IMG/VR virus record: IMGVR_UViG_3300009151_000188 | Span: 1 to 36,359 of that record | Length of the DNA: 36,359 bases | Source: a virus | Direction: 5' to 3' (one strand) | Part shown: one piece after another, positions 1-36,359 of the stretch | Numbering within the stretch: the stretch's first letter is position 1 | Layout of the letters: every line of letters starts with the position of its first letter | Notes under the pieces: generated by a model | Told to the model about the DNA's origin: nothing | Seen by the model: only the letters and a program-made list of their open reading frames with translations | Databases searched by the model: none | Position numbers and translations under genes: made by a program

Positions 1-341
1 CTACCGCCGCCCGCGCCGCCATAGGCTTGAAAATCAAGACTACCTTGAGTGGCACCAATTATTCTTACGCGACTTTGAGCCCCGGTGGAACCAGCTTCGC
101 CACGTCCAGCACCTTTGCCACCTGCGCCCACTGTTACATATATGGGTGTGCCTTGGGTAATTGGTATATCTGTGGCAGCAAATACACCACCCCCGCCACC
201 ACCACCACCGCCATTAACATAGCCGCTGCCGCCACCCCCGCCACCACCTACTAAAAATACAGCCATTCGGGTAGCACCCTTGGGCGCCACAAAACTGTTG
301 TTGGTGGCAGTGAAAAAATAAACGTGACTTGAGTAGGCCAT
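1..341 (-). CDS. Glycine-rich fibre-like protein, N-terminal part
   Basis: The first 113 codons of a gene that continues past the left edge. Translation begins MAYSSHVYFFTATNNSF and soon becomes extremely glycine-rich, with runs of seven and nine glycines at about residues 32-55, followed by more Gly/Ala-rich sequence. Such glycine-rich segments are known in phage tail-fibre and adhesin proteins, where they form collagen-like or polyglycine-helix surfaces. The ATG lies 7 nt after the stop of the upstream cupin gene and has only a weak ribosome binding site (GGAA), so it is probably translated from the same transcript. Function is inferred from composition only. Confidence 0.6.
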   Translation of the reverse strand, partial: MAYSSHVYFFTATNNSFVAPKGATRMAVFLVGGGGGGGSGYVNGGGGGGGGGVFAATDIPITQGTPIYVTVGAGGKGAGRGEAGSTGAQSRVRIIGATQGSLDFQAYGGAGGG

Positions 342-348
342 ATAACTA

Positions 349-660
349 TTATTCCGTCAAAGCAGGCACAAGTATTTTGCTGTTATCAGTAAACATATTG
401 ACAAATACTGTATTGTCTTTTAGTGCCGTAACTTCGTGCCAACGGTCTCGTGGCAACAATATAGGAGGATCGCCCTCGCATAAATTAATCAAACCCTCGC
501 GATCCTGTATTCGAACTTGACAGTGGCCCGCAAGGCACAGGGTCAAATGCTCAAAATTATGTTGGTGAGGAATTAGACCCTCGCCCTTGTTGACCCTATA
601 AATGTCTGTTCGAACAAGGTCAAATACAAAGGTTTGACAGGGTTTAACAGGCATGGTCAT
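349..660 (-). CDS. Small cupin-fold protein
   Basis: A 103-residue single-domain cupin. Cupin motif 1 is visible at residues 28-46 (G, then HQH, E and a closing G; the two His and the Glu are the usual metal ligands). Motif 2 follows at about residues 62-75 (G..P.LLPRDRWHEV, giving the third His). The substrate cannot be read from sequence. It overlaps the preceding gene by 4 nt (ATGA) and is followed closely by the glycine-rich fibre gene, so it probably belongs to a tail or host-recognition operon. A second in-frame ATG at codon 3 could also be the start. Confidence 0.65.
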   Translation of the reverse strand: MTMPVKPCQTFVFDLVRTDIYRVNKGEGLIPHQHNFEHLTLCLAGHCQVRIQDREGLINLCEGDPPILLPRDRWHEVTALKDNTVFVNMFTDNSKILVPALTE

Positions 661-974
661 ATGGTGGTAACACCTTCTGTGGCCACTGTGCCAGTATTGA
701 TCATGTAACCTGGGCGTATGGGTGGGCTGGGAAAGGGTGTGGGTACACCATCACTTACTAGAACCGCTATTTGATCCCACCCAGTGGCAGTGCTGACTGT
801 GTCCCAACGATTTTGGGGATTTAGGCCCTGCACCCACCCCTCAAAGAGGTCACCAGTTAAAAATTGCCCATCTACACAGGGTACTGATATATTATAGGGA
901 TGTTGATATTCAAATTGAATAGTTACAGTGCCATTGTCTTCATTGGCAGCAAGAATTTTATATGATAGAGACAT
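657..974 (-). CDS. Unknown protein, probably tail-associated
   Basis: 105 residues, no family recognised. Composition is beta-rich with many Thr, Val, Gly and Pro residues and a Pro-rich stretch at about 78-88. There is no signal peptide or membrane segment. The ATG follows a TAAGGT ribosome binding site by about 9 nt, and the stop overlaps the cupin start. Its place at the head of a minus-strand group that leads into a glycine-rich fibre gene suggests a structural or fibre-accessory role, but that is inference from position. Confidence 0.55.
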   Translation of the reverse strand: MSLSYKILAANEDNGTVTIQFEYQHPYNISVPCVDGQFLTGDLFEGWVQGLNPQNRWDTVSTATGWDQIAVLVSDGVPTPFPSPPIRPGYMINTGTVATEGVTTI

Positions 975-1104
975 TGAATGAGATACCTTATAATCGCGTG
1001 TATAGCATATTTAGCAGCCGTTATAATATGGCCTAATATTCCTCAAAGTTCTGTACAAGTATTTCCCGTGTAGGTCATAGGGTATTCTTTCTCTTGTATA
1101 TGGA

Positions 1105-1112
1105 TATTTATC
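1105..1112 (-). promoter_or_regulatory. Possible T4-type late promoter
   Basis: GATAAATA on the minus strand, one base off the T4 late octamer TATAAATA, about 130 bp upstream of the 974 gene. It is the only candidate seen for the left minus-strand genes. The distance and the mismatch keep this weak. Confidence 0.25.
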
Positions 1113-1130
1113 ACACCCCACCACATACTG

Positions 1131-1159
1131 TTGACAAGGCCCTCTTTAGATATTATAAT
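1131..1159 (+). promoter_or_regulatory. Sigma70 promoter for the HNH gene
   Basis: TTGACA at 1131-1136, 17-bp spacer, TATAAT at 1154-1159: a perfect consensus. The start codon of the HNH gene is 44 nt beyond the -10. Unlike the early-array promoters, its leader lacks the CTTACACACACTAAGGAG module. Confidence 0.85.
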
Positions 1160-1202
1160 ACACACACGTATATAGATAAACCCCCACACATACAAACCCA
1201 TT

Positions 1203-1781
1203 ATGGCCTACTATACTATCAAAGATCTCAACCAACTCAATCACAAGGATGCTAAACGCATAGCCCAACGTCAAGGCACCCAGCGTCAAAGACACAGGTC
1301 TTATAGCGAAATTAAAAAACATCCCCTGTGCAGTACCAAAAATTGCGGCAATACCAGAACTGTAATGGACTATCATTGGACCAGTGGTGCACCCATTTAT
1401 CGTCCAGTTTGTGCCCAATGTCATCAAAACAATACAGTGATGAGATATCGAGCAAAAACAAAAGTCACTTGGATTGATACTATTGGCGACATCATGGCAC
1501 ATAAAGCTGGCTTTGACAACCTCAATGACTACTTGAACAGTAAACACACTTATAGAAAATATCGAAAAGACTACTGTGAAAATAGGGATGCTAGATTGGG
1601 ATTTACCTGTACAACTACTATAGTTTGGAAAGGTATGCTGGACACTGATCATATAGATGGTGATCCCAGTAATGATGATGCCAGTAATATGCAGACTCTT
1701 TGCAAGTGCTGTCACAGTTATAAGACTCATGTCAATGAAGACTATGCTTCACAGGGAAGAAAAGCATTGGGAATTAGGTAA
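1203..1781 (+). CDS. HNH endonuclease
   Basis: 192 residues. The C-terminal half has an HNH core: D149-H150 (LDTDHIDGD), N162 (SNMQTLC) and H171, inside a zinc-binding frame with Cys167/Cys170. Two further Cys pairs, C43/C48 and C70/C73, form an extra zinc ribbon in the N-terminal half, and the N-terminus is Lys/Arg/Gln-rich, as in DNA binders. HNH proteins of this size in T4-like phages are usually free-standing homing or nicking endonucleases. This gene sits alone with its own consensus promoter, beside the repeat-rich non-coding region, with no ribosome binding site stronger than CCCAUU near the ATG. Homing versus a role at the adjacent origin-like region cannot be told apart from sequence. 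Confidence 0.85.
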   Translation: MAYYTIKDLNQLNHKDAKRIAQRQGTQRQRHRSYSEIKKHPLCSTKNCGNTRTVMDYHWTSGAPIYRPVCAQCHQNNTVMRYRAKTKVTWIDTIGDIMAHKAGFDNLNDYLNSKHTYRKYRKDYCENRDARLGFTCTTTIVWKGMLDTDHIDGDPSNDDASNMQTLCKCCHSYKTHVNEDYASQGRKALGIR

Positions 1782-1839
1782 AGTATAATGAAACACTTGA
1801 TAACCCTTTTGGTATATTTTCCTTATGGTATTAGGGACT

Positions 1840-1911
1840 ATAAAACCCCGCTGTAAGGTAGTGCTATATACACACTCGATACACTGGATAAAACCCCGCT
1901 GTAAGGTAGTG
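1840..1911 (+). repeat. 24-bp direct repeat pair
   Basis: Identical 24-bp copies at 1840-1863 and 1888-1911 (core CCCCGCTGTAAGGTAGTG), period 48 bp. Degenerate relatives occur at about 1963-1975 (AACCCGCTGTAACCC) and 1998-2015 (AACCCCGCTGCACAGGTG). In the second copy the AACCC can pair with GGGTT at 1914-1918, placing the GGTAGTG part in the loop. Confidence 0.85.
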
Positions 1912-1913
1912 TA

Positions 1914-2016
1914 GGGTTACACTATCAGGAGTAGTTGATACCCTGTCCGGAGGACCCCTGAAGGGGAATAACCCGCTGTAACCCTAGGGCATATATGCAA
2001 AAACCCCGCTGCACAG
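1914..2016 (+). other. Cluster of potential RNA hairpins
   Basis: Several short inverted repeats lie in a row: AGGGT...ACCCT enclosing TATCA/TGATA with loop GGAGTAGT (about 1914-1943), GTCC-GGA-GGAC, CCCCT-GA-AGGGG, CCCTAGGG and GCATATATGC. There is no long U-tract, so this is not a simple intrinsic terminator. It could be a structured transcript downstream of the HNH gene or protein-binding palindromes. Confidence 0.5.
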
Positions 2017-2259
2017 GTGGGCGGAGGACCAAAGAAAATACTTAGATGCGCTGTAGAGTATTTGGCGATAGCCTGTCTACGGTGTCAACCATTCTGTCGC
2101 ACTATAGCAACGATTTTCTACGATTTTCCGCCCTAGATTAGACAATTTTTGCGCATTCTGGGGCCAAAATCCCTCTGAAATGGTGTCAAATACTACCAAA
2201 ACCTGCTCAAAAACCTGGTGATTCTGTGGTGAAATAGCAACGGCGTCAACAACTCTTGA

Positions 2260-2288
2260 TTGCTCTAACCGTGCCTACCGTGTATAAT
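2260..2288 (+). promoter_or_regulatory. Candidate sigma70 promoter upstream of the tRNA
   Basis: TTGCTC (2260-2265), 17-bp spacer, perfect TATAAT (2283-2288), 119 bp before the tRNA. The -35 is only a partial match. Confidence 0.45.
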
Positions 2289-2302
2289 AAGTACATAGTG
2301 TA

Positions 2303-2331
2303 GAGACAGTGTGTCGAGTATATAGTATAAT
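2303..2331 (+). promoter_or_regulatory. Second candidate promoter upstream of the tRNA
   Basis: GAGACA (2303-2308), 17-bp spacer, TATAAT (2326-2331). It lies in a region so rich in TATA that a chance -10 is likely. Confidence 0.3.
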
Positions 2332-2358
2332 ATATAGTGTGTTGAGTGACTCTACGCT

Positions 2359-2394
2359 ATATAGTGTATATAGTGTATATAGTGTATATAGTAG
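2359..2394 (+). repeat. 9-bp tandem repeat, AT-rich
   Basis: Three exact copies of ATATAGTGT (2359-2385) followed by a degenerate fourth (ATATAGTAG). Related TATATAGTGT words occur through 2330-2400 and again at about 16401-16418. This easily melted tract next to the DnaA-box array is a candidate DNA-unwinding element. Confidence 0.8.
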
Positions 2395-2406
2395 TGTGTA
2401 TACAGT

Positions 2407-2483
<77 letters not shown>

Positions 2484-2487
2484 TTGA

Positions 2488-2541
2488 TCAACCTTTCACT
2501 ACGTAAGACCGACTTGTCCACAGGTTATTCAACCTTTCACT
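2488..2541 (+). repeat. 41-bp imperfect tandem duplication
   Basis: TCAACCTTTCACT occurs at 2488-2500 and 2529-2541. Each copy is followed by a related stretch ending in GACTT and a DnaA box (2514 and 2555). The unit is 41 bp, so the left edge of the DnaA array grew by duplication. Confidence 0.7.
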
Positions 2542-2704
2542 GCACAGGATCGACTTATTCACAAGTTATCCACAGGGTTTCTGGTTATCCACAGCTTATT
2601 CACAAGTTGTCCACAAGTTATCCACAGGGCAGAGTTATTCACAAGTTGTCCACAGCTTATCCACAATTTTCTGTTATCCACAGGATACTCACAGCTTATC
2701 CACA
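2514..2704 (+). other. DnaA-box array: putative origin or DnaA-titration site
   Basis: Twelve same-strand 9-mers match the bacterial DnaA box TTATNCACA or a one-base variant. TTATCCACA starts at 2566, 2585, 2618, 2657, 2674 and 2696. TTATTCACA starts at 2555, 2596 and 2635. TTGTCCACA starts at 2514, 2607 and 2646. Degenerate boxes start at 2525 (TTATTCAAC) and 2685 (ATACTCACA). Most start-to-start steps are 11 bp, with a few of 17 or 19, so boxes face the same side of the helix head to tail. The order TTATTC, TTGTCC, TTATCC is used twice (2596-2626 and 2635-2665). Cooperative DnaA binding is expected from knowledge of oriC and datA. Whether it initiates replication or titrates DnaA is inference. 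Confidence 0.85.
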
Positions 2705-2912
2705 GCCTGCTTCAACGACCAAGTACTGCGCAGAGTGCATTGTACTGCTCAAACCTTACAGGCTCCTTACGACCACACGACCATTGTGGTCATTAAAGAC
2801 TCGCGCACCCTCCACGTCCACCCCAGGCCTGCTTTCGAATATGAGTGTATTATAGCAGGGTTTCCTTACAGGAACCTTACAACCCTGAAGGCAGTGTGGG
2901 ATTAGAAAGCGG
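2705..2912. other. Non-coding stretch with two hairpins
   Basis: No gene seen. GACCACA (2771-2777) pairs with TGTGGTC (2785-2791). A second nested hairpin has stem CAGGGTT (2856-2862) with AACCCTG (2881-2887) and an inner stem TTCCT/AGGAA (2862-2866/2870-2874). These may separate the array transcriptionally from the first early promoter. Confidence 0.5.
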
Positions 2913-2941
2913 TTGACAGTGAGTGCAAACGGCCTTATAAT
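2913..2941 (+). promoter_or_regulatory. Early promoter P1
   Basis: TTGACA 2913-2918, 17 bp, TATAAT 2936-2941, followed by the standard CTTACACACACTAGGAG leader. First unit of the array. Confidence 0.9.
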
Positions 2942-2968
2942 AACAGCTTACACACACTAGGAGCACGT

Positions 2969-3130
2969 ATGCAAGTAAAACAGGAAATTTTAGCACTACT
3001 GATGCAGGTTGAGCAATTGCTGCTGGAAGCACAGTGCGATGGCAAACAGTTTGCAGAGCTGGACTGTTTTGAAGAAGCAGACCTGGCAGTAGCACACTTA
3101 ACACAAGTGGTTGACTATTACGTAGATTAA
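2969..3130 (+). CDS. Small early protein, 53 aa
   Basis: Not recognised. Begins MQVKQEILALLMQVEQLLLE, which looks like one amphipathic, leucine-rich helix (residues 4-21) and might oligomerise. The rest is acidic with a closing DYYVD. The ATG follows AGGAG (2959-2963) by 5 nt. The last codons contain the -35 box of the next promoter. Reported because the promoter, leader and spacing match the rest of the array. Confidence 0.75.
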   Translation: MQVKQEILALLMQVEQLLLEAQCDGKQFAELDCFEEADLAVAHLTQVVDYYVD

Positions 3131-3139
3131 TGTTATAAT
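3111..3139 (+). promoter_or_regulatory. Early promoter P2
   Basis: TTGACT 3111-3116 inside the preceding gene, 17 bp, TATAAT 3134-3139. Confidence 0.85.
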
Positions 3140-3166
3140 ACAGTTTTAACACACTAAGGAGCACTT

Positions 3167-3553
3167 ATGCAAGTTTTTACTACACTGCACACAGACGGTG
3201 GCGGTTACTGGTCGCGCACTGCAAAGTCCGTAGACATTACTAAACTGGACCTGCAGTACTGCACAGCGGAGCGGGATTTTGGCGAGCTGTGCGTATACTT
3301 TACAGGGGACACTTGGGACTGTGCTAAAATGGGTCTAATTTACACAGACCGGCAGTTTATGCGGGAATTGCAAGCATACCTGCAGACTTTGGGCTTTAGT
3401 GAAGCTGAAGCTAAAGATGTAAGTTACAGCGAGCAGGGTATGCAAACAGGCCGCTATGTGAGTTGTGATGTAGGGTCTACATTTATTGCAGGCCTTGCAC
3501 GTTTGGACCCTGTGCACGTGGCCGCTGTAGTTGCTGAGTGCTGGGACATTTAA
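3167..3553 (+). CDS. Early protein of unknown function, 128 aa
   Basis: No family recognised. A mixed alpha/beta protein with several Cys residues (about 32, 43, 52 and near the C-terminus) and no membrane segment. Residues 80-93 (LGFSEAEAKDVSYS) look helical. Monocistronic between two consensus promoters; AAGGAG lies 5 nt before the ATG. The stop is followed directly by a GC hairpin and the next promoter. Confidence 0.8.
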   Translation: MQVFTTLHTDGGGYWSRTAKSVDITKLDLQYCTAERDFGELCVYFTGDTWDCAKMGLIYTDRQFMRELQAYLQTLGFSEAEAKDVSYSEQGMQTGRYVSCDVGSTFIAGLARLDPVHVAAVVAECWDI

Positions 3554-3554
3554 A

Positions 3555-3575
3555 GACCCTACAGGGAGCAGGGTC
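3555..3575 (+). terminator. Hairpin after the 3167 gene
   Basis: GACCCT (3555-3560) pairs with AGGGTC (3570-3575) around a 9-nt loop, 2 nt after the stop. There is no clear U-tract, so it may only attenuate read-through. A near copy follows the next gene. Confidence 0.4.
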
Positions 3576-3580
3576 ATTAG

Positions 3581-3609
3581 TTGACACTGTTCCCGTTCTG
3601 TTGTATAAT
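3581..3609 (+). promoter_or_regulatory. Early promoter P3
   Basis: TTGACA 3581-3586, 17 bp, TATAAT 3604-3609. Confidence 0.9.
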
Positions 3610-3637
3610 AACGGCTTACACACACTAGGAGTTGATG

Positions 3638-3751
3638 ATGCGTACACTGATAGACATACTGATTGATTTGAAAAATGCTATTGCAGTAGCAGACATAGAA
3701 ACAGCAGAAGATTTAGCAAACGAAGCACTAGATTTTGCTACACAGGAATAA
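3638..3751 (+). CDS. Very small acidic early protein, 37 aa
   Basis: Begins MRTLIDILIDLKNAIAVADI: an aliphatic helix, then an acidic, alanine-rich tail. Too short to assign to a family. Two ATGs stand in tandem (3635, 3638); the second is 6 nt after AGGAG, the spacing used across the array, and was chosen. Evidence for a gene is the complete promoter, leader and ribosome binding site. Confidence 0.65.
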   Translation: MRTLIDILIDLKNAIAVADIETAEDLANEALDFATQE

Positions 3752-3769
3752 CCCTACAGTGCACAGGGT
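3751..3769 (+). terminator. Hairpin after the 37-aa gene
   Basis: ACCCT (3751-3755) and AGGGT (3765-3769) pair around a loop containing GTGCAC. It starts on the stop codon and resembles the hairpin at 3555. No U-tract is seen. Confidence 0.35.
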
Positions 3770-3775
3770 CTTTGG

Positions 3776-3804
3776 TTGACGCTGTGCACTTTTGGCATTA
3801 TAAT
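3776..3804 (+). promoter_or_regulatory. Early promoter P4
   Basis: TTGACG 3776-3781, 17 bp, TATAAT 3799-3804. Confidence 0.85.
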
Positions 3805-3830
3805 GTATGCTTACACACTAAGGAGCGCTT

Positions 3831-4094
3831 ATGTTAACAGTTGATCAAACTACACGTTCGTACACAGGTCGTCCAGGATGTATGTGCGGCTGCATGGGCA
3901 CGTACAATGAGAGCCTGCGTGCCCGCAAAATGGCCATTACGGCCTTGCTTAAAAATCCAGCAGTTCGTTACGACACGTGGTGTGGTGGTACAGAGGGCGC
4001 CCTGTTTGTAGTTACTGCGACCCGCAACCGTGTACTGTACTTGACAGAGGCGGGCGTGAAAACTGTGCAGGCACTGGGCGTAAAGTCCGAGTAA
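3831..4094 (+). CDS. Early protein of unknown function, 87 aa
   Basis: Not recognised. Residues 17-22 (CMCGCM) and Cys51 give a cysteine-rich N-terminal half that could bind zinc. The middle (AITALLKNP) is helical and the C-terminus is beta-rich (FVVTATRNRVLYL). AAGGAG precedes the ATG in the standard leader. Monocistronic, between two array promoters. Confidence 0.8.
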   Translation: MLTVDQTTRSYTGRPGCMCGCMGTYNESLRARKMAITALLKNPAVRYDTWCGGTEGALFVVTATRNRVLYLTEAGVKTVQALGVKSE

Positions 4095-4101
4095 ACTGTA
4101 G

Positions 4102-4125
4102 GGGCAAGGGTTGACAGCCTTGCCC
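4102..4125 (+). promoter_or_regulatory. Hairpin enclosing a -35 box
   Basis: GGGCAAGG (4102-4109) is complementary to CCTTGCCC (4118-4125). The -35 hexamer TTGACA (4111-4116) lies in the 8-nt loop. In a read-through transcript this would be a stable stem; on DNA it is a palindrome centred on the -35. Confidence 0.6.
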
Positions 4126-4139
4126 TAAGGCGTTATAAT
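4111..4139 (+). promoter_or_regulatory. Early promoter P5
   Basis: TTGACA 4111-4116, 17 bp, TATAAT 4134-4139. The spacer contains GCCTT/AAGGC. Confidence 0.9.
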
Positions 4140-4166
4140 AACAGCTTACACACACTAGGAGTAGAT

Positions 4167-4451
4167 ATGTTCACTACAGACAACCAAGTAGCACTCAAAG
4201 CAGAGTTGGATCAGATGTACGCAGATCAGGGCGCTGCGTTCACCTCAGGTTACCTGAACAGCATGGCACAGGAAATGCTGAACCTTATGCCCAAGCGCCA
4301 GCAGAAGGCATTTATCAAACAGGTTGCTACCTTCAACGGTCGCCAGCTGGTCACTGTGAAAAACTGTTTGACTGGTGCAGACGTTGAGATCCGCAGGGAA
4401 GACAGGGGCACGGTAAACGATCCTAGCATGGAACGATTCCACTCAATGTGA
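4167..4451 (+). CDS. Early protein of unknown function, 94 aa
   Basis: Not recognised. The first two-thirds are helical (residues 5-52, including KRQQKAFIKQV), followed by a short beta region (RQLVTVKNCLTGADVEIRR) that looks like an SH3-type strand pair. No membrane segment. Monocistronic, with the standard leader (TAGGAGTAGAT before the ATG). Confidence 0.8.
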   Translation: MFTTDNQVALKAELDQMYADQGAAFTSGYLNSMAQEMLNLMPKRQQKAFIKQVATFNGRQLVTVKNCLTGADVEIRREDRGTVNDPSMERFHSM

Positions 4452-4453
4452 GG

Positions 4454-4482
4454 TTGACAGGGACTGGGTTCCCTGTCATAAT
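4454..4482 (+). promoter_or_regulatory. Early promoter P6 with 9-bp palindrome
   Basis: TTGACA 4454-4459, 17 bp, CATAAT 4477-4482. TGACAGGGA (4455-4463) and TCCCTGTCA (4470-4478) form a perfect 9-bp inverted repeat with a 6-nt centre that reaches into both hexamers. Confidence 0.88.
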
Positions 4483-4510
4483 AACGGCTTACACACACTA
4501 AGGAGCAGAG

Positions 4511-4705
4511 ATGGCAAGAGCAGATCAAATCCATACCGCACTGGACGAGCTGGAAGCAGCCGCACAAGTCTTCATTGAAGCCATTGCAGAGTTCAAGCGC
4601 ACATACACACCCAACACGGTGGATCTCTTGGCTTGGCAAGCGGGCATTGAAGACGTCGTGTACGAGATCCAGGAAGACATTGAAGTAGAGTTGGAAAGCC
4701 GTTGA
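4511..4705 (+). CDS. Acidic helical early protein, 64 aa
   Basis: Not recognised. Strongly acidic and probably two helices (about residues 4-30 and 38-63, ending IQEDIEVELESR). The stop TGA (4703-4705) is part of the next -35 box TTGACA. AAGGAG in the standard leader precedes the ATG. Confidence 0.8.
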   Translation: MARADQIHTALDELEAAAQVFIEAIAEFKRTYTPNTVDLLAWQAGIEDVVYEIQEDIEVELESR

Positions 4706-4730
4706 CAGTTTGAGCAAACGGTTGTATAAT
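4702..4730 (+). promoter_or_regulatory. Early promoter P7, overlapping a stop codon
   Basis: TTGACA 4702-4707 contains the TGA of the 4511 gene; 17 bp; TATAAT 4725-4730. The spacer has GTTT-GAGC-AAAC. Confidence 0.9.
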
Positions 4731-4758
4731 ACAGACTTACACACACTAAGGAGCTGAT

Positions 4759-4974
4759 ATGACACGTGAAGCAACTACTAGACTGCTGTCTATGATGGAT
4801 GAGGGTCTCATCTCTGCAGAGGCAGTGGCTGAGATGGCCCTTGCTTATATGAGTGAGGATGAGGTGGCAGACATGATGCGAAGCAACGACATCCTGGATG
4901 AGGATGAGGAAGACGAGTATGATGGCCAGCCCGACGAAGCCCAAGAGTGGGCAGACTTTGATCCTGAATGCTAA
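4759..4974 (+). CDS. Highly acidic early protein, 71 aa
   Basis: The N-terminal 43 residues are helical (ATTRLLSMMDEGLISAEAVAEMALAYM). Residues 44-71 are almost entirely Asp/Glu-rich (LDEDEEDEYDG, then DEAQEWADFDPEC). Such dense acidity is seen in DNA-mimic phage proteins, but also in many unrelated small proteins, so no function is assigned. First gene of a two-gene unit with 4985. Confidence 0.8.
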   Translation: MTREATTRLLSMMDEGLISAEAVAEMALAYMSEDEVADMMRSNDILDEDEEDEYDGQPDEAQEWADFDPEC

Positions 4975-4984
4975 GGAGTAAGAC

Positions 4985-5188
4985 ATGAGCGGTGCATTCT
5001 TCTTCATTGAATACCAAGATGGTCATGTAACTGAGATCGAGTTTAAAGATCCAGCAAAGGCTCGAAAGGCCTATAAGAACTATGCAAAGCAACCTGAGGA
5101 CACGGCTAAGAGTTGGGGATGGGACACCAAATACGAAGCGCCCACCTTGACTCAGCAGATTCGTGCAAAAAAGGCATTGACAGTCTAG
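4985..5188 (+). CDS. Early protein of unknown function, 67 aa
   Basis: Not recognised. A beta-rich start (GAFFFIEYQDGHVTEIEF) is followed by a Lys/Ala-rich helix (DPAKARKAYKNYAKQ). Net basic, unlike its acidic partner 4759; the two are 10 nt apart and share one promoter. Its own AAGGAG lies upstream of the ATG. The -35 of the next promoter is within its last codons. Confidence 0.8.
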   Translation: MSGAFFFIEYQDGHVTEIEFKDPAKARKAYKNYAKQPEDTAKSWGWDTKYEAPTLTQQIRAKKALTV

Positions 5189-5205
5189 GCAAATGATCGT
5201 ATAAT
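5177..5205 (+). promoter_or_regulatory. Early promoter P8
   Basis: TTGACA 5177-5182 within the 4985 gene, 17 bp, TATAAT 5200-5205. The leader after it is divergent (CTTCAACAACGCACTTAGGAG). Confidence 0.9.
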
Positions 5206-5237
5206 ACATACTTCAACAACGCACTTAGGAGAACACT

Positions 5238-5528
5238 ATGTCCATTCAAACTATCAACGCAGAAATCCTCGCAGGTAACTTTACCAATGACCAACTGTCC
5301 CTCATCATTGACGCTGTCAAGTTCGCTCGTGCACGACTGATGGAAGTAAACAAGCGCAGTCTGCAGATTGGCGACAATGTCAACTTTACGTCCAGCAAGA
5401 CAGGGCAGAACATTACGGGCGTGGTGATGAAGATTGCTATCAAGTTCGTCACTGTTAAAACGGTGCAGGGTCTGTGGCGTGTTCCAGCTAATATGCTGTC
5501 AAAGGTTGAAGACCGAGAATTTGCATAA
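5238..5528 (+). CDS. Early protein with small beta-barrel look, 96 aa
   Basis: Residues 1-38 are helical. Residues 43-88 (IGDNVNF, GQNITGVVMKI, VTVKT, WRVPANML) have the spacing of a KOW/SH3-like five-stranded barrel, often a nucleic-acid or protein-binding module. This is a pattern-based guess, not a family assignment. Monocistronic with the array promoter and AGGAG site. Confidence 0.8.
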   Translation: MSIQTINAEILAGNFTNDQLSLIIDAVKFARARLMEVNKRSLQIGDNVNFTSSKTGQNITGVVMKIAIKFVTVKTVQGLWRVPANMLSKVEDREFA

Positions 5529-5533
5529 AAGGC

Positions 5534-5562
5534 TTGACAGGGGAACGAGCCCCTGTTATAAT
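5534..5562 (+). promoter_or_regulatory. Early promoter P9 with 7-bp palindrome
   Basis: TTGACA 5534-5539, 17 bp, TATAAT 5557-5562. ACAGGGG (5537-5543) pairs with CCCCTGT (5550-5556). Confidence 0.9.
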
Positions 5563-5592
5563 AACGACTTACACAGCAACTAAGGAGCAGAG

Positions 5593-5850
5593 ATGAAAGC
5601 ATTGCAAGCATACGTGGATCAGAAGAACCGTTGGAACGCGATCTTCAACGGCAAACAATATGAGATCGTGAGCAAGTTTGGTCGCCAGGAAGTGGCTGGT
5701 ATGTTGGACGCAGACTTGAGTCCAGAGAACTTGACCTGCGATGGCGAACTGCCCCGTGCAGAAGTCAATCGTCGCTATCGGGAACTGACTGGTGCCGCAC
5801 GGGACTTGATCAAGTTGGATCCCACTGTTAAGATGTACGAATTTGCCTAA
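5593..5850 (+). CDS. Early protein of unknown function, 85 aa
   Basis: Not recognised. Mostly helical and charged; residues 52-74 (GELPRAEVNRRYRELTGAARD) are Arg-rich and could contact nucleic acid. It ends with MYEFA, like the REFA end of the preceding gene. Standard AAGGAG site. Confidence 0.8.
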   Translation: MKALQAYVDQKNRWNAIFNGKQYEIVSKFGRQEVAGMLDADLSPENLTCDGELPRAEVNRRYRELTGAARDLIKLDPTVKMYEFA

Positions 5851-5854
5851 GGTG

Positions 5855-5883
5855 TTGACACAGGAGCGATCCTGTGTTACAAT
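5855..5883 (+). promoter_or_regulatory. Early promoter P10 with 8-bp palindrome
   Basis: TTGACA 5855-5860, 17 bp, TACAAT 5878-5883. ACACAGGA (5858-5865) and TCCTGTGT (5870-5877) with a 4-nt centre. Confidence 0.88.
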
Positions 5884-5910
5884 ACACACTTACACACTAA
5901 GGAGCACACG

Positions 5911-6093
5911 ATGACTTGGGAAGACTTGAAAGACATGATCAAAGACTTCACTGAAGAACAGCTGAAGCAGACAGTGACTATCTATGTAAGCGGCGTGGGC
6001 GAATACTACGCTCCCGTAGGCGACTATCCCCTAGTTGAAAGCGACGACACCTGTGACGTGTTGGACCCTGGTCACAAATACCTTGTAATCTAA
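5911..6093 (+). CDS. Acidic early protein, 60 aa
   Basis: Not recognised by name. A helical start (WEDLKDMIKDFTEEQLKQTV) is followed by a beta-rich part with aromatic residues (YYAPVGDYPLVES) and a C-terminal GHKYLVI. Similar layouts occur in small T4-superfamily proteins, including the 8866 gene here (elements LIEQLQVLDQDAEV then a beta part). First of three co-transcribed genes. Confidence 0.8.
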   Translation: MTWEDLKDMIKDFTEEQLKQTVTIYVSGVGEYYAPVGDYPLVESDDTCDVLDPGHKYLVI

Positions 6094-6102
6094 GGAGCTG
6101 AT

Positions 6103-6285
6103 ATGGATAGAGACGAAATGATTGACTACTTGATCAACGGCGACTTCCAGTACATCATGGAATGCGCCAATGGTCCTGAACTGTTGGACAGTTACCTGGG
6201 CTATGGCTTCAAAGGTTACCGCAATTTTACCGACGCAGAACTCACAGCTGAATACGAACAACGCAAGGAGATGGAAAATGCCTAA
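6103..6285 (+). CDS. Acidic early protein, 60 aa
   Basis: Not recognised. Begins MDRDEMIDYLINGDFQYI; acidic and rich in Tyr, all-helical in appearance. The stop of the preceding gene overlaps its TAAGGAG ribosome binding site, and its own 3' end overlaps the next gene by 8 nt, showing translational coupling within a three-gene unit. Confidence 0.8.
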   Translation: MDRDEMIDYLINGDFQYIMECANGPELLDSYLGYGFKGYRNFTDAELTAEYEQRKEMENA

Positions 6286-6880
6286 TTGGTGCTCGAATGG
6301 TTTGACCTTGACCCACAAGGATCCCGCAATGATTGACCGTGTGATCAAAGGCAAGGAGGGCCTATTGCAAGAGTTCATCCCTTGCCCACAGGACTTGACG
6401 GATACAGTGAGTGGCTATGTAGGTGACGAACAGGAGGCCTTAGAGGCTAAACAGGCGGCCAACCGTGAGAAATACGGCTATGCCACTTGGTATGACCACA
6501 ATGTGGCTGAGTGGGGCACCAAGTGGGATGTCAGTGCAGACAGCATTGAGCGAGTGGATGCCAACACCGTGCAGATGAGCTTTGACAGTGCGTGGGCTCC
6601 TCCAACCAATGCCTATGAGAAGTTGATGGCTTTGGGCTTTGAAGTTGAAGCAACCTACTACGAGCCTGGTATGGCATTCTGCGGTCGTTGGGACAATGGC
6701 CACGATGACTACTTCGAGTATGGCGGTATGACTGCTGATGAGATCGAAGCCACCTTGCCCAAAGAATTGGATGAAGAATACGGCATCAGTCAAGCGGTAA
6801 GTGAGTGGGAGCAGGAGCAGGCCGGCGAAGAAAATGTTGACATTGAGTTGAACGGTGGTATTGACAGCATCAACGAATGA
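6278..6880 (+). CDS. Api92-like ferredoxin-fold protein
   Basis: 200 residues. The opening MPNWCSNGLTLTHKD is the hallmark of the Api92/YubB-type ferredoxin-fold family found in phages and plasmids. W52-Y62 and the region W95-W101 (WGTKWD) with SFDSAWAPP also fit that family. Biochemical function is unknown. The start was set at the ATG overlapping the end of the 6103 gene because the motif begins there; upstream in-frame sequence is the shadow of that gene. The acidic C-terminal tail (about 175-200) is longer than needed for the fold. The -35 of the next promoter lies in the final codons. Confidence 0.85.
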   Translation: MPNWCSNGLTLTHKDPAMIDRVIKGKEGLLQEFIPCPQDLTDTVSGYVGDEQEALEAKQAANREKYGYATWYDHNVAEWGTKWDVSADSIERVDANTVQMSFDSAWAPPTNAYEKLMALGFEVEATYYEPGMAFCGRWDNGHDDYFEYGGMTADEIEATLPKELDEEYGISQAVSEWEQEQAGEENVDIELNGGIDSINE

Positions 6881-6889
6881 TTGTATAAT
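6861..6889 (+). promoter_or_regulatory. Early promoter P11
   Basis: TTGACA 6861-6866 inside the 6278 gene, 17 bp, TATAAT 6884-6889. Confidence 0.9.
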
Positions 6890-6918
6890 ACATACTTACA
6901 CACACTAAGGAGCAGATG

Positions 6919-7293
6919 ATGCAACGCTATTACGACGAACTGGCCACTTATGAACGCGATGGCTTTACTGTAATTGTAGACAAGACCTATGAAGACCTTC
7001 ACCCCCGCGATTGCTTTGAAGCAGACGACATTGACGAGATCTGCCGTAAGATTGACAACGGCACCTACGATTGGTTTATGCTCCGTGTCCGCGTTATGGT
7101 TGAAGGACTCGAACTTGGTTCGTCCTACGTGGGCGGATGCTTATACAGTGACGCCCGAGAAGTCCTTACTGACGGGCTTGCCGAGGACTTCATTTGGGAG
7201 GCTTTGAAAGAAGCCAAGCCTAAGGTCTATGCATTGAAGCAGAAGTTCGCTGAGTTGAGCGATATGGTTGACCGTGAGGCTGTGACCTCATGA
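6919..7293 (+). CDS. Early protein of unknown function, 124 aa
   Basis: Not recognised. Acidic with alternating beta (DGFTVIVDKTYE, WFMLRVRVMVEGLELGSSYVGG) and helical parts; GGCLY in the middle. Two tandem ATGs (6916, 6919); the second has the array's usual 6-nt distance from AGGAG. The stop overlaps the start of the membrane protein downstream (ATGA), so the pair is coupled. Confidence 0.8.
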   Translation: MQRYYDELATYERDGFTVIVDKTYEDLHPRDCFEADDIDEICRKIDNGTYDWFMLRVRVMVEGLELGSSYVGGCLYSDAREVLTDGLAEDFIWEALKEAKPKVYALKQKFAELSDMVDREAVTS

Positions 7294-7517
7294 ATGTGAA
7301 TCAAGTACTACAGTGGGCAGGCACTGCCTGCTTCTTGGCGATGTATACACTGATGAGCTTCTTTCCCGAACAGTATCCTTGGAACATTGTGGCAGGTGCT
7401 CTTGGCGGTGGGCTCTACTTGATATGGAGTCTACGAGTGCGCAACAAACCACAGACGGTGACTAATATTATCGGCCTGCTGGTGTGCACTGCTGGATTAA
7501 TACGTGCGTGGGCTTGA
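7290..7517 (+). CDS. Small membrane protein, 75 aa
   Basis: Three hydrophobic segments are visible at about residues 6-24 (VLQWAGTACFLAMYTLMSF), 30-48 and 57-74, with a basic loop (RVRNKPQT) that would face the cytoplasm. Likely an inner-membrane protein. Phages use such proteins for superinfection exclusion or lysis control, but nothing specific is seen. The stop TGA (7515-7517) is inside the next -35. Confidence 0.8.
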   Translation: MNVNQVLQWAGTACFLAMYTLMSFFPEQYPWNIVAGALGGGLYLIWSLRVRNKPQTVTNIIGLLVCTAGLIRAWA

Positions 7518-7542
7518 CAGCTACTGCTTTTGAATATATACT
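7514..7542 (+). promoter_or_regulatory. Early promoter P12
   Basis: TTGACA 7514-7519 overlapping the stop codon, 17 bp, TATACT 7537-7542. Confidence 0.75.
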
Positions 7543-7565
7543 TAGATAACACTACAAGGAATCAT

Positions 7566-7742
7566 ATGGCAGGCAAAGCAAAATCGGTCTACTTGACCAT
7601 TCTCCCCAAGGGTCAACTCCGTCCCACTATTCTTCACAAGGTCTTCTTTGATGCCAAAGGCTACAATGAATTCGTCAACACGGAGGAATTCAAGGCCAAG
7701 TATCCCAAAGAAGAGTTTGACATTGTCAAAGAAACCTATTGA
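7566..7742 (+). CDS. Small early protein, 58 aa
   Basis: Not recognised. Lys-rich and basic (MAGKAKSVYLTILPKGQLRP), followed by a helical, aromatic C-terminal half. The ATG at 7566 was chosen because it follows CAAGGA; the in-frame upstream TTG precedes the likely transcription start. The stop TGA lies inside the next -35. Confidence 0.75.
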   Translation: MAGKAKSVYLTILPKGQLRPTILHKVFFDAKGYNEFVNTEEFKAKYPKEEFDIVKETY

Positions 7743-7767
7743 CACTTGACTGTTTTGGTTGTATAAT
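7739..7767 (+). promoter_or_regulatory. Early promoter P13
   Basis: TTGACA 7739-7744 (contains the stop codon), 17 bp, TATAAT 7762-7767. Leader of the CATACATCGCAACAAGGAG type. Confidence 0.9.
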
Positions 7768-7793
7768 ACATACATCGCAACAAGGAGTGAAGA

Positions 7794-7982
7794 ATGAAAA
7801 CAGAAATTGAACGCATCCAGGAACTGCTGCCCACAGAGTTGTTTGCGGGTAGCAAGGACTGGCGTGAAGGCAGCACTGCTGAGCGAGTCGAGTGGTTACT
7901 ATCCATGTATGCCAGCGCCCAGCAGGAAGTTGAGCGTTTGGAGGTTTCGGTTTATCAATTGACCGCCGATGAGAGTTATTAA
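7794..7982 (+). CDS. Helical early protein, 62 aa
   Basis: Not recognised. Glu-rich, all-helical; residues 34-58 (WLLSMYASAQQEVERLEVSVYQ) look able to form a coiled coil. Preceded by AAGGAG and the second leader type. Confidence 0.8.
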   Translation: MKTEIERIQELLPTELFAGSKDWREGSTAERVEWLLSMYASAQQEVERLEVSVYQLTADESY

Positions 7983-7991
7983 CCCTACTGG

Positions 7992-8020
7992 TTGACAGGT
8001 TGCCAATTTGGTGGTATAAT
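7992..8020 (+). promoter_or_regulatory. Early promoter P14
   Basis: TTGACA 7992-7997, 17 bp, TATAAT 8015-8020. The spacer has a short CCAA-T-TTGG palindrome. Confidence 0.9.
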
Positions 8021-8046
8021 ACATACATCGCAACAAGGAGCACACT

Positions 8047-8268
8047 ATGGGCTACAAGGTTATCGCTGGTAAGGATGAGATGGACTTGATGCGTGTCAAG
8101 TACGGCCCGCGTAAGGGCTTGGAAGGTCCGTTCAACTTTGGTGGCTGGGTCCTGTACTATGATCCAGTTGAAGGCGCCTACTATGACCCCACTACGGACT
8201 TCTATGTGAGCCGTGAGGAGATGGATGCTATCAACAACAGGCTCATGGCCACACTGGCCAAGGCTTGA
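8047..8268 (+). CDS. Early protein of unknown function, 73 aa
   Basis: Not recognised. Rich in Gly, Tyr and Asp (FNFGGWVLYYDPVEGAYYD, then a helix EEMDAINNRLMATLAKA). The mix of beta hairpin plus helix suggests a folded single domain. The stop TGA is inside the next -35. Confidence 0.8.
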   Translation: MGYKVIAGKDEMDLMRVKYGPRKGLEGPFNFGGWVLYYDPVEGAYYDPTTDFYVSREEMDAINNRLMATLAKA

Positions 8269-8293
8269 CAATAAGGCCAAATGGCCTTATAAT
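8265..8293 (+). promoter_or_regulatory. Early promoter P15 with 9-bp palindrome
   Basis: TTGACA 8265-8270 (contains the stop codon), 17 bp, TATAAT 8288-8293. ATAAGGCCA (8271-8279) and TGGCCTTAT (8282-8290) form a 9-bp inverted repeat with a 2-nt centre running into the -10. Confidence 0.9.
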
Positions 8294-8311
8294 ACACACT
8301 AAGGAGCACTT

Positions 8312-8548
8312 ATGATCACAGCAGACAAACTCAAACTGCTCACCAATATGCCAGCGGCTATGCTTACAATGGGCATCCAGCAGGCAGGCTACAAGGGCGA
8401 CGTCTTCAAGACGGCCCGGTTCCTGGGCATCACCAATGCAGGCCAGTTCTGCTACACCACTACCTACGAGGAAGATGGTGAGGAACACACCGTCAAGGCG
8501 TTTGTTGACTATGATCCCATTGCTGATCAAGTCACTGTCGGCTACTGA
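8312..8548 (+). CDS. Early protein of unknown function, 78 aa
   Basis: Not recognised by name. Residues 1-40 are helical (LKLLTNMPAAMLTMGIQQAG). The C-terminal half is beta-rich (AGQFCYTTTYEEDGEE, VKAFVDYDP). The leader is shortened, with the -10 only 18 nt from the start codon, so the messenger has a very short 5' end ending in AAGGAG. Confidence 0.8.
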   Translation: MITADKLKLLTNMPAAMLTMGIQQAGYKGDVFKTARFLGITNAGQFCYTTTYEEDGEEHTVKAFVDYDPIADQVTVGY

Positions 8549-8555
8549 AAAAGTC

Positions 8556-8584
8556 TTGACAATAGCATCAAACGGTGCTATAAT
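8556..8584 (+). promoter_or_regulatory. Early promoter P16 with 6-bp palindrome
   Basis: TTGACA 8556-8561, 17 bp, TATAAT 8579-8584. ATAGCA and TGCTAT flank an 8-nt centre, the second half overlapping the -10. Confidence 0.9.
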
Positions 8585-8606
8585 ACTGACACACTAAGGA
8601 ACAGAG

Positions 8607-8813
8607 ATGAATGAAGAATTGAACACACTAAAAGAACTGTTGGCCCGACACGATTGGACCTACAACTACAGCGATGACTATACGGCTTGGTCTCGTGGTC
8701 GTAATGAGAGTCGTGCTATCCAAGCAGAGAAGAATCGTCTGGCCCGTGAGTGCTTGGCCACGCAAGAAGAAATAGTTGCACTTGATGCCCTATATAGGCC
8801 AAAAAACATTTGA
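8607..8813 (+). CDS. Charged early protein, 68 aa
   Basis: Not recognised. Residues 1-14 and 34-60 are helical (ESRAIQAEKNRLARECLATQ). The middle, DWTYNYSDDYTAWSRGR, is aromatic. Ribosome binding site AAGGAA. The stop TGA is in the next -35. Confidence 0.8.
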   Translation: MNEELNTLKELLARHDWTYNYSDDYTAWSRGRNESRAIQAEKNRLARECLATQEEIVALDALYRPKNI

Positions 8814-8838
8814 CAAGAGTGCAGTTTGGCGTTATAAT
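8810..8838 (+). promoter_or_regulatory. Early promoter P17
   Basis: TTGACA 8810-8815 (contains the stop codon), 17 bp, TATAAT 8833-8838. Confidence 0.9.
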
Positions 8839-8865
8839 TTAGACTTACACACACTAGGAGCTGAT

Positions 8866-9105
8866 ATGAACGTTCGAGAACTCATTGAGCAGTTGCAAGT
8901 CCTGGACCAGGATGCTGAAGTGCACTTCAGCTACAACTATGGCGACCACTGGCACACACAGGTTGCTCCCACCGTAGACGAGGTGTTTGAAGGCCTAGTC
9001 AAGCGCAGTGAATATCACCGTATGGATAAACTGATGGATGAGAATGATATGTATGAAGAAGAAGGCGACTACGAAGGCACACGCCGCGTGGTTGTGCTGG
9101 GTTAA
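8866..9105 (+). CDS. Acidic early protein, 79 aa
   Basis: Begins MNVRELIEQLQVLDQDAEVH, a pattern seen at the start of many small phage and bacterial proteins of unknown function (helix, then D-x-E-V strand). The C-terminal part is very acidic (KLMDENDMYEEEGDYEG) and ends in a beta strand RRVVVLG. The ATG was chosen 6 nt after TAGGAG. A large nested hairpin follows the stop directly. Confidence 0.8.
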   Translation: MNVRELIEQLQVLDQDAEVHFSYNYGDHWHTQVAPTVDEVFEGLVKRSEYHRMDKLMDENDMYEEEGDYEGTRRVVVLG

Positions 9106-9181
9106 TAGCCCCTACAAGCCCCGCGAGGCTGGCAGTGAATGCTAGTGTAGCGGGGCAGATAGACCCCTGCTGTAGGGGCTA
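9106..9181 (+). terminator. Large nested hairpin after the 8866 gene
   Basis: Outer stem TAGCCCCTACA (9106-9116) with TGTAGGGGCTA (9171-9181), an 11-bp perfect match. Inner stem GCCCCGC (9118-9124) with GCGGGGC (9150-9156), and a top GCTA-GTG-TAGC. It begins on the base after the stop codon and is followed by ATAAAAAGATTC rather than a T-run. It may end transcripts, protect 3' ends or be a small RNA. Confidence 0.55.
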
Positions 9182-9201
9182 TAAAAAGATTCAAAAAAGA
9201 G

Positions 9202-9230
9202 TTGACAAAGATTGTTTTTGGCCTTATAAT
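9202..9230 (+). promoter_or_regulatory. Early promoter P18
   Basis: TTGACA 9202-9207, 17 bp, TATAAT 9225-9230. Confidence 0.9.
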
Positions 9231-9258
9231 ATACACTTACACACACTAGGAGTTGAAA

Positions 9259-9711
9259 ATGGGAACACGAAGCACTATTGCACTTGAGTACGCAGACAGC
9301 ACAGTTCATCAAGTCTACTGTCACTGGGACGGCTACTTGGATCACAATGGTCGGATCCTGTTTGAGCATTACAAAGATCCCTTCAAACTGCGCGACTTGA
9401 TGGACTTGGGTAGTGTCAGTTCGTTGGGTCGAGAGATTGGCGAGCAGCATCCCTTCAGCCCGCACACTAGCAAAGAAGATGAAGCGGCGTACAATGCGGC
9501 ACAGGAAGCAGGCTGGTGTACAATTTACGCTCGCGATCGCGGCGAGACAGGTGTGCAGGCTAAGAAGTTTAAAGACTTTGAGGACTATGTTGCCAATCAC
9601 CAATATGAAGAATACGAGTACATCTTGCGCACAGACGGCAAGTGGTACGTGTCTACAGACAACGGTGTTTACACAGAATTGGAAACTTTACTTTTGAAGG
9701 AAACAGCATGA
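9259..9711 (+). CDS. Conserved GTRSTI-type phage protein, 150 aa
   Basis: Begins MGTRSTIALEYADSTVHQVY and continues CHWDGYLDHNGRIL. The GTRS(T/S)I opening and the H-x-Y-C-H-W-D-G-Y block mark a family of unknown function that is widespread in phages and some bacteria. Residues 60-130 are helical and charged; the C-terminus (DGKWYVS, VYTELETLL) is beta then helix. The start is ATG 9259, as the motif begins there. It overlaps the next gene by 4 nt. Confidence 0.85.
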   Translation: MGTRSTIALEYADSTVHQVYCHWDGYLDHNGRILFEHYKDPFKLRDLMDLGSVSSLGREIGEQHPFSPHTSKEDEAAYNAAQEAGWCTIYARDRGETGVQAKKFKDFEDYVANHQYEEYEYILRTDGKWYVSTDNGVYTELETLLLKETA

Positions 9712-9875
9712 AAGAACTAGCATACGACATTGAACAACTGTACATCGAGGGCTATAGTCCCCGGACTATCTCGGTGATGTTGGAGTGCCCCATTGACATC
9801 GTTTACGGATGGATTGAAGGGCAGAGCCTAGAAGTAGGGGAGGAATTTGATCCGTTCGAAACAATCAATTCTTAA
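9708..9875 (+). CDS. Small helix-turn-helix protein, 55 aa
   Basis: Residues 8-36 (IEQLYIEGYSPRTISVMLEC, then PIDIVYGWIEG) read as a classical helix-turn-helix: a first helix, the turn around GYSPR, and a recognition helix ending in W. The domain resembles the HTH used by resolvases and sigma region 4. With only 55 residues it could be a repressor or a transcription modulator. It is translationally coupled to the GTRSTI gene (ATGA overlap). Its acidic tail (EVGEEFDPFET) is short. Confidence 0.7.
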   Translation: MKELAYDIEQLYIEGYSPRTISVMLECPIDIVYGWIEGQSLEVGEEFDPFETINS

Positions 9876-9883
9876 GAAAACGG

Positions 9884-9912
9884 TTGACAGCCAACCCAAA
9901 TGGTTGTATAAT
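9884..9912 (+). promoter_or_regulatory. Early promoter P19
   Basis: TTGACA 9884-9889, 17 bp, TATAAT 9907-9912. The spacer has CAACC-CAAAT-GGTTG. The leader here is longer and unlike the array type. Confidence 0.9.
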
Positions 9913-9973
9913 TAATACATAGGGCAGTAAGGTGCTGCGCTATATTTTACACAGACACATTGAAAGGTATTTT

Positions 9974-10360
9974 ATGACTAAAGTTTTTTCCCACGCTGGC
10001 GTTTCTCGTTTGGATGGTGTTTTGAAGGCTCGTTTTGCCAATGACGCTCTCCGTGTTAAGGTGCTTGCCAAAGGCGGCCACACTGACATCGATCTCGTTG
10101 AGTTCCTGGAACCCCTTACCAAAGAAGCCGCAGTGCTTAAACTGATTGAGATGGGCTTTGGCAAAGGCAACGCAGAAGTTGAGCAAGTCCTGGCTGCTGA
10201 GCTGGACAAGCGAGCTCCTGTTGTCAAAGCAGAGAAGGCTCCCAAAGCGCCTAAGGCTCCTAAAGCAAAGGCAATTACCATTGACACCATTAAGGCTAAG
10301 GCTCCCAAGGCCAAGGCTGCTCCTAAGGTCGACGCTGACCTCGAAGACGCTCCGTTCTAA
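9974..10360 (+). CDS. Basic Lys/Ala/Pro-repeat protein with acidic -DAPF tip
   Basis: 128 residues. Residues 1-75 form a small domain (HAGVSRLDGVLKARF... ALRVKVLAKGGHTDIDLVEFL). Residues 76-120 are a lysine-, alanine- and proline-rich linker with repeated KAPKAP units, like histone H1 tails. The last nine residues, DADLEDAPF, resemble the SSB C-terminal tip (DDDIPF in E. coli) that recruits repair and replication proteins. DNA binding and partner recruitment are inferred. The ATG at 9974 follows AAAGG; an upstream in-frame TTG-led extension has no site. About 60 nt separate the -10 from the start, longer than its neighbours. Confidence 0.8.
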   Translation: MTKVFSHAGVSRLDGVLKARFANDALRVKVLAKGGHTDIDLVEFLEPLTKEAAVLKLIEMGFGKGNAEVEQVLAAELDKRAPVVKAEKAPKAPKAPKAKAITIDTIKAKAPKAKAAPKVDADLEDAPF

Positions 10361-10430
10361 AAGATCCCTGCGGTGTGCGTAGAGGCAAGGCCAATAAGTC
10401 CTCTTCGATAAACAATTTTTTGGAGTATAT

Positions 10431-10610
10431 ATGAAAACAGTCTTCCTTATTGCACTAATCATCTTCCTGGTGGTAATGGGACCGTTCCTGAGCATTTGGG
10501 CACTGAACACCTTGTTCCCCACATTGGCAATCCCTTACACCTTTGACACTTGGTGTGCGGCAATCCTGATCAAAGGCTTCCTCACTGTCAGCGTGTCCAA
10601 GAAGGACTGA
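10431..10610 (+). CDS. Small membrane protein, 59 aa
   Basis: Begins MKTVFLIALIIFLVVMGPF, a strong transmembrane segment. A second hydrophobic stretch (LNTLFPTLAIPYTFDTWCAAILIKGFL) reaches residue 51, and the C-terminus is basic (SKKD). The layout is that of a small, common phage inner-membrane protein of unknown role. GGAG precedes the ATG by 6 nt. No own promoter was seen, so it is probably read from P19. Confidence 0.8.
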   Translation: MKTVFLIALIIFLVVMGPFLSIWALNTLFPTLAIPYTFDTWCAAILIKGFLTVSVSKKD

Positions 10611-10611
10611 T

Positions 10612-10830
10612 ATGAGTCGCTTGTCCTTTATCGGCCGGCCCTGGGTAGCATTTGATGAAACCAACAAACAACATCGTCAATGGTTCCGAGAGTTCCAAAC
10701 ATTGGGCACCTGGGGCCGTTGTCCAGTTCGTTTTATCGTAAGCGATGACCACGGCGACTTGTTGACTATGATCCAGCGTAGGTTGATTACTTATTACACC
10801 AGCAAGGAATTTGGTAAGATTAGTGCTTGA
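10612..10830 (+). CDS. Small early protein, 72 aa
   Basis: Not recognised. Basic and aromatic (LSFIGRPWVAFDE, QHRQWFREFQTLGTWGRCPVRF). The start is 1 nt after the stop of the membrane protein, implying coupling. The stop TGA is within TTGACC of the next, weaker promoter. Confidence 0.75.
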   Translation: MSRLSFIGRPWVAFDETNKQHRQWFREFQTLGTWGRCPVRFIVSDDHGDLLTMIQRRLITYYTSKEFGKISA

Positions 10831-10855
10831 CCTTGGCAGTCTATTCCTGTAATAT
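10827..10855 (+). promoter_or_regulatory. Early promoter P20, weak
   Basis: TTGACC 10827-10832, 17 bp, TAATAT 10850-10855: the weakest match of the array, followed by an unrelated leader. Confidence 0.5.
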
Positions 10856-10898
10856 TGTTGTAACTGTTGAACACAGTACAATTACAAGGAATAGAAAA

Positions 10899-11171
10899 AT
10901 GATTAAGAAGATGAATAAAGAAACTAAGACATACAAGTTGTTCCAAGCATTGCAAGCAGGTGACCGTATCACCCCCGCGCAAGCCCACAAGCGATTTGGT
11001 ATCAAGAACATGAGTGCTGAAGTCAGCCGTGTTCGTCAGTCAGGTTTTGCAGTGTATCGTAAGAATCGTGTAGCTGGCAACCACGTGGAAGTCACCGAGT
11101 ACGTAATGGGTACTCCAAGCCGTGAAATCGTGGCAGCTGGTTACAAGGCTATGGCCCTGGGCCTAGTCTAA
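10899..11171 (+). CDS. Winged-helix-like DNA-binding protein, 90 aa
   Basis: Residues 10-52 carry a helix-turn-helix (KLFQALQAGDRITPAQAHKR, then FGIKNMSAEVSRVRQSGFAVY), followed by a beta hairpin (KNRVAGNHVEVTEYVM) as in winged-helix folds. Small HTH proteins of this form occur in T4-superfamily phages. A role in regulating early genes is plausible, especially as a structured RNA element follows. The ATG at 10899 sits after AAGGAAT; the upstream in-frame TTG overlaps the previous stop and was rejected. Confidence 0.8.
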   Translation: MIKKMNKETKTYKLFQALQAGDRITPAQAHKRFGIKNMSAEVSRVRQSGFAVYRKNRVAGNHVEVTEYVMGTPSREIVAAGYKAMALGLV

Positions 11172-11175
11172 AGAA

Positions 11176-11320
11176 TTCGGGGATAGTAGTGTGTCCCCGA
11201 AACGATGAGGAGGTAGTGTGCCTCATCGAATGAAATCCAACAACGCTCCGTTGGATTGATGTTAGTGCCAGGGGTAGTGTCCTGGCAGGAAAGGGCAACG
11301 TCGGGAGATGTGGCCCTTTC
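11176..11320 (+). other. Five tandem hairpins with UAGUG loops
   Basis: Five perfect stem-loops in a row. H1 stem 11176-11183/11194-11201, loop TAGTAGTGTG. H2 11203-11210/11221-11228, loop AGGTAGTGTG. H3 11234-11241/11250-11257, loop AACGCTCC. H4 11266-11272/11281-11287, loop GGTAGTGT. H5 11289-11296/11313-11320, 16-nt loop. Stems are 7-8 bp and differ in sequence, while three loops share GTAGTGT, so the loop is the conserved part. It is probably transcribed with the upstream HTH gene. H5, followed by ATTTTG, could end transcription. Confidence 0.75.
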
Positions 11321-11328
11321 ATTTTGAC

Positions 11329-11357
11329 TTGACAATCTGCTCAAATGGCCTTATAAT
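11329..11357 (+). promoter_or_regulatory. Early promoter P21
   Basis: TTGACA 11329-11334, 17 bp, TATAAT 11352-11357. Confidence 0.9.
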
Positions 11358-11390
11358 ACAAGCATAGACAGCAACACACTGGAGCACAAG

Positions 11391-11750
11391 ATGGCACGTA
11401 AGACAAAGGCAGAACTGGTAGCAGAGAACGAAGCGTTCATGGCCCAACGATTGGCAGAAGAAGTTGCTGCCTTCCCCGCCCTGTTGATGGCGCAGTTGGA
11501 ACGGGCAACGAACAGTCCCAACTGGTTTGAACTCCGAGTGCGCGATAGCCAGTTCGTCTTAATCGAAGATCGTGAGACTTGGAAGTTACCTATGGTCCAC
11601 TCTATGGAAGCTCAGATAGTCCTGGACAGCCTGATGTGGGACTTGGATCAGCTGGATGAGGATCGTCGTGTGGCGGCAGAGCGTGAAGAGATGCGTCAAA
11701 CGGCCTTGTCCAAGTTGACAGACTTTGAACGTAAATTGTTGAATCTATAG
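11391..11750 (+). CDS. Helical early protein, 119 aa
   Basis: Not recognised. Glu/Ala-rich and mostly helical: residues 5-40 (AELVAENEAFMAQRLAEEV) and 77-117 (QLDEDRRVAAEREEMRQTA) may form coiled coils, with a short beta middle (FELRVRDSQFVLIED). The start follows GGAG in a leader of the AACACACTGGAG kind. Confidence 0.8.
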   Translation: MARKTKAELVAENEAFMAQRLAEEVAAFPALLMAQLERATNSPNWFELRVRDSQFVLIEDRETWKLPMVHSMEAQIVLDSLMWDLDQLDEDRRVAAEREEMRQTALSKLTDFERKLLNL

Positions 11751-11752
11751 GG

Positions 11753-11781
11753 TTGACAGGCCTATCAAAAGGCCTTATAAT
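11753..11781 (+). promoter_or_regulatory. Early promoter P22
   Basis: TTGACA 11753-11758, 17 bp, TATAAT 11776-11781. The spacer has AGGCC/GGCCT, and ATAGG/CCTAT brackets the -35. Confidence 0.9.
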
Positions 11782-11814
11782 ACACACATGAACAGCAACA
11801 CACAGGAGCAGGAA

Positions 11815-12201
11815 ATGGCGTACACAGATTGGAATTCGCAGGTAGACATCAAGAACATGGTGGGCAAGGTGTTCACTCGCGTCTCGGGCGGAGTGGGCAG
11901 CGGCGAGCTGGTGTTTGAAAACGACACTGAGCGATTCGTGTTCTTCCACTACCAGGACTGCTGCGAGTGCGTGGATATCAACGACATTGTGGGCGACTTG
12001 CAGGATTTGGTAGGTGAGCCACTCCTGATCGCTGAAGAAGTGTCAGGTGCTACTGAGCCAGACGAAGAGCACTACGAGAGCTATACCTATACCTTCTACA
12101 AGTTCGCTACCCGTCGAGGCTATGTGGACGTTCGCTGGTTGGGTGAGAGCAACGGCTACTACAGCGAAGGCGTGAGCCTGGGACACGAACTGCGGGCTTG
12201 A
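11815..12201 (+). CDS. DUF7448-like phage protein, 128 aa
   Basis: The C-terminal block (ESYTYTFYKFATRRGYVDVRW, then GESNGYYSEGVSL) and the N-terminal V-G-K-V-F with DCCECVDI match what I know of a phage family of unknown function (DUF7448). The assignment is by memory of the pattern and not searched. All-beta, acidic. The ATG at 11815 was chosen because it follows CAGGAG; the upstream ATG (11788) lies at the likely transcription start. The stop TGA is in the next -35. Confidence 0.8.
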   Translation: MAYTDWNSQVDIKNMVGKVFTRVSGGVGSGELVFENDTERFVFFHYQDCCECVDINDIVGDLQDLVGEPLLIAEEVSGATEPDEEHYESYTYTFYKFATRRGYVDVRWLGESNGYYSEGVSLGHELRA

Positions 12202-12226
12202 CAGACAGGCCCTACGGCCTTATAAT
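12198..12226 (+). promoter_or_regulatory. Early promoter P23
   Basis: TTGACA 12198-12203 (contains the stop codon), 17 bp, TATAAT 12221-12226. AGGCC-CTAC-GGCCT in the spacer. Confidence 0.9.
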
Positions 12227-12255
12227 TGACGCTTACACACACTAAGGAGCTGACC

Positions 12256-12537
12256 ATGCGAGTTGAAGTATTAAAGCCCACCAATGATGACTGGTGCGGA
12301 TCATATCAAATTGACGGCTACCACAAGGGTGTTAAGAATCCCATGTTGGTTCAAGTCTTCTTCAACGGCTGGATTGGTGATGGCGTATGGCGTACCTCAG
12401 TCTGGGGCAATGATGATTTGGGTATGGAATTTGACTGCTCTACAGAAGCCGAATGCTGGAACAAGTTCCTCCAAGTGATTGGCATGGAGTACGTGGATGT
12501 AGTGGCCCTGCGTGAACTTGGTTTTGTTTCAGCCTAA
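12256..12537 (+). CDS. Early protein of unknown function, 93 aa
   Basis: Not recognised. Trp-rich alpha/beta protein (DDWCGSYQIDGY, VFFNGWIGDGVWRTSVWGNDD) with a C-terminal helix (AECWNKFLQVIG). No membrane segment. ATG 12256 follows AAGGAG in the standard leader; the upstream TTG lies in the promoter. Confidence 0.8.
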   Translation: MRVEVLKPTNDDWCGSYQIDGYHKGVKNPMLVQVFFNGWIGDGVWRTSVWGNDDLGMEFDCSTEAECWNKFLQVIGMEYVDVVALRELGFVSA

Positions 12538-12542
12538 ACGGG

Positions 12543-12571
12543 TTGACAAGGAATGGGTTTGGGCTTATAAT
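12543..12571 (+). promoter_or_regulatory. Early promoter P24
   Basis: TTGACA 12543-12548, 17 bp, TATAAT 12566-12571. Short leader. Confidence 0.9.
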
Positions 12572-12595
12572 ACACGCATACACTAGGAGCACACT

Positions 12596-12874
12596 ATGCA
12601 ATGGAACTTAGAAGGCAAACGAATCAATGGCATCTACCTAGGACTGTTTGTCTACAGTGGCTTGGTTCTGGAAAGCCGTGTCAAATACGGTGGACAGGTC
12701 CAGCACACTGTATTGGTAGACGAGCCCTTCAAAGTCTACGGCGAAGTGCGCGAGCATATCCTTGTGGAGTCAGGCACGGGCGAGATCAATCGCATCCTGG
12801 ATGAGCGTGATGCGGAGTACGAGGCACAGAAGACCAACGACACTTGGTACGACGATCAATACGAAATTGAATAA
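12596..12874 (+). CDS. Early protein of unknown function, 92 aa
   Basis: Not recognised. Residues 4-50 are a run of beta strands with regular hydrophobic spacing (INGIYLGLFVYSGLVLESRV, VQHTVLVDEPF). The rest is acidic and helical with a Tyr/Asp-rich end (WYDDQYEIE). Likely a small beta-barrel plus tail. Confidence 0.8.
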   Translation: MQWNLEGKRINGIYLGLFVYSGLVLESRVKYGGQVQHTVLVDEPFKVYGEVREHILVESGTGEINRILDERDAEYEAQKTNDTWYDDQYEIE

Positions 12875-12883
12875 TCCATTTGG

Positions 12884-12912
12884 TTGACAGGTCTTTCAAA
12901 AGGCCGTATAAT
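12884..12912 (+). promoter_or_regulatory. Early promoter P25
   Basis: TTGACA 12884-12889, 17 bp, TATAAT 12907-12912. The leader is a hybrid of the CATACATCGCAAC and ACACACTAAGGAG types. Confidence 0.9.
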
Positions 12913-12945
12913 ACATACATCGCGCAACACACTAAGGAGCACACT

Positions 12946-13320
12946 ATGTTGGAATTGAAAAGCTGGGATGAGATGTCCACCCTGGAGCAGATGCAAGCCC
13001 AGTACTGGGATATGTACAAGGACGCATACGGCATCCGTCCACGTCATATGAACCTCGAGGCTATGACTGAGGCAGACTTTCTAGCAGAGTTCAAAATCCT
13101 GGGTGAGGCGATTGAGCGCGAAGCGGCCATTCGCAAAGAGAACGAGCACAAGGCCGAAGTGGACTTTGAAATGCGGGTGCAGAACCTGCTGGTAACGGGC
13201 GCACGGGATCGTGCTATGGCACTCCGTTGGATACACGAGGCAGAAGGTAGCAACGGTGACGACGAGTTCCTGTGCTACTTGGTGGGCCTGCCCTATGGAT
13301 ATTTCCGTAAACGGGCTTGA
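12946..13320 (+). CDS. Helical early protein, 124 aa
   Basis: Mostly helical and charged. The C-terminal region (ALRWIHEAEGSNGDDEFLCY, then LVGLPYGYF) looks like a conserved phage motif that I recall from hypothetical proteins of unknown role. The ATG at 12946 follows AAGGAG; the upstream in-frame GTG is at the promoter and was rejected. The stop TGA lies in the next -35. Confidence 0.8.
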   Translation: MLELKSWDEMSTLEQMQAQYWDMYKDAYGIRPRHMNLEAMTEADFLAEFKILGEAIEREAAIRKENEHKAEVDFEMRVQNLLVTGARDRAMALRWIHEAEGSNGDDEFLCYLVGLPYGYFRKRA

Positions 13321-13345
13321 CAACTAGGCCAAATGGCCTTATAAT
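13317..13345 (+). promoter_or_regulatory. Early promoter P26 with 6-bp palindrome
   Basis: TTGACA 13317-13322 (contains the stop codon), 17 bp, TATAAT 13340-13345. AGGCCA-AA-TGGCCT in the spacer. Confidence 0.9.
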
Positions 13346-13372
13346 ACATACATCGCAACAAAGGAGCAAGAG

Positions 13373-13462
13373 ATGGACACTGCACTCGTAAACCTCATCA
13401 TCATATTGGCACCCATTTGGATTATGGGCATTGCCGTTATGTTACACGAAATCTTTAACTAA
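13373..13462 (+). CDS. 29-residue membrane micropeptide
   Basis: MDTALVNLIIILAPIWIMGI, then AVMLHEIFN: a single transmembrane helix (about residues 5-23) with almost no soluble part. It has a full promoter, leader and AAGGAG site, and its TAA overlaps the TAAGGAG site of the next gene, so it is very likely translated. Small phage membrane peptides of this type can act on membrane complexes or in exclusion; nothing further can be inferred. Confidence 0.7.
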   Translation: MDTALVNLIIILAPIWIMGIAVMLHEIFN

Positions 13463-13472
13463 GGAGCCAACC

Positions 13473-13715
13473 ATGAGCGTAGAATTTACCATTGTGGGAC
13501 TGAACGAGAAACAACGAGTCCTGGCTGATATCATGTGGGGCTTGGATGGACTTGATCAGGTCAACGCATTCATTGCCACACTGCCTAAACGGGATCAAAC
13601 GGAATGCCGCTCTATCATTGAACTGATGAAGATGGCCCTTGTGGAACAATGCTACGATGGCATCAGCGAGATGGATCAAGCGAAATCAGTGCTTGACAAG
13701 ATTGCCAAACGATAG
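13473..13715 (+). CDS. Helical early protein, 80 aa
   Basis: Not assigned to a family. All-helical look (EKQRVLADIMWGLDGLDQVN, RSIIELMKMALVEQCYDGI). Second gene of the unit with the 29-aa peptide; the ATG is 6 nt after AAGGAGCC. The next -35 is inside the gene and the stop TAG falls in that promoter's spacer. Confidence 0.8.
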   Translation: MSVEFTIVGLNEKQRVLADIMWGLDGLDQVNAFIATLPKRDQTECRSIIELMKMALVEQCYDGISEMDQAKSVLDKIAKR

Positions 13716-13721
13716 TACAAT
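13693..13721 (+). promoter_or_regulatory. Early promoter P27
   Basis: TTGACA 13693-13698 within the 13473 gene, 17 bp, TACAAT 13716-13721. Confidence 0.85.
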
Positions 13722-13745
13722 ACACACTCAACTAAGGAGCAAGAG

Positions 13746-13967
13746 ATGGACAGATATCACGTCGTATACGAAACCCGTCATGGTAGCCCATACGATCGCG
13801 GCTCAGCAGATAGCTATTACCGCAGGGAATATAATCCCCACTACTACCGGGGAGCCACAGGCACTACTGATCGGGTCACCCTTAAGGACATGACACCCGA
13901 TGAGATCGTGGCCTATACCGCAGGCTATGAAGACAACGAAGACGAAGGTCTTCACAAAGAGTGGTAA
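13746..13967 (+). CDS. Tyr/Arg-rich early protein, 73 aa
   Basis: Contains YDRGSADSYYRREYNPHYYR, a block I recall from conserved phage hypotheticals (RGSADSYY). Then a helix DMTPDEIVAYTAGYEDNED and an acidic end. No function is known. Monocistronic with an AAGGAG site. Confidence 0.8.
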   Translation: MDRYHVVYETRHGSPYDRGSADSYYRREYNPHYYRGATGTTDRVTLKDMTPDEIVAYTAGYEDNEDEGLHKEW

Positions 13968-13974
13968 AACCCTC

Positions 13975-14003
13975 TTGACAATGAGGCCGCAAGGCCTTAT
14001 AAT
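13975..14003 (+). promoter_or_regulatory. Early promoter P28
   Basis: TTGACA 13975-13980, 17 bp, TATAAT 13998-14003. AGGCC-GCAA-GGCCT in the spacer. Confidence 0.9.
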
Positions 14004-14027
14004 CAACACTCAACTAAGGAACACGCA

Positions 14028-14174
14028 ATGATCAAATCCATCCCAAGCTCCACTGGCGGTGTCATTACTCCTCTCATCGAAAAGGGTGTCCAGGTTGGCA
14101 TCCGACACACCGCTGGCAAGGCCTACACTGGCAAGATTGCCCAGCAGGAAGCCCGACAAAAGAAGGTCAAATAA
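14028..14174 (+). CDS. Basic small early protein, 48 aa
   Basis: MIKSIPSSTGGVITPLIEKG, then a Gly/Lys/Gln-rich basic stretch ending QQEARQKKVK. Strongly positive, so it may bind nucleic acid or membranes, but no motif is recognised. The ribosome binding site is AAGGAA. Supported by a full promoter and leader. Confidence 0.7.
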   Translation: MIKSIPSSTGGVITPLIEKGVQVGIRHTAGKAYTGKIAQQEARQKKVK

Positions 14175-14187
14175 ATTACCTAAAGGC

Positions 14188-14216
14188 TTGACGAACACTA
14201 CGAACGGCCTTATAAT
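14188..14216 (+). promoter_or_regulatory. Early promoter P29
   Basis: TTGACG 14188-14193, 17 bp, TATAAT 14211-14216. Confidence 0.85.
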
Positions 14217-14247
14217 ACTAGCATTGCAACACACTAAGGAGCACACT

Positions 14248-15072
14248 ATGCCAAGAGGTTACAGAAACGATGGTCAACCCCGCCAACGTCGAGATGGTTC
14301 TGGTCCACTAACTGCAAAGGTCACTATGCCCGTAAGCCAAGTCGTTCCCTCACGCTTTTCCATTAACCAACGCTTTGGCTTTGTCACTGACATGGTCAAT
14401 ATGGTGGCACAGGGCACCCAAGCAAGTGTAGTTATTTGCGGCCCTGGCGGACTAGGCAAGAGTCATACTGTTATGACCGCACTGAAAAACAAGGGCTTCC
14501 AGGACATTACACTGGCAGATAATAATACCCGCGCAAACAAGAGTTATACTGTGGTCAAAGGCTATAGTACTGCAAAAGGCCTGTTCCGTTTACTGTGGGA
14601 AAACAAAGACGGCGTACTGGTATTTGACGACTGCGATTCAGTATTAAAAGATCCAGTTAGTCTCTCGCTATTGAAAAGCGCATTGGACAGTTATAGCCGC
14701 CGTGTTATTACTTGGCGCGCAGACTTTAAAGACGACGATATTCCCAACAGTTTCCTGTTTACTGGTCGTGTAGTATTCATTTCCAATATGAACACGCAAC
14801 AGTTAGACCAAGCGGTGGTAACTCGTAGTTTGTGCGTGGACTTGAGTATGACCACACTGCAAAAGGTCGAGCGTATGCAACACTTATTGACCAACGCAGA
14901 CTTTATGCCCGAGTATGAAATGAATCATAAACGGGATGCCATGCAGTTAATTGCCCGTGTGCAAGACAGCGTTAAAGAGCTGAGCCTGCGTACACTGATC
15001 CAATGCGTTAAGATCCGCACTGCTAATACCCGTAACTGGGAAGAACTGGCAGAGTACGCGATCTGCGGCTAA
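14248..15072 (+). CDS. AAA-type ATPase, 274 aa
   Basis: Walker A GPGGLGKSH at residues 65-73 (K71, S72), Walker B VLVFDDCDS at 123-131, a sensor-1-like strand VVFISNMN and arginines (VVTRSL) where an arginine finger would sit. This is an AAA+ core with a basic, disordered N-terminal tail (MPRGYRNDGQPRQRRD). It resembles AAA ATPases that T4-superfamily phages carry in their early regions, whose partner is unknown. Possible roles are remodelling host replication complexes or helping load proteins on DNA. It is by far the largest gene of the array. The ATG at 14248 has AAGGAG; the longer upstream reading frame is the shadow of the 48-aa gene. Confidence 0.85.
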   Translation: MPRGYRNDGQPRQRRDGSGPLTAKVTMPVSQVVPSRFSINQRFGFVTDMVNMVAQGTQASVVICGPGGLGKSHTVMTALKNKGFQDITLADNNTRANKSYTVVKGYSTAKGLFRLLWENKDGVLVFDDCDSVLKDPVSLSLLKSALDSYSRRVITWRADFKDDDIPNSFLFTGRVVFISNMNTQQLDQAVVTRSLCVDLSMTTLQKVERMQHLLTNADFMPEYEMNHKRDAMQLIARVQDSVKELSLRTLIQCVKIRTANTRNWEELAEYAICG

Positions 15073-15086
15073 GCCTACAAAGGGGG

Positions 15087-15115
15087 TTGACAGCCCCCGC
15101 CATTGACACTATAAT
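15087..15115 (+). promoter_or_regulatory. Early promoter P30
   Basis: TTGACA 15087-15092, 17 bp, TATAAT 15110-15115. GGGGG and CCCCC flank the -35 (15082-15086 and 15094-15098). Confidence 0.88.
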
Positions 15116-15143
15116 TATGGCTTACACACACTAAGGAGCTAGT

Positions 15144-15323
15144 ATGCAGAACCCCATCCCCCACAGTAATATGTTCGTTACTGAGTCCCTGAAGGCAGTG
15201 TTTGAACGCATTGAGCGCTTGAGCAACCGACAGGAACGAGCACTGGCCTATCAAATTGCAATGACCGTGCTAAACGCTTGCCATGAGGCAGTGCAAAAAG
15301 AGCTTGACGCTGAGACTGTTTGA
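15144..15323 (+). CDS. Small helical early protein, 59 aa
   Basis: MQNPIPHSNMFVTESLKAVF, then ERIERLSNRQERALAYQIAM and a last helix. Residues 14-57 are probably two helices, rich in Arg/Glu. No family is recognised. The standard AAGGAG leader supports the start. The next -35 is within its 3' end and the stop TGA falls in that promoter's spacer. Confidence 0.75.
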   Translation: MQNPIPHSNMFVTESLKAVFERIERLSNRQERALAYQIAMTVLNACHEAVQKELDAETV

Positions 15324-15332
15324 TCGTATAAT
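15304..15332 (+). promoter_or_regulatory. Early promoter P31
   Basis: TTGACG 15304-15309 inside the 15144 gene, 17 bp, TATAAT 15327-15332. Last promoter of the array. Confidence 0.85.
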
Positions 15333-15360
15333 ATAGACTTACACACACTAGGAGCTGACT

Positions 15361-15708
15361 ATGGAACTTACCCAACAACAAGTAGAGCAGATCGTTAACG
15401 ATGCAATGACCACTGCACACCAAGCGGCCCAGCGAGCACTGGCTGAACACGGCGACAGAGACTGCTGTGGCTTTGCTTGGGTTAACATTTGGGAACACAA
15501 CGGCAAGAAGATCCGTGCCAACAGTAAGCTGGGCAAGGCACTTGCAGCCGCAGGTGTACGCAAGGACTGGCAAGGCGCATACTGCCTGTGGAACCCTAGC
15601 AAACTAGGCGTGCAGAGTATGGGCATACTGGAAGCAGGTGCGTATGCGGCTGCTGAAGTGTTCAAACTGCACGGCTTTAAGGCCTACGCTGGCTCGCGTA
15701 TGGACTAA
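15361..15708 (+). CDS. Early protein of unknown function, 115 aa
   Basis: Alpha/beta protein: helix 4-31 (QQQVEQIVNDAMTTAHQAAQ), then DCCGFAWVNIWEHNGKKIRA and a Gly/Ala-rich middle (WQGAYCLWNPSK), and a helix AGAYAAAEVFKLHGF. The Cys pair at residues 35-36 with F-A-W-V looks family-conserved, and I recall similar phage hypotheticals, but no function is known. Last gene of the plus-strand array, followed by strong hairpins. Confidence 0.82.
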   Translation: MELTQQQVEQIVNDAMTTAHQAAQRALAEHGDRDCCGFAWVNIWEHNGKKIRANSKLGKALAAAGVRKDWQGAYCLWNPSKLGVQSMGILEAGAYAAAEVFKLHGFKAYAGSRMD

Positions 15709-15719
15709 CTGATTGCTCC

Positions 15720-15762
15720 GGACGGGGCTGGGGGGTAGTGCCCCTAGTAACAGGCCCCGTCC
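15720..15762 (+). terminator. GC-rich hairpin with inner UAGUG loop
   Basis: Stem GGACGGGGC (15720-15728) with GCCCCGTCC (15754-15762), 9 bp. Inside, GGGG pairs with CCCC around GTAGTG or TAGTG (15736-15740), the same loop word as in the 11176-11320 series. No U-run follows directly. Confidence 0.6.
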
Positions 15763-15769
15763 ACATATA

Positions 15770-15801
15770 AAAGGATTGGACCGTAATGGTCCTTTCTTTT
15801 T
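15770..15801 (+). terminator. Intrinsic terminator of the early array
   Basis: GGACC (15778-15782) and GGTCC (15788-15792) with loop GTAAT, extended by AAAGG/CCTTT pairing options, followed by TTTCTTTTT. A standard Rho-independent signal at the end of the plus-strand region. Confidence 0.75.
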
Positions 15802-16066
15802 GACCTGAGTGGTTGGTGGGTGGGGCGGTGGTCGTACAAAACGAAAACTGTTGTACAAAAGCAACAACTTGCTTGCCAAAAATTCTATCAAATCTTTCTA
15901 TCAAAAAAATCCTAAATTCCACTCTTTAAAAAACCCGAGTTATAGTAGAACCACTCAGATCTAAATCTCCAGGTCTTTTTATTATTTTTTCACAGGTTTT
16001 GGGCTAGTATATAGGTCGGTGTCCCCAGCACCTTAGAAACTCTGACTAAATCTAAAGATGCCACTC

Positions 16067-16091
16067 AAAAATTTTTACGCGCCAAATTTTT
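16067..16091 (-). terminator. AT inverted repeat, possible minus-strand terminator
   Basis: AAAAATTT (16067-16074) and AAATTTTT (16084-16091) around TTACGCGCC, about 30 bp past the last minus-strand stop. Weak stem, so only a candidate. Confidence 0.35.
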
Positions 16092-16118
16092 GCTAGTGTA
16101 TATAGACCTGGACTGCCA

Positions 16119-16403
16119 CTATGACCCAAACTTCAGCAAGTATAGTAAGTATCTAGCATCGTCCACTACAGTGTATTCATCAGTAATCATACTGTTGTTA
16201 TCCAGTATAACCTTCAATCCCCACTGTTGTTCTAGCCATACGTGATATGTATTGGGAGTGGGGCAGTGTGTTCTTGCTCTTTTTAAACGTGCCCAATGTT
16301 GATCGCGTTTGATGCGCAGTTGAGTCAGTTCACTACTAACTGCCAGTATCTGTTCATTAACGTCTTCCATGTTATAACTAGGGTTATTGAGTTCGTCGTC
16401 CAT
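16119..16403 (-). CDS. Unknown protein, about 94 aa
   Basis: Charged, helical N-terminal half (MDDELNNPSYNMEDVNEQIL, then a basic RIKRDQHWARLKRARTH) and a beta C-terminal half. No family is recognised. An in-frame GTG at 16436 would add 11 residues; neither start has a ribosome binding site, and the upstream DNA carries the TATATAGTGT word seen beside the tRNA. Last gene of the minus-strand block, 60 nt beyond the dehydratase start region. Confidence 0.5.
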   Translation of the reverse strand: MDDELNNPSYNMEDVNEQILAVSSELTQLRIKRDQHWARLKRARTHCPTPNTYHVWLEQQWGLKVILDNNSMITDEYTVVDDARYLLYLLKFGS

Positions 16404-16496
16404 AGTGTATATAGTGTGAGTAGAATCAAGAGCCACTCATAATATTGAGTATTAACTATGTAGATAATAGAGTATAAAAATCTTGCTTTGATGCTT

Positions 16497-17441
16497 TCAG
16501 CGCTTCGCGCTTCGCGCAGGGACGTCAGCTAACGTCCTAGCCAATCCTTGACTTAATGTGTATTGGGGATGCCAGTACAGTTCTTTTTGGATTTTGGTAC
16601 AGTCAATACTGTATCTTCTATCGTGGCCCTTACGATCTTCCACGTGATCTATTAAGCTATAGGGCTTGTCCAGTAAGTCACATATCATCTTTACCAGCTC
16701 AATATTGGTAATTTCTTGGTGATCTGCTTGTCCAATGTTATATACTTGGCCTGGCTGGCCTTTATCTGCCACTTGTGTCAATGCTAGGCAGTGATCCCGT
16801 ACATAGAGCCAATCTCTTATTTGTAAGCCATCTCCATACACGGGTACTGGTTTATTCGCTTGTAAACTGCGGATGATAGTGGGAATCATCTTTTCTTGGT
16901 GCTGTCTCGGACCATAGTTGTTGGAGCAGTGGGTAATTATGGCAGGTAGATTATAAGTATGGTGCCAAGCTGTAACTAGATGGTCAGAGGCAGCTTTGGT
17001 AGCACTGTAGGGATTACGAGTGTGGTATGGGGTCAATTCGTTGGTACTGCCCTGGGCCACGTGTCCATATACTTCATCAGTGCTTATGTGTATAAAGCGT
17101 TCCACTGGGTATTTGACCACAGCATTGAGCAAGTTTGCAGTGCCAATAATGTTACTTTGAATAAAAGGGGCAACATCTAGTATACTGTTGTCCACGTGAG
17201 TTTCGGCAGCTAGATGATAAACTAGGGAGATATCATACTTGCGAAATATGTATTCCAGTGGTATGTTGTCAGTGAGATCCACTATTTCTGTGGGGATATT
17301 TCTCGCCTTTAAAGAATCGTAATAGGCAGCATTGGCCGCATAGCCCAAGTTATCTAAAGCCACTACAGACTGCCCTTGTTCTTCCAGTAGATCAACTAGG
17401 TGGCTACCAATAAAACCCAGTGCACCAGTTACCAGTATCAT
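16497..17441 (-). CDS. dTDP-glucose 4,6-dehydratase-like enzyme (RmlB type)
   Basis: 314 residues, an extended SDR enzyme that would convert an NDP-hexose to the 4-keto-6-deoxy sugar. The NAD-binding motif TGALGFIG is at residues 5-12. STDEVYG (120-126) includes the T-D-E triad typical of dehydratases. YSATK at 145-149 supplies the catalytic Tyr and Lys. NNYGPRQ and RDWLYVRDH match RmlB. Slightly shorter than bacterial RmlB (about 350). The start overlaps the next gene upstream by 4 nt (ATGA). Together with the heptose genes it suggests that this phage alters surface sugars or makes modified sugars. The exact nucleotide sugar is not proved. Confidence 0.88.
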   Translation of the reverse strand: MILVTGALGFIGSHLVDLLEEQGQSVVALDNLGYAANAAYYDSLKARNIPTEIVDLTDNIPLEYIFRKYDISLVYHLAAETHVDNSILDVAPFIQSNIIGTANLLNAVVKYPVERFIHISTDEVYGHVAQGSTNELTPYHTRNPYSATKAASDHLVTAWHHTYNLPAIITHCSNNYGPRQHQEKMIPTIIRSLQANKPVPVYGDGLQIRDWLYVRDHCLALTQVADKGQPGQVYNIGQADHQEITNIELVKMICDLLDKPYSLIDHVEDRKGHDRRYSIDCTKIQKELYWHPQYTLSQGLARTLADVPARSAKR

Positions 17442-17959
17442 AGCACTTGCCTGTCAAATATACACTGTAGTTCGTCCAGTGCTAGTTGATAGTTCTGTGT
17501 CACGTGAATAGCCGTGCCGCCTCGAGCACGCCATTCCTGTATATTGCTCACTCTATCATCCACCAGTATGTCACCAGGACGGCAGTGATGTTGCTTGTCT
17601 TGACTGTAGGGGCCAAAGTTTACACGTATGCCTGGAAAGTATTGGTTCATCCAATCAATCTTATCCTGAAACACATCCGGAAAGTCATTGTCCCGGGGAA
17701 TGGCAGTGAGCATACGCAGGTTATAGCCCAGTTCTGATTCATAGCGGCGTGCCAGTGTGACCAGTTCGTGTGCGCGGGGCATGGGTGGTAGATCCCTGAA
17801 AAATCGGGGATAGTCCAGGATTCTGCGCCACTTGTCATCGGGATAGCGGCCGTCAAGTACAGCTTGATTTAGTTCTTCGGGGGTCAGCTGCATTAGGGTT
17901 TTGGCATGGGCGTCAAAGTCGGCAACGACCCCATCCATGTCTAAGTATAAAGTATTCAT
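17438..17959 (-). CDS. HAD-type 5'-deoxyribonucleotidase
   Basis: 173 residues. DMDGVVADFD at residues 6-15 is the HAD motif I with the nucleophile Asp6 and acid/base Asp8. GDILVDDR near the C-terminus is the motif IV acidic pair. The size and the cap pattern (P.F.DLPPMPRAHELV) fit the NT5C/5'(3')-deoxyribonucleotidase family, which dephosphorylates dNMPs and so may tune nucleotide pools. ATG 17959 was chosen because the HAD strand begins there; 12 extra upstream residues (GTG-type start) belong to the neighbouring gene's end. Confidence 0.82.
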   Translation of the reverse strand: MNTLYLDMDGVVADFDAHAKTLMQLTPEELNQAVLDGRYPDDKWRRILDYPRFFRDLPPMPRAHELVTLARRYESELGYNLRMLTAIPRDNDFPDVFQDKIDWMNQYFPGIRVNFGPYSQDKQHHCRPGDILVDDRVSNIQEWRARGGTAIHVTQNYQLALDELQCIFDRQVL

Positions 17960-17966
17960 ACTACTA

Positions 17967-18668
17967 TTATATACTAAGGCTACGGTTGTGAGCAATATCT
18001 AATAGTTGTTGTAGTTTACCAATCGAGTCGTCGTTACGTAGACTTTTGAATACCAAATTGGGTATGGAAAATTCACCTTTTGGGGTTTTCAATCCCAATT
18101 TACGATAATGGCGCAGCAGCTTCATTGTATGTTGGGCAGCGGCGATATTTTTATTCTTGGTAGCGTGTTTAATAACTGTATGCCAATGACCAACTTTTTC
18201 TTTTACATCTTGCTCGTCATAGTCAGCAAATTCAGGAGGCTGTGGCTTTTTGACCCAGGCCTTGTCAAGTACGCTGTAACAGCCGCCACTCACAGCTGGC
18301 ATATCCGCATCTTCCACGTATAGTTCTACTGGGATCTTGTGCACGTTGATATTGCGAGTTTTCTTGTAAAGTAAGCGTTTGGTATCTAATAGTTCGTGTA
18401 TTTCTCTATCGCACTTGACTTGACTGAGATCTGCAATAATGTGCAGGTCAATGTCACTGTGGCTGGTGTAGGTATAATTTGCGTTACCGCCAGTGATCAC
18501 AATGTCTTTGATATCCAAATCTATATCTAGAAAGTCTATAAAATCTTCGGCAATGCGTAGTAGTGCTCCGTGAACCGCGCCTTGCAGTGTGCCTCGGGCT
18601 TCCCAAATTTTGGGATTAAGAGTAAGGTGTTGCCCGATAGGCGGTTCAAATAGTTCCAGCAAGTTCAT
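17967..18668 (-). CDS. Pol-beta-fold nucleotidyltransferase
   Basis: 233 residues. ITGGNANYTYTSHSDIDLHI (58-77) is the nucleotidyltransferase motif: GG at 60-61, then D72 and D74 as metal ligands, with a third acid probably in VELYV. The C-terminal half is helical. Similar stand-alone transferases occur in T4-superfamily phages; the substrate is unknown. The start is set by the ATG abutting a TATAAATA late octamer, which leaves almost no leader. Confidence 0.82.
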   Translation of the reverse strand: MNLLELFEPPIGQHLTLNPKIWEARGTLQGAVHGALLRIAEDFIDFLDIDLDIKDIVITGGNANYTYTSHSDIDLHIIADLSQVKCDREIHELLDTKRLLYKKTRNINVHKIPVELYVEDADMPAVSGGCYSVLDKAWVKKPQPPEFADYDEQDVKEKVGHWHTVIKHATKNKNIAAAQHTMKLLRHYRKLGLKTPKGEFSIPNLVFKSLRNDDSIGKLQQLLDIAHNRSLSI

Positions 18669-18674
18669 AAGTAA

Positions 18675-18682
18675 TATTTATA
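18675..18682 (-). promoter_or_regulatory. T4-type late promoter octamer
   Basis: Exact TATAAATA on the minus strand, 6 nt before the start codon of the 18668 gene. With T4 spacing, transcription would begin at or beside the A of the ATG. Confidence 0.55.
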
Positions 18683-18700
18683 TAGAGTAAATATATCTAT

Positions 18701-19279
18701 ATGAGTACACAGTTATCTAATTTTTATTCAGGGCAGTTATTAGTGGCCAACCCCAATAATCCACGGGATGAGTTATCAAAAAGTGTAAGTTTAATTGTCA
18801 GCCATAATCGCCATTTGGCCCTAGCATTACAGTTAAACAATAGCCTGGTTCATATGACACTACACGAAGTGGCTGAAAACACTGGACTTGATACCAGTAG
18901 TTCTGCCAGCAGATTAGGCGTGCCTTTGTACTATGGTGGTGTTCATAATATACATAGGGTCCAAATAATCCACACGCCAGATTGGCGTGGACCCACTACT
19001 ACCGTACTAAACAAAGAAATTGCCATTACCAGCGACCTCAGTATATTGCAAGCATTGAGTCAAGGATATGGTCCCAAATTATTTAGAGCATGTGCAGGCT
19101 ACTGGAGTTGGGAAGATGGCAAACTGGATAATCAATTGGACAACAGTAACCAAGATGAAACGCATCGCTGGGAAATTGCCGACGCCAATATTGAAACCGT
19201 ATTTAAAATAGACAGCGATCAACAATGGCAACTTGGTCTAATCAATGCTGCACATATAACCACTGCCCAATGGCTTTAA
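18701..19279 (+). CDS. YqgE/AlgH-like protein, 192 aa
   Basis: The start GQLLVANPNNPRDELSKSVS (11-30), then LIVSHNRHLALALQLNN (31-47), and the later block ITSDLSILQALSQG with CAGYWSWEDGKLDNQL match the YqgE/AlgH (DUF179) layout, including the G-x-W-x-x-G-x-L signature. YqgE function in bacteria is unclear; AlgH was described as a regulator. It is one of only two plus-strand genes in the right half. Its stop codon overlaps the stop of the helicase gene (convergent, 3 shared bases). No ribosome binding site was seen, and a weak AGTAAATA octamer precedes it. Confidence 0.8.
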   Translation: MSTQLSNFYSGQLLVANPNNPRDELSKSVSLIVSHNRHLALALQLNNSLVHMTLHEVAENTGLDTSSSASRLGVPLYYGGVHNIHRVQIIHTPDWRGPTTTVLNKEIAITSDLSILQALSQGYGPKLFRACAGYWSWEDGKLDNQLDNSNQDETHRWEIADANIETVFKIDSDQQWQLGLINAAHITTAQWL

Positions 19280-20745
19280 TCCTTTTCAGGATTTAAGTTA
19301 TCCAGCATACTTCTAATCTTGGGTGCTTGACCTGTAGACTTTGATTGCAGTTTAGTAAAGTCAAACCCTTCCTTAGCCTTGGGCTTTTCCCAATTATCAA
19401 CTGTACTAGTACTTACTACACTGGTACGTTTTAAGCCTTCCATTACACTGGACGTTCCGCCGCCGCCTTGCCTAAAACCTGGTTGTTGCTGTTCTTCTTC
19501 ATCAATGTCAGTAATACGCAATGTATCAATATTAAATTCCAAATCACATTTCTGACCAACACCACTACTACTACGTGTCTTCATAAACTGGATTTGATAG
19601 CGCCCACGTTCCTTCATAGCACGACTGGTAAAGATACCAATTACGTTATCTGCTGTCATAATCTTACTTAGGCCACCCGAGATATGACTGTGGTCAAATT
19701 CAATTTCTTCAACAGCACTACGATTCAACTGACTGGCAGTAACAGTCACACATTGTGTTTCCATTGCTAAGTTTCTGATCTCTTCAGCCACGTATTTGTC
19801 CTTAACAAACAAATCACTGGGACTTACCTTCACACTTAAAGGCATCATTAAATCAAGGTAATCTATAAGCAAAACGTCTGGTTTCACGCCTGTTTTAACC
19901 TGATATTCCTTTAAATAGGCTCGAATATCGTTACAGTTTTTTCCTGAAGGCATATACTTAACTTGCATATGTCCACTACGTTTTCCCAACATTTTAACTT
20001 TGAGTTCAACGTCATCCAAGTTGCGGAAGATCTCTCTAGTACCAATGCCAGTTGTCATACTGTCCAATCGCATTGACACCAAACCTTCACTCAACTCAAA
20101 TGTTAGATAGATAACGTTCAAACCCATCAGTGCCCAGTTCACGCCCAAGTTAGCCAAGAACAAACTCTTACCACCACCCGATCCTGCACAGAAGATATTC
20201 AACTCACCACGATTGAATCCTCCATACAGCTTCTTATCAACACCTGGCCATCCTGTACTAATCTGTCCATTGTTGTCTTTAAGTTTTGCCAAACGGGCAC
20301 GGGGATCAGCAAAGTAATCAGTGCCCATATCTTTGTTAAGACTAATTTGAATAGCGTTCTTAATTAGTAATTCAACTGGACCATAGTCGCCCGCTTCCAG
20401 CAAATCACTGGATTCAATAATAGCACGTTCAAGTCCTTTATGTCGACTAAAATTTTCAAACTCATTCATTAGCCATTCGTAGTTTTCTTTGGGAATTTGA
20501 ATTGCTTCAAACTCACTGCGAGTGGCTGCATTGACAATATTTGTCTCGGGCATTACCTTATAGTCATCAACATACTTGTTAATAAATTCGGCCGATGTCT
20601 GTAGTCTTTGATCAAAGTTTAATGGATCAAAAATATTTTGGCAGCGTATAAAAGTTTCAGCATCACTTAGAAACATTTCCAAGTAAAGTTTTTGCATCGC
20701 ATAATCGTAATTGGGTTTTGGCGTATCTTTTTTATTCTTTGACAT
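19276..20745 (-). CDS. 41: DnaB-type replicative helicase (T4 gp41-like)
   Basis: 489 residues, the usual length for gp41. Walker A is GSGGGKS at 188-194 and Walker B VLLIDYLDL at 291-299, followed by the DnaB motif with SQLNRSAVEE (339-348) and HISGGLSKIM. The N-terminal 140 residues are the helical domain of gp41/DnaB. It unwinds DNA 5' to 3' on the lagging strand and works with the primase gene immediately upstream; the two overlap by 14 nt, so they form an operon as in T4. The C-terminal tail (after about 430) is low-complexity and basic. Confidence 0.93.
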   Translation of the reverse strand: MSKNKKDTPKPNYDYAMQKLYLEMFLSDAETFIRCQNIFDPLNFDQRLQTSAEFINKYVDDYKVMPETNIVNAATRSEFEAIQIPKENYEWLMNEFENFSRHKGLERAIIESSDLLEAGDYGPVELLIKNAIQISLNKDMGTDYFADPRARLAKLKDNNGQISTGWPGVDKKLYGGFNRGELNIFCAGSGGGKSLFLANLGVNWALMGLNVIYLTFELSEGLVSMRLDSMTTGIGTREIFRNLDDVELKVKMLGKRSGHMQVKYMPSGKNCNDIRAYLKEYQVKTGVKPDVLLIDYLDLMMPLSVKVSPSDLFVKDKYVAEEIRNLAMETQCVTVTASQLNRSAVEEIEFDHSHISGGLSKIMTADNVIGIFTSRAMKERGRYQIQFMKTRSSSGVGQKCDLEFNIDTLRITDIDEEEQQQPGFRQGGGGTSSVMEGLKRTSVVSTSTVDNWEKPKAKEGFDFTKLQSKSTGQAPKIRSMLDNLNPEKD

Positions 20746-21727
20746 TTAGTAGTTTCTTTTCTAATAGGTGTAAATTTATCTCGCCCTGTACTCGATAGTG
20801 TAGGATAGTAGTTAGCACGTACAGACGACCGTATCGTTTAACTGCATCTGCCACATCTTTTATATCATCCTCCCACGGTGGCAAACTGGCACTCCATTTA
20901 TTTTTTATGGCAGCGCCGACAAGTTTTGCACCAGGTTTATCTTTATCTGGAACAACAATGACTTCTCTACCTAGCGAGTTCAGTCGTGTACATTGAGTTT
21001 CATTTGGATCGTTATGCATTACAGCACAACCATCTATCGCTATGGCATCAAATTGGCCTTCTACAACGATGACGTATTTACGGTCGAATGTCTGTGCATC
21101 CAAATTAAACACATAACCTGGTTGTGCGTCCGTTAGATATTTTGGCTTACCTTCTTTGATCTTGCGTCCAGTGTAACCTACGATTTTCCCGTCGTGATAA
21201 AATGGCAGTATGACTCGATCTCGGTATCCATCAGCCGCACTCCAATGCCAGTTGTACCAATCCCACCCCATCTTACGAGTGGTTACAACATATTCGATTA
21301 CTGCCAACAATTCTGGATCGTGGCATCCTTCCTCTATCCAAGTATCGATTGGCAAGCAATCATCAGGTAGGGGTTTTTCCTGTAAAGTAAAGTTTAGCGG
21401 CTTCTTAAGTACAGGTTGGTCGTCTACTACCTTCAATGCCACTAGGTTTAATTTGCCAATGTCTATTTCACTAAGCCCCATCCATTTGAATAGGCTTCTA
21501 GTATTCTTGCTGAGTAGTTTGCCCGGAGTCCATCCTGCTTTGAATCCGCAGTTGAAGCAGTGGTAAACAAATCCGTCTTTGTCGATTCTTATTCCACCAC
21601 GAGCCCGTGTATCCATACTATCACCATTATGATGACAGCATACCGCGTTGAAGCTGGTCCATCCACTTGGAGAGGATTTACGCTTTGGAGGCAATAGTGC
21701 TAACAGGGTATCCTGTATTTCATTCAT
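20732..21727 (-). CDS. 61: DNA primase (T4 gp61-like)
   Basis: 331 residues. The N-terminal zinc-binding region is C30-C31-H32-H33 with C57-x2-C60 (HCFNCGF), and the DnaG-type TOPRIM is VVEGQFDAIAI (E223-G224) with DKDKPG (D261, D263). It makes RNA primers together with gp41 in T4. ATG 21727 was chosen over the adjacent upstream TTG. A sigma70-like promoter ends only 5 nt before the ATG, so the message may be leaderless. Confidence 0.93.
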   Translation of the reverse strand: MNEIQDTLLALLPPKRKSSPSGWTSFNAVCCHHNGDSMDTRARGGIRIDKDGFVYHCFNCGFKAGWTPGKLLSKNTRSLFKWMGLSEIDIGKLNLVALKVVDDQPVLKKPLNFTLQEKPLPDDCLPIDTWIEEGCHDPELLAVIEYVVTTRKMGWDWYNWHWSAADGYRDRVILPFYHDGKIVGYTGRKIKEGKPKYLTDAQPGYVFNLDAQTFDRKYVIVVEGQFDAIAIDGCAVMHNDPNETQCTRLNSLGREVIVVPDKDKPGAKLVGAAIKNKWSASLPPWEDDIKDVADAVKRYGRLYVLTTILHYRVQGEINLHLLEKKLLNVKE

Positions 21728-21732
21728 CAACT

Positions 21733-21761
21733 ATTGTAACGTAACTGTATTACTAAGTCAA
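21733..21761 (-). promoter_or_regulatory. Sigma70-like promoter for primase and helicase
   Basis: On the minus strand TTGACT (21761-21756), 17 bp, TACAAT (21738-21733). The ATG of the primase begins 5 nt after the -10, so the start site would coincide with the first codon. Confidence 0.65.
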
Positions 21762-21773
21762 CAAGCGTGATGT

Positions 21774-22628
21774 TCAACTTCTATATAAGACTCGGTCAAA
21801 CGAACCGTAATAAGCAGGGTCGTCGTTGGTATTGGTGGCAGGATTATCTGCAGGGATGAATTGAACACGGACATAACTGTATATACCGTTAAAGTTGACA
21901 TAGTCAACGCCGCTAAATCCATCATAAGTCAACGACTGTACATTGAAATAGTAGCCAGTTGAGTCTGGTTGATTATTCATTGTGGCCTGTATGTTTACCG
22001 TACCTTTGAAGTCAGTCATATACAGGGCCATTGTGTGTAATGCCGTGTTGCTTTTATATTCTGGATAGGCATAGACATTGCCGCTAGTGTGTTCGTATTT
22101 GCCCAGGCCGCCGTGGAGGCTGCTGTTGAATCTACGAATAAATGCAGTAATTTCTTGACTGGGCTGTAGTGCAGGGTAAATGTCCTCTGCCAAAGTCAGT
22201 GTACCGTTGATGCCATAGTAGGTATTTGAATAAGCTGGCAAATAAGTTCCGTCAGCAGGATCTTGGTAAGTGATGGAGAAAGTGTAACTGCTAACATCCA
22301 AGTCTACTGTATCACTTTCGGTAAGTGTCAATTGTGCTAGTCCACGGAGGGCTAAGGTAGACCCATCGTCAATAACTGTCAATTGTTTTTGTAACAATTG
22401 TCTTTTCTCAAGTGCGTCAAACATAGTAAACACAAAAGTTGAACTGTTGCTGATAGGTATACGTTTTTGGTCGCTATTCTTAAATTGAATTTGAACCTTG
22501 TTTTTGACACCCTTTTGTATTTTTAGATCACGTTGATACATAACTCGATTGACTCCTCGCACAGTTGAATCCAGGTCTAATATAACTGGATAAATATTTG
22601 GATATAAATAGACTGGTAAACTTAACAT
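21774..22628 (-). CDS. Virion structural protein, probable
   Basis: 284 residues. The opening SLPVYLYPNIYPVILDLDS with MYQRDLKIQKGV and then VQIQFKNSDQKRIPI is a pattern I recall in tail or baseplate-associated structural proteins of T4-superfamily phages (a strand-rich N-domain with K-N-x-D-x-K/R-x-P). The C-terminal two-thirds are Thr/Tyr/Asn-rich and all-beta. An AATAAATA octamer, one base off the late consensus, precedes the ATG by 5 nt, in keeping with a late gene. The assignment rests on pattern and context. Confidence 0.65.
   Translation of the reverse strand: MLSLPVYLYPNIYPVILDLDSTVRGVNRVMYQRDLKIQKGVKNKVQIQFKNSDQKRIPISNSSTFVFTMFDALEKRQLLQKQLTVIDDGSTLALRGLAQLTLTESDTVDLDVSSYTFSITYQDPADGTYLPAYSNTYYGINGTLTLAEDIYPALQPSQEITAFIRRFNSSLHGGLGKYEHTSGNVYAYPEYKSNTALHTMALYMTDFKGTVNIQATMNNQPDSTGYYFNVQSLTYDGFSGVDYVNFNGIYSYVRVQFIPADNPATNTNDDPAYYGSFDRVLYRS
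22603..22610 (+). promoter_or_regulatory. T4-type late promoter
   Basis: Exact TATAAATA on the plus strand, 38 nt before the ATG of the 22649 gene. It lies inside the 5' end of the opposite-strand structural gene. Confidence 0.7.
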
Positions 22629-22633
22629 ATGAG

Positions 22634-22641
22634 TATTTATT
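22634..22641 (-). promoter_or_regulatory. Late-promoter-like octamer
   Basis: AATAAATA on the minus strand, 5 nt before the ATG of the 22628 gene. Confidence 0.4.
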
Positions 22642-22648
22642 GATTACA

Positions 22649-23032
22649 ATGTCATCTTCCGAAACCTTCCAAGAACTCCACCCCTTTGTCTCCTGCGTAA
22701 AATCGAACAATATCGAATACGTGGGCATTGTTATCAATTTTGATGACTACGTTACTAGCATATATGATATTAGTATGATAATTACAGACGAGGCACGTCG
22801 TAAATTTTTAGAATTGGGTGAAGTTTGGTGGTGGGAATCTAATAGAAAGATTCCCATTAGCATTTTTCTAAAGAAGGAAATGCAGGCATTTAGATATGCT
22901 ATCAAAACATTTAATAGCAAAGATATCGAATTAGTATTTGGGCCCAGTGTAAATCTAAGTGAGATCGCCGAAAAGCGTATCAAACGCAAAAGTATTCAAC
23001 TAGTACGTGTTCCTAAGAATACCCGTAACTGA
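22649..23032 (+). CDS. Unknown T4-superfamily protein, 127 aa
   Basis: Begins MSSSETFQELHPFVSCVKSN. It has alternating strand and helix, a Trp triplet (GEVWWWESNRKIPISIFLKK), and a basic C-terminus (KRIKRKSIQLVRV). I recall like proteins in marine T4-type phages, without known function. ATG 22649 is chosen because the TTG start of the longer frame lies upstream of the late octamer. No ribosome binding site precedes the ATG. Its 3' end overlaps the convergent mini-DnaE gene by 20 bp. Confidence 0.7.
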   Translation: MSSSETFQELHPFVSCVKSNNIEYVGIVINFDDYVTSIYDISMIITDEARRKFLELGEVWWWESNRKIPISIFLKKEMQAFRYAIKTFNSKDIELVFGPSVNLSEIAEKRIKRKSIQLVRVPKNTRN

Positions 23033-23591
23033 TCTTTTCACAAATCAAATTCAATTGCACTACAATAACACTTGCATAGGAAATTGAATGACTCTTCTTA
23101 AAGAAATAGGTATCGTCAGTCTTAGTCCAAATTTCATCTTGGATCGCTTGGAAGCCCTGCTCCTTGCATATTGGAACGAGATGTTTCTTCCCAGGTCGCA
23201 TCATAGCCAAGACCATAGCTAACTCAGTTACACTTTTTGGCGCAAGACTGGCTACCAATGTATGATATCCATTAATATGGAATAATTGATCGCACACTTC
23301 TTTCTCGCCTAGCAATTCCCAAAGTGGTTCAGTATTCAGCAATTGAACTAAATGGTCTTCATCTCTAACACCTTGATAAGCACTGACATTCAAAAAGTCA
23401 ATCTTAAAATATCCTCTTGATTCAGCAGTCTTATAATCAATACTGGCTTGCCCAGTCAGTGGATTAACGGGAATAGGTTGACAATAAACACCTGTGTTAT
23501 GTTTGCGTCCATCTTCCAAAGTGGCAGGAATATGTTTAATGATGTCTAACACACCATTACGATTTGCAAAGTCTAAATCAATATCCGGCAA
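23013..23591 (-). CDS. Miniature DnaE-like (C-family polymerase) protein, 192 aa
   Basis: The first residues PDIDLDF match the C-family polymerase catalytic motif PD.D.DF (PDFDVDF in E. coli DnaE). Residues 57-68 (ESRGYFKIDFLN) match the segment with the third catalytic Asp (VKFDFLG). ELAMVLAMMRPGKK (123-136) matches ELVA..RPGP. FFKKSHSISYA (163-173) matches FNKSHAAAYA. Thus landmarks of a roughly 500-residue DnaE core are packed into 192 residues. All three catalytic Asp (D3, D5, D65) are kept. The start must be TTG: an in-frame stop lies two codons upstream. Its first codons overlap the heptose kinase gene. Whether it polymerises DNA is unknown. Confidence 0.75.
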   Translation of the reverse strand: MPDIDLDFANRNGVLDIIKHIPATLEDGRKHNTGVYCQPIPVNPLTGQASIDYKTAESRGYFKIDFLNVSAYQGVRDEDHLVQLLNTEPLWELLGEKEVCDQLFHINGYHTLVASLAPKSVTELAMVLAMMRPGKKHLVPICKEQGFQAIQDEIWTKTDDTYFFKKSHSISYASVIVVQLNLICEKISYGYS

Positions 23592-24372
23592 TTCTTATCT
23601 CATCATAGGTTGGTGCATAATTACCGCGGTGTTGAACTGTTATGCTTGCAGCGGTGTTAGCAAACATTATAGCAATTTTTATGTTTCCTGTCAATAGGTA
23701 TTGATAAGTTAGCGCTGCCAAAAAAGTATCCCCTGCACCGCACACATCTGCTACTTCAACTTTAGTTGTTCGATATGTTTTGCCTTTATATTGAGCACCT
23801 TTGTCTCCTAACGTAACAATAACATTGTCGCCAAGTGTTTTGGCATTCTTAAATTCAAGTTCGTTAATTTTGATATAAACGTGGGGTGACTGGAATGGGC
23901 GGGCGATGTCTGCTAATCTAGTTTTCTTTGTATCAATAAAGACTGGACACGAAACTTGTCTAACGAGGTCTTCTATTTCATCATAACGTAAAAAACCCTT
24001 ATCATAATCTGATATCACAATGGCATCATAACTTGTAATAGGGTCCGATGTTTTGCCACTCCAGTGAACAATTTTGGGTTCATCATCCACTCTTAGTAAA
24101 TGTTGTCCTGATCGTTTATCAATATATCTAGTCTTTTTAATGACGGCATCGTTAGTAATGAACTCTGCATCAATGCCTAACTGTTTAAGATTATTATATA
24201 CGTTAGCAGCCATACCAGGCACTGTTGTAGTTTCAACATCCTTGATAACTGGCACTGGTGCTTCTGGACTCAGTCTATCAACTGTTCCAATCTTATATTC
24301 ATCAATGCAACTATCACCGATCAGTAATACTTTGAATAATTTTTGTGCTGGAGTATTCTTCAATTCTGTCAT
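23578..24372 (-). CDS. hldE1: PfkB-family heptose-7-phosphate kinase (HldE kinase domain)
   Basis: 264 residues. The N-terminal RLSPEAPVPVI (33-43) and PGMAANVYNNL (52-62) match the RfaE/HldE kinase half. DVCGAGDTF at 209-217 is the PfkB second signature with catalytic Asp215. Would phosphorylate D-glycero-beta-D-manno-heptose 7-phosphate at C1. In bacteria this domain is usually fused to the nucleotidyltransferase; here they are separate genes. It overlaps the transferase gene by 59 nt and precedes the mini-DnaE gene. Shorter than the bacterial kinase domain (about 315). Confidence 0.85.
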   Translation of the reverse strand: MTELKNTPAQKLFKVLLIGDSCIDEYKIGTVDRLSPEAPVPVIKDVETTTVPGMAANVYNNLKQLGIDAEFITNDAVIKKTRYIDKRSGQHLLRVDDEPKIVHWSGKTSDPITSYDAIVISDYDKGFLRYDEIEDLVRQVSCPVFIDTKKTRLADIARPFQSPHVYIKINELEFKNAKTLGDNVIVTLGDKGAQYKGKTYRTTKVEVADVCGAGDTFLAALTYQYLLTGNIKIAIMFANTAASITVQHRGNYAPTYDEIRIAGY

Positions 24373-24712
24373 ACCAATGTATCTTTTTAACGTATTGTTC
24401 TGCTACTACGCTTTTGCCTCGCCAATCACTACCCTTAACCATAATGTCTGGCTGGTAAAGTTTAAGTAATCTAATAAGGTCTTCTTGACTGTCAAATAGT
24501 TCTACAATATCTACAGCCTTTAAATTTTGTAGCATTATTCTGCGAAAGTTTTGATCGTTGATAGGTCGCTTATCGCCCTTAAGTTCTTTAACACGGCTGT
24601 CAGTATCGATACATACAACAAGGTAGTCACCTAAACTACGGGCCGTGTTTAGCATAGCAATATGCCCCGGATGGAGAATATCGAATGTACCATTTACAAT
24701 CACTGTAGTCAT
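24314..24712 (-). CDS. hldE2: RfaE2-type heptose-1-phosphate nucleotidyltransferase
   Basis: 132 residues. NGTFDILHPGHIAML (7-21) carries the HxGH motif (H14, H17) of the cytidylyltransferase-like fold. KGSDWRGKSVV matches the second active-site loop. Would attach AMP to heptose-1-phosphate to give ADP-D-glycero-beta-D-manno-heptose. ATG 24712 overlaps the stop of the epimerase gene (4 nt). The long upstream alternative start adds 12 residues from that gene's frame and was rejected. Confidence 0.88.
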   Translation of the reverse strand: MTTVIVNGTFDILHPGHIAMLNTARSLGDYLVVCIDTDSRVKELKGDKRPINDQNFRRIMLQNLKAVDIVELFDSQEDLIRLLKLYQPDIMVKGSDWRGKSVVAEQYVKKIHWYDRIEEYSSTKIIQSITDR

Positions 24713-25476
24713 GGATAATGCTTTCTTAACTTGGTCACGTCTGCACAAGTATATTTTTGATACTGTGTTTTAAGGTCATCTGGCATTGGGATATATTCAA
24801 TCTTTGCTTCTAGACCTTCAGCAATAGTTTCTGCAATATGTTGGAATGACTGTGGCTTGCCTGTTCCCACATTCCATATACCAGACTCTTGTACATTAAA
24901 GAATTTCTTGTGTACATTGATTACTTCGCTGACTGGAACAAAATCACGTAGGAATTGGTCACTACCTTCAAACAATTTAATAACACCAGTCTCTTCTGCT
25001 TGCTTAGTAAACTTATGATGTGGACTAGGTTGATCTTTATGATCTTCGTGAGGGCCGTAAACATTGAAGTAACGGAAACCTTGTACACGAATGTCCTTAA
25101 AGTTTTGCGACATCACACTTCTATCAAATAGGTATTTGCTCCAAGCATAGGGACTTGCAGGATTTGGCGGGGTATTTTCACTAAAATTATTAGTCAGCCC
25201 GTATACGCTGGCACTGCTGGCATATTGCAAGTTAACACCATTTTCTATGCAGGCTAACAGTGTTAGACAACTAAAGTCATGATTTTGTCTCATAACTTTT
25301 TCTACATCTCGTTCGTTAGTGCTACTAATTGCACCTAAGTGAATACACCAATCTAAACCAGCAAAGTTTGGAGGAGCATCACCCCAGTTGTAAAAAGAAA
25401 GTTCGTGGTCGTCTTTAAGTGCATTGACCATATTTTGGCCAATAAAACCTTTATGACCCGTAATTAAGATTTTCAT
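24709..25476 (-). CDS. hldD: HldD-like ADP-heptose 6-epimerase
   Basis: 255 residues. The NAD(P)-binding start ITGHKGFIG is at residues 5-13. SSASVYG (87-93) and YAWSK (110-114) give the SDR Tyr/Lys pair. RYFNVYGPHEDHKDQPSPHH and F.RDFV match HldD. It would epimerise C6 of ADP-heptose to the L-glycero form used in LPS inner core. Shorter than E. coli HldD (310). Start overlaps the cupin gene by 4 nt. Confidence 0.88.
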   Translation of the reverse strand: MKILITGHKGFIGQNMVNALKDDHELSFYNWGDAPPNFAGLDWCIHLGAISSTNERDVEKVMRQNHDFSCLTLLACIENGVNLQYASSASVYGLTNNFSENTPPNPASPYAWSKYLFDRSVMSQNFKDIRVQGFRYFNVYGPHEDHKDQPSPHHKFTKQAEETGVIKLFEGSDQFLRDFVPVSEVINVHKKFFNVQESGIWNVGTGKPQSFQHIAETIAEGLEAKIEYIPMPDDLKTQYQKYTCADVTKLRKHYP

Positions 25477-25832
25477 TTCTGACTATCGCCTTTTCCTACA
25501 CGGTAATTATCTGCTATACTATCAGGCATACTAACTTCAATAATTGTTCCTTCTTCAATACATATCAATTGATGAGGTAACAGCGGAACATTATGCCAAG
25601 TATCTCCCACATTTAATTCATGGGCTTGTACATCTGCTGTTTTAGTATCGATAATCTTAACAATAAACTTTCCACTTAGTACATACCAAGATTCTTCTTT
25701 CTCAGAATGAAAGTGCATACTAAATTTTGCGCCTGTATTAAAATTCATTAACTTGCCGCAGTACTTGTCAGTGGTGGCCCAAATTAATTCGCTGCCCCAA
25801 CCCTTTTTTACAAAGCCTTCTAATCTTATCAT
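25473..25832 (-). CDS. Sugar-pathway cupin, 119 aa
   Basis: Single cupin resembling the C-terminal half of mannose-6-phosphate isomerase/guanylyltransferase proteins: WGSELIWATTDKYCGKLMNF, then HFHSEKEESWYVLSG (motif 1, about residues 40-54) and H..PLLPHQL (motif 2). A sugar-phosphate isomerase or binding role in the heptose pathway is inferred from position. ATG 25832 was chosen because GGAG lies 9 nt upstream. Confidence 0.75.
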   Translation of the reverse strand: MIRLEGFVKKGWGSELIWATTDKYCGKLMNFNTGAKFSMHFHSEKEESWYVLSGKFIVKIIDTKTADVQAHELNVGDTWHNVPLLPHQLICIEEGTIIEVSMPDSIADNYRVGKGDSQK

Positions 25833-26011
25833 TCTGGTATCTCCGTAAATCTCAATAGGAAACTTTCCATATAACAACTATATTCAGTACCAGTATCTTG
25901 CTCTCGATAATAGATCCACGTATGATCTTCGATTTCCTTTGTGTATATTACACAGAATATTTTACGGCTATCCGCGCCGCACCACTTGCTTCCATCTTTT
26001 GGTATTTTCAT
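25829..26011 (-). CDS. Small unknown protein, 60 aa
   Basis: Begins MKIPKDGSKWCGADSRKIFC. It then reads as a small beta barrel (VIYTKEIEDHTWIYYREQD, then CYMESFLLRFTEIPE). The end resembles the DUF1653-type F-L-x-R-F-x-x-x-P pattern, but this is uncertain. AAAGGA is upstream of the ATG; the stop overlaps the cupin start by 4 nt. Confidence 0.65.
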   Translation of the reverse strand: MKIPKDGSKWCGADSRKIFCVIYTKEIEDHTWIYYREQDTGTEYSCYMESFLLRFTEIPE

Positions 26012-26035
26012 AAAATTCCTTTACTAATTTTACAT

Positions 26036-26512
26036 TTAATTTTGCGGATCGTCAACTTCTAACCAAGTATGATCGCCCATATATTTTACTGGTGTTATGT
26101 ATTCATAATCTTCTGGAGGACTGGCTGACCACCCTTTTGGGCCATTGTGTACTAACAATGTTTTCATTTTTCTCTTATCCCAAACTAGATAATATACCTG
26201 CCCCATTACTGCTTTAAACTGATACTCGGCAGCGTGTACGGCATCTGTAACTTCTAATCTACGTTTAATTTGTTCTGCTTGTTTTTGTAACACATTAACT
26301 AATTCTATAATTCGATCATATTCTTGCTGGGCATACATCCTAGCGTGATTGATCATTATGTCTTTTTGCCGAGTGACTGGGATTAGATCAAATTTTACAG
26401 CGCCTGCTTCAGTGGGGTACTCAGATACATTCCTATTAAAGAATGGAATCAAAGATCCAGTTGATGTGGAATCGTAACTTGTTCTACCTTTGGCAGAATT
26501 TGGTTGTGTCAC
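26036..26512 (-). CDS. DUF2452-like protein, 158 aa
   Basis: The block FDLIPVTRQKDIMINHARMY, followed by AQQEYDRIIELVNVLQKQAE and RRLEVTDAVHAAEYQFK, fits what I know of DUF2452, a family in marine bacteria and T4-superfamily phages with no known function. It has a long helical coiled centre and a beta C-terminus (VYYLVWDKRKMKTLLVHNG). It overlaps the next gene upstream by 4 nt. Assigned by pattern. Confidence 0.75.
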   Translation of the reverse strand: MTQPNSAKGRTSYDSTSTGSLIPFFNRNVSEYPTEAGAVKFDLIPVTRQKDIMINHARMYAQQEYDRIIELVNVLQKQAEQIKRRLEVTDAVHAAEYQFKAVMGQVYYLVWDKRKMKTLLVHNGPKGWSASPPEDYEYITPVKYMGDHTWLEVDDPQN

Positions 26513-26892
26513 AGTTCTCCACTTTCTGATAATTTTAACATTAGGCTATATTGTTCGTATGCTTTTTTCACTGCTGGATATTTGTCCCTCAAATATCGTT
26601 CACGTTCTTTTTGTTCCATTAATGTTTCAAACATTCTGTAATGCCCTTGCTTCTTCATGTTATTAAACACTTCTGATTCAAAGTTTGCAACTCGTTCTAA
26701 TTCACTTTCTGCAATCTCTACAGTATACAAGGGTTCGCTATCGAACACAATATCTTCATAAACACGATTAAAATCCAAGGGATCATGAAAGTAATTTATA
26801 TTGACTTTATGATAACGGCTTGCTCTTTTGTTAGTGTCAAGAATATTAATTCTGTGGTGTTGACAAAACTCTTTCACTATATCAGTGGTCAT
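26509..26892 (-). CDS. Unknown T4-superfamily protein, 127 aa
   Basis: Highly charged helical protein, with YHKVNINYFHDPLDFNRVYE near the N-terminus and a helix-rich end (RERYLRDKYPAVKKAYEQYS). No recognised family. Overlaps its neighbours by 4 nt on both sides, so it is part of a tight operon. Confidence 0.75.
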   Translation of the reverse strand: MTTDIVKEFCQHHRINILDTNKRASRYHKVNINYFHDPLDFNRVYEDIVFDSEPLYTVEIAESELERVANFESEVFNNMKKQGHYRMFETLMEQKERERYLRDKYPAVKKAYEQYSLMLKLSESGEL

Positions 26893-27584
26893 TTTATTCC
26901 GACTTCTTCTAAAATTTCTTTCACTAATGCAACATCAGCTGGCAGTTCCTTAAAACGTTTACGCCAGTGTGGCACATCAAAAGCAGGTGCAATCATATTC
27001 AATTGATCGTCGCTCATATTACGAACCATTGCTTTTCCATCTTCGCAATTTAAAATCACCCAGCAACTGATCTTACCATTTACAATATCGTTAACTGCAC
27101 GATTTAGTGTGGCATATAAAAAGTAATGATTAAACTCTGCACTATGTTCGTCGCCCCATTCCATCATTGTTTGTAGGGTTCGTTGTACTGCTGATTCTAC
27201 TGGTTCTGTTTTCAGCATTTCATAAAGATACTTTTCATACAAACTATCTTTACACCAGTTATCTAATTTAGCACCACTTTTAATCACGTAGTCAATAAAC
27301 TTGTCTGGGTACAATGGGTTAGCGTTATTAATAAAACTACCAAATTTTACAAAGGCGTTATAATAACTGCTGTCTGCAAAGTTGTCATAAGTCTTGGGCT
27401 TTTTGGCATTTTGTGTTAATTGCCAAAAACGATTATAGGCCATAAAACCTGCCTGCACTCTTTTCTCATCCTTTTGTAGTGCGCGGCGCTTTCGCTCGCA
27501 CATATGTGCCACAAGAGTTTTTTCTTGCATAAAACTCTTGTTACAATGCACACAACTATAAGGTTGATTAACCAATGCTATCAC
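26889..27584 (-). CDS. Zinc-finger protein, 231 aa
   Basis: The N-terminus has a single zinc finger: C11-x2-C14, then H27 and C29 followed by a basic ERKRR. Residues 35-230 are helical with many Asn/Tyr/Trp residues (NRFWQLTQNAKKPKTYDNF). Proteins with one finger and this layout are common in T4-superfamily genomes, near replication genes; their function is unknown. Four-nt overlaps join it to both neighbours. Confidence 0.78.
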   Translation of the reverse strand: MIALVNQPYSCVHCNKSFMQEKTLVAHMCERKRRALQKDEKRVQAGFMAYNRFWQLTQNAKKPKTYDNFADSSYYNAFVKFGSFINNANPLYPDKFIDYVIKSGAKLDNWCKDSLYEKYLYEMLKTEPVESAVQRTLQTMMEWGDEHSAEFNHYFLYATLNRAVNDIVNGKISCWVILNCEDGKAMVRNMSDDQLNMIAPAFDVPHWRKRFKELPADVALVKEILEEVGIK

Positions 27585-27793
27585 GCGGCCTTCCTAAATT
27601 TACTCAATAAATTATTGGCTAATGTAAGATCATCTATCAAGATTTCATTATGTATGGGAGTCATTTTAATTAAAAATTTTCCAGGCGAATTCGGGTCGTG
27701 CGATACTGTAACATTATGAGTGGTAGAATTCCAAGCTGAATTATTAAAATTAAGGTTTAAATTTACAATATTGCTATAATCAAATTTATTCAT
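27581..27793 (-). CDS. Unknown small protein, 70 aa
   Basis: Asn/Leu-rich (MNKFDYSNIVNLNLNFNNSA), then beta strands (HNVTVSHDPNSPGKFLIKM) and a helix (LANNLLSKFRKA). Not recognised. The ATG follows AAAGGAAAG by 5 nt. Overlaps the upstream clamp-loader-like gene by 8 nt and the zinc-finger gene by 4 nt. Confidence 0.7.
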   Translation of the reverse strand: MNKFDYSNIVNLNLNFNNSAWNSTTHNVTVSHDPNSPGKFLIKMTPIHNEILIDDLTLANNLLSKFRKAA

Positions 27794-28268
27794 ATTCTTT
27801 CCTTTGTTTCTTATCAAATCCCATTGCATCAAATAACTCTGCACGTTCGTCATCTGTCATTAATTTAGCTAATAATTTAATCTCATCATTTTTCATTGTG
27901 GGATTCAGTTCCTCAATCAACTTTTCAAATTTGTCAAGACTGCCCTTTAACATAGGCATAAAAGTGTGATCAACTTGTATACCTGCGCCCACACCGGCAT
28001 ACAACTGCCACAATAAACCTTCGTGATTTTTACTCAACGCCCAATGATGTTTATTAACATTTTCATTAGTTTGTGTAATATACCATTCCTTAATATCTCT
28101 GTCAGGATGTGGCGTATTAGAAATAAATCGCATCAGCACATAGGGGCTAAACTCTTTAAGTTCGGCTTCAGACAGTGATGAATAAAAATCATAGTTTTTA
28201 TTATCAACTGCCTTAAGTACTCGACCCAGGTCTAATGCTTTAGGTTTTTTAGGTTTTGCTGTTGCCAT
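27786..28268 (-). CDS. 62: Probable sliding-clamp loader small subunit (gp62-like)
   Basis: 160 residues after choosing ATG 28268. The Lys/Pro-rich start (MATAKPKKPKALDLGRVLKA) leads to DFYSSLSEAELKEFSPYVLM, then NENVNKHHWALSKNHEGLLW. That pattern is one I recall for the divergent gp62-like subunits of marine T4-superfamily phages, where gp62 helps gp44 load the clamp. gp44 and gp45 are not in the window. Divergence from T4 gp62 is large, so the call is moderate. Confidence 0.55.
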   Translation of the reverse strand: MATAKPKKPKALDLGRVLKAVDNKNYDFYSSLSEAELKEFSPYVLMRFISNTPHPDRDIKEWYITQTNENVNKHHWALSKNHEGLLWQLYAGVGAGIQVDHTFMPMLKGSLDKFEKLIEELNPTMKNDEIKLLAKLMTDDERAELFDAMGFDKKQRKEYE

Positions 28269-28297
28269 AATTATACTGGATGATAGGGAACGGTTTG

Positions 28298-28570
28298 TTA
28301 AGTAGGATTGCTTAGATGATATAATATTATACATTGCTCCAGTGCTTTTTGCAAGGCAGGATTAGTCTTTGCTGCTCGACGAATTTCGTTCCACAGCTTG
28401 TCTTCTCGAATATGATCAATTAAAGGCCTGCCATCACTGGTACGAGTATCTACAGGTTTTTTATATTGATAACCAACTAAATTCCTATCTAATTGACCCG
28501 CTTCTCTGGTGTAAATTTCTTCACCACTGCGTTCGTAAATTAAGGTTGCCCCTGGTGTAAGATTTCCCAT
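28298..28570 (-). CDS. Unknown T4-superfamily protein, 90 aa
   Basis: Starts MGNLTPGATLIYERSGEEIY and continues with a TSDGRPLIDHIREDKLWNEI block and an NPALQKALEQ helix. The DGRPL-x-DHI motif appears in conserved phage hypotheticals that sit by the clamp-loader gene. No known role. The start is 3 nt after the end of the next gene upstream. Confidence 0.72.
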   Translation of the reverse strand: MGNLTPGATLIYERSGEEIYTREAGQLDRNLVGYQYKKPVDTRTSDGRPLIDHIREDKLWNEIRRAAKTNPALQKALEQCIILYHLSNPT

Positions 28571-28573
28571 AAA

Positions 28574-29032
28574 TCACCAGCATTTAGTAAAATCTACCAA
28601 TTCACTTTGGCGACTGACTTCTTTTACAAAGTATGCGCATCGAGGTGAAGGTCCAGGTTCTAATGGAGTGCATAACAATTGACCAGGACGCATTTTAGGA
28701 AAGTACCATTTAACATCTTGATAAACATCAATAATATCAATATCTAAAAATTCTGGTCTAAAACTGCTGCGTGGATTGAAACAAAATGTTCTAAATCCTC
28801 GGTCGTTCAAACTTGTTAAAGGCAACACTTCCATGTCAGGGCCCTCAGGATCGCCTACAATAGTACACCAATCCAACGGCATAGTAACTTCATGTGGGCC
28901 TATTTGTAATACCACTGCTGGACCTGTAAAACTTTCTAAAAAGATTAAAGGAATAAAGAAATGATCAGGGTTTGAACTATCGCTATTATCTAACACAGCA
29001 AACCTCAAATCGTCTTCTATTTCATTAGGCAA
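28574..29032 (-). CDS. Unknown T4-superfamily protein, 152 aa
   Basis: Residues 20-75 are beta-rich (VVLQIGPHEVTMPLDWCTIVG). A well-formed motif TSLNDRGFRTFCFNPRSSFR follows, then DVKWYFPKMRPGQLLCTPLE and Cys-containing ends. I recall the F-x-P-x-M-x-P-G-Q-L-L-x-x-P block from T4-superfamily hypotheticals; no function is known. First gene after a minus-strand sigma70-like promoter, with a 64-nt leader. Confidence 0.72.
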   Translation of the reverse strand: MPNEIEDDLRFAVLDNSDSSNPDHFFIPLIFLESFTGPAVVLQIGPHEVTMPLDWCTIVGDPEGPDMEVLPLTSLNDRGFRTFCFNPRSSFRPEFLDIDIIDVYQDVKWYFPKMRPGQLLCTPLEPGPSPRCAYFVKEVSRQSELVDFTKCW

Positions 29033-29102
29033 GTCGTTAAGGTAATATGTTTGATTTTCTAATGTAAGTATCTGCAGAATAATTCTCCAATTTGTTATTA
29101 TT

Positions 29103-29131
29103 AGTTTACACGCCTGACATTAAGATGTCAA
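29103..29131 (-). promoter_or_regulatory. Sigma70-like promoter with inverted repeat
   Basis: On the minus strand TTGACA (29131-29126), 17 bp, TAAACT (29108-29103). TGACAT-CTTA-ATGTCA overlaps the -35, much like the spacer palindromes of the early array. It lies just after the stop of the helicase gene. Confidence 0.65.
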
Positions 29132-29134
29132 TCG

Positions 29135-30592
29135 TTAATACTTTGTTTTTTCGATTGAGAACGGGTATTTGGCATCTTTGTAAAACTTTTTACGTTCGGT
29201 AAGGTGCCTTTTGGCATATTTCGACGCCGCTGTGATATCCCAAATTTGTACAAAGTCCTTGTCATCTGCTTTTCTAATGCCACGTCCAATGCTTTGGATA
29301 ACGCGGACAAAGCTCTTTCCGGGCTCAAGAAGAACCAGATTAAAAATCCTTGGAATATTAATACCCACAGCGGCCACACCGTAAGTCGCCACAATAATCT
29401 TGTTAGTAGCAGTTTTAATTTCATCATATTCTTCTTTGCGATCTTTTGTTTTTACTTCGCCTGATACAAATACGGCATCAGGAAGTCTTTCAATAATTCC
29501 TTTTCCAGAATCAATTCTATTAACCAATACTAATGTGTTTCCTGTTTGAGAAATCTCTTTAATTAACTTGCTGACATAGGTCATCCTGCTATCATCAGTT
29601 ACTAGATATTTTAATTCTTCTGCATAACTACCAAATTCTTTCCACTCGGCAGTTTGAATAATATTTACGTGACAAGTGCTCAATACACCTGCTTCTTGCA
29701 AAGTATGTGCAGCAACTCGGTTTACTACTTCACCCAAACTTGCGCGAATACTTTGAAATTCATGCTCTGCTTTAGGTATAGTCCCAGTCAATCCCCAACG
29801 TATAGGTGCGTTGGCAAGATTTCTAGTCAGCAAATTTTTAAGTACATCTGCCTTGGCCATATGCACCTCGTCCACCATAACACACTGTACATTGTCCAGC
29901 AACATTTCCAATCTAGCACAGGCAGCTTCGTCCCAATTTTTGCTATTTTTGTCCAAAATATTCAAACTTTGCCAAGTGCAAATTGTGTGAGTTTTATCAA
30001 GGTCTTTTCTGTCGCCATAGTACACACCCACATCCAATTTACAATTAATAAAATCTTCTTCAGTTTGTTCAACAAGACTTTTGTTAGGAACGATGGTTAT
30101 TGTTCGACCGTATTTTTCACATATTTTGCTCAGTGTTGCGGTGGTAATAGTTTTACCAAAACCGGTGGCAATTTCTTGTATGCATTGTGGATTTTTTAAG
30201 AATATGTTGACTGCATCAACTTGATCTTCACGTAATCGAATTTTTTCACCAGCAAACCTATGTCCTTCCGGCCACGTTTGATCGCCCCAAAAATCCGCCG
30301 AAATTTCAGGAAATTCTAAGGTCGTAGGTCGACGGTGATCTTCAACTTCAACGTAGAAGTTTTTACTTTCAAGATACTCTAATACAGTTGGTAACATACT
30401 AAGGTATGTAGTTCCGCCTAGACCAAAAAAACTGATAGAACCGTCCCATCGACCCAATTTATAACTGGGTCTAAAGCGGGCACTAGGGTCTTCGTACTTG
30501 AATTTTTTAACTAACGCTTTTCGAGTATCAAGATCTAAATTTTCAAATTTGACATTAACCTCGTCTTTAATAATAACTTTACAAGTTGCCAA
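29135..30592 (-). CDS. uvsW: UvsW-type DNA/RNA helicase
   Basis: 485 residues, near T4 UvsW (about 500). The N-terminal domain (1-110) is followed by an SF2 core: ATGFGKT at 142-148 (motif I), DEVH at 241-244 (motif II), GLTGTIP (III), TLVLVNRIDSG (IV) and IQSIGRGIRK (VI). UvsW unwinds R-loops and recombination branches and helps switch T4 from origin- to recombination-primed replication. It ends an operon of uvsX, uvsY and the 391-aa gene. Start overlaps that gene by 14 nt. Confidence 0.93.
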   Translation of the reverse strand: MATCKVIIKDEVNVKFENLDLDTRKALVKKFKYEDPSARFRPSYKLGRWDGSISFFGLGGTTYLSMLPTVLEYLESKNFYVEVEDHRRPTTLEFPEISADFWGDQTWPEGHRFAGEKIRLREDQVDAVNIFLKNPQCIQEIATGFGKTITTATLSKICEKYGRTITIVPNKSLVEQTEEDFINCKLDVGVYYGDRKDLDKTHTICTWQSLNILDKNSKNWDEAACARLEMLLDNVQCVMVDEVHMAKADVLKNLLTRNLANAPIRWGLTGTIPKAEHEFQSIRASLGEVVNRVAAHTLQEAGVLSTCHVNIIQTAEWKEFGSYAEELKYLVTDDSRMTYVSKLIKEISQTGNTLVLVNRIDSGKGIIERLPDAVFVSGEVKTKDRKEEYDEIKTATNKIIVATYGVAAVGINIPRIFNLVLLEPGKSFVRVIQSIGRGIRKADDKDFVQIWDITAASKYAKRHLTERKKFYKDAKYPFSIEKTKY

Positions 30593-31754
30593 AATTAAGT
30601 CCTTTTTGATTTTTGTTCACGTCAAAATATACCAAATTTTGGTGATTTTTCACGAAAGATTTCAGTGTGTAATGTGCGCTATCAAATCCTAAATTAATAA
30701 TAGAGTTGAATCTGATTCCAGATTTAACTAGTGGTTTAGGCAGTTTGCCACTGATAAACACCACTTTTGTTTCAGTGTCAATTGGCCCATTTATTCCCAT
30801 TTTTTTGACAAAATCATTGAAATTTTTACCACTTTCTGTCGGTAATCTGAATAAAACGCTCATATTTTTTTCTGCCACTCCAATGCCCTTAAGAATGCCA
30901 AATGCACGTTCAAGTTTTTCTAATTCCGATCCGCCAGGTACAATGAACAAAGTTGGTCCCATATTTTTTAGTATGATTTCCAAGCATTTTACGTCATTTT
31001 CGCTGTTGGAAAGTTTGATTGGATTGCCATTGTCAGAAGTTAGGAACTGTTTAATCTTGGCATCAATTTGATCACTATTCAAATACCTATCAATGTCGTC
31101 AGAGTATAATGAGACACCATATTGCCTTGCTTGGCAGACTGCACCTACTACATCAGTGGCGGTAATTTCTGGCATATTTTTGGGAGAATTCACTATTTTT
31201 AAGGTTCCGTCAACTGACGTTAATATGGGTGCATACTTTTCCATATTTTGAATAATGTCAGCAGTTTGATTAGCATAATGCTTAAATTGATCGTCGTAAT
31301 CAAAATCAATGTCACTGCATAAGTTGGACAAAAATTGTATATTGTCTTCCCTTAACTGAAAATTCCAAGAAGTATTGTCCTTATCCCATATAATATTATT
31401 TGTAGGGTCGCTAGTTCTGTATTTTTTAATTTCTGTAATAAAATATTCGTCATACGGAAACCGTGCTTCGATAATTTTATTATCAATAATTTTGATGGAA
31501 CGATCAGTCACGGTTTTTCTAATTTTAAATCTAAATTGCGGGTTTTCTAAGAACGGGCGAATATCTTTCTTCAATTCTGTAGATAATCTCTCTGCATATC
31601 TAGTAATAATTTTTACTGCCAGTACACTTTGTTTTTCAGTGAAGCCAGTCCCGTTCATAATTTGATTTGTAAAACTATCAATAATTTTAGAATCAAATCT
31701 GTTGGGTTTGACTTGGCCAAACATAAACTCGTTGATTAAGTCTTCAATATACAT
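30579..31754 (-). CDS. Unknown protein between uvsY and uvsW, 391 aa
   Basis: No motif that I can name. The N-terminal half is helical with Lys/Asp-rich segments (YAERLSTELKKDIRPFLENP). The C-terminal half has alternating strand and helix (GPTLFIVPGGSELEKLERAF, VVFISGKLPKPLVKSGIRF), which has the look of a RecA-like or helicase C-domain without clear Walker motifs. Its place in the recombination operon suggests a DNA-metabolism role. ATG 31754 was taken; GTG 31769 would add five residues. Confidence 0.7.
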   Translation of the reverse strand: MYIEDLINEFMFGQVKPNRFDSKIIDSFTNQIMNGTGFTEKQSVLAVKIITRYAERLSTELKKDIRPFLENPQFRFKIRKTVTDRSIKIIDNKIIEARFPYDEYFITEIKKYRTSDPTNNIIWDKDNTSWNFQLREDNIQFLSNLCSDIDFDYDDQFKHYANQTADIIQNMEKYAPILTSVDGTLKIVNSPKNMPEITATDVVGAVCQARQYGVSLYSDDIDRYLNSDQIDAKIKQFLTSDNGNPIKLSNSENDVKCLEIILKNMGPTLFIVPGGSELEKLERAFGILKGIGVAEKNMSVLFRLPTESGKNFNDFVKKMGINGPIDTETKVVFISGKLPKPLVKSGIRFNSIINLGFDSAHYTLKSFVKNHQNLVYFDVNKNQKGLNFGNL

Positions 31755-31769
31755 AACAGTATTATACAC

Positions 31770-32225
31770 TTATAGTGAAATATCTTCAAGCCCTGCGGCA
31801 CGTAATTTAATAATATTGCTTAATTGCCATTGTTTAATGTCCAAACCCTTAACAATGCCTAGCCACTGATTCCGCAACATAGCAAATTCATTAATGACTT
31901 TTTCCATATCCACGACATCAGATTCGCCGTCAACATATTTTTCAACATCCCTGCTACTAAGGGCACGTTGATAGTTTTCCAGATATTTTCTAAATGTTTT
32001 ACTTCGAATTCTACGTAATTCAATATTTAGATATTCCAGTACCGCTTCAATTTCCTGAAGTTGATTAAATCTATGCTCCACAATGCCAGGCAAGCTCGCA
32101 GAGGCTTTTTCTACGCTGCCGTAGATTTTAACCTCTTTGCGGGCCTGCTCTAGTTCACTATAAAAATAGTCTAAACAACCTGGTAAATGCGATATGTCAG
32201 ATGAGACCTTAGCATACCAAGACAT
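31770..32225 (-). CDS. uvsY: UvsY recombination mediator
   Basis: 151 residues (T4: 137). The helical, charged sequence with LPGIVEHRFNQLQEIEAVLE, then RSKTFRKYLENYQRALSSRD and VINEFAMLRNQWLGIVKGLD matches the UvsY pattern of marine T4-superfamily phages. UvsY loads UvsX onto gp32-coated single-strand DNA. Its position between uvsX and uvsW in one operon supports it. Confidence 0.85.
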   Translation of the reverse strand: MSWYAKVSSDISHLPGCLDYFYSELEQARKEVKIYGSVEKASASLPGIVEHRFNQLQEIEAVLEYLNIELRRIRSKTFRKYLENYQRALSSRDVEKYVDGESDVVDMEKVINEFAMLRNQWLGIVKGLDIKQWQLSNIIKLRAAGLEDISL

Positions 32226-32228
32226 GGA

Positions 32229-32477
32229 TTAATCCTCGTCTTGGTATAGGTCCCAATCATCCTCGTCAACTTCTGTATCAACATCTTCGTCGCCAGCGAC
32301 TAATTCGATAGCATCGTCGAGTGCTGAATCATAACCAACAAGTGCTTTTAATGTGGAAGTTTCTACATCTTTACCAAGTAAGAAATCTACAAAATGATTT
32401 GCAGCAATTTCTTTATTTTTATCAGATATATACTCTTTAAAAACATCCCAAATTTCAATAATTAGATCTTCTTCCAT
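32229..32477 (-). CDS. Acidic small protein, 82 aa
   Basis: Helical N-terminal half (LIIEIWDVFKEYISDKNKEI) and a very acidic C-terminus (AGDEDVDTEVDEDDWDLYQDED). It sits between uvsX and uvsY with 2-3 nt gaps. Small proteins of this form occur at this place in related phages; function is not known. Confidence 0.75.
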   Translation of the reverse strand: MEEDLIIEIWDVFKEYISDKNKEIAANHFVDFLLGKDVETSTLKALVGYDSALDDAIELVAGDEDVDTEVDEDDWDLYQDED

Positions 32478-32479
32478 TT

Positions 32480-33538
32480 TTATTCCTCAGTTTCTTCTAT
32501 AGTTGCGGAAATACTATTACTTGTATCTTTCCATTCAGACATCATAATAGTCAATCCATCTTTTTCGTTACGTTCCCAAGCCTTGCGGAATTGTTTGATA
32601 ATTTCGCCATCTTTAGTAGTGTAGACAAGACTATTGCCTTCTTTCTTCAATGCACCCTTACCTTCAAACAAGTCAACTAATCCACTAAACGGACTCATAC
32701 CTGTTGAGTATGGAATCTCTACTTGTACACTTTCGAAAGGCTTAGAATAACGAGTTTTCATAATCTTACAAGCACTACGAATACCGTGCACTTCAGATGT
32801 TTTATTACCGTCAGCATCAGTCTTCAGTTTTAATTTACGCATAGCAACAACGATAGAACTTGCGTAAATGAATCCTTGACCGCCACTAATTTTGTCATCT
32901 GGGTCAAACATATCTTGACTTGCATATGTGTGATTAGTACAAACCAAACCAACATTCCACGACCCAAACATATTAACGCAGTTACGAACTAGACTAGTAA
33001 GTGCCTTAGGTTTACGACCCATATCACCCTTCATCTCGCCTGCTTCAAACTGATTAACGTCAGTTGGAGTCAACAACATACCCAACGAGTCAACTACAAA
33101 CAATACTTTTGGACGCGACTCTTCAGGCATAAGTTTATACTCTTTCATAAACTCGGAGATAGTTTTTGCCACATCGTCAATCATAGCCATATTAAGTTTT
33201 AACAACTTTTCATCGCTTGTATTGACACCTAAGTCAATTAACCATTTTTCATCAAGTGCGTTTTCGCTATCAACTAGGATAACGTAAATGCCCTGTTCCT
33301 GTGCTGCCTTAATAATATTGCCCGAGCAAATATAACTTTTCCCTGCACCACTTTCTCCAGCAAATACTGTTACCTTACCCAAAGGGACTCCTTTGAAGAA
33401 GTCCCCCGAGATAAGATAGTTTAGAGCATAATTGCCAGTGCTGATCCAGTCAGTAGGATCATTAAAACCGATTCCCAAACCATCAATACTCTTAGTGATA
33501 GATTTGCGGAATTTCGAGATATCGAAACTCTTTGACAT
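32480..33538 (-). CDS. uvsX: UvsX recombinase (RecA family)
   Basis: 352 residues (T4: 391). Walker A GESGAGKS at 61-68, Walker B VLFVVD at 145-150, and the L1/L2 region with GEMKGDMGRKPKALTSLVRN and SGGQGFIYAS are all present. It forms filaments on single-strand DNA and performs strand exchange in recombination-dependent replication. Upstream, 14 nt separate it from the gp32 gene; downstream are the small acidic protein and uvsY. The acidic C-terminus (ATIEETEE) is typical. Confidence 0.95.
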   Translation of the reverse strand: MSKSFDISKFRKSITKSIDGLGIGFNDPTDWISTGNYALNYLISGDFFKGVPLGKVTVFAGESGAGKSYICSGNIIKAAQEQGIYVILVDSENALDEKWLIDLGVNTSDEKLLKLNMAMIDDVAKTISEFMKEYKLMPEESRPKVLFVVDSLGMLLTPTDVNQFEAGEMKGDMGRKPKALTSLVRNCVNMFGSWNVGLVCTNHTYASQDMFDPDDKISGGQGFIYASSIVVAMRKLKLKTDADGNKTSEVHGIRSACKIMKTRYSKPFESVQVEIPYSTGMSPFSGLVDLFEGKGALKKEGNSLVYTTKDGEIIKQFRKAWERNEKDGLTIMMSEWKDTSNSISATIEETEE

Positions 33539-33552
33539 AATCTATCTCCTAA

Positions 33553-34572
33553 TTAGGTGCTTTGACGATTACGAATCATTGCAATGATATCTGCTGCTCG
33601 GCTACCTGCACCACTTGCTGGTTCAGTCTTTGGAGGAGTGTTAAACGATGCTTCTGCACCTGCAACATCATCTTCCCAAGGTGGATTAGATTCAACTGCA
33701 TCTTCTACAACAGGTGCTGGACGAGCCGCAGGTGCGGGACGACTTGCTGCCTGAGTTGGTGGCAAAGAAGTAGTAGTTGTGTAATTGCTACGAAGACCAT
33801 CTGGCTTGTAGTAAGCACCCCAACGCTCCATATCAAATGCTTCGCCGTCAACGGACGCTTCAAACATTTCTTTCATTACGCGAAGTTCAACATCAGTTGG
33901 TTTCTTAGGAAGGAATGTCTTCAAATCAAACAAACCAAATTGTTTAATTGCTGCGTTTTCTGCTTCGCTCAAAGCACGTTCACGACGACTCCAATTACTG
34001 GTTGTGTAGTCAGCATAACCACCTTTACTAGTTTTAGCAATCTTGAAATCCAAGCCACGGACATAGTCTGTTGGCAATTCTTCAATTTCACTATCCATTA
34101 ATGCATTCTTAACAATGTTAAAAATTTGGCTGCTCATAATGAAACGACGAATTGGATTTTCAGGAACCTTGTCTTCTTGTAGTTTGCTATCAACTACCAA
34201 ACCTTGGAACAAGTAAGACTTCTTTTTCCAGTACTTACGACCCATTTCTTCCAAAGATTTATCTTTGAACCAAGGACGAACTTCAGTAAGAATTGGGCAA
34301 GTTTCACCCCACATTTCCATACAAGGAACTTGTACAGTAACTGGTTTACTTGCTGTATCACCTTTAATACCGGCGAATGGCAATTTGATCATTGCACGTT
34401 CGATCCAGAAAAAAGTGTTGTTTGGGTCTGCGTCAGGAAGGAATCTGACTGTTGCTGTTTGACCTTCTTGGATATTCCAATGCGCATAGATTGCATTGTC
34501 GCCTCCGCCTTGGCTTGAATTTTGTTGGGATGAAGCTTGGAGCTTCGCGCGGATTTCTGCTAAAGTTGCCAT
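33553..34572 (-). CDS. 32: Single-strand DNA binding protein (T4 gp32-like)
   Basis: 339 residues. The basic start (MATLAEIRAKLQASSQQNSS) matches the gp32 cooperativity region. AIYAHWNIQEGQTATVRFLP then FFWIERAMIKLPFAGI fits the OB core. C84 and C92 (VPCMEMWGETCPIL) remain, but I do not see the full four-ligand zinc set of T4 gp32 (H64, C77, C87, C90). The C-terminal part is Pro/Ala-rich with an acidic patch (PPWEDDVAGAE) and ends IIAMIRNRQST. It coats single-strand DNA for UvsX, UvsY and gp41/gp61. Start follows AAAGG by 11 nt. Confidence 0.92.
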   Translation of the reverse strand: MATLAEIRAKLQASSQQNSSQGGGDNAIYAHWNIQEGQTATVRFLPDADPNNTFFWIERAMIKLPFAGIKGDTASKPVTVQVPCMEMWGETCPILTEVRPWFKDKSLEEMGRKYWKKKSYLFQGLVVDSKLQEDKVPENPIRRFIMSSQIFNIVKNALMDSEIEELPTDYVRGLDFKIAKTSKGGYADYTTSNWSRRERALSEAENAAIKQFGLFDLKTFLPKKPTDVELRVMKEMFEASVDGEAFDMERWGAYYKPDGLRSNYTTTTSLPPTQAASRPAPAARPAPVVEDAVESNPPWEDDVAGAEASFNTPPKTEPASGAGSRAADIIAMIRNRQST

Positions 34573-34624
34573 AATGTTTTGCCTTTATAAAATGTATTAT
34601 GCCTCTTCTTTAAAGCCAACTGAC

Positions 34625-34664
34625 TAAAAAGAAAAATGTGTGCATACGATTAAGTATACACACA
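34625..34664 (-). terminator. Intrinsic terminator between the 34718 gene and gp32
   Basis: On the minus strand TGTGTGTATAC pairs with GTATGCACACA (one G-U pair) around TTAATC, followed by TTTTTCTTTTT. An 11-bp stem and U-run give a strong Rho-independent signal, so gp32 needs its own promoter; CATAAT/TATAAA words upstream of its ATG are candidates but no clear -35 was found. Confidence 0.8.
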
Positions 34665-34672
34665 TCTATTTA
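34665..34672 (-). promoter_or_regulatory. Late-promoter-like octamer before the terminator
   Basis: GATAAATA on the minus strand (plus-strand bases TATTTATC around 34668-34675; coordinates are approximate), one base off TATAAATA, just upstream of the terminator. If active, it would make only a very short RNA. Confidence 0.2.
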
Positions 34673-34717
34673 TCTCCACAACCTAAATGGTAGTAGAAAC
34701 TGGTATTTTTTTACCAA

Positions 34718-36359
34718 TTATTTTTTAAAATCAAGCAGTCTTTTCATTGCCGAAAATTCAGATTCTGCTACATTTTCTTCTGCTGACATAATGTTATTGC
34801 CAGGTGCATGTCCATTAACTGTAATATCTCCGCCCATTTCTTCTACTTTTGCTTTAACATTGCCTAACAATTCTTTCAAACGAGATAAGCCGTCATCCTC
34901 AATTGGACCGTGTTTCTGTTCGTATTTTTGAGTTAATTTTTCCATAAACTCTAATGCCAGTTGTTCGCATTGATCACCAACTTCATCTCCAAACATTTCT
35001 GCGCATTTCTTTTTAATGTCTAAAGCAATGTTTGGAACACCGTTAAATGGTCCCACTGCCGGGTTGTCTTCATTAAATCGACTCTTAACTAGTTTGGCAA
35101 CTTCCTTAACAACTGCTTCACGAGTTGGCATTGTCTTGTTAGGCATACCACCCTGTTCTTCATTTTCAGCAGTTGGTTCTTCAGCACCTGCTTCTGGTTC
35201 AGGCTCGGCCTGTGGAGTTCCTGTACCGCTCATTCCTAACGCTACTGCTAGTTCAGGATAGTCTTGTTGTGCCCAGACTTTGAAAACTTCAACTGCATTT
35301 GTTTCTGGATCAACATTGGCAGCATCTTTAAATTTATCTTCTAGATCTTCATCTTCAAGACCTAGTTCGCTAAAGAATTGCCAAGCAGTAGTTCCATCTG
35401 GACCCAATTCTAATTCAGGGCCAGTTTGGTCTTTAGGCAATGAATCTAATGCTTGTTTAAGTTCTGCGATTTGATCATCAGTTAATTTATTTTGTTCGGT
35501 AGCATCTGCCCAATCTTCAAATTCTTGTTCAGGACCTGCTTTACCGTGACTAGCAGCACCCATACCAATATCAAATGCCTCGTCAGCATCTTCTTCAGAT
35601 TCATTAACAAACTCTTCTAAGTCTACAATATTATCTTCGCTCATAATTCTATGTAGTAGCGGGAAAAATGCGCTTAGTTCTTCTTGGAAAGTAGATTGAG
35701 TAAATTTCTGTTTATACTGTTCCATTGTGACGTCATCTAAACCGTCATCCATCATACTGGGTTCTTGGAAAGATTCCATCCAACGCTCGTAGTGTTGACG
35801 CTTGCCTAAACATTCCACCTGTGCTTTTAGTTCTTGTAAACGGCCTATGGCTCTTTCTGTAATTCCTGTTGCGTCATCGTGCAAGGTGGCTCTGTGTACT
35901 TTACGTTGAAATTCTTGTAGTTGAGCAATTTGTTCGCTCATATTGATAATTGCCTTGCCTGCTGGATCGTGCGGAATGCCGCCGTGGTCCACGTGTTGTG
36001 CCATTGCAAATGCGCCTGCTGGGTGAATGAATGGATACTTAAAACGTTCACCGTCTTGGTTTTGAATAAAAATTGCCTTGATGTTTTTCTTTTGACTGCG
36101 GGAGCCCGAGTATTCTTCATCTACTGGTCTAGCGTGACGTACAATAACTTCTGTTTTACCAGCAACTGCACGGCTAGTTTTCTTTGTGCTTTTATTGTTC
36201 CAGCGTGATTCGTTCATAGTTGTCATATCTTGTTGTTCCTTAGGGCCCTGGGTCGTGGCCAAATGTTGAAAATCGTTTTTATCAAGGTTTGTTTTGGCAA
36301 TATCTCTAGTGTCAAAACGTAATAGTCTACGCATAGCAAAGAAACGCATTTCTTTTAAG
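34718..36359 (-). CDS. Long acidic protein, 5' end at the window edge
   Basis: At least 543 residues. The reading frame is open to the right edge, so an ATG at 36349 may or may not be the real start. A basic N-terminal part (KTSRAVAGKTEVIVRHARPV) is followed by a helical middle (ITERAIGRLQELKAQVECLG) and long Asp/Glu/Pro-rich stretches (about residues 230-300, 380-410). No enzymatic motif. Abundant acidic helices are common in phage scaffold or core proteins and in other virion proteins; it might be one, but I do not recognise it. It ends with a terminator before the gp32 operon. Confidence 0.6.
   Translation of the reverse strand, partial: LKEMRFFAMRRLLRFDTRDIAKTNLDKNDFQHLATTQGPKEQQDMTTMNESRWNNKSTKKTSRAVAGKTEVIVRHARPVDEEYSGSRSQKKNIKAIFIQNQDGERFKYPFIHPAGAFAMAQHVDHGGIPHDPAGKAIINMSEQIAQLQEFQRKVHRATLHDDATGITERAIGRLQELKAQVECLGKRQHYERWMESFQEPSMMDDGLDDVTMEQYKQKFTQSTFQEELSAFFPLLHRIMSEDNIVDLEEFVNESEEDADEAFDIGMGAASHGKAGPEQEFEDWADATEQNKLTDDQIAELKQALDSLPKDQTGPELELGPDGTTAWQFFSELGLEDEDLEDKFKDAANVDPETNAVEVFKVWAQQDYPELAVALGMSGTGTPQAEPEPEAGAEEPTAENEEQGGMPNKTMPTREAVVKEVAKLVKSRFNEDNPAVGPFNGVPNIALDIKKKCAEMFGDEVGDQCEQLALEFMEKLTQKYEQKHGPIEDDGLSRLKELLGNVKAKVEEMGGDITVNGHAPGNNIMSAEENVAESEFSAMKRLLDFKK

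Follow-up and report, generated by a model that had tools for sequence, protein, structure and literature searches.

A same-strand DnaA-box array beside a conserved promoter and putative RNA element in a T4-type jumbo phage

Genes and features of the locus

We analysed a stretch of 36,359 bp, referred to here as the window, which is a complete IMG/VR virus record, the record itself being a fragment. The window encodes UvsX, a gp32-type SSB, a UvsW-type helicase, a DnaB/gp41-type helicase, a gp61-type primase, and a piece of a DNA polymerase, bearing out the preliminary description of a T4-type phage that encodes a helicase and primase of its own. The source is a T4-type jumbo phage; the window helicase has 54% identity to those of PA5oct-type jumbo phages and 72-89% to those of many IMG/VR contigs. 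Replication without DnaA is classically exemplified by T4-type phages.

The subject of this analysis is a non-coding array of DnaA boxes in a gap of ~1.2 kb without clear genes. See Table 1 for the features of this region. Minus-strand genes, along with a weak HNH ORF, lie on one side of the gap, and a plus-strand region of small ORFs lies on the other. Several of these small ORFs carry consensus sigma70 promoters, and from 2900 to 6000 there is a run of small ORFs, each with a near-consensus TTGACA-17-TATAAT promoter and a similar leader (TTACACACACTAAGGAGCA) upstream. To the left of the array, the AAAACCCCGCTGTAA repeats adjoin the tRNA-Met gene, an arrangement whose synteny is kept in divergent relatives (G059, 347,497-347,716; L393, 4481-5016). 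Relatives of the left-hand protein encoded at 657-974 were searched for and none were found.

Table 1. Features in and around the box array (window coordinates)
Feature	Position	Strand	Remark
AAAACCCCGCTGTAA repeats	1840-2021	+	Left of array; syntenic in G059 and G042
AT-rich TATATAGTG repeats	2292-2407	.	Possible unwinding element, statistically unremarkable
tRNA-Met (CAT)	2407-2483	+	Left of array
DnaA-box array	2514-2704	+	12 TTRTYCACA boxes plus two degenerate
Array box starts	2514, 2555, 2566, 2585, 2596, 2607, 2618, 2635, 2646, 2657, 2674, 2696	+	
Degenerate boxes	TTATTCAAC at 2525, ATACTCACA at 2685		In 11-bp register with neighbours
21-nt repeat CCTTACAGGCTCCTTACGACC	2754-2774	+	One of two flanking the core
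Invariant core GGGRTGGACGTRGAGGSTG	2806-2824	-	Of putative small RNA or leader
TTCGAA plus short hairpin (AG-CAGGC-CT)	2825-2839	-	Same RNA element
-10 box TATAAT, extended TG	2849-2854	-	Read from sequence; no good -35
Second 21-nt repeat copy CCTTACAGGAACCTTACAACC	2864-2884	+	In the -35 region of the minus-strand promoter

Composition and spacing of the box array

A box scan recovered the twelve same-strand boxes and two degenerate ones originally described in these 191 bp. All twelve lie within one mismatch of TTATCCACA, and six match it perfectly. The TTRTYCACA motif is found nowhere else in the 36,359 bp. In 400 dinucleotide shuffles of the window, it appeared 2.3 times in total on average and never more than three times in any 191 bp. 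The shuffles rule out chance or a compositional artefact as the source of the array, in agreement with the first assessment that it was unlikely to be fortuitous.

The boxes fall into five blocks (2514/2525, 2555/2566, 2585-2618, 2635-2657, and 2674-2696) with 11-bp steps within each, and the blocks are mutually offset by 17-30 bp. The array had been called phased. This holds within the blocks but not across the whole array, which is not on one helix face overall (coherence R = 0.32 at 10.5 bp). There are also internal duplications of 41 and ~39 nt, showing that tandem copying contributed part of the array.

A conserved promoter and putative RNA element adjoins the array

The most informative neighbour of the array is a linked promoter/RNA element that the preliminary description missed. 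About 100 bp to the right of the array, the minus strand carries, in order, TATAAT, TTCGAA with a short hairpin, and GGGGTGGACGTGGAGGGTG. An IMG/VR scan for the core, made independently of the DnaA boxes, returned 50 stretches, with one or two core copies per record. The ends of the linker are complementary in 28 of 30 distinct linkers, against a mean of 3.7 and a maximum of 9 in shuffles, and therefore the hairpin has been maintained through base changes. RNAalifold gave no structure on a MAFFT alignment of the element because the hairpin was misaligned; pairing the linker ends directly revealed it. Single-sequence folding energies of the element were no better than those of shuffles, and comparison with Rfam 15 yielded no family match.

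Nearly all core copies with enough upstream sequence (44 of 46; null, 3.5%) have a sigma70-type promoter with at least 10 of 12 matches, mostly 7-13 or 36-51 nt before the TCGA. In the window, the -10 box is perfect and extended, and the -35 is poor and overlaps the 21-nt repeat; this -10 was read from the sequence, as the promoter scan scored a different, weaker site. The predicted window promoter points at the array, with a predicted start near 2842 on the minus strand. An intrinsic terminator lies ~50-70 nt past some arrayless core copies (L271, L277), and the window copy is without one. Given these sequence features, the element is most aptly described as a putative small RNA or leader.

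The window copy (2806-2854, minus strand), L241-L288, and L382 form a putative new small-RNA family with a covarying hairpin and a sigma70-type promoter. In PA5oct, Atu_ph07, Phosso, XaC1, and Vibrio 2.275.O, the element was absent at one mismatch, and allowing three mismatches gave stray matches only. We considered Methylophilaceae as the host, but this assignment rests on one binned 4.9-kb contig with the RNA element and is too weak.

Boxes are linked to the core

Of 47 distinct cores, 13 are followed on the 3' side by two or more boxes within ~320 bp, and two thirds of the cores are without boxes. Across 17 core-bearing records (2.5 Mb) there are nine box-pair clusters, eight of which are 71-323 bp away from a core (P about 1e-17; for one of the eight, in G067, the core copy has one mismatch). 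The exception is G059, where 14 kb separate core and array. In the window, the boxes face the opposite way, with respect to the core, from those in most relatives. Many boxless cores have a palindrome like GTTAGTNNGYGCNNACTAAC on the 3' side instead; it stands directly 3' of the core, in the box position, in L244, L247, L248, L252, L257, L264, L276, L277, L286, and L394. The core itself occurs in two replication-gene backgrounds, one with DnaB at 61-72% identity to that of the window (G057-G060) and one at 26-28% (G053, G062, G066), and so the element has either moved between phage groups or is old.

This arrangement bears on whether array-bound DnaA regulates or blocks the conserved-RNA transcript or neighbouring early transcription. 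Such control would suit a promoter directed at the array, a first box at +73 from the core (as in L073, L254, and L288), and the palindromic, operator-like site that other phages have in the box position. However, the boxes lie beyond the RNA core and away from the promoter, arrays of 7-12 boxes exceed what a roadblock would need, and the 14 kb between core and array in G059 does not fit. We consider transcription control unlikely as the main role of the array.

The array in related phages

Relatives had been proposed as a place to look for the array, and this search found one in G059. This 353-kb record is largely collinear with the window (UvsX 88%, SSB 81%, UvsW 75%, and DnaB 72%). The replication block of G059 occupies 305-321 kb and the early region 331-344 kb, followed by an array at 346,750-347,015, then tRNA-Leu, tRNA-Met, and tRNA-Leu, and finally three copies of ACCCCGCTG. 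The array has 11 boxes at the syntenic place, with order and orientation matching the window, and all 11 lie on one helix face (best period 10.6 bp, R 0.95, P < 0.0005). By eye, the inter-box sequence of G059 and that of the window are unalignable. A syntenic array with different spacers is the strongest evidence that selection keeps the boxes. Moreover, two other related phages, L288 and L254, differ at 2 of 72 box columns versus 16 of 32 spacer columns, the compared stretches being of equal length (Fisher P = 2e-8). These comparisons show selection on the boxes in the relatives.

A second relative, G042 (AAA+ protein 79%), has the ACCCCGCTG repeats and tRNA-Met, with array and core absent at the orthologous site. 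The cassette is therefore accessory, either gained or lost. The preliminary description had held that loss of the array in close relatives with no fitness change would speak against a function; G042 supplies the absence in that argument. No box pairs at 11-bp steps were found in 33 helicase relatives, most of which are fragments that may not reach the region. As the close relatives are all metagenomic records and possibly incomplete, absence is weak evidence, and the scans may have left out the records nearest to the window.

The internal duplications, together with the missing array in G042, would be expected if the array arose by neutral repeat expansion of a chance DnaA-like motif. We regard this origin as highly improbable, since it runs against the box-specific conservation between L288 and L254, the syntenic array of G059 despite its different spacers, and the linkage of boxes to the core.

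The candidate binder and box arrays in other phages

DnaA domain IV (PF08299) was not found in 16 phage records, including the window, and was found in 10 of 14 control genomes. This rejects a phage-encoded DnaA as the binder, which would then be host DnaA. Host DnaA probably binds the array, to the predicted benefit of the phage. The idea of a DnaA-binding array in a T4-type phage is supported, as predicted binding, by the boxes and by the selection in relatives.

Runs of three boxes at 11-bp steps occur in at least 119 IMG/VR stretches from many unrelated groups, but 60 bacterial genomes from a single family had no such run. Unrelated viral contigs (L006-L124; 31-member group including L010, L023, L046, and L062) have arrays of up to 13 boxes, and in L046, L018, and L014 the array is near terminase and portal genes. 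Among isolated phages, box clusters are present in T7-like Berlinviruses, Lactococcus AM1, and Vibrio BD5, which also have several TTATCCACA, mostly in one orientation. The Berlinviruses P483, A7, and nasanit (L384, L385, L388) have 5-8 DnaA-like boxes in one orientation near the terminase end. Phage T5 likewise has DnaA boxes in its genome, in the injection stop signal (PMC13250531). Unlike the array phage, to which they are unrelated, the Berlinviruses, AM1, BD5, and T5 have fewer perfect boxes and no shared RNA element is known.

An array of this kind could serve as a sink that titrates host DnaA, increasingly so as phage genomes multiply, and either blocks host replication rounds or alters DnaA-controlled transcription. 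Twelve boxes per incoming genome are few relative to the cellular DnaA pool, which counts against a sink. So does the lack of a datA-like IHF site, and a sink leaves the promoter/RNA linkage, the uniform box polarity, and the helix phasing unexplained. Yet the boxes are dense and high-affinity, the presence of the array is accessory, and arrays recur across many unrelated phage contigs. A sink would also fit the increase in initiation mass caused by plasmids that carry DnaA boxes, and the large amount of DnaA titrated by datA (PMC5835720). On balance, we find titration a rather unlikely role, with somewhat better prospects than transcription control.

Comparison with known origins and DnaA-binding sites

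We compared the locus with several known systems. An ordered, same-strand cluster of DnaA boxes is present, as in DnaA-dependent origins, and as in bacterial oriC the high-affinity boxes are head to tail with 2-bp spacers (11-bp steps). The array differs from oriC in its denser boxes and in having no unwinding element above background. AT-rich sequence beside arrays was not above background, as same-size windows reach the same AT content in 21-96% of cases, and an oriC-type unwinding element was rejected on this basis. No GC-skew turn was seen at the core in seven long relatives, but skew there seems to track gene strand and so says nothing clear about an origin; replication by T4-type recombination may also erase such a signal. 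Clustered DnaA boxes outside an origin recall datA and DARS of E. coli, but the array has more perfect boxes and adjoins a phage promoter/RNA element. There is also no IHF consensus near the array, the only two sites in the window being at 23.4 and 28.7 kb, and the lack of a nearby site rules out a datA copy. Neither a classic oriC nor a datA appears to gain support from an unwinding element, an IHF site, or skew.

According to its description (PMC13250531), the T5 injection stop signal comprises repeats, palindromes, and DnaA boxes, all of which are present here. The locus has been weighed as a DNA-entry pause site of the kind proposed for that signal; in its favour, DnaA boxes occur together with repeats, palindromic repeats, and a tRNA at the border of the early region. 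Two-step entry, though, is without support in this phage group, and a pause site is possible but unsupported and very unlikely.

The locus also resembles the T4 origins, which combine a promoter with an unwinding element and whose transcript stays as an R-loop that primes synthesis; UvsW unwinds or removes these R-loops late (PMC3016281). T4 oriE contains 12-nt repeats at even spacing, whose role is undefined, together with an early promoter (PMC3016281). Our locus shares with oriE the T4-type replication genes, a cluster of short direct repeats, a nearby putative early-type promoter, conservation in syntenic regions of related phages, and, for the window array, a position near a transcription-strand switch (PMC3016281). 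This position is not general in relatives; the sigma70 promoter is strong in relatives and reduced to its -10 in the window. Further differences from oriE are that the repeats are DnaA boxes and not T4 12-mers, that a conserved RNA element is linked, and that the origin role of the array is a candidate one.

A proposed role in phage replication

Because the window shares much of the T4-origin parts list, with DnaA boxes as the repeats, we tentatively favour the array as a DnaA-assisted, transcription-coupled start of phage replication, with somewhat less than even confidence. We infer a series of DnaA binding, transcript, R-loop, and replication start. At the border of the early region, host DnaA would bind the array head to tail and in a cooperative manner, and the nearby sigma70-type promoter would send the conserved-RNA transcript across it. 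The DnaA-distorted, transcribed DNA could then open for the phage helicase, primase, and polymerase. The transcript would act as R-loop primer as in T4 origins, with DnaA boxes replacing the oriE-type iterons. Such a start is supported by the promoters, directed at the array, that precede almost every copy of the core. Further support comes from the twelve same-strand boxes confined to the array, the one-face syntenic array of G059, the box conservation between L288 and L254, the linkage of boxes to the core, the T4-type replication genes including UvsW, and the lack of a DnaA domain among the phage records searched. Against it stand the lack of an AT-rich element and of a skew turn, the absence from G042, the boxless two thirds of cores, the reversed box orientation relative to the core, the G059 core-array distance, and the poor -35 of the window.

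In a broader and more doubtful version of this replication start, the locus may represent an undescribed jumbo-phage origin module. It would comprise a sigma70-driven conserved small RNA and exchangeable sites for host proteins (DnaA boxes or palindromes), borrowing host DnaA, in at least two distantly related groups.

If boxes are indeed kept by selection at a fixed place, some T4-type phages would exploit the host initiator or put it out of action. The role of the iterons in T4-type origins, a long-standing question, would become accessible to tests with a named protein. The linked RNA element provides a new marker that is easy to recognise, and the locus directs attention to similar arrays in many more uncultivated phages.

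Other genes in the window

The PHROG 1250 AAA+ protein (14059-15072) was considered as a dedicated helicase loader and rejected, as its sequence and fold match only generic AAA+ proteins (RFC, ORC, dynein, and NorQ). It is present at 53-64% in G053, G062, and G066, that is, across jumbo-phage groups with replication genes only ~26% alike, and its gene is near the RNA core in G059 and G066. Genes for sugar-nucleotide functions (epimerases, a PfkB-type kinase, and a cupin/cysteine-dioxygenase-like protein) lie among the replication genes at 16497-17441 and 23578-25877, and an AlgH/DUF179-like phage gene is located at 18701-19279.
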